Below, one piece after another: positions 1 to 42,039 of a stretch of 42,039 nucleotides of DNA. The stretch comes from a virus: the IMG/VR virus record IMGVR_UViG_3300044824_000031, positions 1 through 42,039 of that record; one strand, written 5' to 3'. Every line of letters begins with the position of its first letter. Position 1 is the first letter of the stretch. The translations under genes and the position numbers were made by a program. The notes under the pieces are model-generated. The model worked only from the letters and a program-made list of their open reading frames with translations. It did no database searches and was not told the DNA's origin.

Positions 1-173
1 CCAAACAGAAGGTGGTTGACCGTATCGCGGAACTCCGCACGAACCGGGCGGCCATCGACGAGGAGTTGACGGCCCTGGGCGCTAAGCGCGTCCGCAAGCC
101 GAAGGTGGAAGGCAAGAAGCGCGGGCGCCCGGCGGGATCAAAAAACAAGACCTCGCCAACTCTGGAGGCGTAG
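1..173 (+). CDS. C-terminal part of a basic hypothetical protein (partial)
   Basis: The reading frame is open from the left edge (first full codon at base 3) and ends at TAG 171-173. The visible 56 residues have a helical, charged segment (KVVDRIAELRTNRAAIDEEL) and then a very basic tail. The tail contains KKRGRPAGSKNK, an AT-hook-like GRP motif of the kind that binds the minor groove of AT-rich DNA. This suggests a small DNA-binding or nucleoid-like phage protein, but the N-terminus is outside the window. The next gene starts 2 bases after its stop, so they are probably co-transcribed. Confidence 0.6.
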   Translation, partial: KQKVVDRIAELRTNRAAIDEELTALGAKRVRKPKVEGKKRGRPAGSKNKTSPTLEA

Positions 174-175
174 CA

Positions 176-454
176 ATGGACACGCGCACCGCACTGGATA
201 CTCTCAAGCGCCCACAGTTCGGAAACCAGAGGCAAATCGAAGCAGTGCATTATCTGGAGGATGTTGAGGCGGCGCGCGTGGCCTTCGGAAAGTGCCGCCA
301 TAAAAAGAACTGTGTTCCGTGTAACGGAAAGGGTTTCTTTCGGATACGCAGCGCGAAGGACGTGTGTGATTTCTGTAATGGTTCGGGAACTGGATACGAA
401 TGCAGTTGCTTCAACGGATTGGACCCGGACGCTATTATGGAAGCCAAACAATGA
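176..454 (+). CDS. Small zinc-ribbon protein (DnaJ-type CxxCxGxG motifs)
   Basis: The product is 92 residues. From about residue 46 it carries CVPCNGKG and then CDFCNGSGTG, which match the CxxCxGxG repeats of the DnaJ cysteine-rich domain. A further C-S-C pair follows (YECSCF). There is no J domain, so this is a free-standing zinc-binding module, not a co-chaperone. The first 40 residues are helical and featureless. It lies at the head of a cluster of small Cys-rich genes (1495-1743 and 1748-2014 are similar in kind). The function is unknown; protein or nucleic-acid binding through a zinc knuckle is the plain inference. Confidence 0.65.
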   Translation: MDTRTALDTLKRPQFGNQRQIEAVHYLEDVEAARVAFGKCRHKKNCVPCNGKGFFRIRSAKDVCDFCNGSGTGYECSCFNGLDPDAIMEAKQ

Positions 455-496
455 GGCGAGCGGCACACATTGACAAGAGCCAGCCGGAGGTTGTCC

Positions 497-967
497 GTGG
501 CTGAGAACTGGACTCCCGAGATGATCGCAGAACGCAACCGGCGCATATTCGGTGCGCCGGACTGCGCCCTGGCCCGCGCCGCCGAGCAGGCCTTAAAAAC
601 GAAGTCCGAGGCGCAGATCGAAGCCGAATGCACCAAACTGCTCGCAGAGGACGGATGGCGCGCGCTTCGGACGGACCCTGTAAGCGACCGGGGGCGCGGT
701 AAAGGGTTCGGTGAACTGGGGATGGCTGACCACCTATACATCCGGTATGAGGAGCCTCCAGGTACGCGGCGCAGAGGTTCCGCTATGGTGCTTTGGATCG
801 AGTTCAAGCGCGCCGGGAAGAAGCCCGAAAAGCACCAAATCGACTGGCACCTGAAGGAGCGGGCGAGAGGCGCTCTCACGCTGATGATGGGGATTGACCT
901 CCCGGCGACGGTGGACGGGTTCAAGGATTGGTACGAGAATTCCGGCTTGATGCGGAGGGCGCGATGA
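497..967 (+). CDS. VRR-NUC domain nuclease
   Basis: The product is 156 residues from GTG 497. It matches the VRR-NUC branch of the PD-(D/E)XK nucleases: an E/C-containing helix (QIEAECTKLLAEDGW), GFGELGMADHL supplying the acidic residue, then LWIEFKRAGKKPEKHQ as the E-x-K catalytic strand and trailing basic helix. The family cuts branched or free-ended DNA, and phage stand-alone copies are usually linked to replication or recombination. GTG 497 is chosen over TTG 470 because GGAGG at 486-490 sits 6 bases before it. The stop overlaps the ATG of the next microprotein (ATGATG at 964). It may act with the annealing protein candidate near 40.3 kb if the genome is circular. Confidence 0.8.
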   Translation: MAENWTPEMIAERNRRIFGAPDCALARAAEQALKTKSEAQIEAECTKLLAEDGWRALRTDPVSDRGRGKGFGELGMADHLYIRYEEPPGTRRRGSAMVLWIEFKRAGKKPEKHQIDWHLKERARGALTLMMGIDLPATVDGFKDWYENSGLMRRAR

Positions 968-1041
968 TGGCCGCCGCTGCCATGCTGGTGGTCTTCGCCG
1001 GGGGCCTGATGTGCGGGTATCTTGGATGGAGGTCGAGATGA
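964..1041 (+). CDS. 25-residue single-span membrane microprotein
   Basis: The ORF begins in the stop of the nuclease gene and ends TGA 1039-1041. The peptide is MMAAAAMLVVFAGGLMCGYL followed by GWRSR: one hydrophobic segment and a basic end. That is the pattern of a single membrane span with a cytoplasmic tail. The ATG overlaps the previous stop and its own stop overlaps the next start (ATGA at 1038). This is the coupling style used throughout the window and is the main support that it is translated. No family is recognisable. Confidence 0.5.
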   Translation: MMAAAAMLVVFAGGLMCGYLGWRSR

Positions 1042-1196
1042 AACGAAAACTGAAGGCAGCGACTGACGCGATTGACGCGCTGTTCTCGGATACCAGTGTT
1101 CACGCTTCCGAGACGCTCGACGCCCTGGAGAACTTGCAGGCCGATATTGAGAGCAAGATTGCGGCTCTGAAGGACGATATCGAACGCGATGCCTGA
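1038..1196 (+). CDS. Small coiled-coil hypothetical protein
   Basis: The product is 52 residues from ATG 1038, which has GGAGG at 1029-1033 upstream. It is almost entirely charged and helical with heptad-like spacing (ETLDALENLQADIESKIAAL), so a short coiled coil is likely. It overlaps the preceding membrane microprotein by 4 bases (ATGA). No domain is recognised. A dimeric adaptor or regulator role is possible, but nothing in the sequence proves it. Confidence 0.6.
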   Translation: MKRKLKAATDAIDALFSDTSVHASETLDALENLQADIESKIAALKDDIERDA

Positions 1197-1211
1197 TGTG
1201 CGGTGGATCGG

Positions 1212-1250
1212 ATGGAGGATGCGCTGAAAGAGGAGGCGGTGAGCGAGTGA
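1212..1250 (+). CDS. 12-residue leader peptide ending EAVSE
   Basis: This short ORF (MEDALKEEAVSE) ends in TGA 1248-1250, overlapping the GTG start of the next gene at 1247. Its last codons are part of the 20-base cassette GGAGGCGGTGAGCGAGTGAG (1232-1251), which recurs at 2084-2103, where another micro-ORF also ends EAVSE. GGAGG in the cassette would serve as ribosome-binding site for the downstream GTG. The leader may deliver ribosomes to that start by termination-reinitiation. The start signal of the leader itself is weak. Confidence 0.4.
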   Translation: MEDALKEEAVSE

Positions 1251-1498
1251 GCAGGACGAAGGATTTGCAGTGGGCAATCTGGAAGGCGCATACCCACGAG
1301 CTTGACCACTTGCTGTGGGAGTTGGGAAGGATTGAAGGGTTGAGGAAAGGTGCGATGATGGCCGGCTGTCTGCGGACGGCATGCGATTCTCAGCAATACC
1401 AGGTTATCAAGCGCCACATTGAGGCAACCGTGCGGGACATTCGCACCGAGGCCAACAAGTTGTCGAAAAAGTGGCGGCGAGTGAAGGAGCGGCGATGA
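1247..1498 (+). CDS. Hypothetical helical protein
   Basis: The product is 83 residues from GTG 1247, with GGAGG (1232-1236) 10 bases upstream. The frame could instead start at ATG 1196. That would add 17 Gly/Cys-rich residues that look like a shadow of the leader peptide in the other frame, so the GTG is preferred. The protein is helical with Trp/His in the first half (DLQWAIWKAHTHELDHLLWE) and a basic end (KLSKKWRRVKERR) suited to nucleic-acid binding. It overlaps the next gene by ATGA at 1495. The family is not recognised. Confidence 0.55.
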   Translation: MSRTKDLQWAIWKAHTHELDHLLWELGRIEGLRKGAMMAGCLRTACDSQQYQVIKRHIEATVRDIRTEANKLSKKWRRVKERR

Positions 1499-1743
1499 GT
1501 ACACCAAAAAGATGCAAGTGCGAGCGGTGCAAGAGAATCAGAAAGCGCGTGTACTATCTGGTTTGGAATTGGGAGCACAACCGAGCGGCATTATGCGATG
1601 CGCTCACTACACTGTGCTGCGAGATGACGGGAGTTAAGCAGGGAAGCGGAGCATGTAGGGACGACCCGGACTTTAATGCGGAGGTCCGAAGGAGAACGTG
1701 CAGTGGGTGCGGTAGTCCGATGTCAAATTGTAGTTGTGGGTAA
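1495..1743 (+). CDS. Cys-rich zinc-binding microprotein
   Basis: The product is 82 residues from ATG 1495, with AAGGAG upstream. It has an N-terminal CKCERC cluster within a basic patch, a CC pair near the middle, and a C-terminal knuckle CSGCGSPMSNCSC. At least ten cysteines suggest two metal sites. The middle (VYYLVWNWEHNRAALCDAL) is helical. It belongs to the local series of small zinc-binding early proteins; such phage proteins often bind host enzymes or nucleic acids, but no specific family is recognised. Confidence 0.6.
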   Translation: MSTPKRCKCERCKRIRKRVYYLVWNWEHNRAALCDALTTLCCEMTGVKQGSGACRDDPDFNAEVRRRTCSGCGSPMSNCSCG

Positions 1744-1747
1744 AATT

Positions 1748-2014
1748 ATGACTCAGAAAAAGTGCCCGTGCGTTTGTGACCGATCACTGAATCCATACAG
1801 GACCGACGAGTGCGCCGATTACCAGTGCAAGTTCTGCGACGGTACCGGGACGATAAAGATTCGTGTCTCCCATGAGAAGCCTCCAATCCCAACGGTGGAT
1901 TTCGATTACGCTGCGTGGGTTGACGGCACAGAGGAAGACGGGCCAACTGGGAGAGGCGCGAGTAGCGATCTCGCCATCGCCGATCTGCTTTCCAGCATTG
2001 AGGGGATAGTATAG
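1748..2014 (+). CDS. Cys-rich zinc-binding protein
   Basis: The product is 88 residues from ATG 1748. The N-terminus holds CPCVC and then DECADYQCKFCDGTGTIK, whose CxxCxGxG-like element matches those of the gene at 176-454. The C-terminal half is acidic (WVDGTEEDGPTGRG) and ends in a short helix. An upstream in-frame extension to 1676 exists but overlaps the previous gene and lacks Cys motifs, so ATG 1748 is preferred although its ribosome-binding site is weak. The function is unknown. Confidence 0.6.
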   Translation: MTQKKCPCVCDRSLNPYRTDECADYQCKFCDGTGTIKIRVSHEKPPIPTVDFDYAAWVDGTEEDGPTGRGASSDLAIADLLSSIEGIV

Positions 2015-2057
2015 CCAGCCGATCATCTTCTTGACGCCACGAAAGGGATACGGAAAG

Positions 2058-2102
2058 ATGGAAAACTATACGGCGGTGCAGGGGGAGGCGGTGAGCGAGT
2101 GA
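2058..2102 (+). CDS. 14-residue leader peptide ending EAVSE
   Basis: The micro-ORF (MENYTAVQGEAVSE) has a purine-rich upstream stretch (AAGGGATACGGAAAG). It ends in TGA 2100-2102, overlapping GTG 2099 of the next gene. Its final 20 bases contain the second exact copy of the cassette GGAGGCGGTGAGCGAGTGAG (2084-2103). The repeated arrangement of micro-ORF, internal GGAGG and overlapping stop/GTG argues for a reused translation-coupling device. Confidence 0.45.
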   Translation: MENYTAVQGEAVSE

Positions 2103-2332
2103 GACTCATAAACGAAAGGACCAGCGACGTTCTCGAAGTTCCGCCGCCTGACGAATCAGGGGCGGGCGTGGTCAAGTTCAACGGACGGATTGTTGCGCGC
2201 TGTCTCTACAGCGATGCGCCTACGTCCGTAACGCTCGGGGATGGCCGGTGCTTCGGTCCCGATGCGTGGGCCAAGTTCATCATCGAGCAACTGGAATCCG
2301 GGGACTGGGAGGCGGTGAGCGATGGGGCTTGA
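2099..2332 (+). CDS. Small hypothetical protein
   Basis: The product is 77 residues from GTG 2099, 10 bases after GGAGG of the coupling cassette. It begins with a beta-rich segment (MRLINERTSDVLEVPPPDES) and contains a short DGRCFGPDAWAKFIIEQLES segment. It ends DWEAVSDGA, so its own 3' end includes the third, shortened cassette copy (2308-2322), which in turn leads to the next start. No family is recognised. Confidence 0.5.
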   Translation: MRLINERTSDVLEVPPPDESGAGVVKFNGRIVARCLYSDAPTSVTLGDGRCFGPDAWAKFIIEQLESGDWEAVSDGA

Positions 2333-2459
2333 CACCCCGAGGATGGGCAGATTGCATTCCTTCAGTGCGGAAGCGGCGTCATGTCCGCGACTGCACGGAG
2401 ACGAATGGGCGGGAATCCTTTCACCGCCCCCGTCACATGGCTATGGGAACTGCCCTTGA
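2322..2459 (+). CDS. Possible 45-residue protein behind the third cassette copy
   Basis: ATG 2322 lies 9 bases after GGAGG (2308-2312) of the third cassette copy, nearly the same spacing as in the two full copies. The peptide (MGLDTPRMGRLHSFSAEAAS and so on, ending GYGNCP) has no recognisable domain. The positional match to the other two cassettes is the only real support, so confidence is low. Confidence 0.35.
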   Translation: MGLDTPRMGRLHSFSAEAASCPRLHGDEWAGILSPPPSHGYGNCP

Positions 2460-2601
2460 CACGCCGATTTCGCTTGCAATCCGGGGAGAATCGGCGCATA
2501 CTTTCTTTGTCGGGTGTCTTGAGCGGCGTCCGACACGGAAAGACCGGGCGCGGCGCGGTGCCTCCACATCGCGCCCACCGGCCATCCATGGAGGTGGATG
2601 A
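2460..2601 (+). promoter_or_regulatory. Short non-coding stretch before the YdaU-like gene; weak promoter candidate
   Basis: No convincing gene is visible here. TTGACA at 2456-2461 has no good -10 partner at 17 bases. TTGCAA 2474-2479 with TACTTT 2499-2504 is a poor promoter because the spacer is 19. GGAGG at 2590-2594 is the ribosome-binding site of the next gene. Confidence 0.25.
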
Positions 2602-3444
2602 TTGAAACGATTGCCATTTTTCAAATGGTTTCCGGCTGACGCCGAATCGGACGAACTCTATTCATCCATGGACGATCAGGAACTCGGGTTTTTCCACCGT
2701 TGCCTGAACAAGTCCTGGCTGAACAATGGCCTTCCATCGGAACCGACAGAACTCTGCCGCGTGCTCAAAATGACCTTGCCGAATTTCGAGCGCGTCTGGC
2801 GCCGGGTTCAAAAGGCGTTCTACGAGCAGGACGGACGGCTATACAACCGCAGGCAGGAACAGGAGCGGACGGAGGCCATTCACAAGAGTGAACAGGCTAC
2901 GGACGCAGCACGGCGGCGTTACGGACGCTATGCGGACGCACCTGCGGACGCACCTATACGCGCGTCTGAGTCTGTATCTGATTCTTCTTCTTCTCTTTCT
3001 TCTAAGGAAAAGAAAGAAGAAAACCCGGAGTATACTTTGCCGTTTGAGGATTCACATGCCGAAACTCCCTCCGATCACCCGCGCGTGGTTCGACCCGTTA
3101 TACAAGCCGCAACCTCTGAGGCCGCCGGTTGGTTTGCCCAGTGGTGGGCGATCTACTGGCTGCATAAGGCCCGCGCCGGCGCGGAAAAGGCGTTCCGAAA
3201 CAAGGTCAAGACCGAGGCGCGGTTCCAGCGCGTGATGGCGGCCACCCGCGAGCAGTCGCCGGAGATGCTGAGCCGGGAGCCGAGCAAGCGGCCATACGGG
3301 GCGACCTGGCTGAACGGGGAGCGGTGGGAGGACGAACCCGCGTCGGAGCCAGTGAATGGCACCCCGCCGGGCCGCCCATCCTCTACGGATGCGGTACGCG
3401 CGCTGGCAATCAGAAACTTGGAAAGGACGGGACAGCTTCTATGA
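2602..3444 (+). CDS. DUF1376/YdaU-like replication-associated protein
   Basis: The product is 280 residues from TTG 2602; GGAGG 7 bases upstream supports this start and no better ATG exists. The N-terminal 100 residues match DUF1376 (YdaU): PFFKWFPADAESDELYSSMD, then the helix FFHRCLNKSWLNNGLP, then DGRLYNRRQEQER. The middle is low-complexity Ser plus KEKKEE (about residues 124-142), a linker. The C-terminus is basic and Trp-rich (AGWFAQWWAIYWLHKARAGA). Proteins with this N-terminus occupy the position of lambda O-like initiators in many phages, where a winged-helix domain is thought to recognise the origin. A replication role is inferred from the family, not shown here. Confidence 0.7.
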   Translation: MKRLPFFKWFPADAESDELYSSMDDQELGFFHRCLNKSWLNNGLPSEPTELCRVLKMTLPNFERVWRRVQKAFYEQDGRLYNRRQEQERTEAIHKSEQATDAARRRYGRYADAPADAPIRASESVSDSSSSLSSKEKKEENPEYTLPFEDSHAETPSDHPRVVRPVIQAATSEAAGWFAQWWAIYWLHKARAGAEKAFRNKVKTEARFQRVMAATREQSPEMLSREPSKRPYGATWLNGERWEDEPASEPVNGTPPGRPSSTDAVRALAIRNLERTGQLL

Positions 3445-3740
3445 CGAAACTGATGCGCGAGATTCTCAAAGACCCTGATGCCGTGTTCCAGTTCGAAGCG
3501 GATCTGCCGAGCGGAAACCGGATGATCGGTACTTGCGGTCCGCTGATTGGCGATAGGCTCCAAACAGCCATCACGTTTTCAGTCTCGCCTGCCAGTGAGC
3601 AGGACGTTACGCTTGCGCAGCGCGTGTTCAACCTGGCGATAGGGAAGTTGCCGGAGATTGCTCAAGTCAGTAACACGCCTGAGCAGCGAGAAGTGAATCT
3701 GAAGAACATGAGAAAGTTTATGGGAGGAGGTCAAGGATAA
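3441..3740 (+). CDS. Hypothetical protein
   Basis: The product is 99 residues from ATG 3441, overlapping the preceding stop (ATGA). It opens MTKLMREILKDPDAVFQFEA and has a mixed alpha/beta body with a central strand-rich part (LQTAITFSVSPASEQDVTLA). No Cys or membrane segment is present. It lies between the YdaU-like gene and another early gene, which suggests a replication-module accessory protein. The family is not recognised. Confidence 0.55.
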   Translation: MTKLMREILKDPDAVFQFEADLPSGNRMIGTCGPLIGDRLQTAITFSVSPASEQDVTLAQRVFNLAIGKLPEIAQVSNTPEQREVNLKNMRKFMGGGQG

Positions 3741-3748
3741 GCGACGCT

Positions 3749-4630
3749 TTGAGCATCACTGAGATCCGAGCGATGGCGTTTGTGGACCGCGAGAAGCAGA
3801 CGTTCTCGCGCTACGCCGAATTGTTCCCGAACTACGAGTGGACGGATTCGGCAACTGCAATTGACTTGATGGCGGCAGAGATCAGGTGTCTGCGGTCTGA
3901 GTTGCTAGATGCCTGCCGACTGGCAACCTCTCTGCGTGAAGTTGCGAATGCTGGGCGTACGTCGTACCGGACGAATGCCGAGTGGGATGTATGGAAGAAA
4001 CTCGGTGCGCGTCTGACCAAGTTGCTAATCGAGATTCGGGCGCGTTGGTACTCGGGGACATTCAGCGACACGGACGCGACGGAACCGGAACTGAAAGATC
4101 CTCGGGATGAGCGCCTCCGCGAACTCGTGGTGGCACTGAACGAAGCGAACACCACGTACCTCAAGGAATATTGGGCGAGACGCACGGCAGAATCCGAACG
4201 CGACGAAACGCAGAAGTCTTGCGACGCTCGCGACGCCGTGATTAAAGAACTCAACCAAACTGGGAAGGCGGAGGCCAGCCCCAAGTTTCTCAGTACCGAA
4301 ACTGGCCTCACCGGAGAGGAAGGTACCGGGGACCGCTTCGCAGTGCCCGGGGAAAACAAGAACCTGCAACCACTCAGTTGTAATTGTACCCCCAATCCGA
4401 CACTCCGTCAAATCTGCGACCAAAGGAGTAGTTTTATGAAGCGAGATCCGCGAAGAAATCCTAGGGTAGGGGACGTTCTTCGAAGGAACGGGAAGGACCG
4501 GCGCATCATCAATATCCTGCCTGGATTCTGTCCAAACGTGACGTACATGAGCGGCCGGCGCCAAGGGTCGATATTACTTCCGAACTGGCATAAATGGGCG
4601 AAAGATTCCGAGGTGATTCATTATGCCTAA
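3749..4630 (+). CDS. Coiled-coil protein with an apparently fused small C-terminal protein
   Basis: The product is 293 residues from TTG 3749, with AAGGA upstream. Residues about 30-175 are long charged helices typical of coiled coil (RSELLDACRLATSLREVANA; RRTAESERDETQKS). A low-complexity linker with CNC (about 195-225) follows. Then a compact basic-aromatic unit begins at residue 230 (MKRDPRRNPRVGDVLRRNGK). That unit has its own ATG at 4436 with a good AAGGAG, so it may also be made separately (see next entry). The linker looks like translated former intergenic DNA. The 3' end overlaps the next gene by 8 bases. No family is recognised. Confidence 0.5.
   Translation: MSITEIRAMAFVDREKQTFSRYAELFPNYEWTDSATAIDLMAAEIRCLRSELLDACRLATSLREVANAGRTSYRTNAEWDVWKKLGARLTKLLIEIRARWYSGTFSDTDATEPELKDPRDERLRELVVALNEANTTYLKEYWARRTAESERDETQKSCDARDAVIKELNQTGKAEASPKFLSTETGLTGEEGTGDRFAVPGENKNLQPLSCNCTPNPTLRQICDQRSSFMKRDPRRNPRVGDVLRRNGKDRRIINILPGFCPNVTYMSGRRQGSILLPNWHKWAKDSEVIHYA
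4436..4630 (+). CDS. Internal in-frame start producing a 64-residue protein
   Basis: ATG 4436 lies in the frame of the larger gene. It is preceded by AAGGAG (4423-4428) at 7 bases, stronger than the TTG start of the parent gene. The product (MKRDPRRNPRVGDVLRRNGK and onward, ending SEVIHYA) is basic with Trp/Tyr in the second half and looks self-contained. Either it is a separate gene whose upstream neighbour lost its stop codon, or the parent makes two products. Confidence 0.45.
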   Translation: MKRDPRRNPRVGDVLRRNGKDRRIINILPGFCPNVTYMSGRRQGSILLPNWHKWAKDSEVIHYA

Positions 4631-5153
4631 GCCTATGGATTTCGAAGTAGTAAGCGGGCTGATAGCGTCTCTTGGTGCGATGAAGTTCTTTCCGGCCGAT
4701 CCTCCGGTGAGGTTGGCGCTGGTGCAGACTATGGGCGAAATGACGGATGATATCGAGGCGGTGCGCTGGCTGGTCAAGAAACTCCGCACCGAGATGGCGG
4801 AATGGCCCGGGGAACACGAGATGCGCAAGATTTTCTGCACGCGCTTCCGGCCGCTTGACGGGATAGTGGTCGCTGAGGGCGAGTACGGCACCTACACGTT
4901 CACGCTGGCACCCGGGCAGGCGTGGCCAGCGGGCAAGGCGCTGCCGGCGCCGGAGCGGAAGCAACTGGAGGCAGGCCCGATGTGCGCGGAATCTCAGGAC
5001 ATGGTTGACGGGCTGGTGGCGGCCATGCCGCAGATGCCGAGCGCCAAGCCGTTGGCCCATCCGACGCGCGAACAGAAGGACTTCGACGCTCGCCTGAAAT
5101 CGGTTCTGACGCCACCCCAGGACCGGCCAGAGCAGCCGAAGGAGAGAGCATGA
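4623..5153 (+). CDS. Hypothetical early protein
   Basis: The product is 176 residues from ATG 4623 with GAGGTG upstream. A helical N-terminal domain (about 1-100) contains IEAVRWLVKKLRTEMAEW and MRKIFCTRFRPLDGI, which resemble segments seen in phage replication-module proteins of uncertain role. The C-terminal third is Pro/Ala-rich and probably disordered, ending in RPEQPKERA. It overlaps the genes on both sides. A replication accessory function is plausible from context only. Confidence 0.5.
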   Translation: MPKPMDFEVVSGLIASLGAMKFFPADPPVRLALVQTMGEMTDDIEAVRWLVKKLRTEMAEWPGEHEMRKIFCTRFRPLDGIVVAEGEYGTYTFTLAPGQAWPAGKALPAPERKQLEAGPMCAESQDMVDGLVAAMPQMPSAKPLAHPTREQKDFDARLKSVLTPPQDRPEQPKERA

Positions 5154-5368
5154 TTTGCGAAAACGGCCGGCCGTTCGACGAAACGTATTGGGGGCCGGAT
5201 GGCCCGCAGCCGGCGAAGCGCTGGGGAGTCCAATGCGCCCGCGGCATCCAGTACGCCGTCACAGGAGCCGCGGCGCCCGCCGGGACAAAGGGCGTCCAAA
5301 GAAAAATCAGCCAAGGCCGTAAGGCATACCGTGGCATGTCGAGCGATTTTGTGAAGGAGCGCGCATGA
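5150..5368 (+). CDS. Small hypothetical protein
   Basis: The product is 72 residues from ATG 5150 with GGAGA upstream, overlapping the previous stop (ATGA). It contains a Trp/Gly-rich N-terminus (FDETYWGPDGPQPAKRWGVQ) and a basic C-terminal half (KGVQRKISQGRKAYRGM). No domain is recognised. It sits directly in front of the HNH-like gene with a 4-base overlap. Confidence 0.5.
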   Translation: MICENGRPFDETYWGPDGPQPAKRWGVQCARGIQYAVTGAAAPAGTKGVQRKISQGRKAYRGMSSDFVKERA

Positions 5369-5703
5369 TCCGCCGGAGATCCAAGCCGCGCCGGGGCCGG
5401 GTGATTGACCAGGCGTTCGTCGAGCGCGTCCGGGCGACGGGCTGCGTCATCGTGGCCCACGGCACCACGGCGGCCGCCCGCGAGCATGTCTGCGATAGCG
5501 CACCGACGATTCACCATGTACGGCGGTTCGGAAGCCCGAAGGACGATCACCGAATCCTTCCCATCTGCGAGAGCGGGCACCTGCAGGGAGCCGGCCCGCA
5601 TTCCATCGAGCGCGGAAAAGGGCAGTGGGAGCGGTGGTGGGGAATCGACATCGAAGTGGCGGTGGAGCAATACCAGCTTGAGCAGGGGGCGGAATGCCGG
5701 TGA
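5365..5703 (+). CDS. Ref/DUF968-like HNH nuclease
   Basis: The product is 112 residues from ATG 5365 with GAAGGAG upstream. After a basic N-terminus (MIRRRSKPRRGRVIDQ) it carries IHHVRRFGSPKDDHRILPIC, then GHLQGAGPHSIERGKGQW. The paired HH, the D-x-x-x-LP-x-C/H stretch and the later H fit the beta-beta-alpha-metal (HNH) fold of the phage P1 Ref and DUF968 families, which cut DNA at recombination intermediates or displaced strands. The classical zinc-binding CxxC pairs are incomplete. A recombination or repair role fits the location beside replication genes. Confidence 0.65.
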   Translation: MIRRRSKPRRGRVIDQAFVERVRATGCVIVAHGTTAAAREHVCDSAPTIHHVRRFGSPKDDHRILPICESGHLQGAGPHSIERGKGQWERWWGIDIEVAVEQYQLEQGAECR

Positions 5704-6023
5704 GCATGCGACCACCCGCGCCTCCCGATGGCCGCATGGCCGAGCTTGACGCTTTGCTGCGTGGGAAGCCCCGGGACGCGCCGAAGCGCAAGGGGGTGCC
5801 GAGGGCCGCGCCAGCCTACCTCGACGCATTGGCGGTGGATCTCCGCTTGCGGGCGGTGGCAAGGGCGGCGCACGCTAGGGAATGCAGGGCTCGGCTGAGG
5901 GAAGAGCGGAAAGAGACCACCCGGAAGAATCGGCAGGATTCGGCGGCGCACGCCCGCGAGGTACAATCCGCTCGGAAGAAGGCATACGAGCACGCCCAGG
6001 TGGTTGAGGCACTGGCAAGATGA
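5694..6023 (+). CDS. Basic coiled-coil hypothetical protein
   Basis: The product is 109 residues from ATG 5694, overlapping the previous gene by 10 bases. The N-terminal 20 residues are Pro-rich. The rest is very rich in Arg, Ala and Lys (RLREERKETTRKNRQDSAAH), so one long basic helix is expected, suited to DNA or RNA binding. Its stop overlaps ATG 6020 by ATGA, the start of the methylase relic. No family is recognised. Confidence 0.5.
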   Translation: MPVSMRPPAPPDGRMAELDALLRGKPRDAPKRKGVPRAAPAYLDALAVDLRLRAVARAAHARECRARLREERKETTRKNRQDSAAHAREVQSARKKAYEHAQVVEALAR

Positions 6024-6076
6024 AGTCTCCTTTTCCGTGGATGGGCGGTAAATCGCGCGTGGCCGAACATTTGCGC
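6020..6076 (+). pseudogene. Relic N-terminus of a D12-class DNA adenine methylase
   Basis: ATG 6020 begins MKSPFPWMGGKSRVAEHL, which matches the opening of phage D12-class (Dam-like) methylases: PFPWxGGKSRVA contains the glycine-rich loop that binds S-adenosylmethionine. The match stops after about 18 residues and the frame runs straight into the small terminase. The ATGA overlap with the upstream gene is kept, so a coupled methylase gene probably stood here and was deleted down to its first 20 codons. No DPPY catalytic motif remains. Confidence 0.6.
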
Positions 6077-6082
6077 TACAAT
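6077..6082 (+). promoter_or_regulatory. -10-like box 6 bases before the small terminase ATG
   Basis: TACAAT at 6077-6082 is followed by exactly 6 bases and then ATG 6089. The same spacing occurs at 6913, 7214, 39200 and, on the minus strand, 25674. No -35 box is visible at 16-18 bases, so this one is weak by itself. Confidence 0.35.
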
Positions 6083-6088
6083 TCGGTC

Positions 6089-6580
6089 ATGGAACACCGA
6101 AAACGCGGCAGGCCAAGCACTTATAGCCACGCGCGAGCCGATATGATCTGTGCCAGGCTCGCCGAGGGCGAATCCCTTCGCTCCATCTGTGCCGATGACA
6201 CCATGCCGGCCGCTTGCACCGTCAGAGAGTGGATTCTCGCGGATCTCCATCATTTCGCAACACGTTACGCGCGCGCGAGAGACAAAGGACTCGACAACAT
6301 GGCGGATGAGTGCCTGGTAATCGCGGACTCGGCCACTGCGGAGGATGCCCAAGCGCGGCGGCTGGCGGTGGATACGCGCAAGTGGTATCTATCCAAGCTC
6401 GCTCCCAAGCGCTACGGGGACCAGCAGGTGAGCCAAGCGGCCGCCGGTGTGCAGATCAACCTGGTCGTGCTGCCGGCGGGTGCCGATGCTGCAGCAGGCT
6501 CGCTTGACCTGCGGGCGATGATCCGTGGTGGTGAGGTGCGCGCGTTGCCGGCGCCAGGTGGTGATGATGATGCAGCGTGA
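6089..6580 (+). CDS. terS: Terminase small subunit
   Basis: The product is 163 residues from ATG 6089 and matches the Sf6-type small terminase family. A basic start (KRGRPSTYS) precedes the helix-turn-helix segment ICARLAEGESLRSICADDTM with TVREWI. The oligomerisation helices follow (FATRYARARDKGLDNMADE), then the family signature VDTRKWYLSKLAPKRYGDQ. The family forms rings that recognise the packaging start site and load the large subunit. ATG 6089 is preferred over ATG 6020 because family members begin near KRGRPS and the upstream 23 residues are a methylase relic. The C-terminus (after about 125) is Ala/Gly-rich and probably contacts the large subunit. Confidence 0.85.
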   Translation: MEHRKRGRPSTYSHARADMICARLAEGESLRSICADDTMPAACTVREWILADLHHFATRYARARDKGLDNMADECLVIADSATAEDAQARRLAVDTRKWYLSKLAPKRYGDQQVSQAAAGVQINLVVLPAGADAAAGSLDLRAMIRGGEVRALPAPGGDDDAA

Positions 6581-6752
6581 GCCGCGGCGGATGACCACCA
6601 GCTCTACGAAGCTGGAGCGGTGGGACCAGGTGCGAGCGCGTGATCGTGAGGCGCTGGCCAACCTGCGAGCGGCCGGCCGGCGGGTGGATTGCGAGACGTG
6701 GTGCGCTGAGGTTTCGCGTCTACTCAGAACCATAGAACCGCGATGTCACTGA
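6564..6752 (+). CDS. Hypothetical helical protein
   Basis: The product is up to 62 residues. Starts at ATG 6564, 6567, 6570 or 6591 are possible; AGGTGG just upstream favours the first group. It overlaps the small terminase by 17 bases or fewer. The sequence is helical and charged (KLERWDQVRARDREALANLR) and ends at TGA 6750-6752, just before the AT-rich control region. No family is recognised. Confidence 0.5.
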   Translation: MMMQREPRRMTTSSTKLERWDQVRARDREALANLRAAGRRVDCETWCAEVSRLLRTIEPRCH

Positions 6753-6889
6753 TATTATGTCATATGAAAGTCTTTACAAATCTTTACGGAGATTCAACTC
6801 ATTGATTGTAAAGGTGAAATAGGCCAAAGTTTTCAATTCCCCATGGAATTAGGGTGATTGTCTGCAAAACGCAGTTGCAAGTTTTGGTC
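6753..6889 (+). promoter_or_regulatory. AT-rich control region with TTTAC repeats
   Basis: This is the most AT-rich non-coding stretch of the left half and contains no gene. TCTTTAC occurs twice with a 10-base period (6771 and 6781). The first, CTTTACA (6772-6778), is matched by an inverted TGTAAAG at 6807-6813. AATTCC/GGAATT form an inverted repeat at 6835-6850 and CAAAAC/GTTTTG another at 6865-6886. The layout suggests protein-binding sites (repressor, activator or origin) ahead of the late promoter at 6890. Confidence 0.5.
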
Positions 6890-6918
6890 TTGACGTTGGC
6901 CGCCGGCGGGCGCACAAT
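6890..6918 (+). promoter_or_regulatory. Sigma70-type promoter predicted to give a leaderless mRNA
   Basis: TTGACG (6890-6895), a 17-base spacer, CACAAT (6913-6918), then exactly 6 bases and ATG 6925. With the usual start 7 bases after the -10 box, transcription would begin on the A of the ATG. No Shine-Dalgarno is present. It lies right after the AT-rich control region and is well placed to drive packaging and head genes. Confidence 0.6.
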
Positions 6919-6924
6919 TGCGGT

Positions 6925-7068
6925 ATGGGAATAGCGAAACTGCTGGTGATCCCGGCTGCCGAGCGGTGGGCCGAGATCGGGCGCCTGTTGTGCGCGCCGG
7001 TGTTCGGGTTGGGAAGCGAGCGGCGGGTGCTCGACTTGCTACACTCCCTCGGAGTCGAGAAGCTGTGA
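6925..7068 (+). CDS. Small hypothetical protein, first gene of the late transcript
   Basis: The product is 47 residues from ATG 6925. It opens MGIAKLLVIPAAERWAEIGR and continues with a hydrophobic stretch (LLCAPVFGLG) and a helical end. It has no ribosome-binding site and the ATG falls on the predicted transcription start, consistent with leaderless translation. Its stop overlaps GTG 7065 of the next gene. The family is not recognised. Confidence 0.5.
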   Translation: MGIAKLLVIPAAERWAEIGRLLCAPVFGLGSERRVLDLLHSLGVEKL

Positions 7069-7229
7069 GCGAGCGTACCCGAGAGGTGGATTTCATCGTA
7101 GCATTCCTGATCCTGCTGGCTGGCGCGTGTGTGGCGTTGGTCTGCCTGCCGTTCTGGGTGGTGCAGGACTGGCACAGGTACGATCCGCCCTTGACAAGCA
7201 GCGAGCGCAGGCGCAAAATTAGGACATGA
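7065..7229 (+). CDS. Small single-span membrane protein
   Basis: The product is 54 residues from GTG 7065, with GGAG upstream and overlapping the previous stop. One strong membrane segment is present (FIVAFLILLAGACVALVCLP), followed by an aromatic edge (FWVVQDWHRY) and a basic tail (SSERRRKI). Its 3' end also carries a promoter (7191-7219). An upstream in-frame extension to 6918 overlaps the preceding gene out of frame and is rejected. A lysis or envelope role is possible but unproven. Confidence 0.55.
   Translation: MSERTREVDFIVAFLILLAGACVALVCLPFWVVQDWHRYDPPLTSSERRRKIRT
7191..7219 (+). promoter_or_regulatory. Second promoter predicted to give a leaderless mRNA
   Basis: TTGACA (7191-7196), a 17-base spacer, CAAAAT (7214-7219), then exactly 6 bases and ATG 7226. 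The geometry is identical to 6890-6925. It lies inside the 3' end of the membrane-protein gene and would give an internal start ahead of the large terminase. Confidence 0.55.
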
Positions 7230-7384
7230 TGCGGTGGCTGCGTAATCTCCTCCTATTGCGGGCTTCTGACCTCAAGCCATTGCCACCGCCGGCGCGGGAC
7301 GTTGCTCACGGCGACAGCGCCCCGCGTCCATACCGCGACCTTGACGACTTCATGCGGCCGGCCAACCCGCCGGACTGGGAGTGA
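7226..7384 (+). CDS. Small hypothetical protein ahead of the large terminase
   Basis: The product is 52 residues from ATG 7226. A short basic-hydrophobic start (MMRWLRNLLLLRASDLKPLP) is followed by a Pro-rich, polar tail (FMRPANPPDWE). The start overlaps the previous stop and coincides with the predicted transcription start of the 7191 promoter. The TGA (7382-7384) overlaps the terminase ATG. No family is recognised. Confidence 0.5.
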   Translation: MMRWLRNLLLLRASDLKPLPPPARDVAHGDSAPRPYRDLDDFMRPANPPDWE

Positions 7385-9042
7385 TGGCACAGGCCGTCAC
7401 CAAGCCGATAGTCCTACAGCCCAACCAGATGACGCTGTTGAAAGCGTGCCTTGACCAGAGGCCGGAAGCGCCTACGGTGTTGGGGTTCGGGGGTAGCCGT
7501 GGGTGTGCCAAGTCGTTTTGCGTGCGTGCGATAGCGTTGATTCTGGCGATGATGTTTCCTAAGTGTATCGTGTGGATCATTCGCCGGGTGTGGGACGACC
7601 TCAACAAAGACCATGTACAGCCGTTGCTGCGTGATGAACACCCGGAGTTGAAGGCATTCTGGCGGGCGCAGGACAAGGAATTGCGGTTGCCGAACGGGAG
7701 TTCGATATTCTTCATTCACGCTGGCGATACGGGGCGGGCGAAGCGGAAGGCGCGCGGTCCGCAGGCTCGGTACATCTTTTTAGAGCAGGCAGAGGAGTTC
7801 AGCGAGGAAGAGATTCAGCAGTTGGACGGGTCGAACCGCGAGGCTGGCGTGTCGCCAGGCGTCTGCAAGAAGATCCTGACATTCAATCCTGGGGGTATCG
7901 GGACGGCGTATCTTCGGCGGGTGATGTGGCTTCGGCAGTTCCATGACAACGAAGACCCGGCGGCGTTCATGTTCATCCAGGGGTACGGGTGGGACAATTA
8001 CGAGTGGTTCCGCGGCCTGGGTATCGTGAGTGAGAAGGACTTCTACGAGTCGCCGGAGTGGAACGAAGGGCCAGAGGTGCCAATTGAGCAGACACGTCGG
8101 TTCAAGGTGTTCGCAGAGAAGACCGATTTCGGAAAGAAGTTGGCAGCATTGCCGCAAAGCCAGCGAATCGGTGAGTTGATGGGCAGTTTCGAGAAATTCG
8201 CGGGGCAATACTACTCCGAGGTTTGGGAAGAGAGCGCGACGGTGCTTGATTCTGCGCTGGTGGGGAGAATTGTCCAGCCGTGGTGGAGGCGGTGGCTGAC
8301 AACGGACTGGGGATTCAGCCACTACGCGGCGACGGGATGGTTTACGAGCGGGATTCTATCGCCAGAGCAGGTTTTGTCGCTGTTTGGCGTGAAAATGACG
8401 GGAATGCTGCGAATTATCATCCTTTATCGGGAACTGGTGGTGAATGACGTTGCGGAACCGGACCTTGCGAAGCTGATTTTGCACTTGACGCCTGAAAGTG
8501 AGCGCCGGGAGATTCGAGATCACTACATCGGGCACGACGCCTGGGCGAAACGGGGTAGCGCGAACACCGTGGTCGAGCAGATGGAGCCGGTTTTCGTGAA
8601 TGGAGGGTTGCCAAGGCTGTCGCGGGCCGACATCGACCGGGTTGGAGGCTGGCGGTTGTTGTTCAACTGCTGGGCGACGGCGCGCCGGCTGCGGAAATGG
8701 CCCGGTGGAGTCGATTTTCAACAGGAAACGCAGGACCAGCCGGCCTTTTTCGTGTCCTCTGGGTGCCCAAAGACGATTGCAGCGGTCCCGATGCTGATTT
8801 GCTCCGAAAAAGACCCCACCGACATCGAAAAGATGAGCGGGCAGGCGTCGGATGACATCGCAGACATGGTTCGGTACGGTCTGAAGACGCACCTTTCGGC
8901 CAACACGGAAGCGCCGTTTGAGAACCGGGCGACGGAGACGTATTCGAAGTACGAAGACCCGACTTCCAGGGCGATGGCGATGTTGCGCTTGACAAAAGAC
9001 GAACGAAGTGCTCAGTATATCCATAGGAGACGGCGCGCGTGA
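7384..9042 (+). CDS. terL: Terminase large subunit
   Basis: The product is 552 residues, the usual size for the DNA-packaging ATPase/nuclease. The N-terminal ATPase has an adenine-binding QPNQ near residue 12, a Walker A-like GGSRGCAKS (36-44) and a Walker B-like strand YIFLEQAEEF (about 130-139). Here E-Q replaces the common D-E, and A precedes the Walker Lys instead of Gly. The RNase H-like nuclease has acidic residues in LTTDWGFSHYA (D308), IGHDAWAKR (D384) and DDIADMVRYG (D489/D490). GTG 7381 is an alternative start 3 bases upstream. It pairs with the small terminase at 6089. The 3' end overlaps the next gene by 4 bases. Confidence 0.92.
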   Translation: MAQAVTKPIVLQPNQMTLLKACLDQRPEAPTVLGFGGSRGCAKSFCVRAIALILAMMFPKCIVWIIRRVWDDLNKDHVQPLLRDEHPELKAFWRAQDKELRLPNGSSIFFIHAGDTGRAKRKARGPQARYIFLEQAEEFSEEEIQQLDGSNREAGVSPGVCKKILTFNPGGIGTAYLRRVMWLRQFHDNEDPAAFMFIQGYGWDNYEWFRGLGIVSEKDFYESPEWNEGPEVPIEQTRRFKVFAEKTDFGKKLAALPQSQRIGELMGSFEKFAGQYYSEVWEESATVLDSALVGRIVQPWWRRWLTTDWGFSHYAATGWFTSGILSPEQVLSLFGVKMTGMLRIIILYRELVVNDVAEPDLAKLILHLTPESERREIRDHYIGHDAWAKRGSANTVVEQMEPVFVNGGLPRLSRADIDRVGGWRLLFNCWATARRLRKWPGGVDFQQETQDQPAFFVSSGCPKTIAAVPMLICSEKDPTDIEKMSGQASDDIADMVRYGLKTHLSANTEAPFENRATETYSKYEDPTSRAMAMLRLTKDERSAQYIHRRRRA

Positions 9043-9371
9043 AGCGATTGCGAAATTGGCTCTACCATTTGTTTTTTGGTCGTATCAAGCGAGAATGTCT
9101 TCAAGCGATAATCGAGAAAACAGCAGTTTTGGAACGTCAGATCGGAGAACAAGCCACGTGGAGAGGCGCTATCGTTTCCGACGTTGAACAGCGATTGGCT
9201 ATAGATCGAGAGTTACGTGATGCGGTGGTGAAAGACCTGATTTCCGAGGTCAACAAACTCCGCGAGCAACTCAACGAGCGAGAATCAGCGCTACCGTCCA
9301 ACCGGCGTGTGGCGCGCACCTTCAGCGAATTTCGAGCGGCTGCCGAAGGGCGGCCACAGGAGACACGATGA
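9039..9371 (+). CDS. Coiled-coil hypothetical protein
   Basis: The product is 110 residues from GTG 9039, with AGGAG upstream. A basic amphipathic start (KRLRNWLYHLFFGRIKRE) precedes a long coiled coil (about residues 25-90, e.g. ISEVNKLREQLNERESALPS). It overlaps the terminase by 4 bases and the next gene by 4 bases. Position between terminase and portal suggests a head-assembly accessory, but nothing specific is seen. Confidence 0.55.
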   Translation: MKRLRNWLYHLFFGRIKRECLQAIIEKTAVLERQIGEQATWRGAIVSDVEQRLAIDRELRDAVVKDLISEVNKLREQLNERESALPSNRRVARTFSEFRAAAEGRPQETR

Positions 9372-9805
9372 GCATTGCAAGCACCATGGCGGGCATGGCC
9401 CGTGGCGGAAAGAAACCCGGCATCGGTGAGGAAACCGAGCGGCAGATGGGCGGAAAGTCGAACGGAGATGGTGGAGAACATTCCAAGCTGTTCGACCACG
9501 GCGACGGGACGTTTCACAGCGTCACCAGCGGCGGCGAGCGCACCGAGCACCCGCATATCGGGCACGCCGTCGTCCACCTGGCCGCACACCACGAGCCGGA
9601 AGGCAAGCACTTCCACGTCCACCAAGACGGAGGTGGAGGCCACACGAGCCACCAAGCCTCCGAAGGTGGTCAGGCCGAAGGGCCGCATGACCACGAGAAC
9701 ATCGAGGCCCTGAAAGAGCACATGGACCAGTTCTTGAACGAAGAGGGACAGGAGAGCGGTGGCGGCCACGAAGGTGGCGCCCGCGAAGGCTCGATCTTCG
9801 AGTAG
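9368..9805 (+). CDS. Histidine- and glycine-rich protein
   Basis: The product is 145 residues containing 18 histidines. Most lie between residues 37 and 118 in runs such as HPHIGHAVVHLAAHH and GKHFHVHQDGGGGHTSH. The start is Met/Gly-rich (MSIASTMAGMARGGKKPG), the end acidic (EEGQESGGGHEGGAREG). The density of H-x-H and HH is that of a metal-binding protein (zinc, nickel or copper), but no fold is recognisable. It is in the head operon and begins inside the stop of the preceding gene (ATGA). Confidence 0.6.
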   Translation: MSIASTMAGMARGGKKPGIGEETERQMGGKSNGDGGEHSKLFDHGDGTFHSVTSGGERTEHPHIGHAVVHLAAHHEPEGKHFHVHQDGGGGHTSHQASEGGQAEGPHDHENIEALKEHMDQFLNEEGQESGGGHEGGAREGSIFE

Positions 9806-9833
9806 TTGGGCATCTGCCCAAAAAGGAATGACG

Positions 9834-10607
9834 ATGAATACCAAACGATTGATTTTCGCGGGCCTTCTGGCTCTTGCCCTGGCCCTTGTTTCAGCAGCGC
9901 AAACGATTCCTGGCACCACATACACTTGGGGTAGCTTCAGGCCGACGCTCACCGTGGACATCGGGACGGCATCGGCCACCACCACCCAAACGCTCACCGT
10001 GGACATCGGCCAAGTGCCGGGTCCGAACGGAACGGTATTTTTCCCGCTGGCGGCCGGCGCCGTGGGGCAATCGGTGATTGTCGGAACCGGGACGAACGCG
10101 GACACCGTGACGATTTCAGCGGTGAACTGCTACACTCCTCTGGTTTACGACAGCTGTTCGTTCACGGCGGCAAGTTACACGCACGCCCATGGGCGCGGGG
10201 AGCCGGTGTTCTTCCCGACCGCAGTTGAAGCGGTGAAGTTGGAAGGAGCCTGCACAGGAGCGGCCACCGCCAGCCAGACACTCGGACTCTACGGATTAGG
10301 CCAGTGGGCCGCGCAAGCCTGCACCCAGACTGCCTATGATCTCGGTCGCGTGGTGAGCCAGCCTGGAACCATCCGTTACTTGGGAGTAGCCGTAACCGTG
10401 GCTGGGACCACTGCCAGTTCCGGCGTGTTCACGGTGCGAAAGAACGGCTCCGATACGACCGTCACGTGTACCGTGGGAACGGCGCTATATTGCTCCGATT
10501 CCTCGCACTTTGTTACCGTGGCGGCCGGCGACATTATCAGCGTCAAGTTCACTACTCAAGGATCCGAGACATTGGCCAATCCATCGGCCTACGTCCTGAT
10601 TTTCTGA
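9834..10607 (+). CDS. Secreted beta-rich phage protein with signal peptide
   Basis: The product is 257 residues from ATG 9834; AAGGA 7 bases upstream selects this start over ATG 9828. Residues 1-23 are a textbook Sec signal: basic MNTKR, a hydrophobic core of Leu/Ala, then SAAQ. The mature part is Thr/Gly/Val-rich with repeated LTVDIG segments (about residues 39 and 53) and paired cysteines. Its C-terminal 70 residues (from SGVFTVRKNG) look like a small beta-sandwich. It lies between terminase and portal, so a head fibre or decoration protein is a fair guess, but the export signal is odd for that. Confidence 0.6.
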   Translation: MNTKRLIFAGLLALALALVSAAQTIPGTTYTWGSFRPTLTVDIGTASATTTQTLTVDIGQVPGPNGTVFFPLAAGAVGQSVIVGTGTNADTVTISAVNCYTPLVYDSCSFTAASYTHAHGRGEPVFFPTAVEAVKLEGACTGAATASQTLGLYGLGQWAAQACTQTAYDLGRVVSQPGTIRYLGVAVTVAGTTASSGVFTVRKNGSDTTVTCTVGTALYCSDSSHFVTVAAGDIISVKFTTQGSETLANPSAYVLIF

Positions 10608-10608
10608 C

Positions 10609-10836
10609 ATGCCGAAAATCATCCAGATCATCGACACGGACTCGACCGGGCACCGGGTCCGTTTGGACGACGGCTCGATTGTCTCGCTGAAACACTCGCA
10701 TGACGTTCCTACCGTCGGCGCCGAACTGAACGAAGACGACTTTCTGTTCGACCACGGAAAGCCCATGAGCATCGAGCAGATGAACAGCGATGCCCAGGTA
10801 GCGGCGAACGTCCTCAGCGAGATTGTGAAGCAGTAA
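10609..10836 (+). CDS. Small hypothetical protein
   Basis: The product is 75 residues from ATG 10609, one base after the previous stop. A beta-strand-rich N-terminal half (IIQIIDTDSTGHRVRLDDGS) suggests a small barrel. The C-terminal half is acidic and helical (MNSDAQVAANVLSEIVKQ). The stop overlaps the next ATG by one base. It is part of the block of small genes that precedes the portal. No family is recognised. Confidence 0.5.
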   Translation: MPKIIQIIDTDSTGHRVRLDDGSIVSLKHSHDVPTVGAELNEDDFLFDHGKPMSIEQMNSDAQVAANVLSEIVKQ

Positions 10837-11000
10837 TGCCCTTCCTATCTAAAGCGCAGCAGCGATGGGGCCATTCTGAGAGCGGAAAGAAGGCTCTCGG
10901 TGGAGAATCGGCGGTGAAAGAGTGGGACTCCGCGACGAACTTCAAGAAGTTGCCTGAGAAGAAGGGCAAACTCCGGCGCGCGGCAGAACAAGAAAAATGA
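10836..11000 (+). CDS. Small conserved-type phage protein upstream of portal
   Basis: The product is 54 residues from ATG 10836. It begins MPFLSKAQQRWGHSESGKKA and continues LGGESAVKEWDSATNFKKLP. This SKAQQRW...ALGG...VKEWD pattern is familiar from very small proteins found in phage head operons. The rest is basic. Its function is not known. Both ends overlap neighbouring genes (TAATG and ATGA). Confidence 0.6.
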   Translation: MPFLSKAQQRWGHSESGKKALGGESAVKEWDSATNFKKLPEKKGKLRRAAEQEK

Positions 11001-11245
11001 ACGCCCGAGAGAAAGTCATCGAAGCCGAGCGCCAGATCCGGTGCCTGATCTCCGGAACGTCAAAGGAGATACAATGCCCGTTCTGCGGTGAGACTTCGAC
11101 CTCCGGCCAGGAACTTCTCTGCTGTGAGAATCTGTGCAACGTGGTAAATGCGGTTCTGGATTACGTGGACACCAGGGCGAACCTGGAAGTGGTTGACCGC
11201 GTGATGGACCGGCTCGCTGGGAAGAGCCAGGCGGTGCTGAATTGA
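10997..11245 (+). CDS. Small zinc-ribbon protein
   Basis: The product is 82 residues from ATG 10997. Residues 27-47 hold CPFCGE and then LLCCENLC, a plausible four-Cys zinc site. Helices flank it on both sides (EKVIEAERQIRCLI; ANLEVVDRVMDRLA). The stop overlaps the TTG start of the portal gene. It could be a head-assembly accessory or an unrelated small protein. Confidence 0.5.
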   Translation: MNAREKVIEAERQIRCLISGTSKEIQCPFCGETSTSGQELLCCENLCNVVNAVLDYVDTRANLEVVDRVMDRLAGKSQAVLN

Positions 11246-13527
11246 CGCCCCAGCCAATCGATGAGCTTTTCAGTCCTCCTAATGAAGGCCAGGACTCGGA
11301 ACGCGAAGCCCCGGAGGACGTTTCCGCCCCGCAGCGGCCACAGCCGCGCACCTATGGCGACGAAAACAAGGAACTCCCCGAGGAACTTCAGAACGCCGTC
11401 CTCGCGCTGCTTCAGGAAGCCCAACGGCAGGAACTCTACCAGCGGCGCATGGAAGTCATGCGGGCGCGCCGGAACCGATTCTATGAACGCGGACTCCAGC
11501 ACATTTACTACGACATCTTGAGCGGTGTTTTCGTCCAGGGAGCGCCGGGCCAGTTCGTTCCTGATAGCGGCCACGGCGAGATCCAGTGCGGCGAGTACAT
11601 CGAAGACTACAACATTTTTGCCCGCGCGCTGCAAATCATCATCGCCAAGTTGACCGAGAACCAACCTGGCATTGATTTCCAGCCGGACAGCGGGAATTCC
11701 CCTGTTGACCTACAGGCTTCGGACGCGGCGGAGGCGTACCGCATTCTCTACGACCGGAGGAACGATACTAAGGATCTACTCACTGCCATCGTGCGCATGA
11801 TGGGCCTCGACGGGCGCACCGTGACGTGGACTCGCACGATGGCGAATGAACAGAAATGGGGCACGGACGAAAACGGAGTACCGCGCCGGGTGCAGACCAC
11901 TTCAATTTACGGCGTTCTCGAAACTAAGGTGCCTATCGTCGCAAAGACCTTTGAAGAGTGGCCCTACTGCATCGTCACCGAAGATCCTCACGTCTACACT
12001 GCTCGGAAAGAACATCCCGACTTCGCTGACAAGATTGGCAAGTTCGGTGAGGAAGGAATTGCCGATACCCAGTTCGAGCGGTTGGCCAGGCTGGGAGCAC
12101 TTCAGGGGAACTCGGCGGCGTTCCAATTGACGGACACCTACGACCACTACACCGAGCGCAAATACTTCTTCTTTCGCCCGTCCATGCTGACCGATGAGGA
12201 ATTGGATTCGGCGTATACGGACGAAGTTCACCAAGCCGAACCTTGGACGCTTCGGGATGCGTTGAACGAAGCGTTTCCCAATGGCGGTGTGTTCATCTTC
12301 GTTGGGAAGCAATACGTCGGATCTCGTAACGTCTGCATCGACGATGAATTGAGCGTTGACTTCCCGTATGCTGGTGACGGCATGGCGCGCATGGCAGTTA
12401 TGGACCCGGCTGTGATCATCCAGGACCGTTTCAACAATGACATGAACCTGTATGCCGAATGGAAGGACTTCGGTTCACCTTCGACATGGCTCCGCGCCGG
12501 TCGAGCCCAGGTTGCAGCCGTCAATGGCCAGACCGCCGCGCCGTTCTGCTTCCGGCCGGCCATGGAACTTGAGGTTTTGCGTGACCGCCCTCTGGCCGAC
12601 AGTTTCTACCGTGAACCGAACCCCGAACTTCCCGAAACGTTCATCCGGCATACCGAGTATTTGGCGACTGCCCTTTTGCAGTACATTCTGGCGATTCCCT
12701 CCGCAGTCCAGGGAGCCGGGATGCCCGACCAGAAGACCAAGGGCGGCTACCAGGAGGCCATCTATCAGGCCATGGGGCAGTTGGGTGTGATATGGGGAGC
12801 CGTCCAAAGGTTGATGTCGAAGGTCTACCGGCAGGCGGCACTTGCTGCGGCGCGCGATGATAAGGAAGGAAAGCCGCTCATCATCCCCGGCCCAAAGGGT
12901 GCTGTGACATTGGACATCTCCGCTCTTGGCAAAGGGCACTTCCTGGCCCATCCCGACACGGACAGCGGCTACCCAGAATCCACGATGCAGAAGCGGGTCA
13001 CGTTGAATGGCATCTTGGAAATGGCGATGAAAGACCCGGTAATTGGGCAGGCGCTTCTATCGTCTCCAGACACCTGGGATTTCATCTTCAGGACGTATGG
13101 GGTGCCAGAGATCGTGATTCCAGAGGCGCGAGTGCGGCGCAAGCAGTCCGCAGAGATCGAGATGCTGATTCAGCAAAGCCCACAGCAAGGGCCGCCCGAT
13201 CCATTGACCGGGCTACCAGGCGCGATGGTTTCTTCCGTTCCTGTCGACCCCCTGGACTATCACGATTGGGAATTCGAGGAGTGCCGCGAGAAACTGTCCG
13301 ACTGGCCGTGGGTTCAGCAGCAGTTGACCGCCGGGAACGAAGCTGGTATTGAGAATATCCGGGCGCACGCCATGGAGCACCAAAAGTTCATGCAGCAGGC
13401 GGTTGAAGCGCAGCAGCAAGCGCAAGCAGCCGCGATTGCGGCCACAAATCCGAAGGCGACCGAGAGTTGGAAGCCTGAACTACCAAAAGAGGCTCCCGGG
13501 CCGCCAGCACAGGAGAACAATGCCTGA
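11242..13527 (+). CDS. Portal protein (P22-like)
   Basis: The product is 761 residues, the size of P22-type portals (about 725). It starts at TTG 11242 because the frame has no upstream ATG and the next Met would remove a conserved helix. After an acidic/Pro-rich lead comes the wing/clip region (QRRMEVMRARRNRFYERGLQ; ITANQ-like IIAKLTENQPGIDFQPDS). A central part follows with WPYCIVTEDPHVYTARKE and a stem-rich region with LPETFIRHTEYLATALLQYI. The C-terminus (from about 690) is a Gln/Ala-rich barrel-like helix (MQQAVEAQQQAQAAAIAAT). It forms the dodecameric DNA gate at one capsid vertex. Terminase is 2 kb upstream and scaffold and coat follow directly. Confidence 0.85.
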   Translation: MTPQPIDELFSPPNEGQDSEREAPEDVSAPQRPQPRTYGDENKELPEELQNAVLALLQEAQRQELYQRRMEVMRARRNRFYERGLQHIYYDILSGVFVQGAPGQFVPDSGHGEIQCGEYIEDYNIFARALQIIIAKLTENQPGIDFQPDSGNSPVDLQASDAAEAYRILYDRRNDTKDLLTAIVRMMGLDGRTVTWTRTMANEQKWGTDENGVPRRVQTTSIYGVLETKVPIVAKTFEEWPYCIVTEDPHVYTARKEHPDFADKIGKFGEEGIADTQFERLARLGALQGNSAAFQLTDTYDHYTERKYFFFRPSMLTDEELDSAYTDEVHQAEPWTLRDALNEAFPNGGVFIFVGKQYVGSRNVCIDDELSVDFPYAGDGMARMAVMDPAVIIQDRFNNDMNLYAEWKDFGSPSTWLRAGRAQVAAVNGQTAAPFCFRPAMELEVLRDRPLADSFYREPNPELPETFIRHTEYLATALLQYILAIPSAVQGAGMPDQKTKGGYQEAIYQAMGQLGVIWGAVQRLMSKVYRQAALAAARDDKEGKPLIIPGPKGAVTLDISALGKGHFLAHPDTDSGYPESTMQKRVTLNGILEMAMKDPVIGQALLSSPDTWDFIFRTYGVPEIVIPEARVRRKQSAEIEMLIQQSPQQGPPDPLTGLPGAMVSSVPVDPLDYHDWEFEECREKLSDWPWVQQQLTAGNEAGIENIRAHAMEHQKFMQQAVEAQQQAQAAAIAATNPKATESWKPELPKEAPGPPAQENNA

Positions 13528-14731
13528 CGTAGACGTTTTGGAAGTAGAACCGCTCGAAGGCGCGGAAGAAACCACGCTGGAGCAGCCCGTCGAGGTTGGC
13601 AAAGAGAAACCGGCAGAGGGGGAAGAACAGACCGCGCCGGTAACGTCGCTCCTGGGGCCGGACGGAAAGAAACTCGATCCCACGGTTCGAAGCCTCCTGA
13701 GTGAGATCCGCACGAAGAACGACGCTGCGGGGAAACTTTTGACGAAGGCCGTCTACCGCGTGGCGGAACTCGACCGTGAATTCCCCGGCGGGTTGACCGA
13801 AGCGCGCGAGCTCCGAGATAAGATTGAAGGACTTGGAGGAGTCGAAGGCATCGAAGGGAAACTTGAAACGCTTGCGGAACTGACAGGGCTTTCCAAGCAG
13901 TTCATGGACGGCGACCCGGCTTTCGTCGAAGACATGGCCACCAGTAGTCCAGAGGCTTTTTCGGCACTGGCCCCCGCCATCTTCGCCAAGTATGCCCAGA
14001 CGAACCCAGATGGTTTCACCGCCTACATCGGTCGCGTGGTCTGGTCCGACATGAACACGAGCGGCATCCCGCTACTTTTGCAGCGGATGGCCGACTTCAT
14101 GCCCGTCGACAAGCCCCAGGCGCTCGAACTCCTGAACTCATTGAGCACGTACTTGAACGGTTTCGGTGAACTCTCGAAGAAAGCGCCGTCAACGGCCAGG
14201 ACAAAACCAATCGAACAACCGAAAAAAGACGAAAAGAACGATTATGGCCAGGCATTTTCGGAGGCGGCCTCAGCCAGGATAAGACTTGCGAAATCAGAAG
14301 TCAGGAAGACTTTGCGCGGTGAATCTTTGGATGAGGAATCGCAAGCCCAGGTGATTTACCTGTACGAGGGGCGAGCGAAGGTGCTTGCAGATCGCCTATT
14401 CCCAGGTTGGATGAACAAAGCCAAAGCCTATCTGGAAAGGGGTAACCAATCTGCGTATTCTCGGTACATGACCTCTATCGACAACCGGGTTGTTCCCGAA
14501 GCCGTGTCGTGGGCGATTTCAAAGACAAGAAGCCACGGAGGGGATAAGAAGGCGGCTCCAACGCCGAAACAAACCGCCATTTCCCGGCCCGGAGCTACGG
14601 CAGCGCCAGCAAACGGCTTCAAGCCGGTGGCTTCCATCCCCCAAAACATCGACTGGGGGAGAACCTCGAAGCAGATGGTTCAGGAAGATCGCTACATTCT
14701 GACGGATGGATCCCGCGTTCAGGTGAGATAG
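13520..14731 (+). CDS. Scaffold protein (putative)
   Basis: The product is 403 residues from ATG 13520, with AGGAG just upstream and an 8-base overlap with the portal. The composition fits a scaffold: acidic N-terminus (VEPLEGAEETTLEQPVEVGK), long helices (e.g. TEARELRDKIEGLGGVEGIE), a charged middle and a basic C-terminal part (about 260-340). The last 60 residues are Pro/Ala-rich and then WGRTSKQMVQEDRYI. Scaffolds diverge quickly, so the call rests mainly on position between portal and coat. Confidence 0.65.
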   Translation: MPDVDVLEVEPLEGAEETTLEQPVEVGKEKPAEGEEQTAPVTSLLGPDGKKLDPTVRSLLSEIRTKNDAAGKLLTKAVYRVAELDREFPGGLTEARELRDKIEGLGGVEGIEGKLETLAELTGLSKQFMDGDPAFVEDMATSSPEAFSALAPAIFAKYAQTNPDGFTAYIGRVVWSDMNTSGIPLLLQRMADFMPVDKPQALELLNSLSTYLNGFGELSKKAPSTARTKPIEQPKKDEKNDYGQAFSEAASARIRLAKSEVRKTLRGESLDEESQAQVIYLYEGRAKVLADRLFPGWMNKAKAYLERGNQSAYSRYMTSIDNRVVPEAVSWAISKTRSHGGDKKAAPTPKQTAISRPGATAAPANGFKPVASIPQNIDWGRTSKQMVQEDRYILTDGSRVQVR

Positions 14732-14915
14732 CCCTTGACACGGGCGTATAATGGAAATGATGTAAAGTTCGACGCGCGGTAAGGAACGGGCACCTTCAAA
14801 ACTGGCACGCGCTGAGAATTGCAACAAACGGTGACTGCGAAACGGTAGGGCGCCGTCCAGCCCGGCCAATGGCCGAAGGATCGCATGGCACACTTCAAAT
14901 CTGAGAGGTGTAGAC
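14732..14915 (+). promoter_or_regulatory. Coat-gene leader region
   Basis: There is no gene in this 184-base gap. It holds a promoter-like pair (next entry), a GCGCG/CGCGC long-range inverted repeat (about 14776-14812), two AAACGGT direct repeats 14 bases apart (14826 and 14840), and a perfect 5-bp hairpin CGGCC-AAT-GGCCG near 14862-14874. GAGAGG at 14903-14908 is the ribosome-binding site of the coat gene. A structured, highly expressed coat mRNA leader is likely. Confidence 0.5.
14735..14752 (+). promoter_or_regulatory. Consensus TTGACA and TATAAT only 6 bases apart
   Basis: TTGACA (14735-14740) and TATAAT (14747-14752) are both perfect sigma70 hexamers but are separated by 6 bases, so they cannot act together as a normal promoter. 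TATAAT alone has no good -35 partner at 16-18 bases. It may be an 11-base deletion in a former promoter or a site for a phage factor. Position just ahead of the coat leader suggests it matters. Confidence 0.4.
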
Positions 14916-16181
14916 ATGCCTGTTGGCAATCTCGCAGCCTCAATGGGGCTGCAAAAAGAGTATGTGGTTCCGAAGGTTGAAAAGCTGGCCCTTGCCAGTT
15001 CGCGCCTTTGGAAGCACATCAAACTGAACACGAAGATCGAGCCGGTTTCCAACCGGCCAATCAGAATCCCCTTACAGCCGCTCCAGTGGGGCAATTTCGC
15101 AGTCGCCAACCTCGACGGCGGCGCGTTCCCGCAGGGGTCCGGTCCCCAAGTAATCCCCGGCACGATTTCCTGCGTGTCCTTCGTTCACGCGGCCCAGTGG
15201 ACCGCCCTGGCCGAGTACACCACGGACACCGACGAAAAGGCCGTTCAGGATTACGCCACCCTCTTGACCAGCCAGCAAACCGAGATGATCGCCGGCTGCA
15301 TGGATGCCCTTCTCCAGTCGGACGGCAGCAACACGCTGGACACCGTGGTTTCGGTTTCCGGAAACGTTCTGACCGTGAACAACCCGAACGCCTTCATGGA
15401 CGGCCAGACGCTCGACTTCTACAACGGCCTGCTGGATGCCGGCGGGGTCTTCCTCGGCAGCGCAACCGTGCTCGGCGTCGACGCCATCAACGTGGCCATC
15501 ACTCTGACCGGGATGCCTCCGACCGGAACCACAGGCGGGACCCGGATGCTGGTCAGCGGCAGTCCCGGTGTGAGCAACGCAGGTTTGCTGGGTCTGCGCG
15601 CCTACAACGTGGCTGGCAACACCGGCCTGTACATGAACATCCAGAAGTCGGCATACCCCGGCAAGTTCAACGTGCCGAACTTCAACGCTCCCGGCACCCT
15701 GACGCCTTCCCTGGTTCGCGCCATTGACGCGCTCATGGAGCTTTCGATGGGCGTGGAGAAGGCACAGGAAGCCGATCTCACCCCGCATTGCAATGTGGAC
15801 ATGGTGACGGCTTGGGAAAACCTCAGTCTGAACGTGCAGCGCGTGGACGTTACCCAGATCCGCGGTGACGAACAACCCGACATGCTGAAGCGCCGGCGCC
15901 CGCGCACCATCGGTGGCCGCGAGGTCATCGTGAACGAACGCGCCCGGCCCGGCTACATCGACTGGCTGGCCCTGGCCCACTGGTTCCAGGTGCAGTCTAA
16001 GGCCCTCTCGCTCTACGACGTGAAGGGGCAGGTGGTCTTTCCCGCCTACGGACCGGCGGGAACCATCGCGGCGAGCAACCTGATGTACCTGGTCATCATG
16101 CTCCAGTTCGCGTCGGTCCAACCCCGTCTGAATGCTTATCTTTCGGGCGTGACCATACCGCGCTATTTGTTCGGGCATTGA
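14916..16181 (+). CDS. Major capsid protein (P22-like coat)
   Basis: The product is 421 residues, close to P22 coat protein (430). ATG 14916 has GAGAGG upstream. The N-terminal half has the fold-typical RPIRIPLQPLQWGNFAVANL and the spine-helix-like segment YTTDTDEKAVQDYATLLTSQ. A Val/Gly-rich insertion (about residues 145-220, from VVSVSGNVLTVNNPNAF) could be a surface domain like the P22 I-domain. The C-terminus holds IGGREVIVNERARPGYIDWL, a coat-like beta segment. It builds the HK97-fold icosahedral shell with the upstream scaffold and portal. Confidence 0.8.
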   Translation: MPVGNLAASMGLQKEYVVPKVEKLALASSRLWKHIKLNTKIEPVSNRPIRIPLQPLQWGNFAVANLDGGAFPQGSGPQVIPGTISCVSFVHAAQWTALAEYTTDTDEKAVQDYATLLTSQQTEMIAGCMDALLQSDGSNTLDTVVSVSGNVLTVNNPNAFMDGQTLDFYNGLLDAGGVFLGSATVLGVDAINVAITLTGMPPTGTTGGTRMLVSGSPGVSNAGLLGLRAYNVAGNTGLYMNIQKSAYPGKFNVPNFNAPGTLTPSLVRAIDALMELSMGVEKAQEADLTPHCNVDMVTAWENLSLNVQRVDVTQIRGDEQPDMLKRRRPRTIGGREVIVNERARPGYIDWLALAHWFQVQSKALSLYDVKGQVVFPAYGPAGTIAASNLMYLVIMLQFASVQPRLNAYLSGVTIPRYLFGH

Positions 16182-16216
16182 GGATAAAGGACTTATTCTT
16201 CTTGCATCCATCCTAA

Positions 16217-16222
16217 TACAAT
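16217..16222 (+). promoter_or_regulatory. Possible -10 box for the HNH gene
   Basis: TACAAT at 16217-16222 lies in an AT-rich 67-base gap between the coat gene and the HNH gene. No convincing -35 is found at 16-18 bases. The gene has its own strong GGAGG (16237-16241), so independent expression is plausible. Confidence 0.3.
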
Positions 16223-16248
16223 GTTAAGATTGGGATGGAGGTAGGAAG

Positions 16249-16881
16249 ATGCCAGCAAAAGGACAGCAGTCCAGTGAGGAGACCCGGGATAGAATTCGGG
16301 CCTCCCACTGGACGAGAAGTTTGAATGATGATGAAAGAGCGAGGGTCATTGCGAATCTTCGAGAGCGGCGAGAGAAACAGGTGCATCCATCTCTCGCATC
16401 CAAGGGGTTCACCTTGGAACAGGTCAAAGAGGCGCATGCCGCCGGTCTTGTGTGGTGCTCTGGAACCTGCAAGGCTTTCGTCCCTGAATCTGAATTCGGG
16501 AAAAATCGTGGTGGGTGGTGCCGTAAGTGCTATGCCGCCTACATGCGGGACCAACGCGCCAAGTGGACGACCGAAAAACGTACTGAGTATGCCAGAAAGC
16601 GTCTCCTGGAAAAATACGGCATCACGCCCGACTGGTGGACCGCAAAACTGGCTGAACAGAACGGCCTATGCGCTCTCTGTGGACTTGCCCCAGACGGCTC
16701 TGGAGCGGGTAGGCCACACACCCACAAGGTTACTGGCCCGCTTTTTTGCGTGGATCATAGCCATTCTACGGGCAAGGCCCGAGGGTTGCTCTGCTTCAAA
16801 TGCAATACGGCTCTCGAACGCTTTGAATCCGTCGCAGATTTTGGCCTCAAGGCCCTCGCCTACCTGGCCCGCTATTCTTAA
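16249..16881 (+). CDS. Endonuclease VII-like HNH (free-standing homing-type) nuclease
   Basis: The product is 210 residues from ATG 16249. The first 55 residues are basic with a repeat-like DNA-binding helix (SSEETRDRIRASHWTRSLND). A middle zinc element has CSGTC and WCRKC. The C-terminal catalytic part is recombination endonuclease VII-like: LCALCGLAPDG, then FCVDHSHSTGKARGLLCFKC with the DHSH core and closing CxxC. Such genes are frequent mobile insertions next to conserved phage genes. Position between coat and tail genes, an AT-rich leader and its own signals fit an inserted mobile gene rather than a resolvase needed for packaging. Confidence 0.8.
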   Translation: MPAKGQQSSEETRDRIRASHWTRSLNDDERARVIANLRERREKQVHPSLASKGFTLEQVKEAHAAGLVWCSGTCKAFVPESEFGKNRGGWCRKCYAAYMRDQRAKWTTEKRTEYARKRLLEKYGITPDWWTAKLAEQNGLCALCGLAPDGSGAGRPHTHKVTGPLFCVDHSHSTGKARGLLCFKCNTALERFESVADFGLKALAYLARYS

Positions 16882-16895
16882 CCTTCGGGGGTCGT

Positions 16896-17555
16896 ATGCC
16901 TGCTGAGTACGACCCCACCATCAATCTACGACACTGGCCCACGCCGATGAGCCGGTTTGGGAAGAATCCGTTTGGAGAAAACCTCTACCGGATCGTACTC
17001 ACGGAGTCACGGCGGCATCTTGTTGGCGGCCTATGGCCGGACGGTGCGACGGGCTACCATTGGGTGCCCAAGTATCGTTCGGTCAAGGCCCCGTGGATTC
17101 TGGAGCGGTGGCGCTGGGAGATGCTTTCCAAGGCCAAGTGGGATGAGTTGGTGGACCCGGTATCCGGGTGGCCGCTATTCGGCCCGTACCCGACGCGGGG
17201 CGACTACGAGCTGGTCTGGGAGTTCGACGCCGGAGTGGATGCCGACAGTCTGGACAACATCATTGGGTTCGTCAATCGGCGCGATTCGTGGTCCTTCCAG
17301 GATCACCGGGATCGGGTGGCCGCCGAGTACCAGCAGGAAGAGAACGACATCCGCAACGCGGGGCGGGATGAGATTCGGGATTGCATGACCGCTTTCGGCG
17401 GAGCACCGATCTCGTATGGACGGTTTGGGAGAGGCACGAAGACACAACGGGATTTCGCCACCGCCCAAGACATGAACCTGCCAATTCCACGCGGCCGGCC
17501 GCAGAACCTCAACGGCCTTGAAGTCACGAGTTCGATGTTTGCAGGGGGAGTTTGA
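16896..17555 (+). CDS. Structural hypothetical protein after coat
   Basis: The product is 219 residues from ATG 16896. It is rich in Trp, Arg and Gly in the first half (GYHWVPKYRSVKAPWILERW). The middle is acidic/helical (ADSLDNIIGFVNRRDSWSFQ), and the C-terminal part is Gly/Arg-rich (APISYGRFGRGTKTQRD). It does not match a family I recognise. As the first conserved-looking gene after the coat (once the HNH insertion is discounted), a head-completion or neck role is likely. Confidence 0.5.
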   Translation: MPAEYDPTINLRHWPTPMSRFGKNPFGENLYRIVLTESRRHLVGGLWPDGATGYHWVPKYRSVKAPWILERWRWEMLSKAKWDELVDPVSGWPLFGPYPTRGDYELVWEFDAGVDADSLDNIIGFVNRRDSWSFQDHRDRVAAEYQQEENDIRNAGRDEIRDCMTAFGGAPISYGRFGRGTKTQRDFATAQDMNLPIPRGRPQNLNGLEVTSSMFAGGV

Positions 17556-18322
17556 TGCCGATTACAGCCCAAGAAGCCCAAGCGCTGCTCACGCAGGAGC
17601 AGCGCAAACTGAACCAGGGTCGCGTGTTGCCGCCGGTCCTGGATCGAATTCGCGTGCTGATGCGCGATGAGACGTTCCCGATTTGCAACGTGGGTCCGTG
17701 GGAGTACCGGGCGGAGCGGGGTTGTCTCGCGGTCTTCATCCCGGCTTACGACCCGGCGAAGGACCCGGCCAAGTTGGGGTATGCCCGCAGTGAGCCGCTG
17801 GCGGTTATCCGGCGGGAAGCCAAGATCATCAACGAGGATGAATTCGGCTTCATTGAAGACGACGGGCACATGGTTGCCCAGGATCTCATTGGGATCGGCT
17901 GGGGGATGCACCCGCAGAACTCCCTGGTCCCGTTCGGGGTATTCGTGCCCGCCGGCAAGGAGCCGACGCCAGCGGAGATTGCCGCGGCGAAAGATCAGCT
18001 TTCGCTGTACTACGACCGGCTGATTGAAGAGGCTCGGGACGCCTACGACAAGGGGCCAGAGGCGCGGAAAAACACGATCACCGACCGGCACTTGACCGCA
18101 GCACGTATCAAAGGCATCGACGAAGCCTGGACCCGCCACCAGCACACTGAGGCGTCCGTGCGCTGCCAGATGTGCGGGAAGTTCAACCCGGCGGGGATCG
18201 CCAAGTGCGCTTGTGGTCAGATTCTCGACTTCGAGCTTTTTCAGAAGCTCCAGAAACAGCAGGAAGACATGCTGGAGAGGGCTACCAAACCGGCACCCGT
18301 TCAGCCGCCCGTAAAGAGATGA
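17555..18322 (+). CDS. Virion-associated hypothetical protein with C-terminal zinc ribbon
   Basis: The product is 255 residues from ATG 17555 (TTG 17552 is possible) with GGGGGAG upstream. The main part is alpha/beta (FPICNVGPWEYRAERGCLAV; FGFIEDDGHMVAQDLIGIGW). Near residue 210 there is a four-Cys ribbon, CQMCGKFNPAGIAKCACG, followed by a helix with Gln-rich end and a Pro-rich tail. The function is unknown. It is tightly linked to the three adaptor paralogs that follow. Confidence 0.5.
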   Translation: MPITAQEAQALLTQEQRKLNQGRVLPPVLDRIRVLMRDETFPICNVGPWEYRAERGCLAVFIPAYDPAKDPAKLGYARSEPLAVIRREAKIINEDEFGFIEDDGHMVAQDLIGIGWGMHPQNSLVPFGVFVPAGKEPTPAEIAAAKDQLSLYYDRLIEEARDAYDKGPEARKNTITDRHLTAARIKGIDEAWTRHQHTEASVRCQMCGKFNPAGIAKCACGQILDFELFQKLQKQQEDMLERATKPAPVQPPVKR

Positions 18323-18323
18323 A

Positions 18324-19151
18324 ATGCCTGTTGTCGCCCCAGTTCCGATGGCACCGTATGACACGGTGGAAACCGCGCTACAGGTGGCGCGAGTTCGTCT
18401 GAACGATGCCATCCAGAGCATCGGCGGCGACGTTATCACGGATACGCAGCCCTTCATCCAGGTAGGGACGAATGCCGCATGGAGGCGCATTCAGGAGTTT
18501 CTGGCGAACGCCGGATGTATCAGGTTCCACCAGGAGACGGTGCTTTTTAATATACCGGCCTGTGGAAACGCCGATTTGGTAGCGCAGGTGTGGCTGAACT
18601 GGACCCAGTATTTTGACGGATCGAACTACTTTTTGCCTCCAAACACCCCAGTTCTTCCTCAGAACTTCATTTCGCCGTTGTCTCTTCAGGAGCGAATCTC
18701 TGGAACGACCGGGCAGTTCACCCCAATTGACCAAGTTCTCAAGGGGCTTCCACGAATCAGCCGAGCGCCCATCAATCGACTTTGGGAGTGGCGGGATGAG
18801 ACGATTTACATGCCGGGAGCTACCGGGCCCACGGACATCATCGTGCGGTATCTGGGTTTCCTTCCCGACTTCGTTCAAACTGGCTCGACCGATTGGACCG
18901 CTCAACCCATTCCCATCATGCGGTGTTTGGACCCGCTTTCGTGGGCGATCTGCGCTGAATTCGCCAGAGCGCGCGGGGATCTCGACGCCGCATATTTCGA
19001 CCAGGCTGCGCAGGCGTCCGCTCTAATGATTCTCGACCGCGACACTGCCTACCCGTCAGAACTTTTCAAACAGACCGAACGTGGGAAGATGCCGGACCGC
19101 TTCACGCCAGCAGGACCGGCGCAACTGAAGAACCCGGCGGGAGCGAAGTAA
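18324..19151 (+). CDS. Tandem adaptor-like paralog 1
   Basis: The product is 275 residues from ATG 18324. It is clearly related to the next two genes. Shared blocks are TALQVARVRLNDAIQSIGGD, WRRIQEF near residue 53, a Trp/Gly TQYFDGSNYFLPPNTPVLPQ block, WEWRDETIYMPGATGPTD and QPIPIMRCLDPLSWAICAEF. The start is MPVVAPVPMAPYDT. By position after portal, scaffold and coat and before the big tail protein, the trio is most likely head-tail connector or tail-tube subunits. No named family is certain. Confidence 0.6.
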   Translation: MPVVAPVPMAPYDTVETALQVARVRLNDAIQSIGGDVITDTQPFIQVGTNAAWRRIQEFLANAGCIRFHQETVLFNIPACGNADLVAQVWLNWTQYFDGSNYFLPPNTPVLPQNFISPLSLQERISGTTGQFTPIDQVLKGLPRISRAPINRLWEWRDETIYMPGATGPTDIIVRYLGFLPDFVQTGSTDWTAQPIPIMRCLDPLSWAICAEFARARGDLDAAYFDQAAQASALMILDRDTAYPSELFKQTERGKMPDRFTPAGPAQLKNPAGAK

Positions 19152-19152
19152 T

Positions 19153-19965
19153 ATGCCAGCGACAACACCTTACGATATTGTCTACGCCGCGATGCTTATG
19201 GCGAAAACGCGGCTTAATGACGCCATTTCAACGTTGACGCCCGTAGGCGGCCAATTGCTCGATAATGCCCAAGCGTTCACTCAGCAGATTATGAACACCG
19301 CTTGGCGCCGGATGCTGGCATTTCTATCCGAGCGGAACTATTCTCGGCTGTTTCCTGAACTCCTGATTCCCTCTCTGCCGGCGGAGTCCACAAACGACCC
19401 AGCCTTGGAGGTTTCGCTTACCTGGACCGGGTACTTTGATGGCATTAACCAGTTCAGCACCCCAGTTCTTCCGCAAGACCTCATTACGCCCGCGAAACTT
19501 TGGGAACGTGCGAGCGGCCAGACGCCGCCGGGTGGACTGTACGAGATGGACCGGGTTTTCAATGGCCTTCCACCGATTCCCAAGCAGTTTCGCAACTTCG
19601 TGTGGGAGTGGCGAGACGATGGGATCTACATGCCGGGAGCCACTGGGCCGACTGACCTGAAAATCCGGTATGCGGCCTTTCTGTCGGATTTCGTGGACAA
19701 CTCACCCACGGCGGCGACTCCATGGTTCCAGCAGCCCATCCCGATCATGCGCTGCCTCGACCCGCTTTCCTGCTATGCCTGCCATGAGATTGCCAAGGGC
19801 CGCAAAGACCTCGATGCGGGGGTTTTCTTGCAGGATGCCGAGGCCGCAGCAATGCTCATCGTGAACCGCGACAGCGCGCAACCCAGGGCCATCCTGAAGC
19901 CTTCCGAGTACGGCAAGATGCGCGACCAGTATACCCCTGGAGGCCCGCCACCGCCCAAGGTGTAG
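19153..19965 (+). CDS. Tandem adaptor-like paralog 2
   Basis: The product is 270 residues from ATG 19153, one base after the previous stop. It aligns along its whole length with the genes before and after: AKTRLNDAISTLTPVGGQLL, WRRMLAFLSERNYSRLF, WTGYFDGINQFSTPVLPQDL, WEWRDDGIYMPGATGPTDLK, QPIPIMRCLDPLSCYACHEI. Of the three it is closest to paralog 1 in the MPGATGPTD and PIPIMRCLDPLS blocks. The shared architecture and order argue for duplication followed by specialisation, possibly to build a ring of mixed subunits. Confidence 0.6.
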   Translation: MPATTPYDIVYAAMLMAKTRLNDAISTLTPVGGQLLDNAQAFTQQIMNTAWRRMLAFLSERNYSRLFPELLIPSLPAESTNDPALEVSLTWTGYFDGINQFSTPVLPQDLITPAKLWERASGQTPPGGLYEMDRVFNGLPPIPKQFRNFVWEWRDDGIYMPGATGPTDLKIRYAAFLSDFVDNSPTAATPWFQQPIPIMRCLDPLSCYACHEIAKGRKDLDAGVFLQDAEAAAMLIVNRDSAQPRAILKPSEYGKMRDQYTPGGPPPPKV

Positions 19966-19968
19966 CCT

Positions 19969-20847
19969 ATGCCCGCCGCGCCCTACGATTCGCTGATGGT
20001 TGTCAGAAACACCGTACAGGCTCGCCTGAACGGTGCGCTGGACAGCCTTCAGCCGATCAGCGGGAAGATTTTGGAGAATTCCTCGTACTTCTCGCAGCAG
20101 GCGGTGAACAACGCTTGGCGAAACGCCCAGGACTATCTCGCGGAGCGTGGCTTTGCGGACCTACTCAACGAAGCGGTAATTTCCGGCTTTCCGATAGTGG
20201 CATCGCTTGACCCCGCCACCCAAGTCCGGCTCGACTGGACAGGATGTTCAGACGGTGTGACCAGTTATACCACTCCGTGCCTGCCTTCGGAATGCACTCA
20301 CCCACTGAAGATTTGGGAGCGGTGGAGCAACCAAAACGCTGAGTTTTCCCAGACGCCGATGGAAAAGATTCTCGACGGGCTACCGGCGTGGCAAAAGGCG
20401 ATGGCAAACCGCTGCTGGGAGTGGCGGAACAATGCGATTTGGATGCCCGGCGCGCTGATGGTTGAGGACTTCAGAATCCGGTACGTCAAGTACCTGCCGG
20501 ATTTTGTGGACAACTTCGCCGGGAATAGTAATCCGTTGACCTTTGACGAGATGCCCGGAACCTTCGATGAGACAAGCGGAACATTTGACGAGGCGGGAGG
20601 AACTCTGGTTCGTGTTCATTGGTTCGAGCAACCTGTCCCCATCATGCGGTGCTCGGACGGATTCTCGTGGTTCATCTGCGCCGAATTCGCGGAGGCGCAG
20701 GGTAAAGTGGAAGTCGCAGATCGGTTCCTCCAGAGGGGAAAGGATGCCTTTGGCAGAATCTTCAATCTGGACGCGGCCGCGGATCAGCGAGTGAACATCC
20801 GGCGCCGGCCGCACAGCGGGCGAGGGAACGGAAGATCATACTATTAG
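19969..20847 (+). CDS. Tandem adaptor-like paralog 3, with a TFDE repeat insert
   Basis: The product is 292 residues from ATG 19969. It keeps the common blocks (VQARLNGALDSLQPISGKIL; WRNAQDYLAERGFADLL; WEWRNNAIWMPGALMVEDF; QPVPIMRCSDGFSWFICAEF) but is the most divergent. Around residue 190 it has an insert with three short repeats, TFDEMPG, TFDETSG and TFDEAGG, missing from the other two. The C-terminus is Arg/Gly-rich (RRRPHSGRGNGRSYY), suited to contact nucleic acid or an acidic partner. The role is inferred from context as for paralogs 1 and 2. Confidence 0.6.
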   Translation: MPAAPYDSLMVVRNTVQARLNGALDSLQPISGKILENSSYFSQQAVNNAWRNAQDYLAERGFADLLNEAVISGFPIVASLDPATQVRLDWTGCSDGVTSYTTPCLPSECTHPLKIWERWSNQNAEFSQTPMEKILDGLPAWQKAMANRCWEWRNNAIWMPGALMVEDFRIRYVKYLPDFVDNFAGNSNPLTFDEMPGTFDETSGTFDEAGGTLVRVHWFEQPVPIMRCSDGFSWFICAEFAEAQGKVEVADRFLQRGKDAFGRIFNLDAAADQRVNIRRRPHSGRGNGRSYY

Positions 20848-20856
20848 GAGAACAAC

Positions 20857-21237
20857 ATGGCAGCGGCAGTCACAGTTACCAACATCGACAACACGATGAA
20901 GCAGTTCATCGTGGACGGAATAATCGCCCTGACCGGGAACTACGGCACCAGCGGCGGCGCGGACCCCCACGGCGATCCTCTAGACCTGTCTGGACTCGGG
21001 GTGCCCAGCAACTCGCTTCCGACGCTGGTTCAGATCGTGGAGCAAAGCCCCGCGGGTGCGCTTTCGAGCGGCAACACCTACGAATATATGCCCGGCACAA
21101 CGCAGGCTAACGGACAGCTTCAGATCCGCGCCGCGGGTGGTGGGGAGATCACTCCCGGCGGCGCTTACGGCACCCCGCCATTCAGTGTGACCGGATTCGT
21201 GCTATTCATCCGCGCCTGGTTCCCATCGTTCATCTAA
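20857..21237 (+). CDS. Small structural hypothetical protein
   Basis: The product is 126 residues from ATG 20857, with AGGAG upstream. It is Gly/Ala/Thr-rich with strand-forming segments (MAAAVTVTNIDNTMKQFIVD) and a hydrophobic end (FSVTGFVLFIRAWFPSFI). Its composition is like virion decoration or tail proteins. The gene ends directly at the strong AAGGAGG of the giant tail gene. No family is recognised. Confidence 0.5.
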   Translation: MAAAVTVTNIDNTMKQFIVDGIIALTGNYGTSGGADPHGDPLDLSGLGVPSNSLPTLVQIVEQSPAGALSSGNTYEYMPGTTQANGQLQIRAAGGGEITPGGAYGTPPFSVTGFVLFIRAWFPSFI

Positions 21238-21247
21238 GGAGGTCGTT

Positions 21248-24200
21248 TTGGCCTTCAACGTATCCGGCGGCGTGGAAGTGCCGCTCAATACTTTCGGATC
21301 GCTTGTCACGGAGACCGCCCCTGAGCAGTTGCCAGAGGGCGTTTCGCCAGACAATCAGGACGTGGTGTATGCACCCGGCCAGGTAGGGAGCCGGCCAGGA
21401 CTCCACAAGGTTCTGGAGACCCCACTGGCCGCCGGCGGCCCAAACAACCTCGTACCGACCCTGACGAACGGCGGCAGCTTCGTTGATCCGACCGGGACGT
21501 TGCGGAACCTGTATTTCGACTCGAACGGCACGATCTGGGTGGAAACGACGCTCGGGACGCTGGTTGCGGTTTCCACCCCTTCCACGCCCGGCTGCTGGAT
21601 GAAGTCAATAACCGCCTTTGGCCGCCAGTACGTCGCCATCAGCGACGGCTTGCATGGGCAGGAAGTGCCGCTCCAATTCGATGGCACAAACTGGGACCGG
21701 GTGACTCAGGACGGCCCCGGCGCCCCGCCCACAGTCGCATCTGTGGCGCTTCCTCCCGTTCTACTGGTAGGCAGCGGATCGGCAAGTCTGACACCCTACG
21801 AGGTTCAGCCGGGAGCACAAAACCCCGATGGTTCCTATTCGCAGATTCTCGCCTTCACCAGTAGCGCGTGGCCGCTGGCAATTGGTCCGGGCGATTCTCT
21901 CACACTCGCGGGATACACCGGAACGAATGACTCGAACTACAACGGCACGTTCACGGTGTTGGCGACGTATCAGGGCAGCACGAATCTGCTGGTCCTCGGA
22001 GCGTACCTCCCGGCTGGAACGGTCTACAGTGCGGTGACTGCGGGGATCACTTGGAGCGCGGTTACGGGGAGTTTGGTTCGATCTAGCAATACGGTTACGG
22101 CCACCACAGCGAAGGCGCATCAACTCCAAGTCGGATACGAAGCACAGATCGCAGGAGTCGGGGCGGAGGCGGTGGGCGGCGGGATTTCCTCAATTGTCAT
22201 TGACAACGAGGACCTGCCGGGATTGGCGACGGTGACTACCGCTTCGAAGCATGGGCTTGTGCCCGGATGTCAAGTCATTCTCGCGGGCGTTCAGCCGGTC
22301 GCGGTTGGCGGCGTGATCACGGCGGCATCATGGGCCGGTGGAATTGCTGAGATCACCACCACCAGCGCACATGGTCTAACGCCGGGTTGCCAAGTGACCG
22401 TAGCAGGCACCGGAGCGGGGGGCGTGAACGGAACTTTCTCTATTCTCACCGTTCCTTCACCAACCACATTCACTTACGTCTTCACTCCGATAGCTACGGT
22501 TACGATTTCTCTGAGCGGTCCCACTGTTACGCTCGTTTGGCCTATTCCAGACAGCAGCGCACCCACCTACTTCGAGGTCGTCGCTACTCCGACACCTACG
22601 AGCTTTCAGGTAGAAGTGACGTACTCTGACGGCACTTGGACGACTGGTACAGTCTCGTTCGCTTGGAATGGGACGTTCTTCGTCGCCTCGGTTCCTTCGG
22701 CAACATCGTTCACATACCAACAGTACGGACCAAACGCCACTTCGTCATCCACAACAGGGACCGTGACACCTTACGGTCAAGCGGCCCCTGGAGTTCACCA
22801 GTGCCAAGTTCATTTCCTGACACGCCAGGGATACACCACCCGTCCCAGCCCGCCGGTTCAATTCGTGGCAAATGGCGGCCAGTTCGTGAGTGTGTCCGGC
22901 ATACCGATAGGGCCTCCCAATGTTGTTGCGCGTATCCTGGCTTTCACCGGAGCGCAGGGAGCCTATTTCTTCTACATTCCCGTGCCAGCGCTGGTGAACG
23001 GCCAGCAGGTTTCGACAGCAACGCAGATCAATGACAACACAACGACCGCCGTTCTGCTCGACTTCTCCGACGTGACGCTCTACTCCTCGTTGGGCGTCTC
23101 GATCCCAGGGAACAATCTCGCCAGCCAGATCATTCTCGACGGAGCTTTGGGATTCGGATTCTATGGTTCCCGCCTTCTGGCTTACGGCCAGCGGAACAAA
23201 ATTCAGAACCTATTGAACATGGGATTCGAGGGCGGCGCTTTGCCAACGAGCTCCACCGCGCCGACTGGTTGGACGTTGGCAGGTACGGCAGTATTGGCAG
23301 CGGGGCACTTCGGGGAGGGACTGAGCATATCGCCCAGCTCCTCAATCTCACAGTCAGTATACCTCGACGCCTACCAGGGCGCTCCGATTCTACAGCCGAA
23401 TACCGCCTACAAGTTTCGCGCATGGCTCAAACCAAGTACCGCCGGTCTGACCGTAACCGTCACAGTCAGTTCCATTCTGGGAACCTTTTCCAGCAGCATT
23501 TCATTCTCAACCGGAATGAGCACCAGTGGTTCATGGCTGGAGGCAACTTTCGCTACGAAGACTCCGAGCGCGATCCCGAGCGACATGCTTTTGACGATTG
23601 CCGTAGCCGGTTCCGCGGGGACGGTTCTGGTTGATGAATGCAGCCTAATCTATGCCGATTCTCCTTACACCGATCAAATGATTTTCGCCAGCTACGTGGA
23701 CAACCCGGAAGGGTTCGATGGAGTCTCCGGCAAGTTTGGGCCATCCGAAGACGTTCACAAGGTCATGGACTTCGCTATCGTGAGGGACAACCTCTACATC
23801 CTGACCAGGGACCCGGCGGGTCGCCTGCACGAGACCAGCGACAACGGAACCACAGAACCGTCTGGCTGGAACGTGCGCGAAATCGGGGCCAACTGCGGGG
23901 CGCTTTCGGCGTTCTGCACGGCGCATTCTCAGGCTGATGATGCCAGCGCGGGCGGTGGTGAGGAGTGGTTCGCCTGGGCGAGTGCGAGCGGCGTTCGGAT
24001 CTTCGGCGGGGACCAGCCCTACAAAATCAACCAGGAACTCGCGCCGGATTGGGCGAATATCAACCCGGCAGCAGCATTGACCATCTGGGCGCTGAACGAT
24101 CCGGTTTCCAGGACGCTATATTTCGGCCTTCCGATGGGAAGCGCAACCGCAGCGAGTCTGGTCCACCCGATGAGTTACCGGCAGTTGGACAGCCCGGCCC

Positions 24201-24805
24201 AGATCGCCGCATCGCCGCCAATTCACGTCTCGTATACCGGGCGGTTGATCGCCACGGACAACACCCGAAAGTGGACGCGCTGGAACCTGCCTATAAACGG
24301 AGCCGCGCTGATGTACCGCGCTGCCGGAGTCCTCTCGGTCGTATTTTTCGGTGGCAACGGGCAGGCACCTGGCGCCGCGGCTGGATTCGGCAACGCCTAC
24401 ACCCTGGACTCGACGAAGTTGACGGATGACGATTACGGCCAGATTGTCCCGTATTACACCACATACTTTTTCGTGGGCCACGACAATGAGAGGATGTTGA
24501 AACTGGACTCACACCGGAAGATGCTGGCCTATCTCACAGCGGCGATTCGAGGAACCGGGACGCTGACTATCACGGTATTTGCGAACTCCCTGACAAACCC
24601 TTGGGCGATCACCGGGGTGCGCCCGCTGGCTGCCACCCCGAACAATGACCTCGGATGGGCCGGCGGTTCGGCCACGGCGGAGCGCATTGCAATCAAGATC
24701 GCCAGTGCGCCGCTGCCAGGACAGACGGATAACGGTTTCCTGCTTACCAAACTGGTGCCCACGTTGCGGCCGGCTGCGAGACTGCCGGTAAGGGGCGCGC
24801 CATGA
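21248..24805 (+). CDS. Giant tail protein with Ig-like repeats and a carbohydrate-binding-type domain
   Basis: The product is 1185 residues from TTG 21248, chosen because AAGGAGG (21237-21243) is close upstream. The N-terminus (VPLNTFGSLVTETAPEQLPE, then DVVYAPGQVGSRPGL) has the look of a head-to-tail stabilisation protein. Residues about 270-415 contain three repeats of a beta motif with AHGLTPGCQVTVAG and related forms (KAHQLQVGYEAQIAG; SKHGLVPGCQVILAG). Residues about 655-800 resemble a jelly-roll carbohydrate-binding module (NLLNMGFEGGALP; NTAYKFRAWLKPSTAGL). The C-terminal third is beta-rich with DNLYILTRDPAGRLHET, like a propeller. A tail hub or needle component that contacts cell-surface sugars is the best reading. 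Confidence 0.6.
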   Translation: MAFNVSGGVEVPLNTFGSLVTETAPEQLPEGVSPDNQDVVYAPGQVGSRPGLHKVLETPLAAGGPNNLVPTLTNGGSFVDPTGTLRNLYFDSNGTIWVETTLGTLVAVSTPSTPGCWMKSITAFGRQYVAISDGLHGQEVPLQFDGTNWDRVTQDGPGAPPTVASVALPPVLLVGSGSASLTPYEVQPGAQNPDGSYSQILAFTSSAWPLAIGPGDSLTLAGYTGTNDSNYNGTFTVLATYQGSTNLLVLGAYLPAGTVYSAVTAGITWSAVTGSLVRSSNTVTATTAKAHQLQVGYEAQIAGVGAEAVGGGISSIVIDNEDLPGLATVTTASKHGLVPGCQVILAGVQPVAVGGVITAASWAGGIAEITTTSAHGLTPGCQVTVAGTGAGGVNGTFSILTVPSPTTFTYVFTPIATVTISLSGPTVTLVWPIPDSSAPTYFEVVATPTPTSFQVEVTYSDGTWTTGTVSFAWNGTFFVASVPSATSFTYQQYGPNATSSSTTGTVTPYGQAAPGVHQCQVHFLTRQGYTTRPSPPVQFVANGGQFVSVSGIPIGPPNVVARILAFTGAQGAYFFYIPVPALVNGQQVSTATQINDNTTTAVLLDFSDVTLYSSLGVSIPGNNLASQIILDGALGFGFYGSRLLAYGQRNKIQNLLNMGFEGGALPTSSTAPTGWTLAGTAVLAAGHFGEGLSISPSSSISQSVYLDAYQGAPILQPNTAYKFRAWLKPSTAGLTVTVTVSSILGTFSSSISFSTGMSTSGSWLEATFATKTPSAIPSDMLLTIAVAGSAGTVLVDECSLIYADSPYTDQMIFASYVDNPEGFDGVSGKFGPSEDVHKVMDFAIVRDNLYILTRDPAGRLHETSDNGTTEPSGWNVREIGANCGALSAFCTAHSQADDASAGGGEEWFAWASASGVRIFGGDQPYKINQELAPDWANINPAAALTIWALNDPVSRTLYFGLPMGSATAASLVHPMSYRQLDSPAQIAASPPIHVSYTGRLIATDNTRKWTRWNLPINGAALMYRAAGVLSVVFFGGNGQAPGAAAGFGNAYTLDSTKLTDDDYGQIVPYYTTYFFVGHDNERMLKLDSHRKMLAYLTAAIRGTGTLTITVFANSLTNPWAITGVRPLAATPNNDLGWAGGSATAERIAIKIASAPLPGQTDNGFLLTKLVPTLRPAARLPVRGAP

Positions 24806-25356
24806 CAATTCCGCACCTTGACCGAATCCGCAGCATCCCCGAGCATGGCCAGTGGCTCTATGAGGCGCTGCAGGCCATCCAGCAGCAATCCACCACCCAT
24901 GAAGAGCAGACGAACTCGAACCCCAAAGGGGCACCGCCGCCACCGCTGCCGGTGGATGGCGTCAAAGTCACCGGGCGAGACGGACATCTCCACGTTGCCA
25001 TCACGGACAACGGAAACATCTTCAGGGGAGTCCGGTATTACTGCGAGCACGCCGACAACCCCCATTTCACCAATCCCCAAATAGTGCCGATGCACGATTC
25101 GCGGAACATCTCGATCCCCGTGGGAAACCAGGCGCGGTACGTGCGGGTGTTCTCATCCTATTCGGAAAGCGCGCCATCCGCGCCAGTCTACCACGGCGGG
25201 GCCGCGTCTCCGAAAGCGGTGAACGGTGGTGGTTCAGGGCCGGGCCCGGCGTTCCTGCCATCTCAGGGGAGTGGAACTGGCGCGGCGGGGCAGGGATTGA
25301 GCGGGCCTGGGCCGGTTCCATTCAGGTCTGCGACGGGAGCGCCACCAACAAGATGA
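24802..25356 (+). CDS. Tail-associated protein with fibronectin-like core
   Basis: The product is 184 residues from ATG 24802, overlapping the giant tail gene by ATGA. A helical start (IPEHGQWLYEALQAIQQQST) is followed by a Pro-rich linker. A beta sandwich follows of about 85 residues (KVTGRDGHLHVAITDNGNIF; QARYVRVFSSYSESAPSAPV) whose strand pattern is fibronectin type III-like. The C-terminal 50 residues are Gly/Pro/Ser-rich. It is probably a small tail component. Confidence 0.5.
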   Translation: MTIPHLDRIRSIPEHGQWLYEALQAIQQQSTTHEEQTNSNPKGAPPPPLPVDGVKVTGRDGHLHVAITDNGNIFRGVRYYCEHADNPHFTNPQIVPMHDSRNISIPVGNQARYVRVFSSYSESAPSAPVYHGGAASPKAVNGGGSGPGPAFLPSQGSGTGAAGQGLSGPGPVPFRSATGAPPTR

Positions 25357-25364
25357 GCCAATTC

Positions 25365-25667
25365 TTAATTCGCCGCCCGCAAAATGTTTCCGACATGCGA
25401 AGGCGATATATTCATTTCAAAGGCAATTGCGCTTCTGGACATCCCAGACCGAAACTTCCGAACGACAGTTGCATTCCTTTCCTCATGTTCCGGTCTGCCG
25501 ACTGTCCTACTATGATCATTACACAAATGCTTATTGTAGGAGCAGCTCCAACCGAATTCCCTCCTCAATCGGAGTTTTGCAAGCTCTCTACCGCATTCAA
25601 TTCTAAGGGTTTTGGTGCATCCTGGATGGTCGCAAGACACAATAACCGTGGTAACAGTTTTAAACAT
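25365..25667 (-). CDS. Zinc-finger plus helix-turn-helix protein, inverted in the late operon
   Basis: The product is 100 residues on the minus strand from ATG 25667. The N-terminal half has CDHPGC, a later C and then CNDH, a plausible zinc site with basic helices between (GRELAKLRLRREFGWSC). The C-terminal half is a helix-turn-helix (VVRKFRSGMSRSAIAFEMNI, then SPSHVGNILR). TTG 25703 and ATG 25691 are upstream in-frame alternatives, but they lie inside the promoter, whose -10 box ends 6 bases before ATG 25667. The region is visibly AT-richer than its neighbours and opposes them, the pattern of a later-acquired gene with independent expression. A DNA-binding regulator is likely. Confidence 0.65.
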   Translation of the reverse strand: MFKTVTTVIVSCDHPGCTKTLRIECGRELAKLRLRREFGWSCSYNKHLCNDHSRTVGRPEHEERNATVVRKFRSGMSRSAIAFEMNISPSHVGNILRAAN

Positions 25668-25673
25668 AGTCGT

Positions 25674-25703
25674 AGTATACCACTGGAACATACAGTAGTG
25701 CAA
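25674..25703 (-). promoter_or_regulatory. Promoter of the inverted regulator gene (leaderless geometry)
   Basis: On the minus strand: TTGCAC (25703-25698), an 18-base spacer, TATACT (25679-25674), then exactly 6 bases and ATG at 25667. The same -10 to ATG distance is seen in four plus-strand cases. No ribosome-binding site is present. Confidence 0.6.
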
Positions 25704-25711
25704 GGAAATTT

Positions 25712-26089
25712 ATGCACGCCCGCGCGCTAAAACAATCCGACATCCCCATTCTCCGCCAGATGGCAGAGGCGAGCGGCTTCCCGTATCCGGACCCGCTGAA
25801 ACTCGAAGCCGTCCGCGTGGTAGCCGACGATGACGACCGGCCCCTCATGGTGGCTGGCGCGGAAAGGCTGATTCAGGCGTACCTGTGGTGTGGAAATTTC
25901 CAACGGCCACATGCAAAAGTCTTCGCCATGCGGCTTCTCCAGGACGAAATGATTGCCGCGTTGAAAGCAAAGGGGTACGATAGTATCGAAGCGTTCATCC
26001 CGCCGACTTTGGCAAAAAGCTTCGCGCGGCGGTTGGTAAAGACATTCGGCTGGCGGAAGAACTGGCAATCGTGGAATAAGGAGTTCTGA
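25712..26089 (+). CDS. GNAT acetyltransferase-like phage protein
   Basis: The product is 125 residues from ATG 25712 with AAGGAA upstream. The sequence (RALKQSDIPILRQMAEASGF; AVRVVADDDDRPLMVAGAER; HAKVFAMRLLQDEMIAALKA; KGYDSIEAFIPPTLAKSF) follows the helix-strand order of a GNAT N-acyltransferase. The acetyl-CoA pyrophosphate loop (Q/R-x-x-G-x-G/A) is not evident. Phages often carry such small proteins in tail regions; the substrate is unknown. The C-terminus (RLVKTFGWRKNWQSWNKEF) is basic and aromatic. Confidence 0.55.
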   Translation: MHARALKQSDIPILRQMAEASGFPYPDPLKLEAVRVVADDDDRPLMVAGAERLIQAYLWCGNFQRPHAKVFAMRLLQDEMIAALKAKGYDSIEAFIPPTLAKSFARRLVKTFGWRKNWQSWNKEF

Positions 26090-26090
26090 T

Positions 26091-26648
26091 ATGGCGCGCG
26101 GATCATCGCAGGCAACCGGGGCGGCGACCAGCGCCCAGGATCTCAGCAACACGTATTCCGGCAATGCCGCTTCGCTGTTCTCGACATTGGAGCCGACGCT
26201 GGCTACCGAGGCCGCGCACCCGGCGGGAATGGCCCCCACGGATTTTGCGGCGGCGAACACGGCTGGAATGCAGGCTGGTGGCGGAACCCAAGCGGCGGCG
26301 ACGGGGCAAGGCGCGCTCCGGGCGGCGCGGACACGGAACATCGGCGGCGGGGATGCGGCGATAGCATCGGCGGCGCGTTCCGGCGGCCAGCAGGCATCGA
26401 ACGCGGCGCTTCAGACGGTTCTGAAGAATTCCGCGCTCAAACAGACCCAACAGCAGGCTGGGATCAAGGGCATGGAGGGGCTGTTCTCCGAGAATCTGGC
26501 CGGCGGGAACCAGGCACTCGGGCAAGTGGCGGGCGACGTGAACGCGAACACGAATGCTGAGAATGCTTCATGGGATTGGGCCAAAGACTTCATGGACCCC
26601 CTTTTGGGGGCGGATAGTCAAGCGGCAGCAGCGTATCTCCATAAGTGA
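26091..26648 (+). CDS. Internal virion (ejection-type) protein, putative
   Basis: The product is 185 residues from ATG 26091. It is very rich in Ala, Gly, Gln and Ser with long helical stretches (AAIASAARSGGQQASNAALQ; GLFSENLAGGNQALGQVAGD). Proteins of this composition directly after the tail genes of P22-like phages are typically ejected with DNA to form a trans-envelope channel. No specific homolog is recognised; the call is by composition and order. Confidence 0.5.
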   Translation: MARGSSQATGAATSAQDLSNTYSGNAASLFSTLEPTLATEAAHPAGMAPTDFAAANTAGMQAGGGTQAAATGQGALRAARTRNIGGGDAAIASAARSGGQQASNAALQTVLKNSALKQTQQQAGIKGMEGLFSENLAGGNQALGQVAGDVNANTNAENASWDWAKDFMDPLLGADSQAAAAYLHK

Positions 26649-28102
26649 GCGATATGGCACTTCTCGATCCCTACAACCCGGATGAGTTCGAGCGGTTGCG
26701 GCGCGGGCCGCCTGTTGGGTATCCCGAGCCTCCGGTACCAGGCGCGGCGCCAATCCCGCAGTTGGCACCGCCAGGCCCCGCTGTACCGAGCCTTGTTCGC
26801 GCTCCTCAGAATGGAGCCGCCGCCCCCCTTCAGACGGCAGCCCCAGGGGGCGGCATGACCTCACCGCCCCCATCCCCGAATCAGCAGGAATTGACGCGCC
26901 TGACCGCGCCTGGCACCCAAGAGGCGAAGACCGGAATTCAGAAACTCCCGATGGCAGCGCGCATCCCGCTTACGGTCCTCGACGCGGTGGGCAGCACGTT
27001 CCTTCCCGGTCTGATGATGGGTCTGCCCGGTACGCAGCTTCACCATAATCTGATGGTGCGCGGCGCGGAGCGAAACGTGTCGGATGAACAGGCACAGCAA
27101 GCGGCGGAATCGAAGCGGCAACTGGAAGCGGCGCAGACTAGCGAAGCGACGGCGCGCGGCAAGGAAGCGGAGGCCCTTGCGAAGAAAGCCGGTGAACCAA
27201 CCCCCAAGGAAGTGGAAGAGGGGAAGACGATCGCCACCGACCAGGGAATCATGGGGTGGAACCCGGAGACGAAGCGGTATGACATTTCAATGGGGAAAAC
27301 CAAGGCCGAAAAGCCGGACCTTCATTCGATGCTTGCCGAGGCGGTCGAAGATGCCCATAAACGCGGCGTGAATGCCAAGGACGATCCGAAAGTTCAGGAA
27401 ATTCTCGGCACGATGCAGGAAGAGGGTCGACAGCCGGCGCCGAAGGAACCAGGGCGCGAGGATAAAGCCGTTGCGATCTACGCGAAAGACCCGAAAGACC
27501 GAACACCAGAAGAGTCCGCATACATCAAAGGATACGAAAAAGACGTGGATGTGACCAGAACGCAGCCAGGCGTCATGCGGATGGAAACTCCGCGCAATCC
27601 GAGCGATCTTGTGACCCGTCAGGCGGCGATGAAAGCCTACACGCCAGCTTCCGACTCTGCTGAACGGTTCAATGTCATGGCGAAGAATTACGAGGAAGCC
27701 TTGAATGGAGATCAGCAGGCGATGGTTTCGTTGCTTGCAAACCACATTGGCATGACCATGGGACTCCAAAAGGGCGCGCGCATTACCCAGTTTCTCTACA
27801 ACGAGGCCCAACAGTCTGCCCCGTGGCTTCAGAATGTGCGGAAGCGATTCGACAAGCAAGGATACCTGCAAGGCGTGACTCTCTCTCCCGACCAGATGAA
27901 ACAGATGATCTCGCTTGCACGGGAGCGATTCAGTCAGGACGTATCAAAGGGTCGGAACGAAGCGCACTATCTGGGAATCAACGATGAAGGACCAGAGCGC
28001 ACTCCCAGCCAAGAAACGATTCGGCACTACGGAAGGCTTGCCGGCGGCGATATCAAAAAAGCAAAGGCACTAGCCGCCGCCGATGGATGGAGCGTGCAAT
28101 AA
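26645..28102 (+). CDS. Internal virion protein, putative
   Basis: The product is 485 residues from GTG 26645, which overlaps the previous stop (ATG 26654 is an alternative). It begins with a Pro/Ala-rich region (about 1-90). A short hydrophobic segment follows (LPMAARIPLTVLDAVGSTFL, about 100-120), then a long charged helix (QAQQAAESKRQLEAAQTSEA, about 145-190). The C-terminal domain has FNVMAKNYEEALNGDQQAMV and ITQFLYNEAQQSAPWLQNVR. This order suits an ejection protein. The last 30 residues are Gly/Lys-rich. The function is inferred from context. Confidence 0.5.
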   Translation: MSDMALLDPYNPDEFERLRRGPPVGYPEPPVPGAAPIPQLAPPGPAVPSLVRAPQNGAAAPLQTAAPGGGMTSPPPSPNQQELTRLTAPGTQEAKTGIQKLPMAARIPLTVLDAVGSTFLPGLMMGLPGTQLHHNLMVRGAERNVSDEQAQQAAESKRQLEAAQTSEATARGKEAEALAKKAGEPTPKEVEEGKTIATDQGIMGWNPETKRYDISMGKTKAEKPDLHSMLAEAVEDAHKRGVNAKDDPKVQEILGTMQEEGRQPAPKEPGREDKAVAIYAKDPKDRTPEESAYIKGYEKDVDVTRTQPGVMRMETPRNPSDLVTRQAAMKAYTPASDSAERFNVMAKNYEEALNGDQQAMVSLLANHIGMTMGLQKGARITQFLYNEAQQSAPWLQNVRKRFDKQGYLQGVTLSPDQMKQMISLARERFSQDVSKGRNEAHYLGINDEGPERTPSQETIRHYGRLAGGDIKKAKALAAADGWSVQ

Positions 28103-29379
28103 TGGCTGATCGTTGGGAAGAGGCGATGAAGGGCATAAAGGTTGAACCGGGAGACGCTGAGGCTCCGAAGGGTGGAGATCCTTGGGCGCAGGCAGGAGTC
28201 CAAAAGGACGAGAAGCCCGCTATGTCCCCCGCCGCCCCGCAGACTTTCGGCCACGCCGCTAGCGAAGCCCTGAGCGCGGCGAACCCGCTGCCGGGCTTGT
28301 GGTCTGCCATTCGGCACCCACTGGACACAGCGAAAGGTCTGTACCAGGCGTCCGCAGATCAGGCCGCACAGGTTGTACCGTCCCTGAAGCGCGGGAACTA
28401 TCTCGACGCAGCTGGGCACGCTCTTGGGACATTTCCTCTTCTGGGCCCGGCTATTGAGGGAATCAACGAACAAATGGACTCCGATCCGGTTGGAGCTGCC
28501 GGTCGCGCGGCGGGAACGATTGGTTCACTTGCCGCGGCGCCAGCACTGGCGCGTGGCGCGGGAAGCACGCTCAAGGCGATGGGGCGCGGAATGGGGAAGA
28601 CGGCTCTGGGGCTTCCGGCGAAGGCGGAGGCTTTCGGCGCGACACCTTCACGCGCGCTGATGGAGGATACCAGCGGCTTCCGCCCATCCTTCATCGCCCG
28701 AACCGGCCAGCAGACGATGAACACCCTGAAACCTCAAATGGAGGCCGCCGTATCGCGCTCTACGACGCCCGTTGACCTGGGCGGCGCGCGCGCGGCGGTG
28801 ACCGATGCCTCAGACCTGGCGGCGCGCGAAGGAAACAAGTTGATCCACGGCCAGATCAAGCCGATGGGAGAAGCATTGGCTGGGAATCGCGTCACGTCTA
28901 CGCCATACCCCGATCTGCTTTCGCCGCGCGATGCGCTTGACCTGAAACGCGGTTTCGGAGACGAATTCGCCACGTACAACCCGGAGATCCACACGAAAGT
29001 GAATGCGCTCGCCAAGGATGTGTATGGAAAACTGGCGCGCGGCATCCACGAAGCGGCGCCCGGAAGCCAGGAACTCGACCAGCGCATCCAGAGCCTCATC
29101 CCGGTTGTCCACCGCGCAGAAACAGTCTCTCGGAACGCGGGGCTGGGCCAGCGGGTGCTCACCCGGCCCACCCGTGGACTCTTACCGGCCCTGCTCGGCT
29201 ACCATAAGGGCGGATTGCTGGGGGCGATGCTCGGCTTGACCGGATCTGAGGCGGCGGCTTCTCCCGTGCCTTTGATGATCGGCGCGCGCGGGGCCTACGG
29301 TGCCGGGCGCGCGGTGGCTTCACCCTTCAGCCAGAGGGCCGCCCAGGTTGCGCCGCTTCTCAAGAGGCCGCAACAATGA
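28102..29379 (+). CDS. Large internal virion protein, putative
   Basis: The product is 425 residues from ATG 28102, overlapping the previous stop by one base. It is Ala/Gly-rich with amphipathic helices. One moderately hydrophobic region lies near residues 110-170 (AGHALGTFPLLGPAIEGINE; GSLAAAPALARGAGSTLKAM). Another lies near the end (GLLPALLGYHKGGLLGAMLG). The middle has MNTLKPQMEAAVSRSTTPVD and LDLKRGFGDEFATYNPEIH. Membrane-active helices in a late-operon protein fit a DNA-ejection protein. Confidence 0.5.
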   Translation: MADRWEEAMKGIKVEPGDAEAPKGGDPWAQAGVQKDEKPAMSPAAPQTFGHAASEALSAANPLPGLWSAIRHPLDTAKGLYQASADQAAQVVPSLKRGNYLDAAGHALGTFPLLGPAIEGINEQMDSDPVGAAGRAAGTIGSLAAAPALARGAGSTLKAMGRGMGKTALGLPAKAEAFGATPSRALMEDTSGFRPSFIARTGQQTMNTLKPQMEAAVSRSTTPVDLGGARAAVTDASDLAAREGNKLIHGQIKPMGEALAGNRVTSTPYPDLLSPRDALDLKRGFGDEFATYNPEIHTKVNALAKDVYGKLARGIHEAAPGSQELDQRIQSLIPVVHRAETVSRNAGLGQRVLTRPTRGLLPALLGYHKGGLLGAMLGLTGSEAAASPVPLMIGARGAYGAGRAVASPFSQRAAQVAPLLKRPQQ

Positions 29380-29522
29380 GGAAAATCACACCGAACGCGA
29401 CGGTGAATCTGGCGGTGTCGCGCGGCCAGTCCCGCTCGACAATCGCTTCGGCAATGGACATTGCGAGGGATGCTACAAATACGAATCCGGCAATGAGTAT
29501 CATCGCCCAAAGGATACCATGA
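29376..29522 (+). CDS. Small hypothetical protein
   Basis: The product is 48 residues from ATG 29376. Both ends overlap neighbours by ATGA, which is the strongest argument for this frame. The peptide (MRKITPNATVNLAVSRGQSR; MDIARDATNTNPAMSIIAQR) is polar. The opposite strand of the same DNA can be read as a two-span membrane peptide (29360-29503), which I regard as an antisense shadow. No family is recognised. Confidence 0.4.
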   Translation: MRKITPNATVNLAVSRGQSRSTIASAMDIARDATNTNPAMSIIAQRIP

Positions 29523-31615
29523 AACTGAAACTGCTGATTCCCTTTCTCGCCGCGCTCGCCTGCTACGGGCAGGCGGTGCGCGTCGATCCGATACCGGCCT
29601 TCACGGTGGCAAGCAATGTGCCCGCTGGGGCGAACCCTCCGATTCTGGCGCTGCCTGGGGCGACCGTGGCGGTGTGCGCGGATGCCGCATGTTCGACTCC
29701 TCTGAACACCTACACGAACGCTGGCGCCGGTACTGGGTGCCCATCGGCTACTCCTTTGGTGCCAGCCGGAACCGCCTCTTGCGCCGGCACAACCGACTCG
29801 CGCGGCAACTTCGGGTTCTGGGTGACAGCCGGCACGAATGGATGGTACAGGATCACGACCTCGGGAGCGACTTACGGGCCGTACCCTTTCAGCGCGCCGG
29901 GGGGGAGTGGCGGCGGTGGTGGCAGTTCGGCGTGGTCTGCGATCACCGGCGGGACGAACACGACCGCTTCCATGGTCATGGGCACCGGGTCTTCGTTATC
30001 GCGGTCTGGCGGAACGATTGACGCGAGTTCCTGGGTGGGAGTGGCGCTCTCATCGCCGACGACCACGAACCAAGTTGTCCTGACCACCTCGACCACGACG
30101 GGAGTGTGGTCAACAATTCCAAACTGCCCTGACAGCGGGGCGCATCTGAACTACAACGATTCCACACAGGCGTTCTCATGCGGGACCAGCGGTGGGACGG
30201 TGGGCAGCGTGGCATGGAGCGCAGTCACGGGCGGAACGAATACCTCGGCAGCCTTGGTCGTGGGCAGCGGAGCGAGTCTGGCACCCACCGGAACCGGCAC
30301 GATCACGGCAAACGCCATCGCCAGCGGGTCAAGTTTCAGCGGCACGCTTTCCGGGCCGAATATCCTGCTATCCGGGACGTTTACGGTGCCCAACAGCTAC
30401 GGGACGGTGCAGTGTGCCGAACTGAATGCGGCGGGGCAATTGGTGCCCGCCGGAAGCGGGGCTTGCGGAAGTGGTGGAGGGGGAACTTCGCCAGGCGGTT
30501 CGAGTGGGCAGATTCAGTACAACAATGGCGGGGCATTCGGCGGGTTCACGGCGACCGGCGATCTGACGTTCTCGCAGCCGAATTTCACGCTGGCAACGGT
30601 GAACTCGAATGTCGGCTCCTGTGGAGATTCAACGCACGTCGCCCAGGTCACGTTGGACGCCAAAGGCAGAACGACGGGATGCACGGCGGTTTCGATCACG
30701 TCCTCAACCCCGGCTGACATGATGACCACGGATACCGCACAAGCGGTCACGGCGACCAAGGATTTCCAGAGCGATCAGCGGTTCGACGGATACCAAAAGT
30801 TCTACTACAGTTCAAGCGCCCCCTCGTTCTCCTGGATGCAAGGTATCAGCGGAACTTACAATTTCGGATGGTGGGATTCGTCCTCGGTACTGCGGATGTA
30901 CCTAAACAACAGCGGAACATCTCCGTTGGGAGGATCTGGAATCACATTGGCCGCGCCGAGTGTATGGGCCTTAGCAACAAGCACCAATACACCATCCATG
31001 TTTGTCCAGGGAGCAAGCAGTTCTTCCACATACACCCTTGGAGTTCAACAAGGATCTGGAAGCACTTCCGATTTGGCCTCTTTTTTCAATAGTTCTGGAG
31101 GGAAGATTGCATACGTAGGATACCAGGGGAACTTTCAGGGTTTAACTATATCCACAACCTCCTCGGTGTACCTGAGCCAAATAATGGGGCCTATAGTCTT
31201 TTCCGGAGTATCGGCAACAACCTCGACTGCTACGCTGCTTGAATTGGGGAATTTAATCGGATTGTACAACAGCGTGGCCACGGCGGGCATGGGCGTGCCG
31301 CCGATCTACAATGCTATTGCATGGCATAGCGTCTCAGGAACGGTTGGTCTGACCAGCATGACTTGTGGTGGGAGCACGTGCCCAGCCGGTCTTTATCGTT
31401 TCAGTGTATACGCCGGGATGTCGTCTGGAGCATTGCAGGTTGGCGTCTATTGGAACGACGGAATCAACTCCAGCTCTACTTCGTTCTCTTATTCAACAGG
31501 GTTAACTCTCCCTGGGTCTCAAACGTTCTACTCCAATGGGAGCGGAATTTCGTATGCTGTTCCTGCGGTGACAGGAACCCCATACTTTTCAGCAAGTCTT
31601 GAGCGATTACAGTAA
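29519..31615 (+). CDS. Tail fibre/adhesin with signal peptide
   Basis: The product is 698 residues from ATG 29519, with AAAGGA upstream. The frame is open to 29300 but the upstream part has no starts with a ribosome site. Residues 1-18 are signal-like (MKLKLLIPFLAALACYGQ). The body is Gly/Ser/Thr-rich with two AWSAxTGGTNTxAxxVxGxG repeats (about residues 138 and 237). Fibre-typical segments follow, SGQIQYNNGGAFGGF and VTLDAKGRTTGCTAVSI. The C-terminal part is more globular (MTCGGSTCPAGLYRFSVYAG). These elements are standard in trimeric phage tail fibres. The signal peptide is unusual for a virion protein. Confidence 0.65.
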   Translation: MKLKLLIPFLAALACYGQAVRVDPIPAFTVASNVPAGANPPILALPGATVAVCADAACSTPLNTYTNAGAGTGCPSATPLVPAGTASCAGTTDSRGNFGFWVTAGTNGWYRITTSGATYGPYPFSAPGGSGGGGGSSAWSAITGGTNTTASMVMGTGSSLSRSGGTIDASSWVGVALSSPTTTNQVVLTTSTTTGVWSTIPNCPDSGAHLNYNDSTQAFSCGTSGGTVGSVAWSAVTGGTNTSAALVVGSGASLAPTGTGTITANAIASGSSFSGTLSGPNILLSGTFTVPNSYGTVQCAELNAAGQLVPAGSGACGSGGGGTSPGGSSGQIQYNNGGAFGGFTATGDLTFSQPNFTLATVNSNVGSCGDSTHVAQVTLDAKGRTTGCTAVSITSSTPADMMTTDTAQAVTATKDFQSDQRFDGYQKFYYSSSAPSFSWMQGISGTYNFGWWDSSSVLRMYLNNSGTSPLGGSGITLAAPSVWALATSTNTPSMFVQGASSSSTYTLGVQQGSGSTSDLASFFNSSGGKIAYVGYQGNFQGLTISTTSSVYLSQIMGPIVFSGVSATTSTATLLELGNLIGLYNSVATAGMGVPPIYNAIAWHSVSGTVGLTSMTCGGSTCPAGLYRFSVYAGMSSGALQVGVYWNDGINSSSTSFSYSTGLTLPGSQTFYSNGSGISYAVPAVTGTPYFSASLERLQ

Positions 31616-31624
31616 ACGGCTCTT

Positions 31625-31936
31625 ATGAAACAAACAACGACACGATGCAGTTTGATTATCGCCATTGCCCTGGTCGGAATGGCAGGCTGCAAGCGGCAAG
31701 CGACACCGCCAGTACCCGCTGAGGTACAATTCGTGCGCGACGAAGCTACGCGCTTTCAGCAATACACCGACCTTGTAAACCGCCAGAAGGAAGACGCGGC
31801 GGCCACCCAGAGTTTCATCAAGCTCTGGGGCGATGCCGTTTGCAAGAAGCGGGACCAGCAGTTGATCGCCTTCGGGGATCGGGTTGGATGCGGCACGCCG
31901 CAAGCGCCGCCCCCCGCCCCGCCAGTGAAGAAATGA
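31625..31936 (+). CDS. Small lipoprotein (putative o-spanin or exclusion lipoprotein)
   Basis: The product is 103 residues from ATG 31625. It has a lipoprotein signal: basic start, hydrophobic core LIIAIALVG, and lipobox MAGC with Cys 22, followed by KRQ. The mature part is charged and helical (FVRDEATRFQQYTDLVNRQK), with two more cysteines and a Pro-rich tail (GTPQAPPPAPPVKK). Outer-membrane phage lipoproteins serve as o-spanins or block superinfection. No inner-membrane partner is adjacent, so both remain open. Confidence 0.55.
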   Translation: MKQTTTRCSLIIAIALVGMAGCKRQATPPVPAEVQFVRDEATRFQQYTDLVNRQKEDAAATQSFIKLWGDAVCKKRDQQLIAFGDRVGCGTPQAPPPAPPVKK

Positions 31937-32442
31937 TCCTCTATCTCTTAGCCGCGCTGTTTCTCGGGCCGTTCACGGCCAGCGGCAACTTTGCCTACAA
32001 CCTCTACGGCACCTTGGACACACGCCAGCAGACCTGGGGCTACCAGGATTCTCAGGAAGAAGTTCTCACGTTTTCGCCGCCGCCGGGCCTCCGCGTCCGC
32101 ATAACCAGGCTGCGCGGCGATTTGGTGGCGTGGGCGACCCCCTCAACCATCCCCGCGCCACCACCCCCAGGAACCACGGCTGGCGTGCTCCTGGCCTTCC
32201 ACGACAGCACTCCCGATGGTTCTACGCGCTGTGACTACTGCGCGGACAACACGCCCCTCTACCTTCAGGACTCCGTAACCGCAGCGAAGCCAAACACGCG
32301 GGCGCCGTTCGACGTGGCGGTGGATTGGGTGCTGCCAGCCGACAATCGTATGATCGTGAAGGCCGCGAGCTACCTGAACACGACCGGCCAGACCATACAC
32401 GCCGAGGCCACGTTCACTGTGACCTTTAAGGAGCAACCATGA
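31933..32442 (+). CDS. Secreted beta-rich hypothetical protein
   Basis: The product is 169 residues from ATG 31933 (ATGA overlap). Residues 1-18 form a signal peptide (MILYLLAALFLGPFTASG). The mature part is beta-rich with FSPPPGLRVRITRLRGDLVA and a CDYC pair, ending QTIHAEATFTVTFKEQ. It lies between two other exported or surface proteins of the spike region. A spike accessory or surface adhesin is possible. The family is not recognised. Confidence 0.5.
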   Translation: MILYLLAALFLGPFTASGNFAYNLYGTLDTRQQTWGYQDSQEEVLTFSPPPGLRVRITRLRGDLVAWATPSTIPAPPPPGTTAGVLLAFHDSTPDGSTRCDYCADNTPLYLQDSVTAAKPNTRAPFDVAVDWVLPADNRMIVKAASYLNTTGQTIHAEATFTVTFKEQP

Positions 32443-32807
32443 ACCTCTACGGAAGTCTGCAATCGGGCGGCGTTCTCACAGCCCTGTATCCCGGCGAGTC
32501 CCTGGCGCTATTCGACGGGACGGAAACGCCTGCCAGCGGCATGAAGTCGCTGGCCTTTGCGCGGGCCATGGGCGGGGCACCGGCAGACAACGGTATTACG
32601 TTCTACGCTTCGCTGCTGCCCGCCGGCTCGGTAATCGAGATCGAGGGCGCCAATGAGAATGTGGACGCGAGCTATCAGGTGCTCGCAACTCTTAGCCCCG
32701 ATGCGAACGGGAACGCCAGCTACACCGACATCGGCCGGGCGGCTTTCTTCCGCGCCGTATTGAGCACTGCGGGAAACACAATGCCCCGCGTAATTGCCCA
32801 GAGGTGA
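32439..32807 (+). CDS. Beta-sandwich virion-type protein
   Basis: The product is 122 residues from ATG 32439 (ATGA overlap). It has a strand-turn pattern (FYASLLPAGSVIEIEGANEN; VDASYQVLATLSPDANGNAS) that looks like a compact beta sandwich, of the type found in small virion or spike-cap proteins. No signal peptide is present, in contrast to the genes around it. No family is recognised. Confidence 0.5.
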   Translation: MNLYGSLQSGGVLTALYPGESLALFDGTETPASGMKSLAFARAMGGAPADNGITFYASLLPAGSVIEIEGANENVDASYQVLATLSPDANGNASYTDIGRAAFFRAVLSTAGNTMPRVIAQR

Positions 32808-32810
32808 ACC

Positions 32811-35639
32811 ATGAAACGCTTGATCCTTCTCTCGCTGCTGCTCGCCCTACTCTACGCTCCGGCGTGGGGGCAGGTGCAGACGATCCCGGATACGACCTTT
32901 CCGCTGGTCCGCTCGATAATGAACGACAATTTTCTCTGGCTCAATTCCAACAAGGAGCCGAGCTTGGGAAATCCCTCAGTGAGTGGATATTGCCTTACCT
33001 CCACTTTTGGCGGAGTTCGGAGTTGGGTAGCCTGTGGCAGTGTCGCCAGCGTCTTTGGGCGCACGGGTGTGGTTGTAGCAGCGAGCGGCGACTACACCAC
33101 CGACCAGATCACCGAAGGAACGGCCCAGTTCTTCACAGCAGCGCGAGCTCAGGCGGCTCTCTCCGGGATGTATCAGACGCCGATCAGCGGGGCACCAGGC
33201 ACCTGGCCGACGTTGGGCACGGCGGCGGCGCACGCGGCTACGGACTTTCAGGCGGCGTTGGCAAACTACTCGACAATCAGCGGCCTGACTGGATACCCGA
33301 GCACCTTCCCGCCGACGAACTCTGGTGACTGGGCAGGAACTTGGCAGACGTACTCGCCAAGCTACTTCCAGACGGCGTTGGCAAACTACTCGACAATCAG
33401 CGGCCTGCCAGGATACCCGAGCACCTTCCCGCCGACGAACTCTGGTAACTGGGCAGGAACTTGGCAGACGCACTCGCCAAGCTACTTCCAGACGGCGTTG
33501 GCAAACTACTCGACAATCAGCGGCCTGACTGGATACCCGAGCACCTTCCCGCCGACGAACTCTGGTAACTGGGCAGGAACTTGGCAGATGTACTCGCCAA
33601 GCTACTTCCAGACGGCGATCAGCGGGGCACCAGGCACCTGGCCGACGTTGGGCACGGCGGCGGCGCACGCGGCTACGGACTTTCAGGCTGCGCTGGCCAA
33701 CTACTCTACGATCTCGGGATTGTCGGGGTATCCCTCGACGTTTCCGCCGACCACGAGCGGCGACTGGACAGGGACGTGGGGAACCCACGCGGCGAGCTAC
33801 TTCCAGACGGCCATCTCGGGAGCGCCGGGGACCTGGCCGACGTTGGGCACGGCGGCGGCGCACGCGGCTACGGACTTTCAGGCTGCGCTGGCCAACTACT
33901 CTACGATCTCAGGGCTGATGGGGTATCCCTCGACGTTTCCGCCGACCACGAGCGGCGACTGGACAGGGACGTGGGGAACCCACGCGGCGAGCTACTTCCA
34001 GACGGCCATCTCGGGAGCGCCGGGGACCTGGCCGACGTTGGGCACGGCGGCGGCGCACGCGGCTACGGACTTTCAGGCTGCGCTGGCCAACTACTCTACG
34101 ATCTCGGGATTGTCGGGGTATCCCTCAACATTTCCGACCAGCGGCGTATATCTCGCCTCGACTTATAACGTCGGATCAACCACTGGAGGACTCCAGGAGG
34201 CGGCGAACGCGATCCCGAGTTACGGATCTGGCATCATCCTGGTCACAACTCCGATCACCATGACCGGGCCTTTCGTGATGCCAGCTTCCAAAAACATCAC
34301 GATTCAGGGACCGGGGAGCGGTTATGACATCATCTTCCGTGATTCTGGCTTCACCACCGATCATCTGTTCAAAGTCAGTGGCGCCTCAATATGGGGCCTC
34401 ACTTTACGGAACATAGGAATACAGTCATATTTCTTTACCCAAACCAGCTCGGCCGCGCTCTGGGCTTCGCAGTGCGGTAACGGCAAGGTGGTGTTGGATG
34501 ATGTGGTGTTCTCTAATGGTAACATCGGGGTGTGGGATCAGGCGTGCATGATGATTGGGAGTTTCCAAGTAGAGATGGATGCGACCGCCTCTCCACAACC
34601 ATTTGCAGGCATGTATTTGCAGTCATACAACCCGAGCGGGACAGAGGAAACGACCAACATCTATCTGCACGATGTAATAATCGGCGGCGTTGAATCCTCT
34701 GCCTATGCTCCCCTGTACGGCATCATCACCGATGGTTCGGACGGGGTACTGATAAACGGGTTGAGCATTCAAGGGATTACAGACATTTGCGTAGCCCCGT
34801 TAACTTCCTATGTGGCGAACTGGAAGATTTCGCATATTGCGTCGGACGGTTTCGCGCAGATGGGCATTCAGCTATGGGGCACTGGGACTATTATAAACTT
34901 CGACGTAGACGGCGGATGGATGAATGGCCCCACTTCAACAAGCAGCCCCGATAATACTGCGCTGTCGATAGGGGGAGCGACTTCATCGGCCTCATTTTCT
35001 AACTTGCAATTGGGTGGATCATACAAAGGCTGTGTCCAAATCGGCCCATCAGGCACTCCCAGAAGTATCAAACTAGACAACATTGCTTGTCTTGATGGAA
35101 ACCAAAGCAATGATGCAGGAGCAGTTGGATCATCTGGCGTGTATGTGTCTGCGGGAATGTCCGGCTTGAACCTTAGCAATTTACGATTCTACAACACAAG
35201 CGGGACTGGGCATATAAAAACAGGAGTGTACGTTGCAGGCTCATTGGCCGACTCAGTAATAAATAGTCTGTCCTCCAATCTCACGGCAGACTCATCGACT
35301 GACCCGGCGATCTTTTGGGCATCGCCAAGCACCGCAACCAATGTGGTCGTTTCGGGTGTACAAGACACGAATCATCTCTTAAACATTCCGTTAGCAAGCA
35401 TTTCTGATGCCGCTACATTGGTATGGCCGAATTGGAATAGCTTTCTGATTACAGGCTCGGGAACGACGGTTACGGCAGTTACTATGACAAATGTTCAAGC
35501 AGGAGCAAGCGGAGTATTCAGAACAACTGGGGGAGCGATCACGTTTACTGCTGGAGGTGGGATTGGGAATACGATGACCACGGCTCAGAACGTGCCGGTG
35601 GTGTGGACATGGGATGGGAGCAGTTTGTGGCTGAAGTGA
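32811..35639 (+). CDS. Repeat-rich beta-helix tailspike with signal peptide
   Basis: The product is 942 residues from ATG 32811. Residues 1-21 are a signal peptide (MKRLILLSLLLALLYAPAWG). Residues 22-124 are a linker head-binding region. Residues about 125-442 are tandem repeats of two blocks: a 25-residue ISGAPGTWPTLGTAAAHAAT block and a 40-residue ALANYSTISGL / YPSTFPP / GTW / SYFQTA block. Residues about 445-850 show pectate-lyase-like beta-helix features (PFVMPASKNITIQGPGSGYD; IWGLTLRNIGIQSYFF). The last 60 residues (TNVQAGASGVFRTTGGAITF) look like a trimerisation tip. The protein probably binds and perhaps degrades surface polysaccharide. Confidence 0.7.
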   Translation: MKRLILLSLLLALLYAPAWGQVQTIPDTTFPLVRSIMNDNFLWLNSNKEPSLGNPSVSGYCLTSTFGGVRSWVACGSVASVFGRTGVVVAASGDYTTDQITEGTAQFFTAARAQAALSGMYQTPISGAPGTWPTLGTAAAHAATDFQAALANYSTISGLTGYPSTFPPTNSGDWAGTWQTYSPSYFQTALANYSTISGLPGYPSTFPPTNSGNWAGTWQTHSPSYFQTALANYSTISGLTGYPSTFPPTNSGNWAGTWQMYSPSYFQTAISGAPGTWPTLGTAAAHAATDFQAALANYSTISGLSGYPSTFPPTTSGDWTGTWGTHAASYFQTAISGAPGTWPTLGTAAAHAATDFQAALANYSTISGLMGYPSTFPPTTSGDWTGTWGTHAASYFQTAISGAPGTWPTLGTAAAHAATDFQAALANYSTISGLSGYPSTFPTSGVYLASTYNVGSTTGGLQEAANAIPSYGSGIILVTTPITMTGPFVMPASKNITIQGPGSGYDIIFRDSGFTTDHLFKVSGASIWGLTLRNIGIQSYFFTQTSSAALWASQCGNGKVVLDDVVFSNGNIGVWDQACMMIGSFQVEMDATASPQPFAGMYLQSYNPSGTEETTNIYLHDVIIGGVESSAYAPLYGIITDGSDGVLINGLSIQGITDICVAPLTSYVANWKISHIASDGFAQMGIQLWGTGTIINFDVDGGWMNGPTSTSSPDNTALSIGGATSSASFSNLQLGGSYKGCVQIGPSGTPRSIKLDNIACLDGNQSNDAGAVGSSGVYVSAGMSGLNLSNLRFYNTSGTGHIKTGVYVAGSLADSVINSLSSNLTADSSTDPAIFWASPSTATNVVVSGVQDTNHLLNIPLASISDAATLVWPNWNSFLITGSGTTVTAVTMTNVQAGASGVFRTTGGAITFTAGGGIGNTMTTAQNVPVVWTWDGSSLWLK
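33183..34136 (+). repeat. In-frame tandem repeats in the tailspike gene
   Basis: The block order is A-B-B-B-A-B-A-B-A-b, where A is 75 bases and B 120 bases. Three B copies in a row lie at 33258-33377, 33378-33497 and 33498-33617. A+B units of 195 bases lie at 33618-33812 and 33813-34007, and a shortened unit ends near 34136. The early and late B copies encode nearly the same peptide with different synonymous codons, while the second half of every A block is identical at DNA level. Confidence 0.8.
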
Positions 35640-35709
35640 GGGGGTTCTCCATGAAGCGATTAGTGGTGGTCGGCGCCGGGGTGGTGAGGTAGGCTGGGTG
35701 GAGATAAAC

Positions 35710-36075
35710 ATGGACATCGTTGAACTCACGATTTGGCGCGAGGCCCGCGGCGAAGGCGAGCCGGGGATGCACGCGGTCTATCACGTCATCAGCAACCGCG
35801 CGGCGGCCGGACGGAGTTGGCCCGCGTACCCGGAGCGCGTCTGCCTCCAGGCGTACCAGTTCTCGTGCTGGAATTCGAGCGATCCGCAACGCGATCTCTA
35901 CCCGAAGGTGGGGGACAACGCCTATGCGCTGGCCGTGGCGATCTGCCAGCAGCCGGGCGTGGACCCGACCGGAGGAAGTACCGCATATTTTTCTGAGGGA
36001 ATTGTCCCACCTTCGTGGGCCGATCCCGCGAAGTTCACGGTGCAAATCGGAAAGCTACGTTTCTTCAAGTTGTAG
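35710..36075 (+). CDS. SleB-type cell-wall hydrolase (endolysin)
   Basis: The product is 121 residues from ATG 35710, with GGAG upstream (GTG 35698 is an alternative). It is a complete Hydrolase_2/SleB domain: LTIWREARGEGEPGMHAVYH with the catalytic Glu in the WREARGEG motif, then VISNRA, YQFSCWN, GGSTAYFS and a final FTVQIGKLRFFKL. The family are lytic transglycosylase-like or amidase enzymes that cut peptidoglycan. There is no signal peptide, so it needs a holin. Several small membrane proteins follow it. The preceding 70 bases hold only a 13-codon micro-ORF at 35651. Confidence 0.85.
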   Translation: MDIVELTIWREARGEGEPGMHAVYHVISNRAAAGRSWPAYPERVCLQAYQFSCWNSSDPQRDLYPKVGDNAYALAVAICQQPGVDPTGGSTAYFSEGIVPPSWADPAKFTVQIGKLRFFKL

Positions 36076-36186
36076 CCCTATTAGTGGTGCTTGACATCGG
36101 AAGCTGGTTGTCCAAAGGGAAATTCGAGGATTGACGGCCCAAAATGAGCCTATTGACAATGCACAGAAAAGGGGGAAGATAGTAGT
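36076..36186 (+). promoter_or_regulatory. Gap after endolysin with promoter candidate
   Basis: No gene is seen here. TTGACA (36153-36158), a 16-base spacer, GAAGAT (36175-36180), then exactly 6 bases and ATG 36187 again give the leaderless geometry, although this -10 box is poor. Two other TTGAC motifs (around 36090 and 36131) have no -10 partner. Confidence 0.35.
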
Positions 36187-36537
36187 ATGAGTCTCATTCT
36201 TACGTTGGAACACGCTTACGCGGCAGGAATACGCGAGTTGAAAATCATTGGGACATTCGTCGAGGCCCAAGCCTTGCCTGTCATGGAAAAGGTGGAATCG
36301 GCGGCTCCCACGGTGGAAGCCATTACCGGGCTGGTGTGTCCGGCCCTGGTGAACATCGAGCGAACGGCGGAAGCCGTGCTTGGCAAGTGCATCGTCGCGG
36401 TCGAGGATGCCGCGAAAGCGGCTGCTGGCGGATTCGTCAACGTGCAACTGGATGCCGCTCTGGTCGAGGACATCAAAGCCATCGCGCCAGCGGTGAAGGC
36501 CTCGGCGCCCGCAGTGCCCCCGGCCGCCACCACGTAG
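36187..36537 (+). CDS. Ala-rich helical hypothetical protein
   Basis: The product is 116 residues from ATG 36187. It is built of amphipathic helices rich in Ala, Val and Glu (AGIRELKIIGTFVEAQALPV; VEDAAKAAAGGFVNVQLDAA) and ends in a Pro/Ala tail. There is no clear membrane span. It sits between the endolysin and small membrane proteins, so a lysis accessory or unrelated late protein is possible. The family is not recognised. Confidence 0.5.
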   Translation: MSLILTLEHAYAAGIRELKIIGTFVEAQALPVMEKVESAAPTVEAITGLVCPALVNIERTAEAVLGKCIVAVEDAAKAAAGGFVNVQLDAALVEDIKAIAPAVKASAPAVPPAATT

Positions 36538-36548
36538 CGGCCTAACCC

Positions 36549-36647
36549 ATGTGGCAGATGTGGACACTCCTCGGTTTGCTGATTCTGTTCGCGCTGGCGT
36601 TCAATCGCGCAAGCGCGGCGTACCGGAAACGCGGGGAGGGAGATTGA
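36549..36647 (+). CDS. 32-residue single-span membrane protein
   Basis: The peptide begins MWQMWTLLGLLILFALAFNR and ends in a basic/polar tail (YRKRGEGD). One membrane span with positive cytoplasmic end is expected. There is no obvious ribosome-binding site. It ends in TGA overlapping the TTG start of the next gene. It could be a holin component or a regulator of lysis. Confidence 0.45.
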   Translation: MWQMWTLLGLLILFALAFNRASAAYRKRGEGD

Positions 36648-36856
36648 ACATCCACGGACCAACCCCGCAGCCTGATGCCCACCAGCCACTGACACCGGGG
36701 GGCTACGCAATCCCGGTGCCGGTGGTGGCCGACGAACCAGGCGCGGCCGCGGAAATGCTGGTGACGATCAAGAACTCTGACGCGCTGGCGGAACTGGCGG
36801 GGATGGACCCGGAGGTACTGAAGCGGATCAAGCAGCAGCAAAGGGGGAAACCGTGA
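36644..36856 (+). CDS. Small hypothetical protein
   Basis: The product is 70 residues from TTG 36644, with GGGAGGGAG upstream. It is Pro-rich at the start (GPTPQPDAHQPLTPGGYAIP) and helical at the end (LAELAGMDPEVLKRIKQQQ). The longer frame from 36551 overlaps the membrane peptide and is a shadow there. No family is recognised. Confidence 0.45.
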   Translation: MNIHGPTPQPDAHQPLTPGGYAIPVPVVADEPGAAAEMLVTIKNSDALAELAGMDPEVLKRIKQQQRGKP

Positions 36857-37137
36857 ACTTGATCGACAACGATAAACTAAGCGCGACGATTGCAACCGCT
36901 CTGGCTGACGCACAGGCGCGCGGCGTATCCCTTGAAGACCACGAGGCGGCGCTACTCCATGACCTGCTCCACGGGGCGCTCCTGGAGGCTTCCACGGACG
37001 TTTCCGGGGTGTTGACTCCGGCCCTGGGACGCCTTGACGCGCTGAACTCAACCATCACGGCCGCAATCGGGGAATCCGCTGCTTGGCGCGCGTTGGTAGC
37101 GCGGCTGTTCAACCTTCCACCGGAGACGCCGAAATGA
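36853..37137 (+). CDS. Small helical hypothetical protein
   Basis: The product is 94 residues from GTG 36853 (GTGA overlap). It is all-helical (DKLSATIATALADAQARGVS; EDHEAALLHDLLHGALLEAS) and slightly acidic. The final helix (WRALVARLFNLPPETPK) is hydrophobic. It belongs to the dense run of small late genes between endolysin and terminator. No function can be assigned. Confidence 0.5.
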   Translation: MNLIDNDKLSATIATALADAQARGVSLEDHEAALLHDLLHGALLEASTDVSGVLTPALGRLDALNSTITAAIGESAAWRALVARLFNLPPETPK

Positions 37138-37206
37138 AGCACCTGGGTTATGCCCACCAACTTGCGGCCAGCAGGGACGGGTTAGGACGGGCCGCCCAAG
37201 GGACGA

Positions 37207-37656
37207 ATGACAAACCGAATTATGAACGCTCTATTTGCTGTACGCTCGGTCGTGATTCTGGCGATTCTGAATGTAGCTCAGTTGAGCGCTCATCTACTCT
37301 GGCAGTACCAGGGTCCGGGGGCTTTACCAAGTTCCGATTGGATGTCCGCTGCCGAACACCTCACGCTATCGGGAGCACTCATTCTGGCCGTATTCGTCCT
37401 GTGGAAGCAAATCGGCAAGAAGGACACGGACATCGCCAAGAAGGACGATTTGCTGATTGATTCGGCAAAAACAGTCACGCTGGCGCTTACAGCGGCGGCG
37501 GCGTCGAATATCGAATTGCGGCGGATTATCGAGGAGTCCGTGGCTGCGAAGCGAGAACTGGCGGCGGCCATCGAGATGTTGCGCGGTAGCTTGCAAAGGC
37601 TACCGTGTACGGAACCAGACGAGTGGACCGTTCGACGCAGCCAGGCGCTCGGGTAA
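37207..37656 (+). CDS. Two-span membrane protein with coiled-coil tail (holin or i-spanin-like)
   Basis: The product is 149 residues from ATG 37207 (ATG 37222 is also possible). Membrane spans lie at about residues 10-30 (FAVRSVVILAILNVAQLSAH) and 50-66 (LTLSGALILAVFVLWKQ). A charged coiled coil follows (KKDTDIAKKDDLLIDSAKTV; NIELRRIIEESVAAKRELAA). This matches phage proteins that span the inner membrane and reach into the cytoplasm or periplasm. Position in the lysis region favours holin, antiholin or i-spanin. A second frame from ATG 37134 overlaps its first 250 bases. Confidence 0.55.
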   Translation: MTNRIMNALFAVRSVVILAILNVAQLSAHLLWQYQGPGALPSSDWMSAAEHLTLSGALILAVFVLWKQIGKKDTDIAKKDDLLIDSAKTVTLALTAAAASNIELRRIIEESVAAKRELAAAIEMLRGSLQRLPCTEPDEWTVRRSQALG

Positions 37657-37674
37657 CGGGCGGGAGGGGACAAT

Positions 37675-37818
37675 ATGATTCTGACGACTCCGTTGTTCAT
37701 GCAAATTCTCGCGCTGGTCTTACTGCTTTTGGCCGGCCTCAATTGCCCGTGCCCGCCCCGGTTAAACCTGGGGTGGTTCGGGATGTTTTTCTGGCTGCTT
37801 TCGCTGGTGGTGAGGTAA
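37675..37818 (+). CDS. 47-residue two-span membrane protein (holin candidate)
   Basis: The peptide opens MILTTPLFMQILALVLLLLA, has a short CPCPPR loop, then a second hydrophobic segment (GWFGMFFWLLSLVV) and a final Arg. ATG 37675 has GGGAGGGG upstream. Two spans and a tiny loop are usual in small phage holins. It lies 18 bases after the coiled-coil membrane protein and 6 bases before another membrane protein. Confidence 0.55.
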   Translation: MILTTPLFMQILALVLLLLAGLNCPCPPRLNLGWFGMFFWLLSLVVR

Positions 37819-37824
37819 CCTGCC

Positions 37825-38130
37825 ATGCCCGACCGTGACCCAGCTTGCGATATTCCAATCACCATCGGGGATGGCGTGCAGGCCCAGGCCGAGGCCGCCG
37901 CCCCATCGGCCGGCATCCGCTCCTGGAAGACGACCGCCTCCGGCTTTGTGTCCGCCGGCGCCTCGCTGGTGGTATTCATGTCCGCCCAGGGCGTTGCGGT
38001 TCCCCATTGGCTTGTGACCGTGGCCGGATTTGTTCTGGTGGGCGGGCTTGCCTCAATGGGAATCATGGGGAAAGACTACAACGTGACGGGCACCGGTTCG
38101 CCGCCGAGCAAAGATCAGGCCACGAAGTAG
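37825..38130 (+). CDS. Holin-like membrane protein
   Basis: The product is 101 residues from ATG 37825. The polar N-terminus is followed by two hydrophobic segments (TASGFVSAGASLVVFMSAQG; WLVTVAGFVLVGGLASMGI) and a GKDYNVTG motif near the end that recurs in phage holin-like proteins (xxDxNVTG). The C-terminus is short and polar. It is the last gene before the terminator, closing the late region. With the SleB endolysin 2 kb upstream, a holin role is likely. Confidence 0.6.
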   Translation: MPDRDPACDIPITIGDGVQAQAEAAAPSAGIRSWKTTASGFVSAGASLVVFMSAQGVAVPHWLVTVAGFVLVGGLASMGIMGKDYNVTGTGSPPSKDQATK

Positions 38131-38219
38131 CCCGCTGGAGGGGCGATCAAGCCGCCTGCGTCCGGTGAACGCGGCGGTCACGTCATGGACGGTAGCGAAC
38201 TCCAGCGGGCCATGTTTTT
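38130..38219 (+). terminator. Branched-stem terminator or structured RNA end
   Basis: An 11-bp perfect stem (38130-38140 with 38200-38210) is followed by CATG and a T-run (38214-38219). Its 59-base loop is not open: CCGCC-T-GCGT pairs with ACGC-GGCGG (38152-38161 with 38169-38177, one bulged T, 7-base loop), and CGTC/GACG (38181-38191) forms a second small arm. This gives a three-way junction closed by the terminator stem. It lies right after the last late gene and 4 bases before the next promoter. Confidence 0.65.
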
Positions 38220-38222
38220 CTG

Positions 38223-38251
38223 TTGACATCCCCCGCGCTCTGGCGGATAAT
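38223..38251 (+). promoter_or_regulatory. Strong sigma70-type promoter for the right-hand operon
   Basis: TTGACA (38223-38228), a 17-base spacer and GATAAT (38246-38251). Transcription should start near 38258. It lies directly after the terminator T-run, so the operon to the right is insulated from late transcription. It is the best match to consensus in the window. Confidence 0.75.
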
Positions 38252-38257
38252 GAGTTA

Positions 38258-38361
38258 GTTGTCGGGAGTCATGCCCCGGCAAAAGGAAAACCACAGCGGG
38301 GTGCCCTGAACACCCCGCTACCCTTTCAGGGAGGGTCGATGAAAACTCACCGACAATCCGA
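38258..38361 (+). ncRNA. Structured mRNA leader with pseudoknot (riboswitch-like, unclassified)
   Basis: The predicted transcript starts with the 5' strand of an 11-bp stem: TTGTCGGGAGT (38259-38269) pairs with 38345-38356, with one bulged A at 38349. Inside is a 9-bp hairpin, AGCGGGGTG (38295-38303) with CACCCCGCT (38311-38319). All seven loop bases, CCCTGAA (38304-38310), are complementary to TTCAGGG (38325-38331), giving an H-type pseudoknot. The 3' pseudoknot strand overlaps the AGGGAGGG ribosome site (38328-38335). An alternative hairpin (38335-38342 with 38347-38354) covers the ATG at 38339 and excludes the 11-bp stem. I do not recognise a known riboswitch class. Confidence 0.6.
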
Positions 38362-38365
38362 ATGA
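38339..38365 (+). CDS. 8-residue leader peptide (MKTHRQSE)
   Basis: The ORF has AGGGAGGG 3 bases upstream and stops in TGA overlapping ATG 38362 of the next gene. That gene has no ribosome site of its own, so its translation should depend on this peptide. The codons lie within the alternating stems of the leader RNA. It ends Ser-Glu, like three other micro-leaders in the window. Confidence 0.5.
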   Translation: MKTHRQSE

Positions 38366-39117
38366 AGCGGCTCCGAATCGTGCCGTGCTCACTGAGGCGC
38401 GCTAACGATTTCGTTGAGGCGTATCACCGCCATAACCGGCGAACGGCCCGTGACGGCGGAAAATTCGCCATCGCGCTGGCTGACGGAGACTTGGTGGTAG
38501 GTGTCGCCATCGTAGGAAATCCCCTTTCCGCCACATTCATGGACGGCTTCACCGCCGAAGTTCTGCGGACTTGCCTATCTCCCGACGCGCCGCGAAATGC
38601 CAACTCCATGCTATACGGAGCCTGCCGGCGCATCTGGTTTGAGATGGGCGGCGCGAAAATCGAGACCTACAATCTGCCTGAGGAGTCCGGCTCAAGCCTG
38701 AAGGGCGCCGGCTGGGTGTGCGCCGCGACCGTGAAAGGCCATGACGCCGCGACCTGGGGGAAACAAGACCACCTGAGAAGGCGAGAGCAGGCCATCATAG
38801 CGAAGGGAAAGCGCCGCTGGGAAGCGATCAACCCGGACGTGCTCACTGGAGCAGTGCAGTGGCCAGCGGCGCTCACTGAATTGTCCGGTACTGCTCAACT
38901 CGATTTTGAAGATTCAACGCTGCCGGTCTATAGCGATCCATTGGCCGGTAAGTCCGCAGCGAAAAATGGAGATTGCACCCAGCGGACGGGACCAGTTGAA
39001 GGGGAAGGAGCAAGGGGTAACAACCCTGCATCGCGGGAACCCAGCGGCGAATCGCCGTCAGCGGGGAAGCCTGGTGTGCAACCATCAGGCCAAATTCCTG
39101 AGAGGTCCGCCAAATGA
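38362..39117 (+). CDS. XF1762-family GNAT-like protein
   Basis: The product is 251 residues from ATG 38362 (ATGA coupling). Residues 1-150 follow the XF1762 pattern: RIVPCSLRRANDFVEAYHRH, FAIALADGDLVVGVAIVGNP, EVLRTCLSPDAPRNANSMLY, then KIETYNLPEESGSSLKGAGW and a Trp/Lys end. The family has a GNAT-like fold and is common in phages next to host-takeover or modification genes; its substrate is not known. The last 90 residues are a Gly/Pro/Ser-rich tail, probably disordered. As the first large gene after the structured leader, it is the likely regulated product. Confidence 0.7.
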   Translation: MKRLRIVPCSLRRANDFVEAYHRHNRRTARDGGKFAIALADGDLVVGVAIVGNPLSATFMDGFTAEVLRTCLSPDAPRNANSMLYGACRRIWFEMGGAKIETYNLPEESGSSLKGAGWVCAATVKGHDAATWGKQDHLRRREQAIIAKGKRRWEAINPDVLTGAVQWPAALTELSGTAQLDFEDSTLPVYSDPLAGKSAAKNGDCTQRTGPVEGEGARGNNPASREPSGESPSAGKPGVQPSGQIPERSAK

Positions 39118-39133
39118 CCGTCCCGCTGGCCGC

Positions 39134-39172
39134 CTGATCCCCGCAAAGTAGGGTATCTGATCCCCGCATAGT
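39134..39172 (+). repeat. 23-base-period direct repeats (operator-like)
   Basis: CTGATCCCCGCAAAGT (39134-39149) and CTGATCCCCGCATAGT (39157-39172) differ at one base and are spaced 23 bases start to start, about two helical turns. They lie between the XF1762-like gene and the -10 box at 39200, a natural place for a repressor or activator. Confidence 0.6.
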
Positions 39173-39199
39173 TGCAGGAACAAGTCCGAAAATCAGGCG

Positions 39200-39205
39200 G
39201 ATAAT
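39200..39205 (+). promoter_or_regulatory. -10 box 6 bases before ATG 39212
   Basis: GATAAT (39200-39205) is the same hexamer as at 38246 and shares the preceding GGCG. It is followed by exactly 6 bases and ATG 39212. There is no -35 at 17 bases; TTGCAG (39172-39177) is 22 bases away. Activation by a protein bound to the direct repeats could replace the -35 contact. Confidence 0.4.
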
Positions 39206-39211
39206 CGGATT

Positions 39212-39652
39212 ATGGAAAACGAAATTGACCCCGCCGCGCACATAGAAGAGGCGATAGCCCGCCTGGAGAAGTCCGTCACCTACGCGCCGGAGTGCGAGGT
39301 GCGGGACGCTCAAACGGACCTCATCCGCGAAGTGCTGGACGAATGCCTGAAACCGGCGCTGGCGGAGATGGAGCGGCGCGAGAAGGCGGCCACGGTGCCC
39401 AACGAGACCGCGGCGAGCATGAGAACGCTCGGGCCGCTGATGGGCGTCATGCGACGGAAGACCTACGGCCTGCCGATTGTCGAGCAAAGCGAAGCCGCCG
39501 CCCTGCTTGACTCCGCCGCGCGCTCCCTGGTGGGCGGCGAGCCGGTCCTGGCGACGGCAGAGGAGATCAGCGAGGCACTGGCGTATCGCCACCGCGAGCA
39601 GGACGCCGCCGCGATGAAAGTAGGGCGGGCGGAAAGCATAGAGGAAAGGTAA
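39212..39652 (+). CDS. Hypothetical helical protein
   Basis: The product is 146 residues from ATG 39212, which has no Shine-Dalgarno and lies 6 bases after GATAAT. It is mostly charged helix (HIEEAIARLEKSVTYAPECE; LIREVLDECLKPALAEMERR). The C-terminal part has ATAEEISEALAYRHREQDAA. It lies in the operon that includes the annealing-protein candidate. No family is recognised. Confidence 0.5.
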   Translation: MENEIDPAAHIEEAIARLEKSVTYAPECEVRDAQTDLIREVLDECLKPALAEMERREKAATVPNETAASMRTLGPLMGVMRRKTYGLPIVEQSEAAALLDSAARSLVGGEPVLATAEEISEALAYRHREQDAAAMKVGRAESIEER

Positions 39653-40144
39653 ATGAGAGACACTGACGATATCGAGAATCACATGGTACTGAACACCCCG
39701 GATGCGCCGTGGAATCAACCGGACGCGCCGGAGGAAAGCGCCGCCGAGCGCATGGAGCGGGAGAAACTGGAGGCCGCCGCTATCGCGCGGTCGGAGCTCT
39801 GCGATGCCCTGGTGGAGATCGCGGAATTCCTGGAGTCGCACGCGGATGTGCCGCTTCCCTTGTATCCGTCGTTTACTGTCTTGGTTCCGGGAGCGTCGGA
39901 GTTGGCGAGAGCGGCCAAGGCTCTCGGGAAGGCGTATAAGTCCACCCTCCCCCATTGGGTTTCAGTAGGACGACAGTTCGGCCCGATCTCGCTCGAAATC
40001 AGCGCCAGACGCGAACACGTCTGCCGAAGGATCGTGACCGGAACGAAAGTGGTCCCTGCCACCACGGTACCAGAGCACAACGAAGATATCGTGGAGTGGG
40101 AGTGCCCCCCATCGCTACTGGCATCGGAGGCCCCGGATGCCTGA
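39653..40144 (+). CDS. Hypothetical protein
   Basis: The product is 163 residues from ATG 39653, immediately after the previous TAA and with GAGGAAAGG upstream. The N-terminal third is acidic and helical (ESAAERMEREKLEAAAIARS). The middle is helical with Pro-rich turns (HADVPLPLYPSFTVLVPGAS), the end is beta-rich (RQFGPISLEISARREHVCRR). It overlaps the next gene by 8 bases. No family is recognised. Confidence 0.5.
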   Translation: MRDTDDIENHMVLNTPDAPWNQPDAPEESAAERMEREKLEAAAIARSELCDALVEIAEFLESHADVPLPLYPSFTVLVPGASELARAAKALGKAYKSTLPHWVSVGRQFGPISLEISARREHVCRRIVTGTKVVPATTVPEHNEDIVEWECPPSLLASEAPDA

Positions 40145-40322
40145 CGACCAGGCGGTAGCGCGGCGCGCGGTATGTTCTGAGATCCTGGACATCATGGCGG
40201 AATACGACCGCCAAGTGAAAGAGGACGGCTACTACGACACCCCTGGCGGGCTGGAACACATGGGTGATGTATGGGGCCTGTTCCGCAAGTGGCAGGGAGT
40301 ATTGAAAGGCGGGAAACAATGA
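40137..40322 (+). CDS. Small hypothetical protein
   Basis: The product is 61 residues from ATG 40137, helical and acidic (ICSEILDIMAE type start; EYDRQVKEDGYYDTPGGLEH) with a Trp-containing end (WGLFRKWQGVLKG). It overlaps the annealing-protein candidate by ATGA at 40319. It could be an accessory of the recombination module, but no family is recognised. Confidence 0.5.
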   Translation: MPDDQAVARRAVCSEILDIMAEYDRQVKEDGYYDTPGGLEHMGDVWGLFRKWQGVLKGGKQ

Positions 40323-41383
40323 CGCCGGAAGCACAGCCCCATGCGGTAGCGCGGCGCGAGCCGTCGAACGGGATTAGCGCGGAAGCGATGGAGGCCGTCT
40401 TGGTTGGCGGAAACCTTTCGGCTATGCGGCCGGCAGACCGAGTGCAATACTACCAGGCGGTGTGCGAGTCGCTCGGGCTGAACCCACTTACCCAGCCGTT
40501 CGCGTACCTGAACCTCAACGGCAAGCTGGTGTTGTACGCCAAACGGGATTGCACAGACCAACTCCGGCGCATCAACAATATCAGCATCACCATCCCGGCG
40601 CGGGAAGTGGTGGAAGGCTGCTACATCGTGACGGCGCGGGCGCAGACGCCACAGAACCGGCAGGATGAAAGCCTGGGGGCGGTCCCAATCGACGGGCTGA
40701 AGGGCGAGGCCCGATCCAACGCCATGATGAAAGCGGAGACGAAAGCCAAGCGGCGCGTTACGCTGAGCATCTGCGGGCTAGCCTTTCTCGATGAATCGGA
40801 ACTCGATTCTGTCCATGGCGCGGTACCCGTCACAGTGGACCCGCAAGGGCAGATAACCTCTGGCACGAAGGAATGCGCGCAAGCCGTGGCCGAATCCAAA
40901 ATCTCCGGTAAAATGCCCCTTCTTGGCGCTCCGGAGCCGGTTCCTGCCACTCTAGAGGACCAACTGCACGAATCTATCTCCCAGTCCCAGGATTCGCGCC
41001 AGCGCAAGCCCTACGACAAATTCGCCATGTACAAGGCCATCGGCGGCATGAAGGACCGCTTCGAGAAGATCGGCCAGGAGGCGCAATACCGGGCGGTCTT
41101 GCTGCGCTACGGGGCGCACAAGCGCACGGAGCTACCCGAGGATGACGGCGGCAAGGTGGCGCGGAAGTGCTACAAAGAGATGTCGCTGCTGGTTGGTGAG
41201 CTGGAAGCCGCGGACGCCATCGAGCGGGAGAAGGCAGCCGCCGCGCTCGCAGCCATACCGGAAGTTGACAAGCTGCCGGACGCCATCGAGCAGAATAGGG
41301 GAACGCAGATGCGCTCCCGTGGCATCCTGTGGACCGTGGTGGAAAGCGAGGATGGCTACCGATGGCAGCCGGAGATCAAGTGA
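40319..41383 (+). CDS. RecT/Red-beta-like single-strand annealing protein (candidate)
   Basis: The product is 354 residues from ATG 40319. The core (about residues 28-165) shows the layout of phage annealing proteins: MRPADRVQYYQAVCESLGLN, then PLTQPFAYLNLNGKLVLYAK (compare the GLNPLT...NGKL signature of RecT/Bet), then DCTDQLRRINNISITI. ARSNAMMKAETKAKRRVTLS follows as the long conserved helix. The C-terminal half is charged and variable, with DRFEKIGQEAQYRAVLLRYG. Such proteins coat and anneal single-stranded DNA in phage recombination. The VRR-NUC protein at 497 could provide the nuclease partner. Remote homology only, so a candidate call. Confidence 0.6.
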   Translation: MTPEAQPHAVARREPSNGISAEAMEAVLVGGNLSAMRPADRVQYYQAVCESLGLNPLTQPFAYLNLNGKLVLYAKRDCTDQLRRINNISITIPAREVVEGCYIVTARAQTPQNRQDESLGAVPIDGLKGEARSNAMMKAETKAKRRVTLSICGLAFLDESELDSVHGAVPVTVDPQGQITSGTKECAQAVAESKISGKMPLLGAPEPVPATLEDQLHESISQSQDSRQRKPYDKFAMYKAIGGMKDRFEKIGQEAQYRAVLLRYGAHKRTELPEDDGGKVARKCYKEMSLLVGELEAADAIEREKAAAALAAIPEVDKLPDAIEQNRGTQMRSRGILWTVVESEDGYRWQPEIK

Positions 41384-41433
41384 ATACCTACGGGCCGCCG
41401 CTGCGGTCCAAAATCGAAAAGGAGAGCGAGTGA
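41380..41433 (+). CDS. 17-residue leader peptide ending KESE
   Basis: GTG 41380 overlaps the previous stop (GTGA) and the ORF (MNTYGPPLRSKIEKESE) stops in TGA overlapping GTG 41430. AAGGAG inside its 3' end (41419-41424) is the ribosome site for the next gene. The end, GGAGAGCGAGTGA, is a shortened form of the cassette at 1232 and 2084. Confidence 0.4.
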   Translation: MNTYGPPLRSKIEKESE

Positions 41434-41708
41434 AAAACAAATACGTGGTAGTGAGGACTTTCAGCGCGGGTGTCCACTGTGGCACCCTCGTTTCGCAAAA
41501 CGGCAAGGAAGTTTTGCTCAAGAACGCACGCCGGGTGTGGAAATGGACCGGCGCGTTCACGCTGAGTGAACTATCGCAGATAGGCATCTCAGGAGGTCGC
41601 GTGTCCTGCACCGTGCCAACGATTGCGCTCACCGAGGCAATCGAGATCATCCCCTGTTCAGCCGATGGCAAGAAATCGCTCTTGAACATCGCGGAGTACA
41701 GGCCGTGA
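41430..41708 (+). CDS. DUF6948-family protein
   Basis: The product is 92 residues from GTG 41430 with AAGGAG 5 bases upstream. The pattern KNKYVVVRTFSAGVHCGTLV, then GKEVLLKNARRVWKWTGAFT, then EAIEIIPCSADGKKSL is that of DUF6948, a small all-beta phage protein family of unknown role. It is complete. The stop overlaps the start of the Gly-rich repeat protein. Confidence 0.7.
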   Translation: MKNKYVVVRTFSAGVHCGTLVSQNGKEVLLKNARRVWKWTGAFTLSELSQIGISGGRVSCTVPTIALTEAIEIIPCSADGKKSLLNIAEYRP

Positions 41709-41947
41709 ACGTCAATGACGGCGACGGCTCCGGCGACGGCGACGGCGACGGCTCCGGCGACGGCGACGGCTACGGCTACGGCGACGGCTACGGCTCCGGC
41801 TACGGCTCCGGCTCCGGCTACGGCGACGGCTACGGCTCCGGCTACGGCTCCGGCTCCGGCGACGGCTACGGCTCCGGCGACGGCGACGGCTCCGGCTACG
41901 GCGACGGCTCCGGCTCCGGCGACGGCGACGGCTACGGAATAGGATAG
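41705..41947 (+). CDS. Gly-Asp-Ser-Tyr dipeptide-repeat protein
   Basis: The product is 80 residues from GTG 41705. After MNV it alternates Gly with Asp, Ser or Tyr in nearly perfect register (GDGSGDGDGDGSGDGDGYGY and onward) to GYGIG. Every repeat codon ends in C, so the DNA is a tandem array of GGC-GAC, GGC-TCC and GGC-TAC hexamers. Such tracts occur in phage and bacterial proteins and are thought to be flexible, possibly calcium-binding or phase-separating. It is polar and disordered. The DNA is prone to slippage, so length probably varies between isolates. Confidence 0.6.
   Translation: MNVNDGDGSGDGDGDGSGDGDGYGYGDGYGSGYGSGSGYGDGYGSGYGSGSGDGYGSGDGDGSGYGDGSGSGDGDGYGIG
41709..41940 (+). repeat. 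Hexameric GGC-NNC microsatellite
   Basis: The array consists of about 38 hexamers of form GGC(GAC/TCC/TAC) and is the most repetitive DNA in the window. It encodes the Gly-Asp-Ser-Tyr protein and would change length in steps of two residues without breaking the frame. Confidence 0.85.
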
Positions 41948-41952
41948 GGGTT

Positions 41953-42039
41953 ATGCTGGCGGTAGGTGAGCCACGGTTCGGGAGTCCCCCTGCAATTGGG
42001 CAAGCGCCTTCTAACGACTGTGCGCCCTCAAGAAGCGGA
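41953..42039 (+). CDS. N-terminal part of a hypothetical protein (partial)
   Basis: ATG 41953 follows GGATAGGGG and the frame stays open for 29 codons to the window edge (MLAVGEPRFGSPPAIGQAPS onward). It is Pro/Ser/Gly-rich with no domain yet visible. If the molecule were circular, this frame would continue only briefly on the left end, so it might be short or spurious. Confidence 0.3.
   Translation, partial: MLAVGEPRFGSPPAIGQAPSNDCAPSRSG

Follow-up and report, generated by a model that had tools for sequence, protein, structure and literature searches.

In plasmid switches of the repZ type, the loop of a hairpin base-pairs with a strand close to the gene start, and a competing hairpin takes part in the switch. 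In phage T4, the gene 32 leader has its pseudoknot 5' of the ribosome site, and this pseudoknot nucleates binding of the gene 32 protein. Pseudoknots over the Shine-Dalgarno sequence are also usual in small riboswitches. According to work cited in PMC10724649, the rep leaders of IncI, IncB, and IncL/M plasmids, including ColIb-P9, use a repZ/repA pseudoknot switch. In the com/mom system of phage Mu, a leader hairpin (the translation inhibition structure, or TIS) hides the start signals, and a second hairpin adjoins it (PMC6483171).

We analyzed a window of 42,039 nucleotides of viral DNA, the whole stretch under study, which carries a structured leader at positions 38258-38361, 5' of a gene for a Mom-like protein. 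The elements of this locus are as follows.

38223..38251, plus strand: sigma-70-type promoter TTGACA-17-GATAAT (11/12 consensus matches)
38259..38282, plus strand: P1, the 5'-terminal hairpin TTGTCGGGAGTCATGCCCCGGCAA (fold, -11.7 kcal/mol)
38259-38269 with 38345-38356, plus strand: 11-bp stem, 5' strand TTGTCGGGAGT, bulged A at 38349, 3' strand present in the mom copy only
38285..38294, plus strand: linker GGAAA-ACCAC upstream of P3 (sequence)
38295..38319, plus strand: P3, a 9-bp perfect hairpin (fold and motif scan)
38304..38310, plus strand: P3 loop CCCTGAA, pairing with 38325-38331 across the Shine-Dalgarno strand
38320..38336, plus strand: P4, the local hairpin ACCCT[TTCAGGG]AGGGT (loop in brackets), which holds the Shine-Dalgarno sequence (fold)
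38339..38365, plus strand: predicted 8-codon leader open reading frame MKTHRQSE, its stop overlapping the mom start (ATGA)
38362..39117, plus strand: Mom-like DNA modification protein of the XF1762 family, PHROG 1384 (NF045478, E 4.7e-42; phrog_1384, E 4.5e-27)

The initial annotation had described three helices in this leader, namely, the 11-bp stem, the P3 hairpin with its loop pairing, and a hairpin at the start codon, and all three are present at the coordinates given here; P1 and the second Shine-Dalgarno hairpin, P4, were absent from that description. The leader as a whole is unusually stable, with a folding z-score of -3.4 and none of 200 shuffles equally stable. The claim that a 7-base loop is fully complementary to a strand over the ribosome site is borne out: TTCAGGG (38325-38331) is the full complement of the P3 loop, lies 5 nt past the hairpin, overlaps AGGGAGGG, and is exactly the loop of P4. 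This complementarity is what sets the leader apart: shuffling (1,200 shuffles) predicts 0.0025 perfect 9-bp hairpins with seven loop pairs per 42-kb strand, and the window has one, in the mom leader.

The 11-bp stem had been proposed as part of a switch, and it is indeed rarer than chance: in 1,500 dinucleotide shuffles of the leader, no stem of at least 11 bp arose at equal distance, and 0.2% of genomic windows had one. However, P1 outcompetes it in a pseudoknot-free model (mean pair probability of 0.74 for P1 and 0.22 for the stem). In four of the five leaders described below, its 5' strand goes into the local P1 hairpin, and neither the stem nor the start-codon hairpin has a counterpart in the four other leaders compared. 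The start-codon hairpin (38335-38342 with 38347-38354; -5.2 kcal/mol) is likewise real as a predicted helix, pairing seven of its eight positions with an A.C mismatch on the A of the ATG, but it is found only in the mom copy and is not conserved. Since both helices are confined to this copy, neither is the conserved switch, and the 11-bp stem was accordingly rejected as the basis of one.

The pairing between the P3 loop and the Shine-Dalgarno strand recurs in four more leaders: one before a replication gene of the window itself, one in the near relative G001, one in the distant relative L084, and one in L102. The second copy in the window is made up of the following elements.

2474..2502, plus strand: promoter TTGCAA-17-CATACT (sequence)
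2508..2535, plus strand: P1, an 11-bp hairpin (fold)
2552..2575, plus strand: P3, loop CCTCCA
2583..2600, plus strand: P4, CATCCA[TGGAGG]TGGATG, whose loop complements the whole P3 loop
2602..3444, plus strand: replication gene, primosomal/replication initiation protein (phrog_9327, E 8e-22), with a DUF1376 match below the Pfam cut-off

In G001 (L019/L083, 5022-5068), loop CCCTTAA faces strand TTAAGGG before a gene that has no family match and is assigned to replication by position only. Loop TCCTAT and strand ATAGGA precede a replication initiation gene in L084, and loop CTCTCT and strand AGAGAG precede a VapE helicase gene in L102/L297. The replication genes under the copies thus differ (phrog_9327, phrog_3926, and VapE, PF05272, E 5.6e-65), and profile matches confirm them for three copies. 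All five leaders lie 3' of promoter-like sequences. Just past the promoter, TGTCGG forms the 5' strand of P1 in four of the five (the mom leader, window position 2508, L019 position 4984, and L084 position 7252). Linker GGAAA is common to the mom leader, the window replication copy, and G001, and ACC[AG]C is common to the mom leader, G001, and L084; the L102 copy has no P1 and none of TGTCGG, GGAAA, and ACC[AG]C. The G001 and L084 leaders were found by a structure search that used P3 and the pseudoknot and made no use of P4. The second window copy was examined for its position and its TTGTCGG, and its P4 was noticed afterwards. L102 was found with descriptors that had P3 and loop complementarity among their requirements; selection therefore accounts in part for its pairing.

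The common order is P1, P2, P3, P4, with P1 and P2 each in four of the five leaders and P3 and P4 in all five. The P2 strands read GCCGGG/CCCGGC in G001, TGCGG/CCGCA in L084, CCGG/CCGG in the second window copy, and GCATCGGC/GCCGATGC in L102; in the mom copy, both are missing together. In every leader, the strand that complements the P3 loop makes up the whole loop of P4. The hairpin itself varies: besides the two window copies, it reads GCCCT[TTAAGGG]AGGGT in G001, ACCCC[ATAGGA]GGGGT in L084, and CACCC[AGAGAG]GGGTG in L102. The Shine-Dalgarno sequence sits in the P4 loop or stem, 1 to 6 nt 5' of the start codon, in all five copies.

To assess covariation, P3, P4, and their loops were put into a condensed alignment, with spacers omitted, loops trimmed to 6, and columns chosen by structure; all 95 pair cells are standard, and 17 of the 19 pairs are changed on both sides. 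Two of these five leaders come from the window and one from its close relative G001, so that three derive from two closely related phages. Slid control alignments were 42 to 59% paired, and MAFFT alignments of whole leaders misplaced P3. Several of the pairs are G.U, standard in plus-strand RNA only. Compensatory changes in all three helices had been named as what would support the initial annotation; they are seen in the loop/Shine-Dalgarno helix, but the 11-bp stem and the start-codon hairpin lack counterparts. When P3, P4, loop complementarity, and a start were required together, 20,031 sites, which contain some redundancy, yielded four distinct replication leaders, and the mom leader had an equal score; one further match, in L101, is low-complexity and false. 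Shuffles gave 3 motif matches in 120,168, i.e., about 0.5 expected.

Rfam 15 has no family at gathering score for the mom leader, in agreement with the earlier impression that it does not resemble familiar riboswitch classes, and permissive Rfam scans gave sub-threshold, chance-level matches only. Exact DNA patterns for the leader and pseudoknot found nothing in viral contigs. blastn against the phage collection gave no match or chance matches and no close DNA match; a match in Pam3 was rejected, as its sequence lacks the fold. No such leader precedes the related replication genes of cultured phages, and the TGTCGG..CCGRCA hairpin pattern revealed no obvious additional leader over 50 related records. 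Loop-loop matches in L101, L144, L007, L145, and L045 fall within coding sequence or repeats and were discarded. Structure descriptors found the element in none of the mom-like loci scanned (58 viral and 3 genome). The initial annotation had viewed the leader as a control of the XF1762-like gene; since the other mom-like loci examined lack the element and its usual neighbors are replication genes, it is not specific to XF1762.

Two looser structures were also encountered. L143 (8100-8225) has a pseudoknot-only version before a phrog_9474 replication initiation gene: a long hairpin with loop TACCTCATG, then CATGAGG downstream at the ribosome site, and no clear P4. L085 (8875-8911) has a 9-bp hairpin whose 7-nt loop GTAGCTC is complementary to GAGCTAC 5 nt on, again with no P4, before a tyrosine-recombinase-like (integrase-like) gene; about 0.15 such pseudoknots are expected by chance over the scanned sequence, and this one may be a chance match.

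We consider it probable that the element exerts cis-acting translational control in the mRNA, with phage replication genes as its usual targets and, here, the mom cassette as an additional one. A constant leader with changing downstream genes counts for this reading. The general claim of the initial annotation, a structured leader acting on translation initiation, thus finds support, and its core appears to be the pairing of the loop with the Shine-Dalgarno strand. The pairings suggest that the Shine-Dalgarno sequence would be hidden either locally by P4 or by the P3 loop in the pseudoknot. A closed P4 together with a complete loop-loop helix would be sterically hard, so two alternative states are likely; as P4 begins 0 to 5 nt after P3 or P2, both can hardly form fully together, and the leader is probably bistable. 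The default would probably be low translation, with opening by a trans-acting factor (a phage or host protein, an RNA, or a ligand) or through RNA dynamics. Replication genes would be plausible targets in that their dose and timing matter, and the mom copy may serve to avoid the harm that Mom does, as in phage Mu, when it is made early or in excess. Overall, the leader looks like a previously undescribed RNA element of this and other uncultured phages that would control when these genes are translated. A bolder proposal, which we put forward tentatively and with some doubt, is that the matched-loop hairpins define a new class of phage RNA switch, a bistable Shine-Dalgarno lock through which one trans-acting factor times unrelated replication families and a Mom-like modification in one phage.

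The pseudoknot could instead be the ON state, as in ColIb-P9 repZ: P4 would hide the Shine-Dalgarno sequence, P3-loop pairing would open P4 and free part of that sequence, and the P3 loop could also be bound competitively by an antisense RNA. A replication gene lies 3' of four of the five copies, and the P3 and P4 loops match exactly, as this account expects. Nevertheless, we regard it as unlikely. In the pseudoknot, Shine-Dalgarno bases are themselves paired (the whole TGGAGG in the second window copy); loop pairing should therefore hide rather than expose them, and a consensus scan of the mom leader region found no nearby minus-strand promoter. A metabolite- or ion-binding riboswitch with P1, GGAAA, and ACC[AG]C in its binding site would account for the recurrence of these non-helix parts and of TGTCGG, and for a pseudoknot over the Shine-Dalgarno sequence of the kind small riboswitches usually have. 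We judge it quite improbable, given that L102 lacks P1 and these motifs, that no known class matches, and that replication and Mom-like genes suggest no common metabolite.

The hairpins might also serve the DNA rather than the RNA, as a single-strand replication signal (primosome assembly or origin hairpins) in the replication leader that was copied to mom. Phage origins are often found in or near initiator genes, and strong hairpins do precede replication genes here. This explanation is very improbable, however, because P4 ends 1 to 6 nt before the start with its loop or stem forming the Shine-Dalgarno sequence in all copies, the element begins at the predicted 5' end of the transcript, G.U pairs are used, and the element also stands before mom. 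Two further readings were considered and set aside: a plus-strand terminator or attenuator, for which there is no T run 3' of P3, and an operator half-site at TTGTCGG, of which further promoterless instances occur elsewhere in the window.

Cis-acting translational control, the reading we prefer, places the leader near several known systems. Like Mu com/mom, it has a Mom-type gene downstream, in one of the five copies, and a leader hairpin next to a second hairpin; in silico, P4 and the start-codon hairpin are predicted to hide start signals as the TIS does. Unlike Mu, it has an 8-codon frame, loop-loop complementarity, and Shine-Dalgarno pairing, and a matching element also stands before replication genes; the Com zinc-finger gene (PF10122) is absent from the window and its relatives (G000, G001, G009, and G028). 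The repZ-type leaders likewise have a replication gene downstream, a loop that pairs with a strand near the ribosome site, and a competing hairpin. The present element differs from them in the Shine-Dalgarno bases of its pseudoknot strand, in having no known antisense RNA, and in belonging to a phage rather than a plasmid. Its rep copies have no leader peptide, the gene starting directly after P4, and the short coupled frame is found only in the mom copy. By analogy, the leader would work much as those of Mu com/mom and plasmid repZ do, yet it belongs to neither group: it lacks Com, its rep copies carry no leader peptide, and an antisense RNA is not known for it. PreQ1 and SAM-II riboswitches are similar in their short leader and pseudoknot over the ribosome site, whereas here there are two hairpins with matched loops and no meaningful Rfam match. 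T4 gene 32 is comparable in that a leader pseudoknot controls translation of a replication-related phage gene, although the pseudoknot there sits 5' of the ribosome site.

The element adds a covariation-supported leader RNA to phages with little known regulatory RNA. One fold before different replication genes suggests conserved translational dosing of phage replication, and its use at mom may offer a second way, without Com, to reach the kind of translational control known from Mu. The matched loops allow a sharp mutational test.

Translation of mom is probably coupled to the 8-codon leader frame, given the ATGA overlap and the lack of a Shine-Dalgarno sequence of its own. In 41 of the 50 other mom-like loci, a putative upstream open frame likewise runs as far as the mom start, although such overlap is common in compact phage genomes. 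The near relative G001, with a portal 97% identical over the best segment, has neither mom nor the mom leader at the corresponding place. An inverted repeat, CCCGCTGGAG...CTCCAGCGGG, lies at 38131-38209 and is followed by TTTTT near 38214; it is probably a terminator of the upstream lysis-side genes that would insulate the mom cassette. Because of its own promoter, its absence from G001, and this upstream terminator, mom looks like an inserted cassette. The portal-like gene at 11242-13527 is up to 97% identical in eight IMG/VR contigs (loci L007-L014), which form a widespread phage group with swapped accessory genes.

Several minor features were noted in the window. The 10-mer GGCGGATAAT of the mom promoter (38242-38251) recurs at 39196-39205 and nowhere else in the window, and this second site precedes a gene at 39212 inside a short region conserved in G001. 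Read on the minus strand (38293-38321), the mom P3 resembles a weak terminator-like hairpin with tail GGTTTTCCTT, a T-rich tail not present in the other leader copies. About 90 C-terminal residues of the Mom-like protein (38845-39117), rich in S, G, P, and K, form an extension outside the family profiles. A low-complexity Gly-Asp/Tyr/Ser repeat frame (GDGDGSGYG...) occupies 41705-41947, and repeated modules YSTISGLxGYPSTFPPTxSG... lie at 33200-34150 inside a long tail-fibre-like frame (32811-35639).
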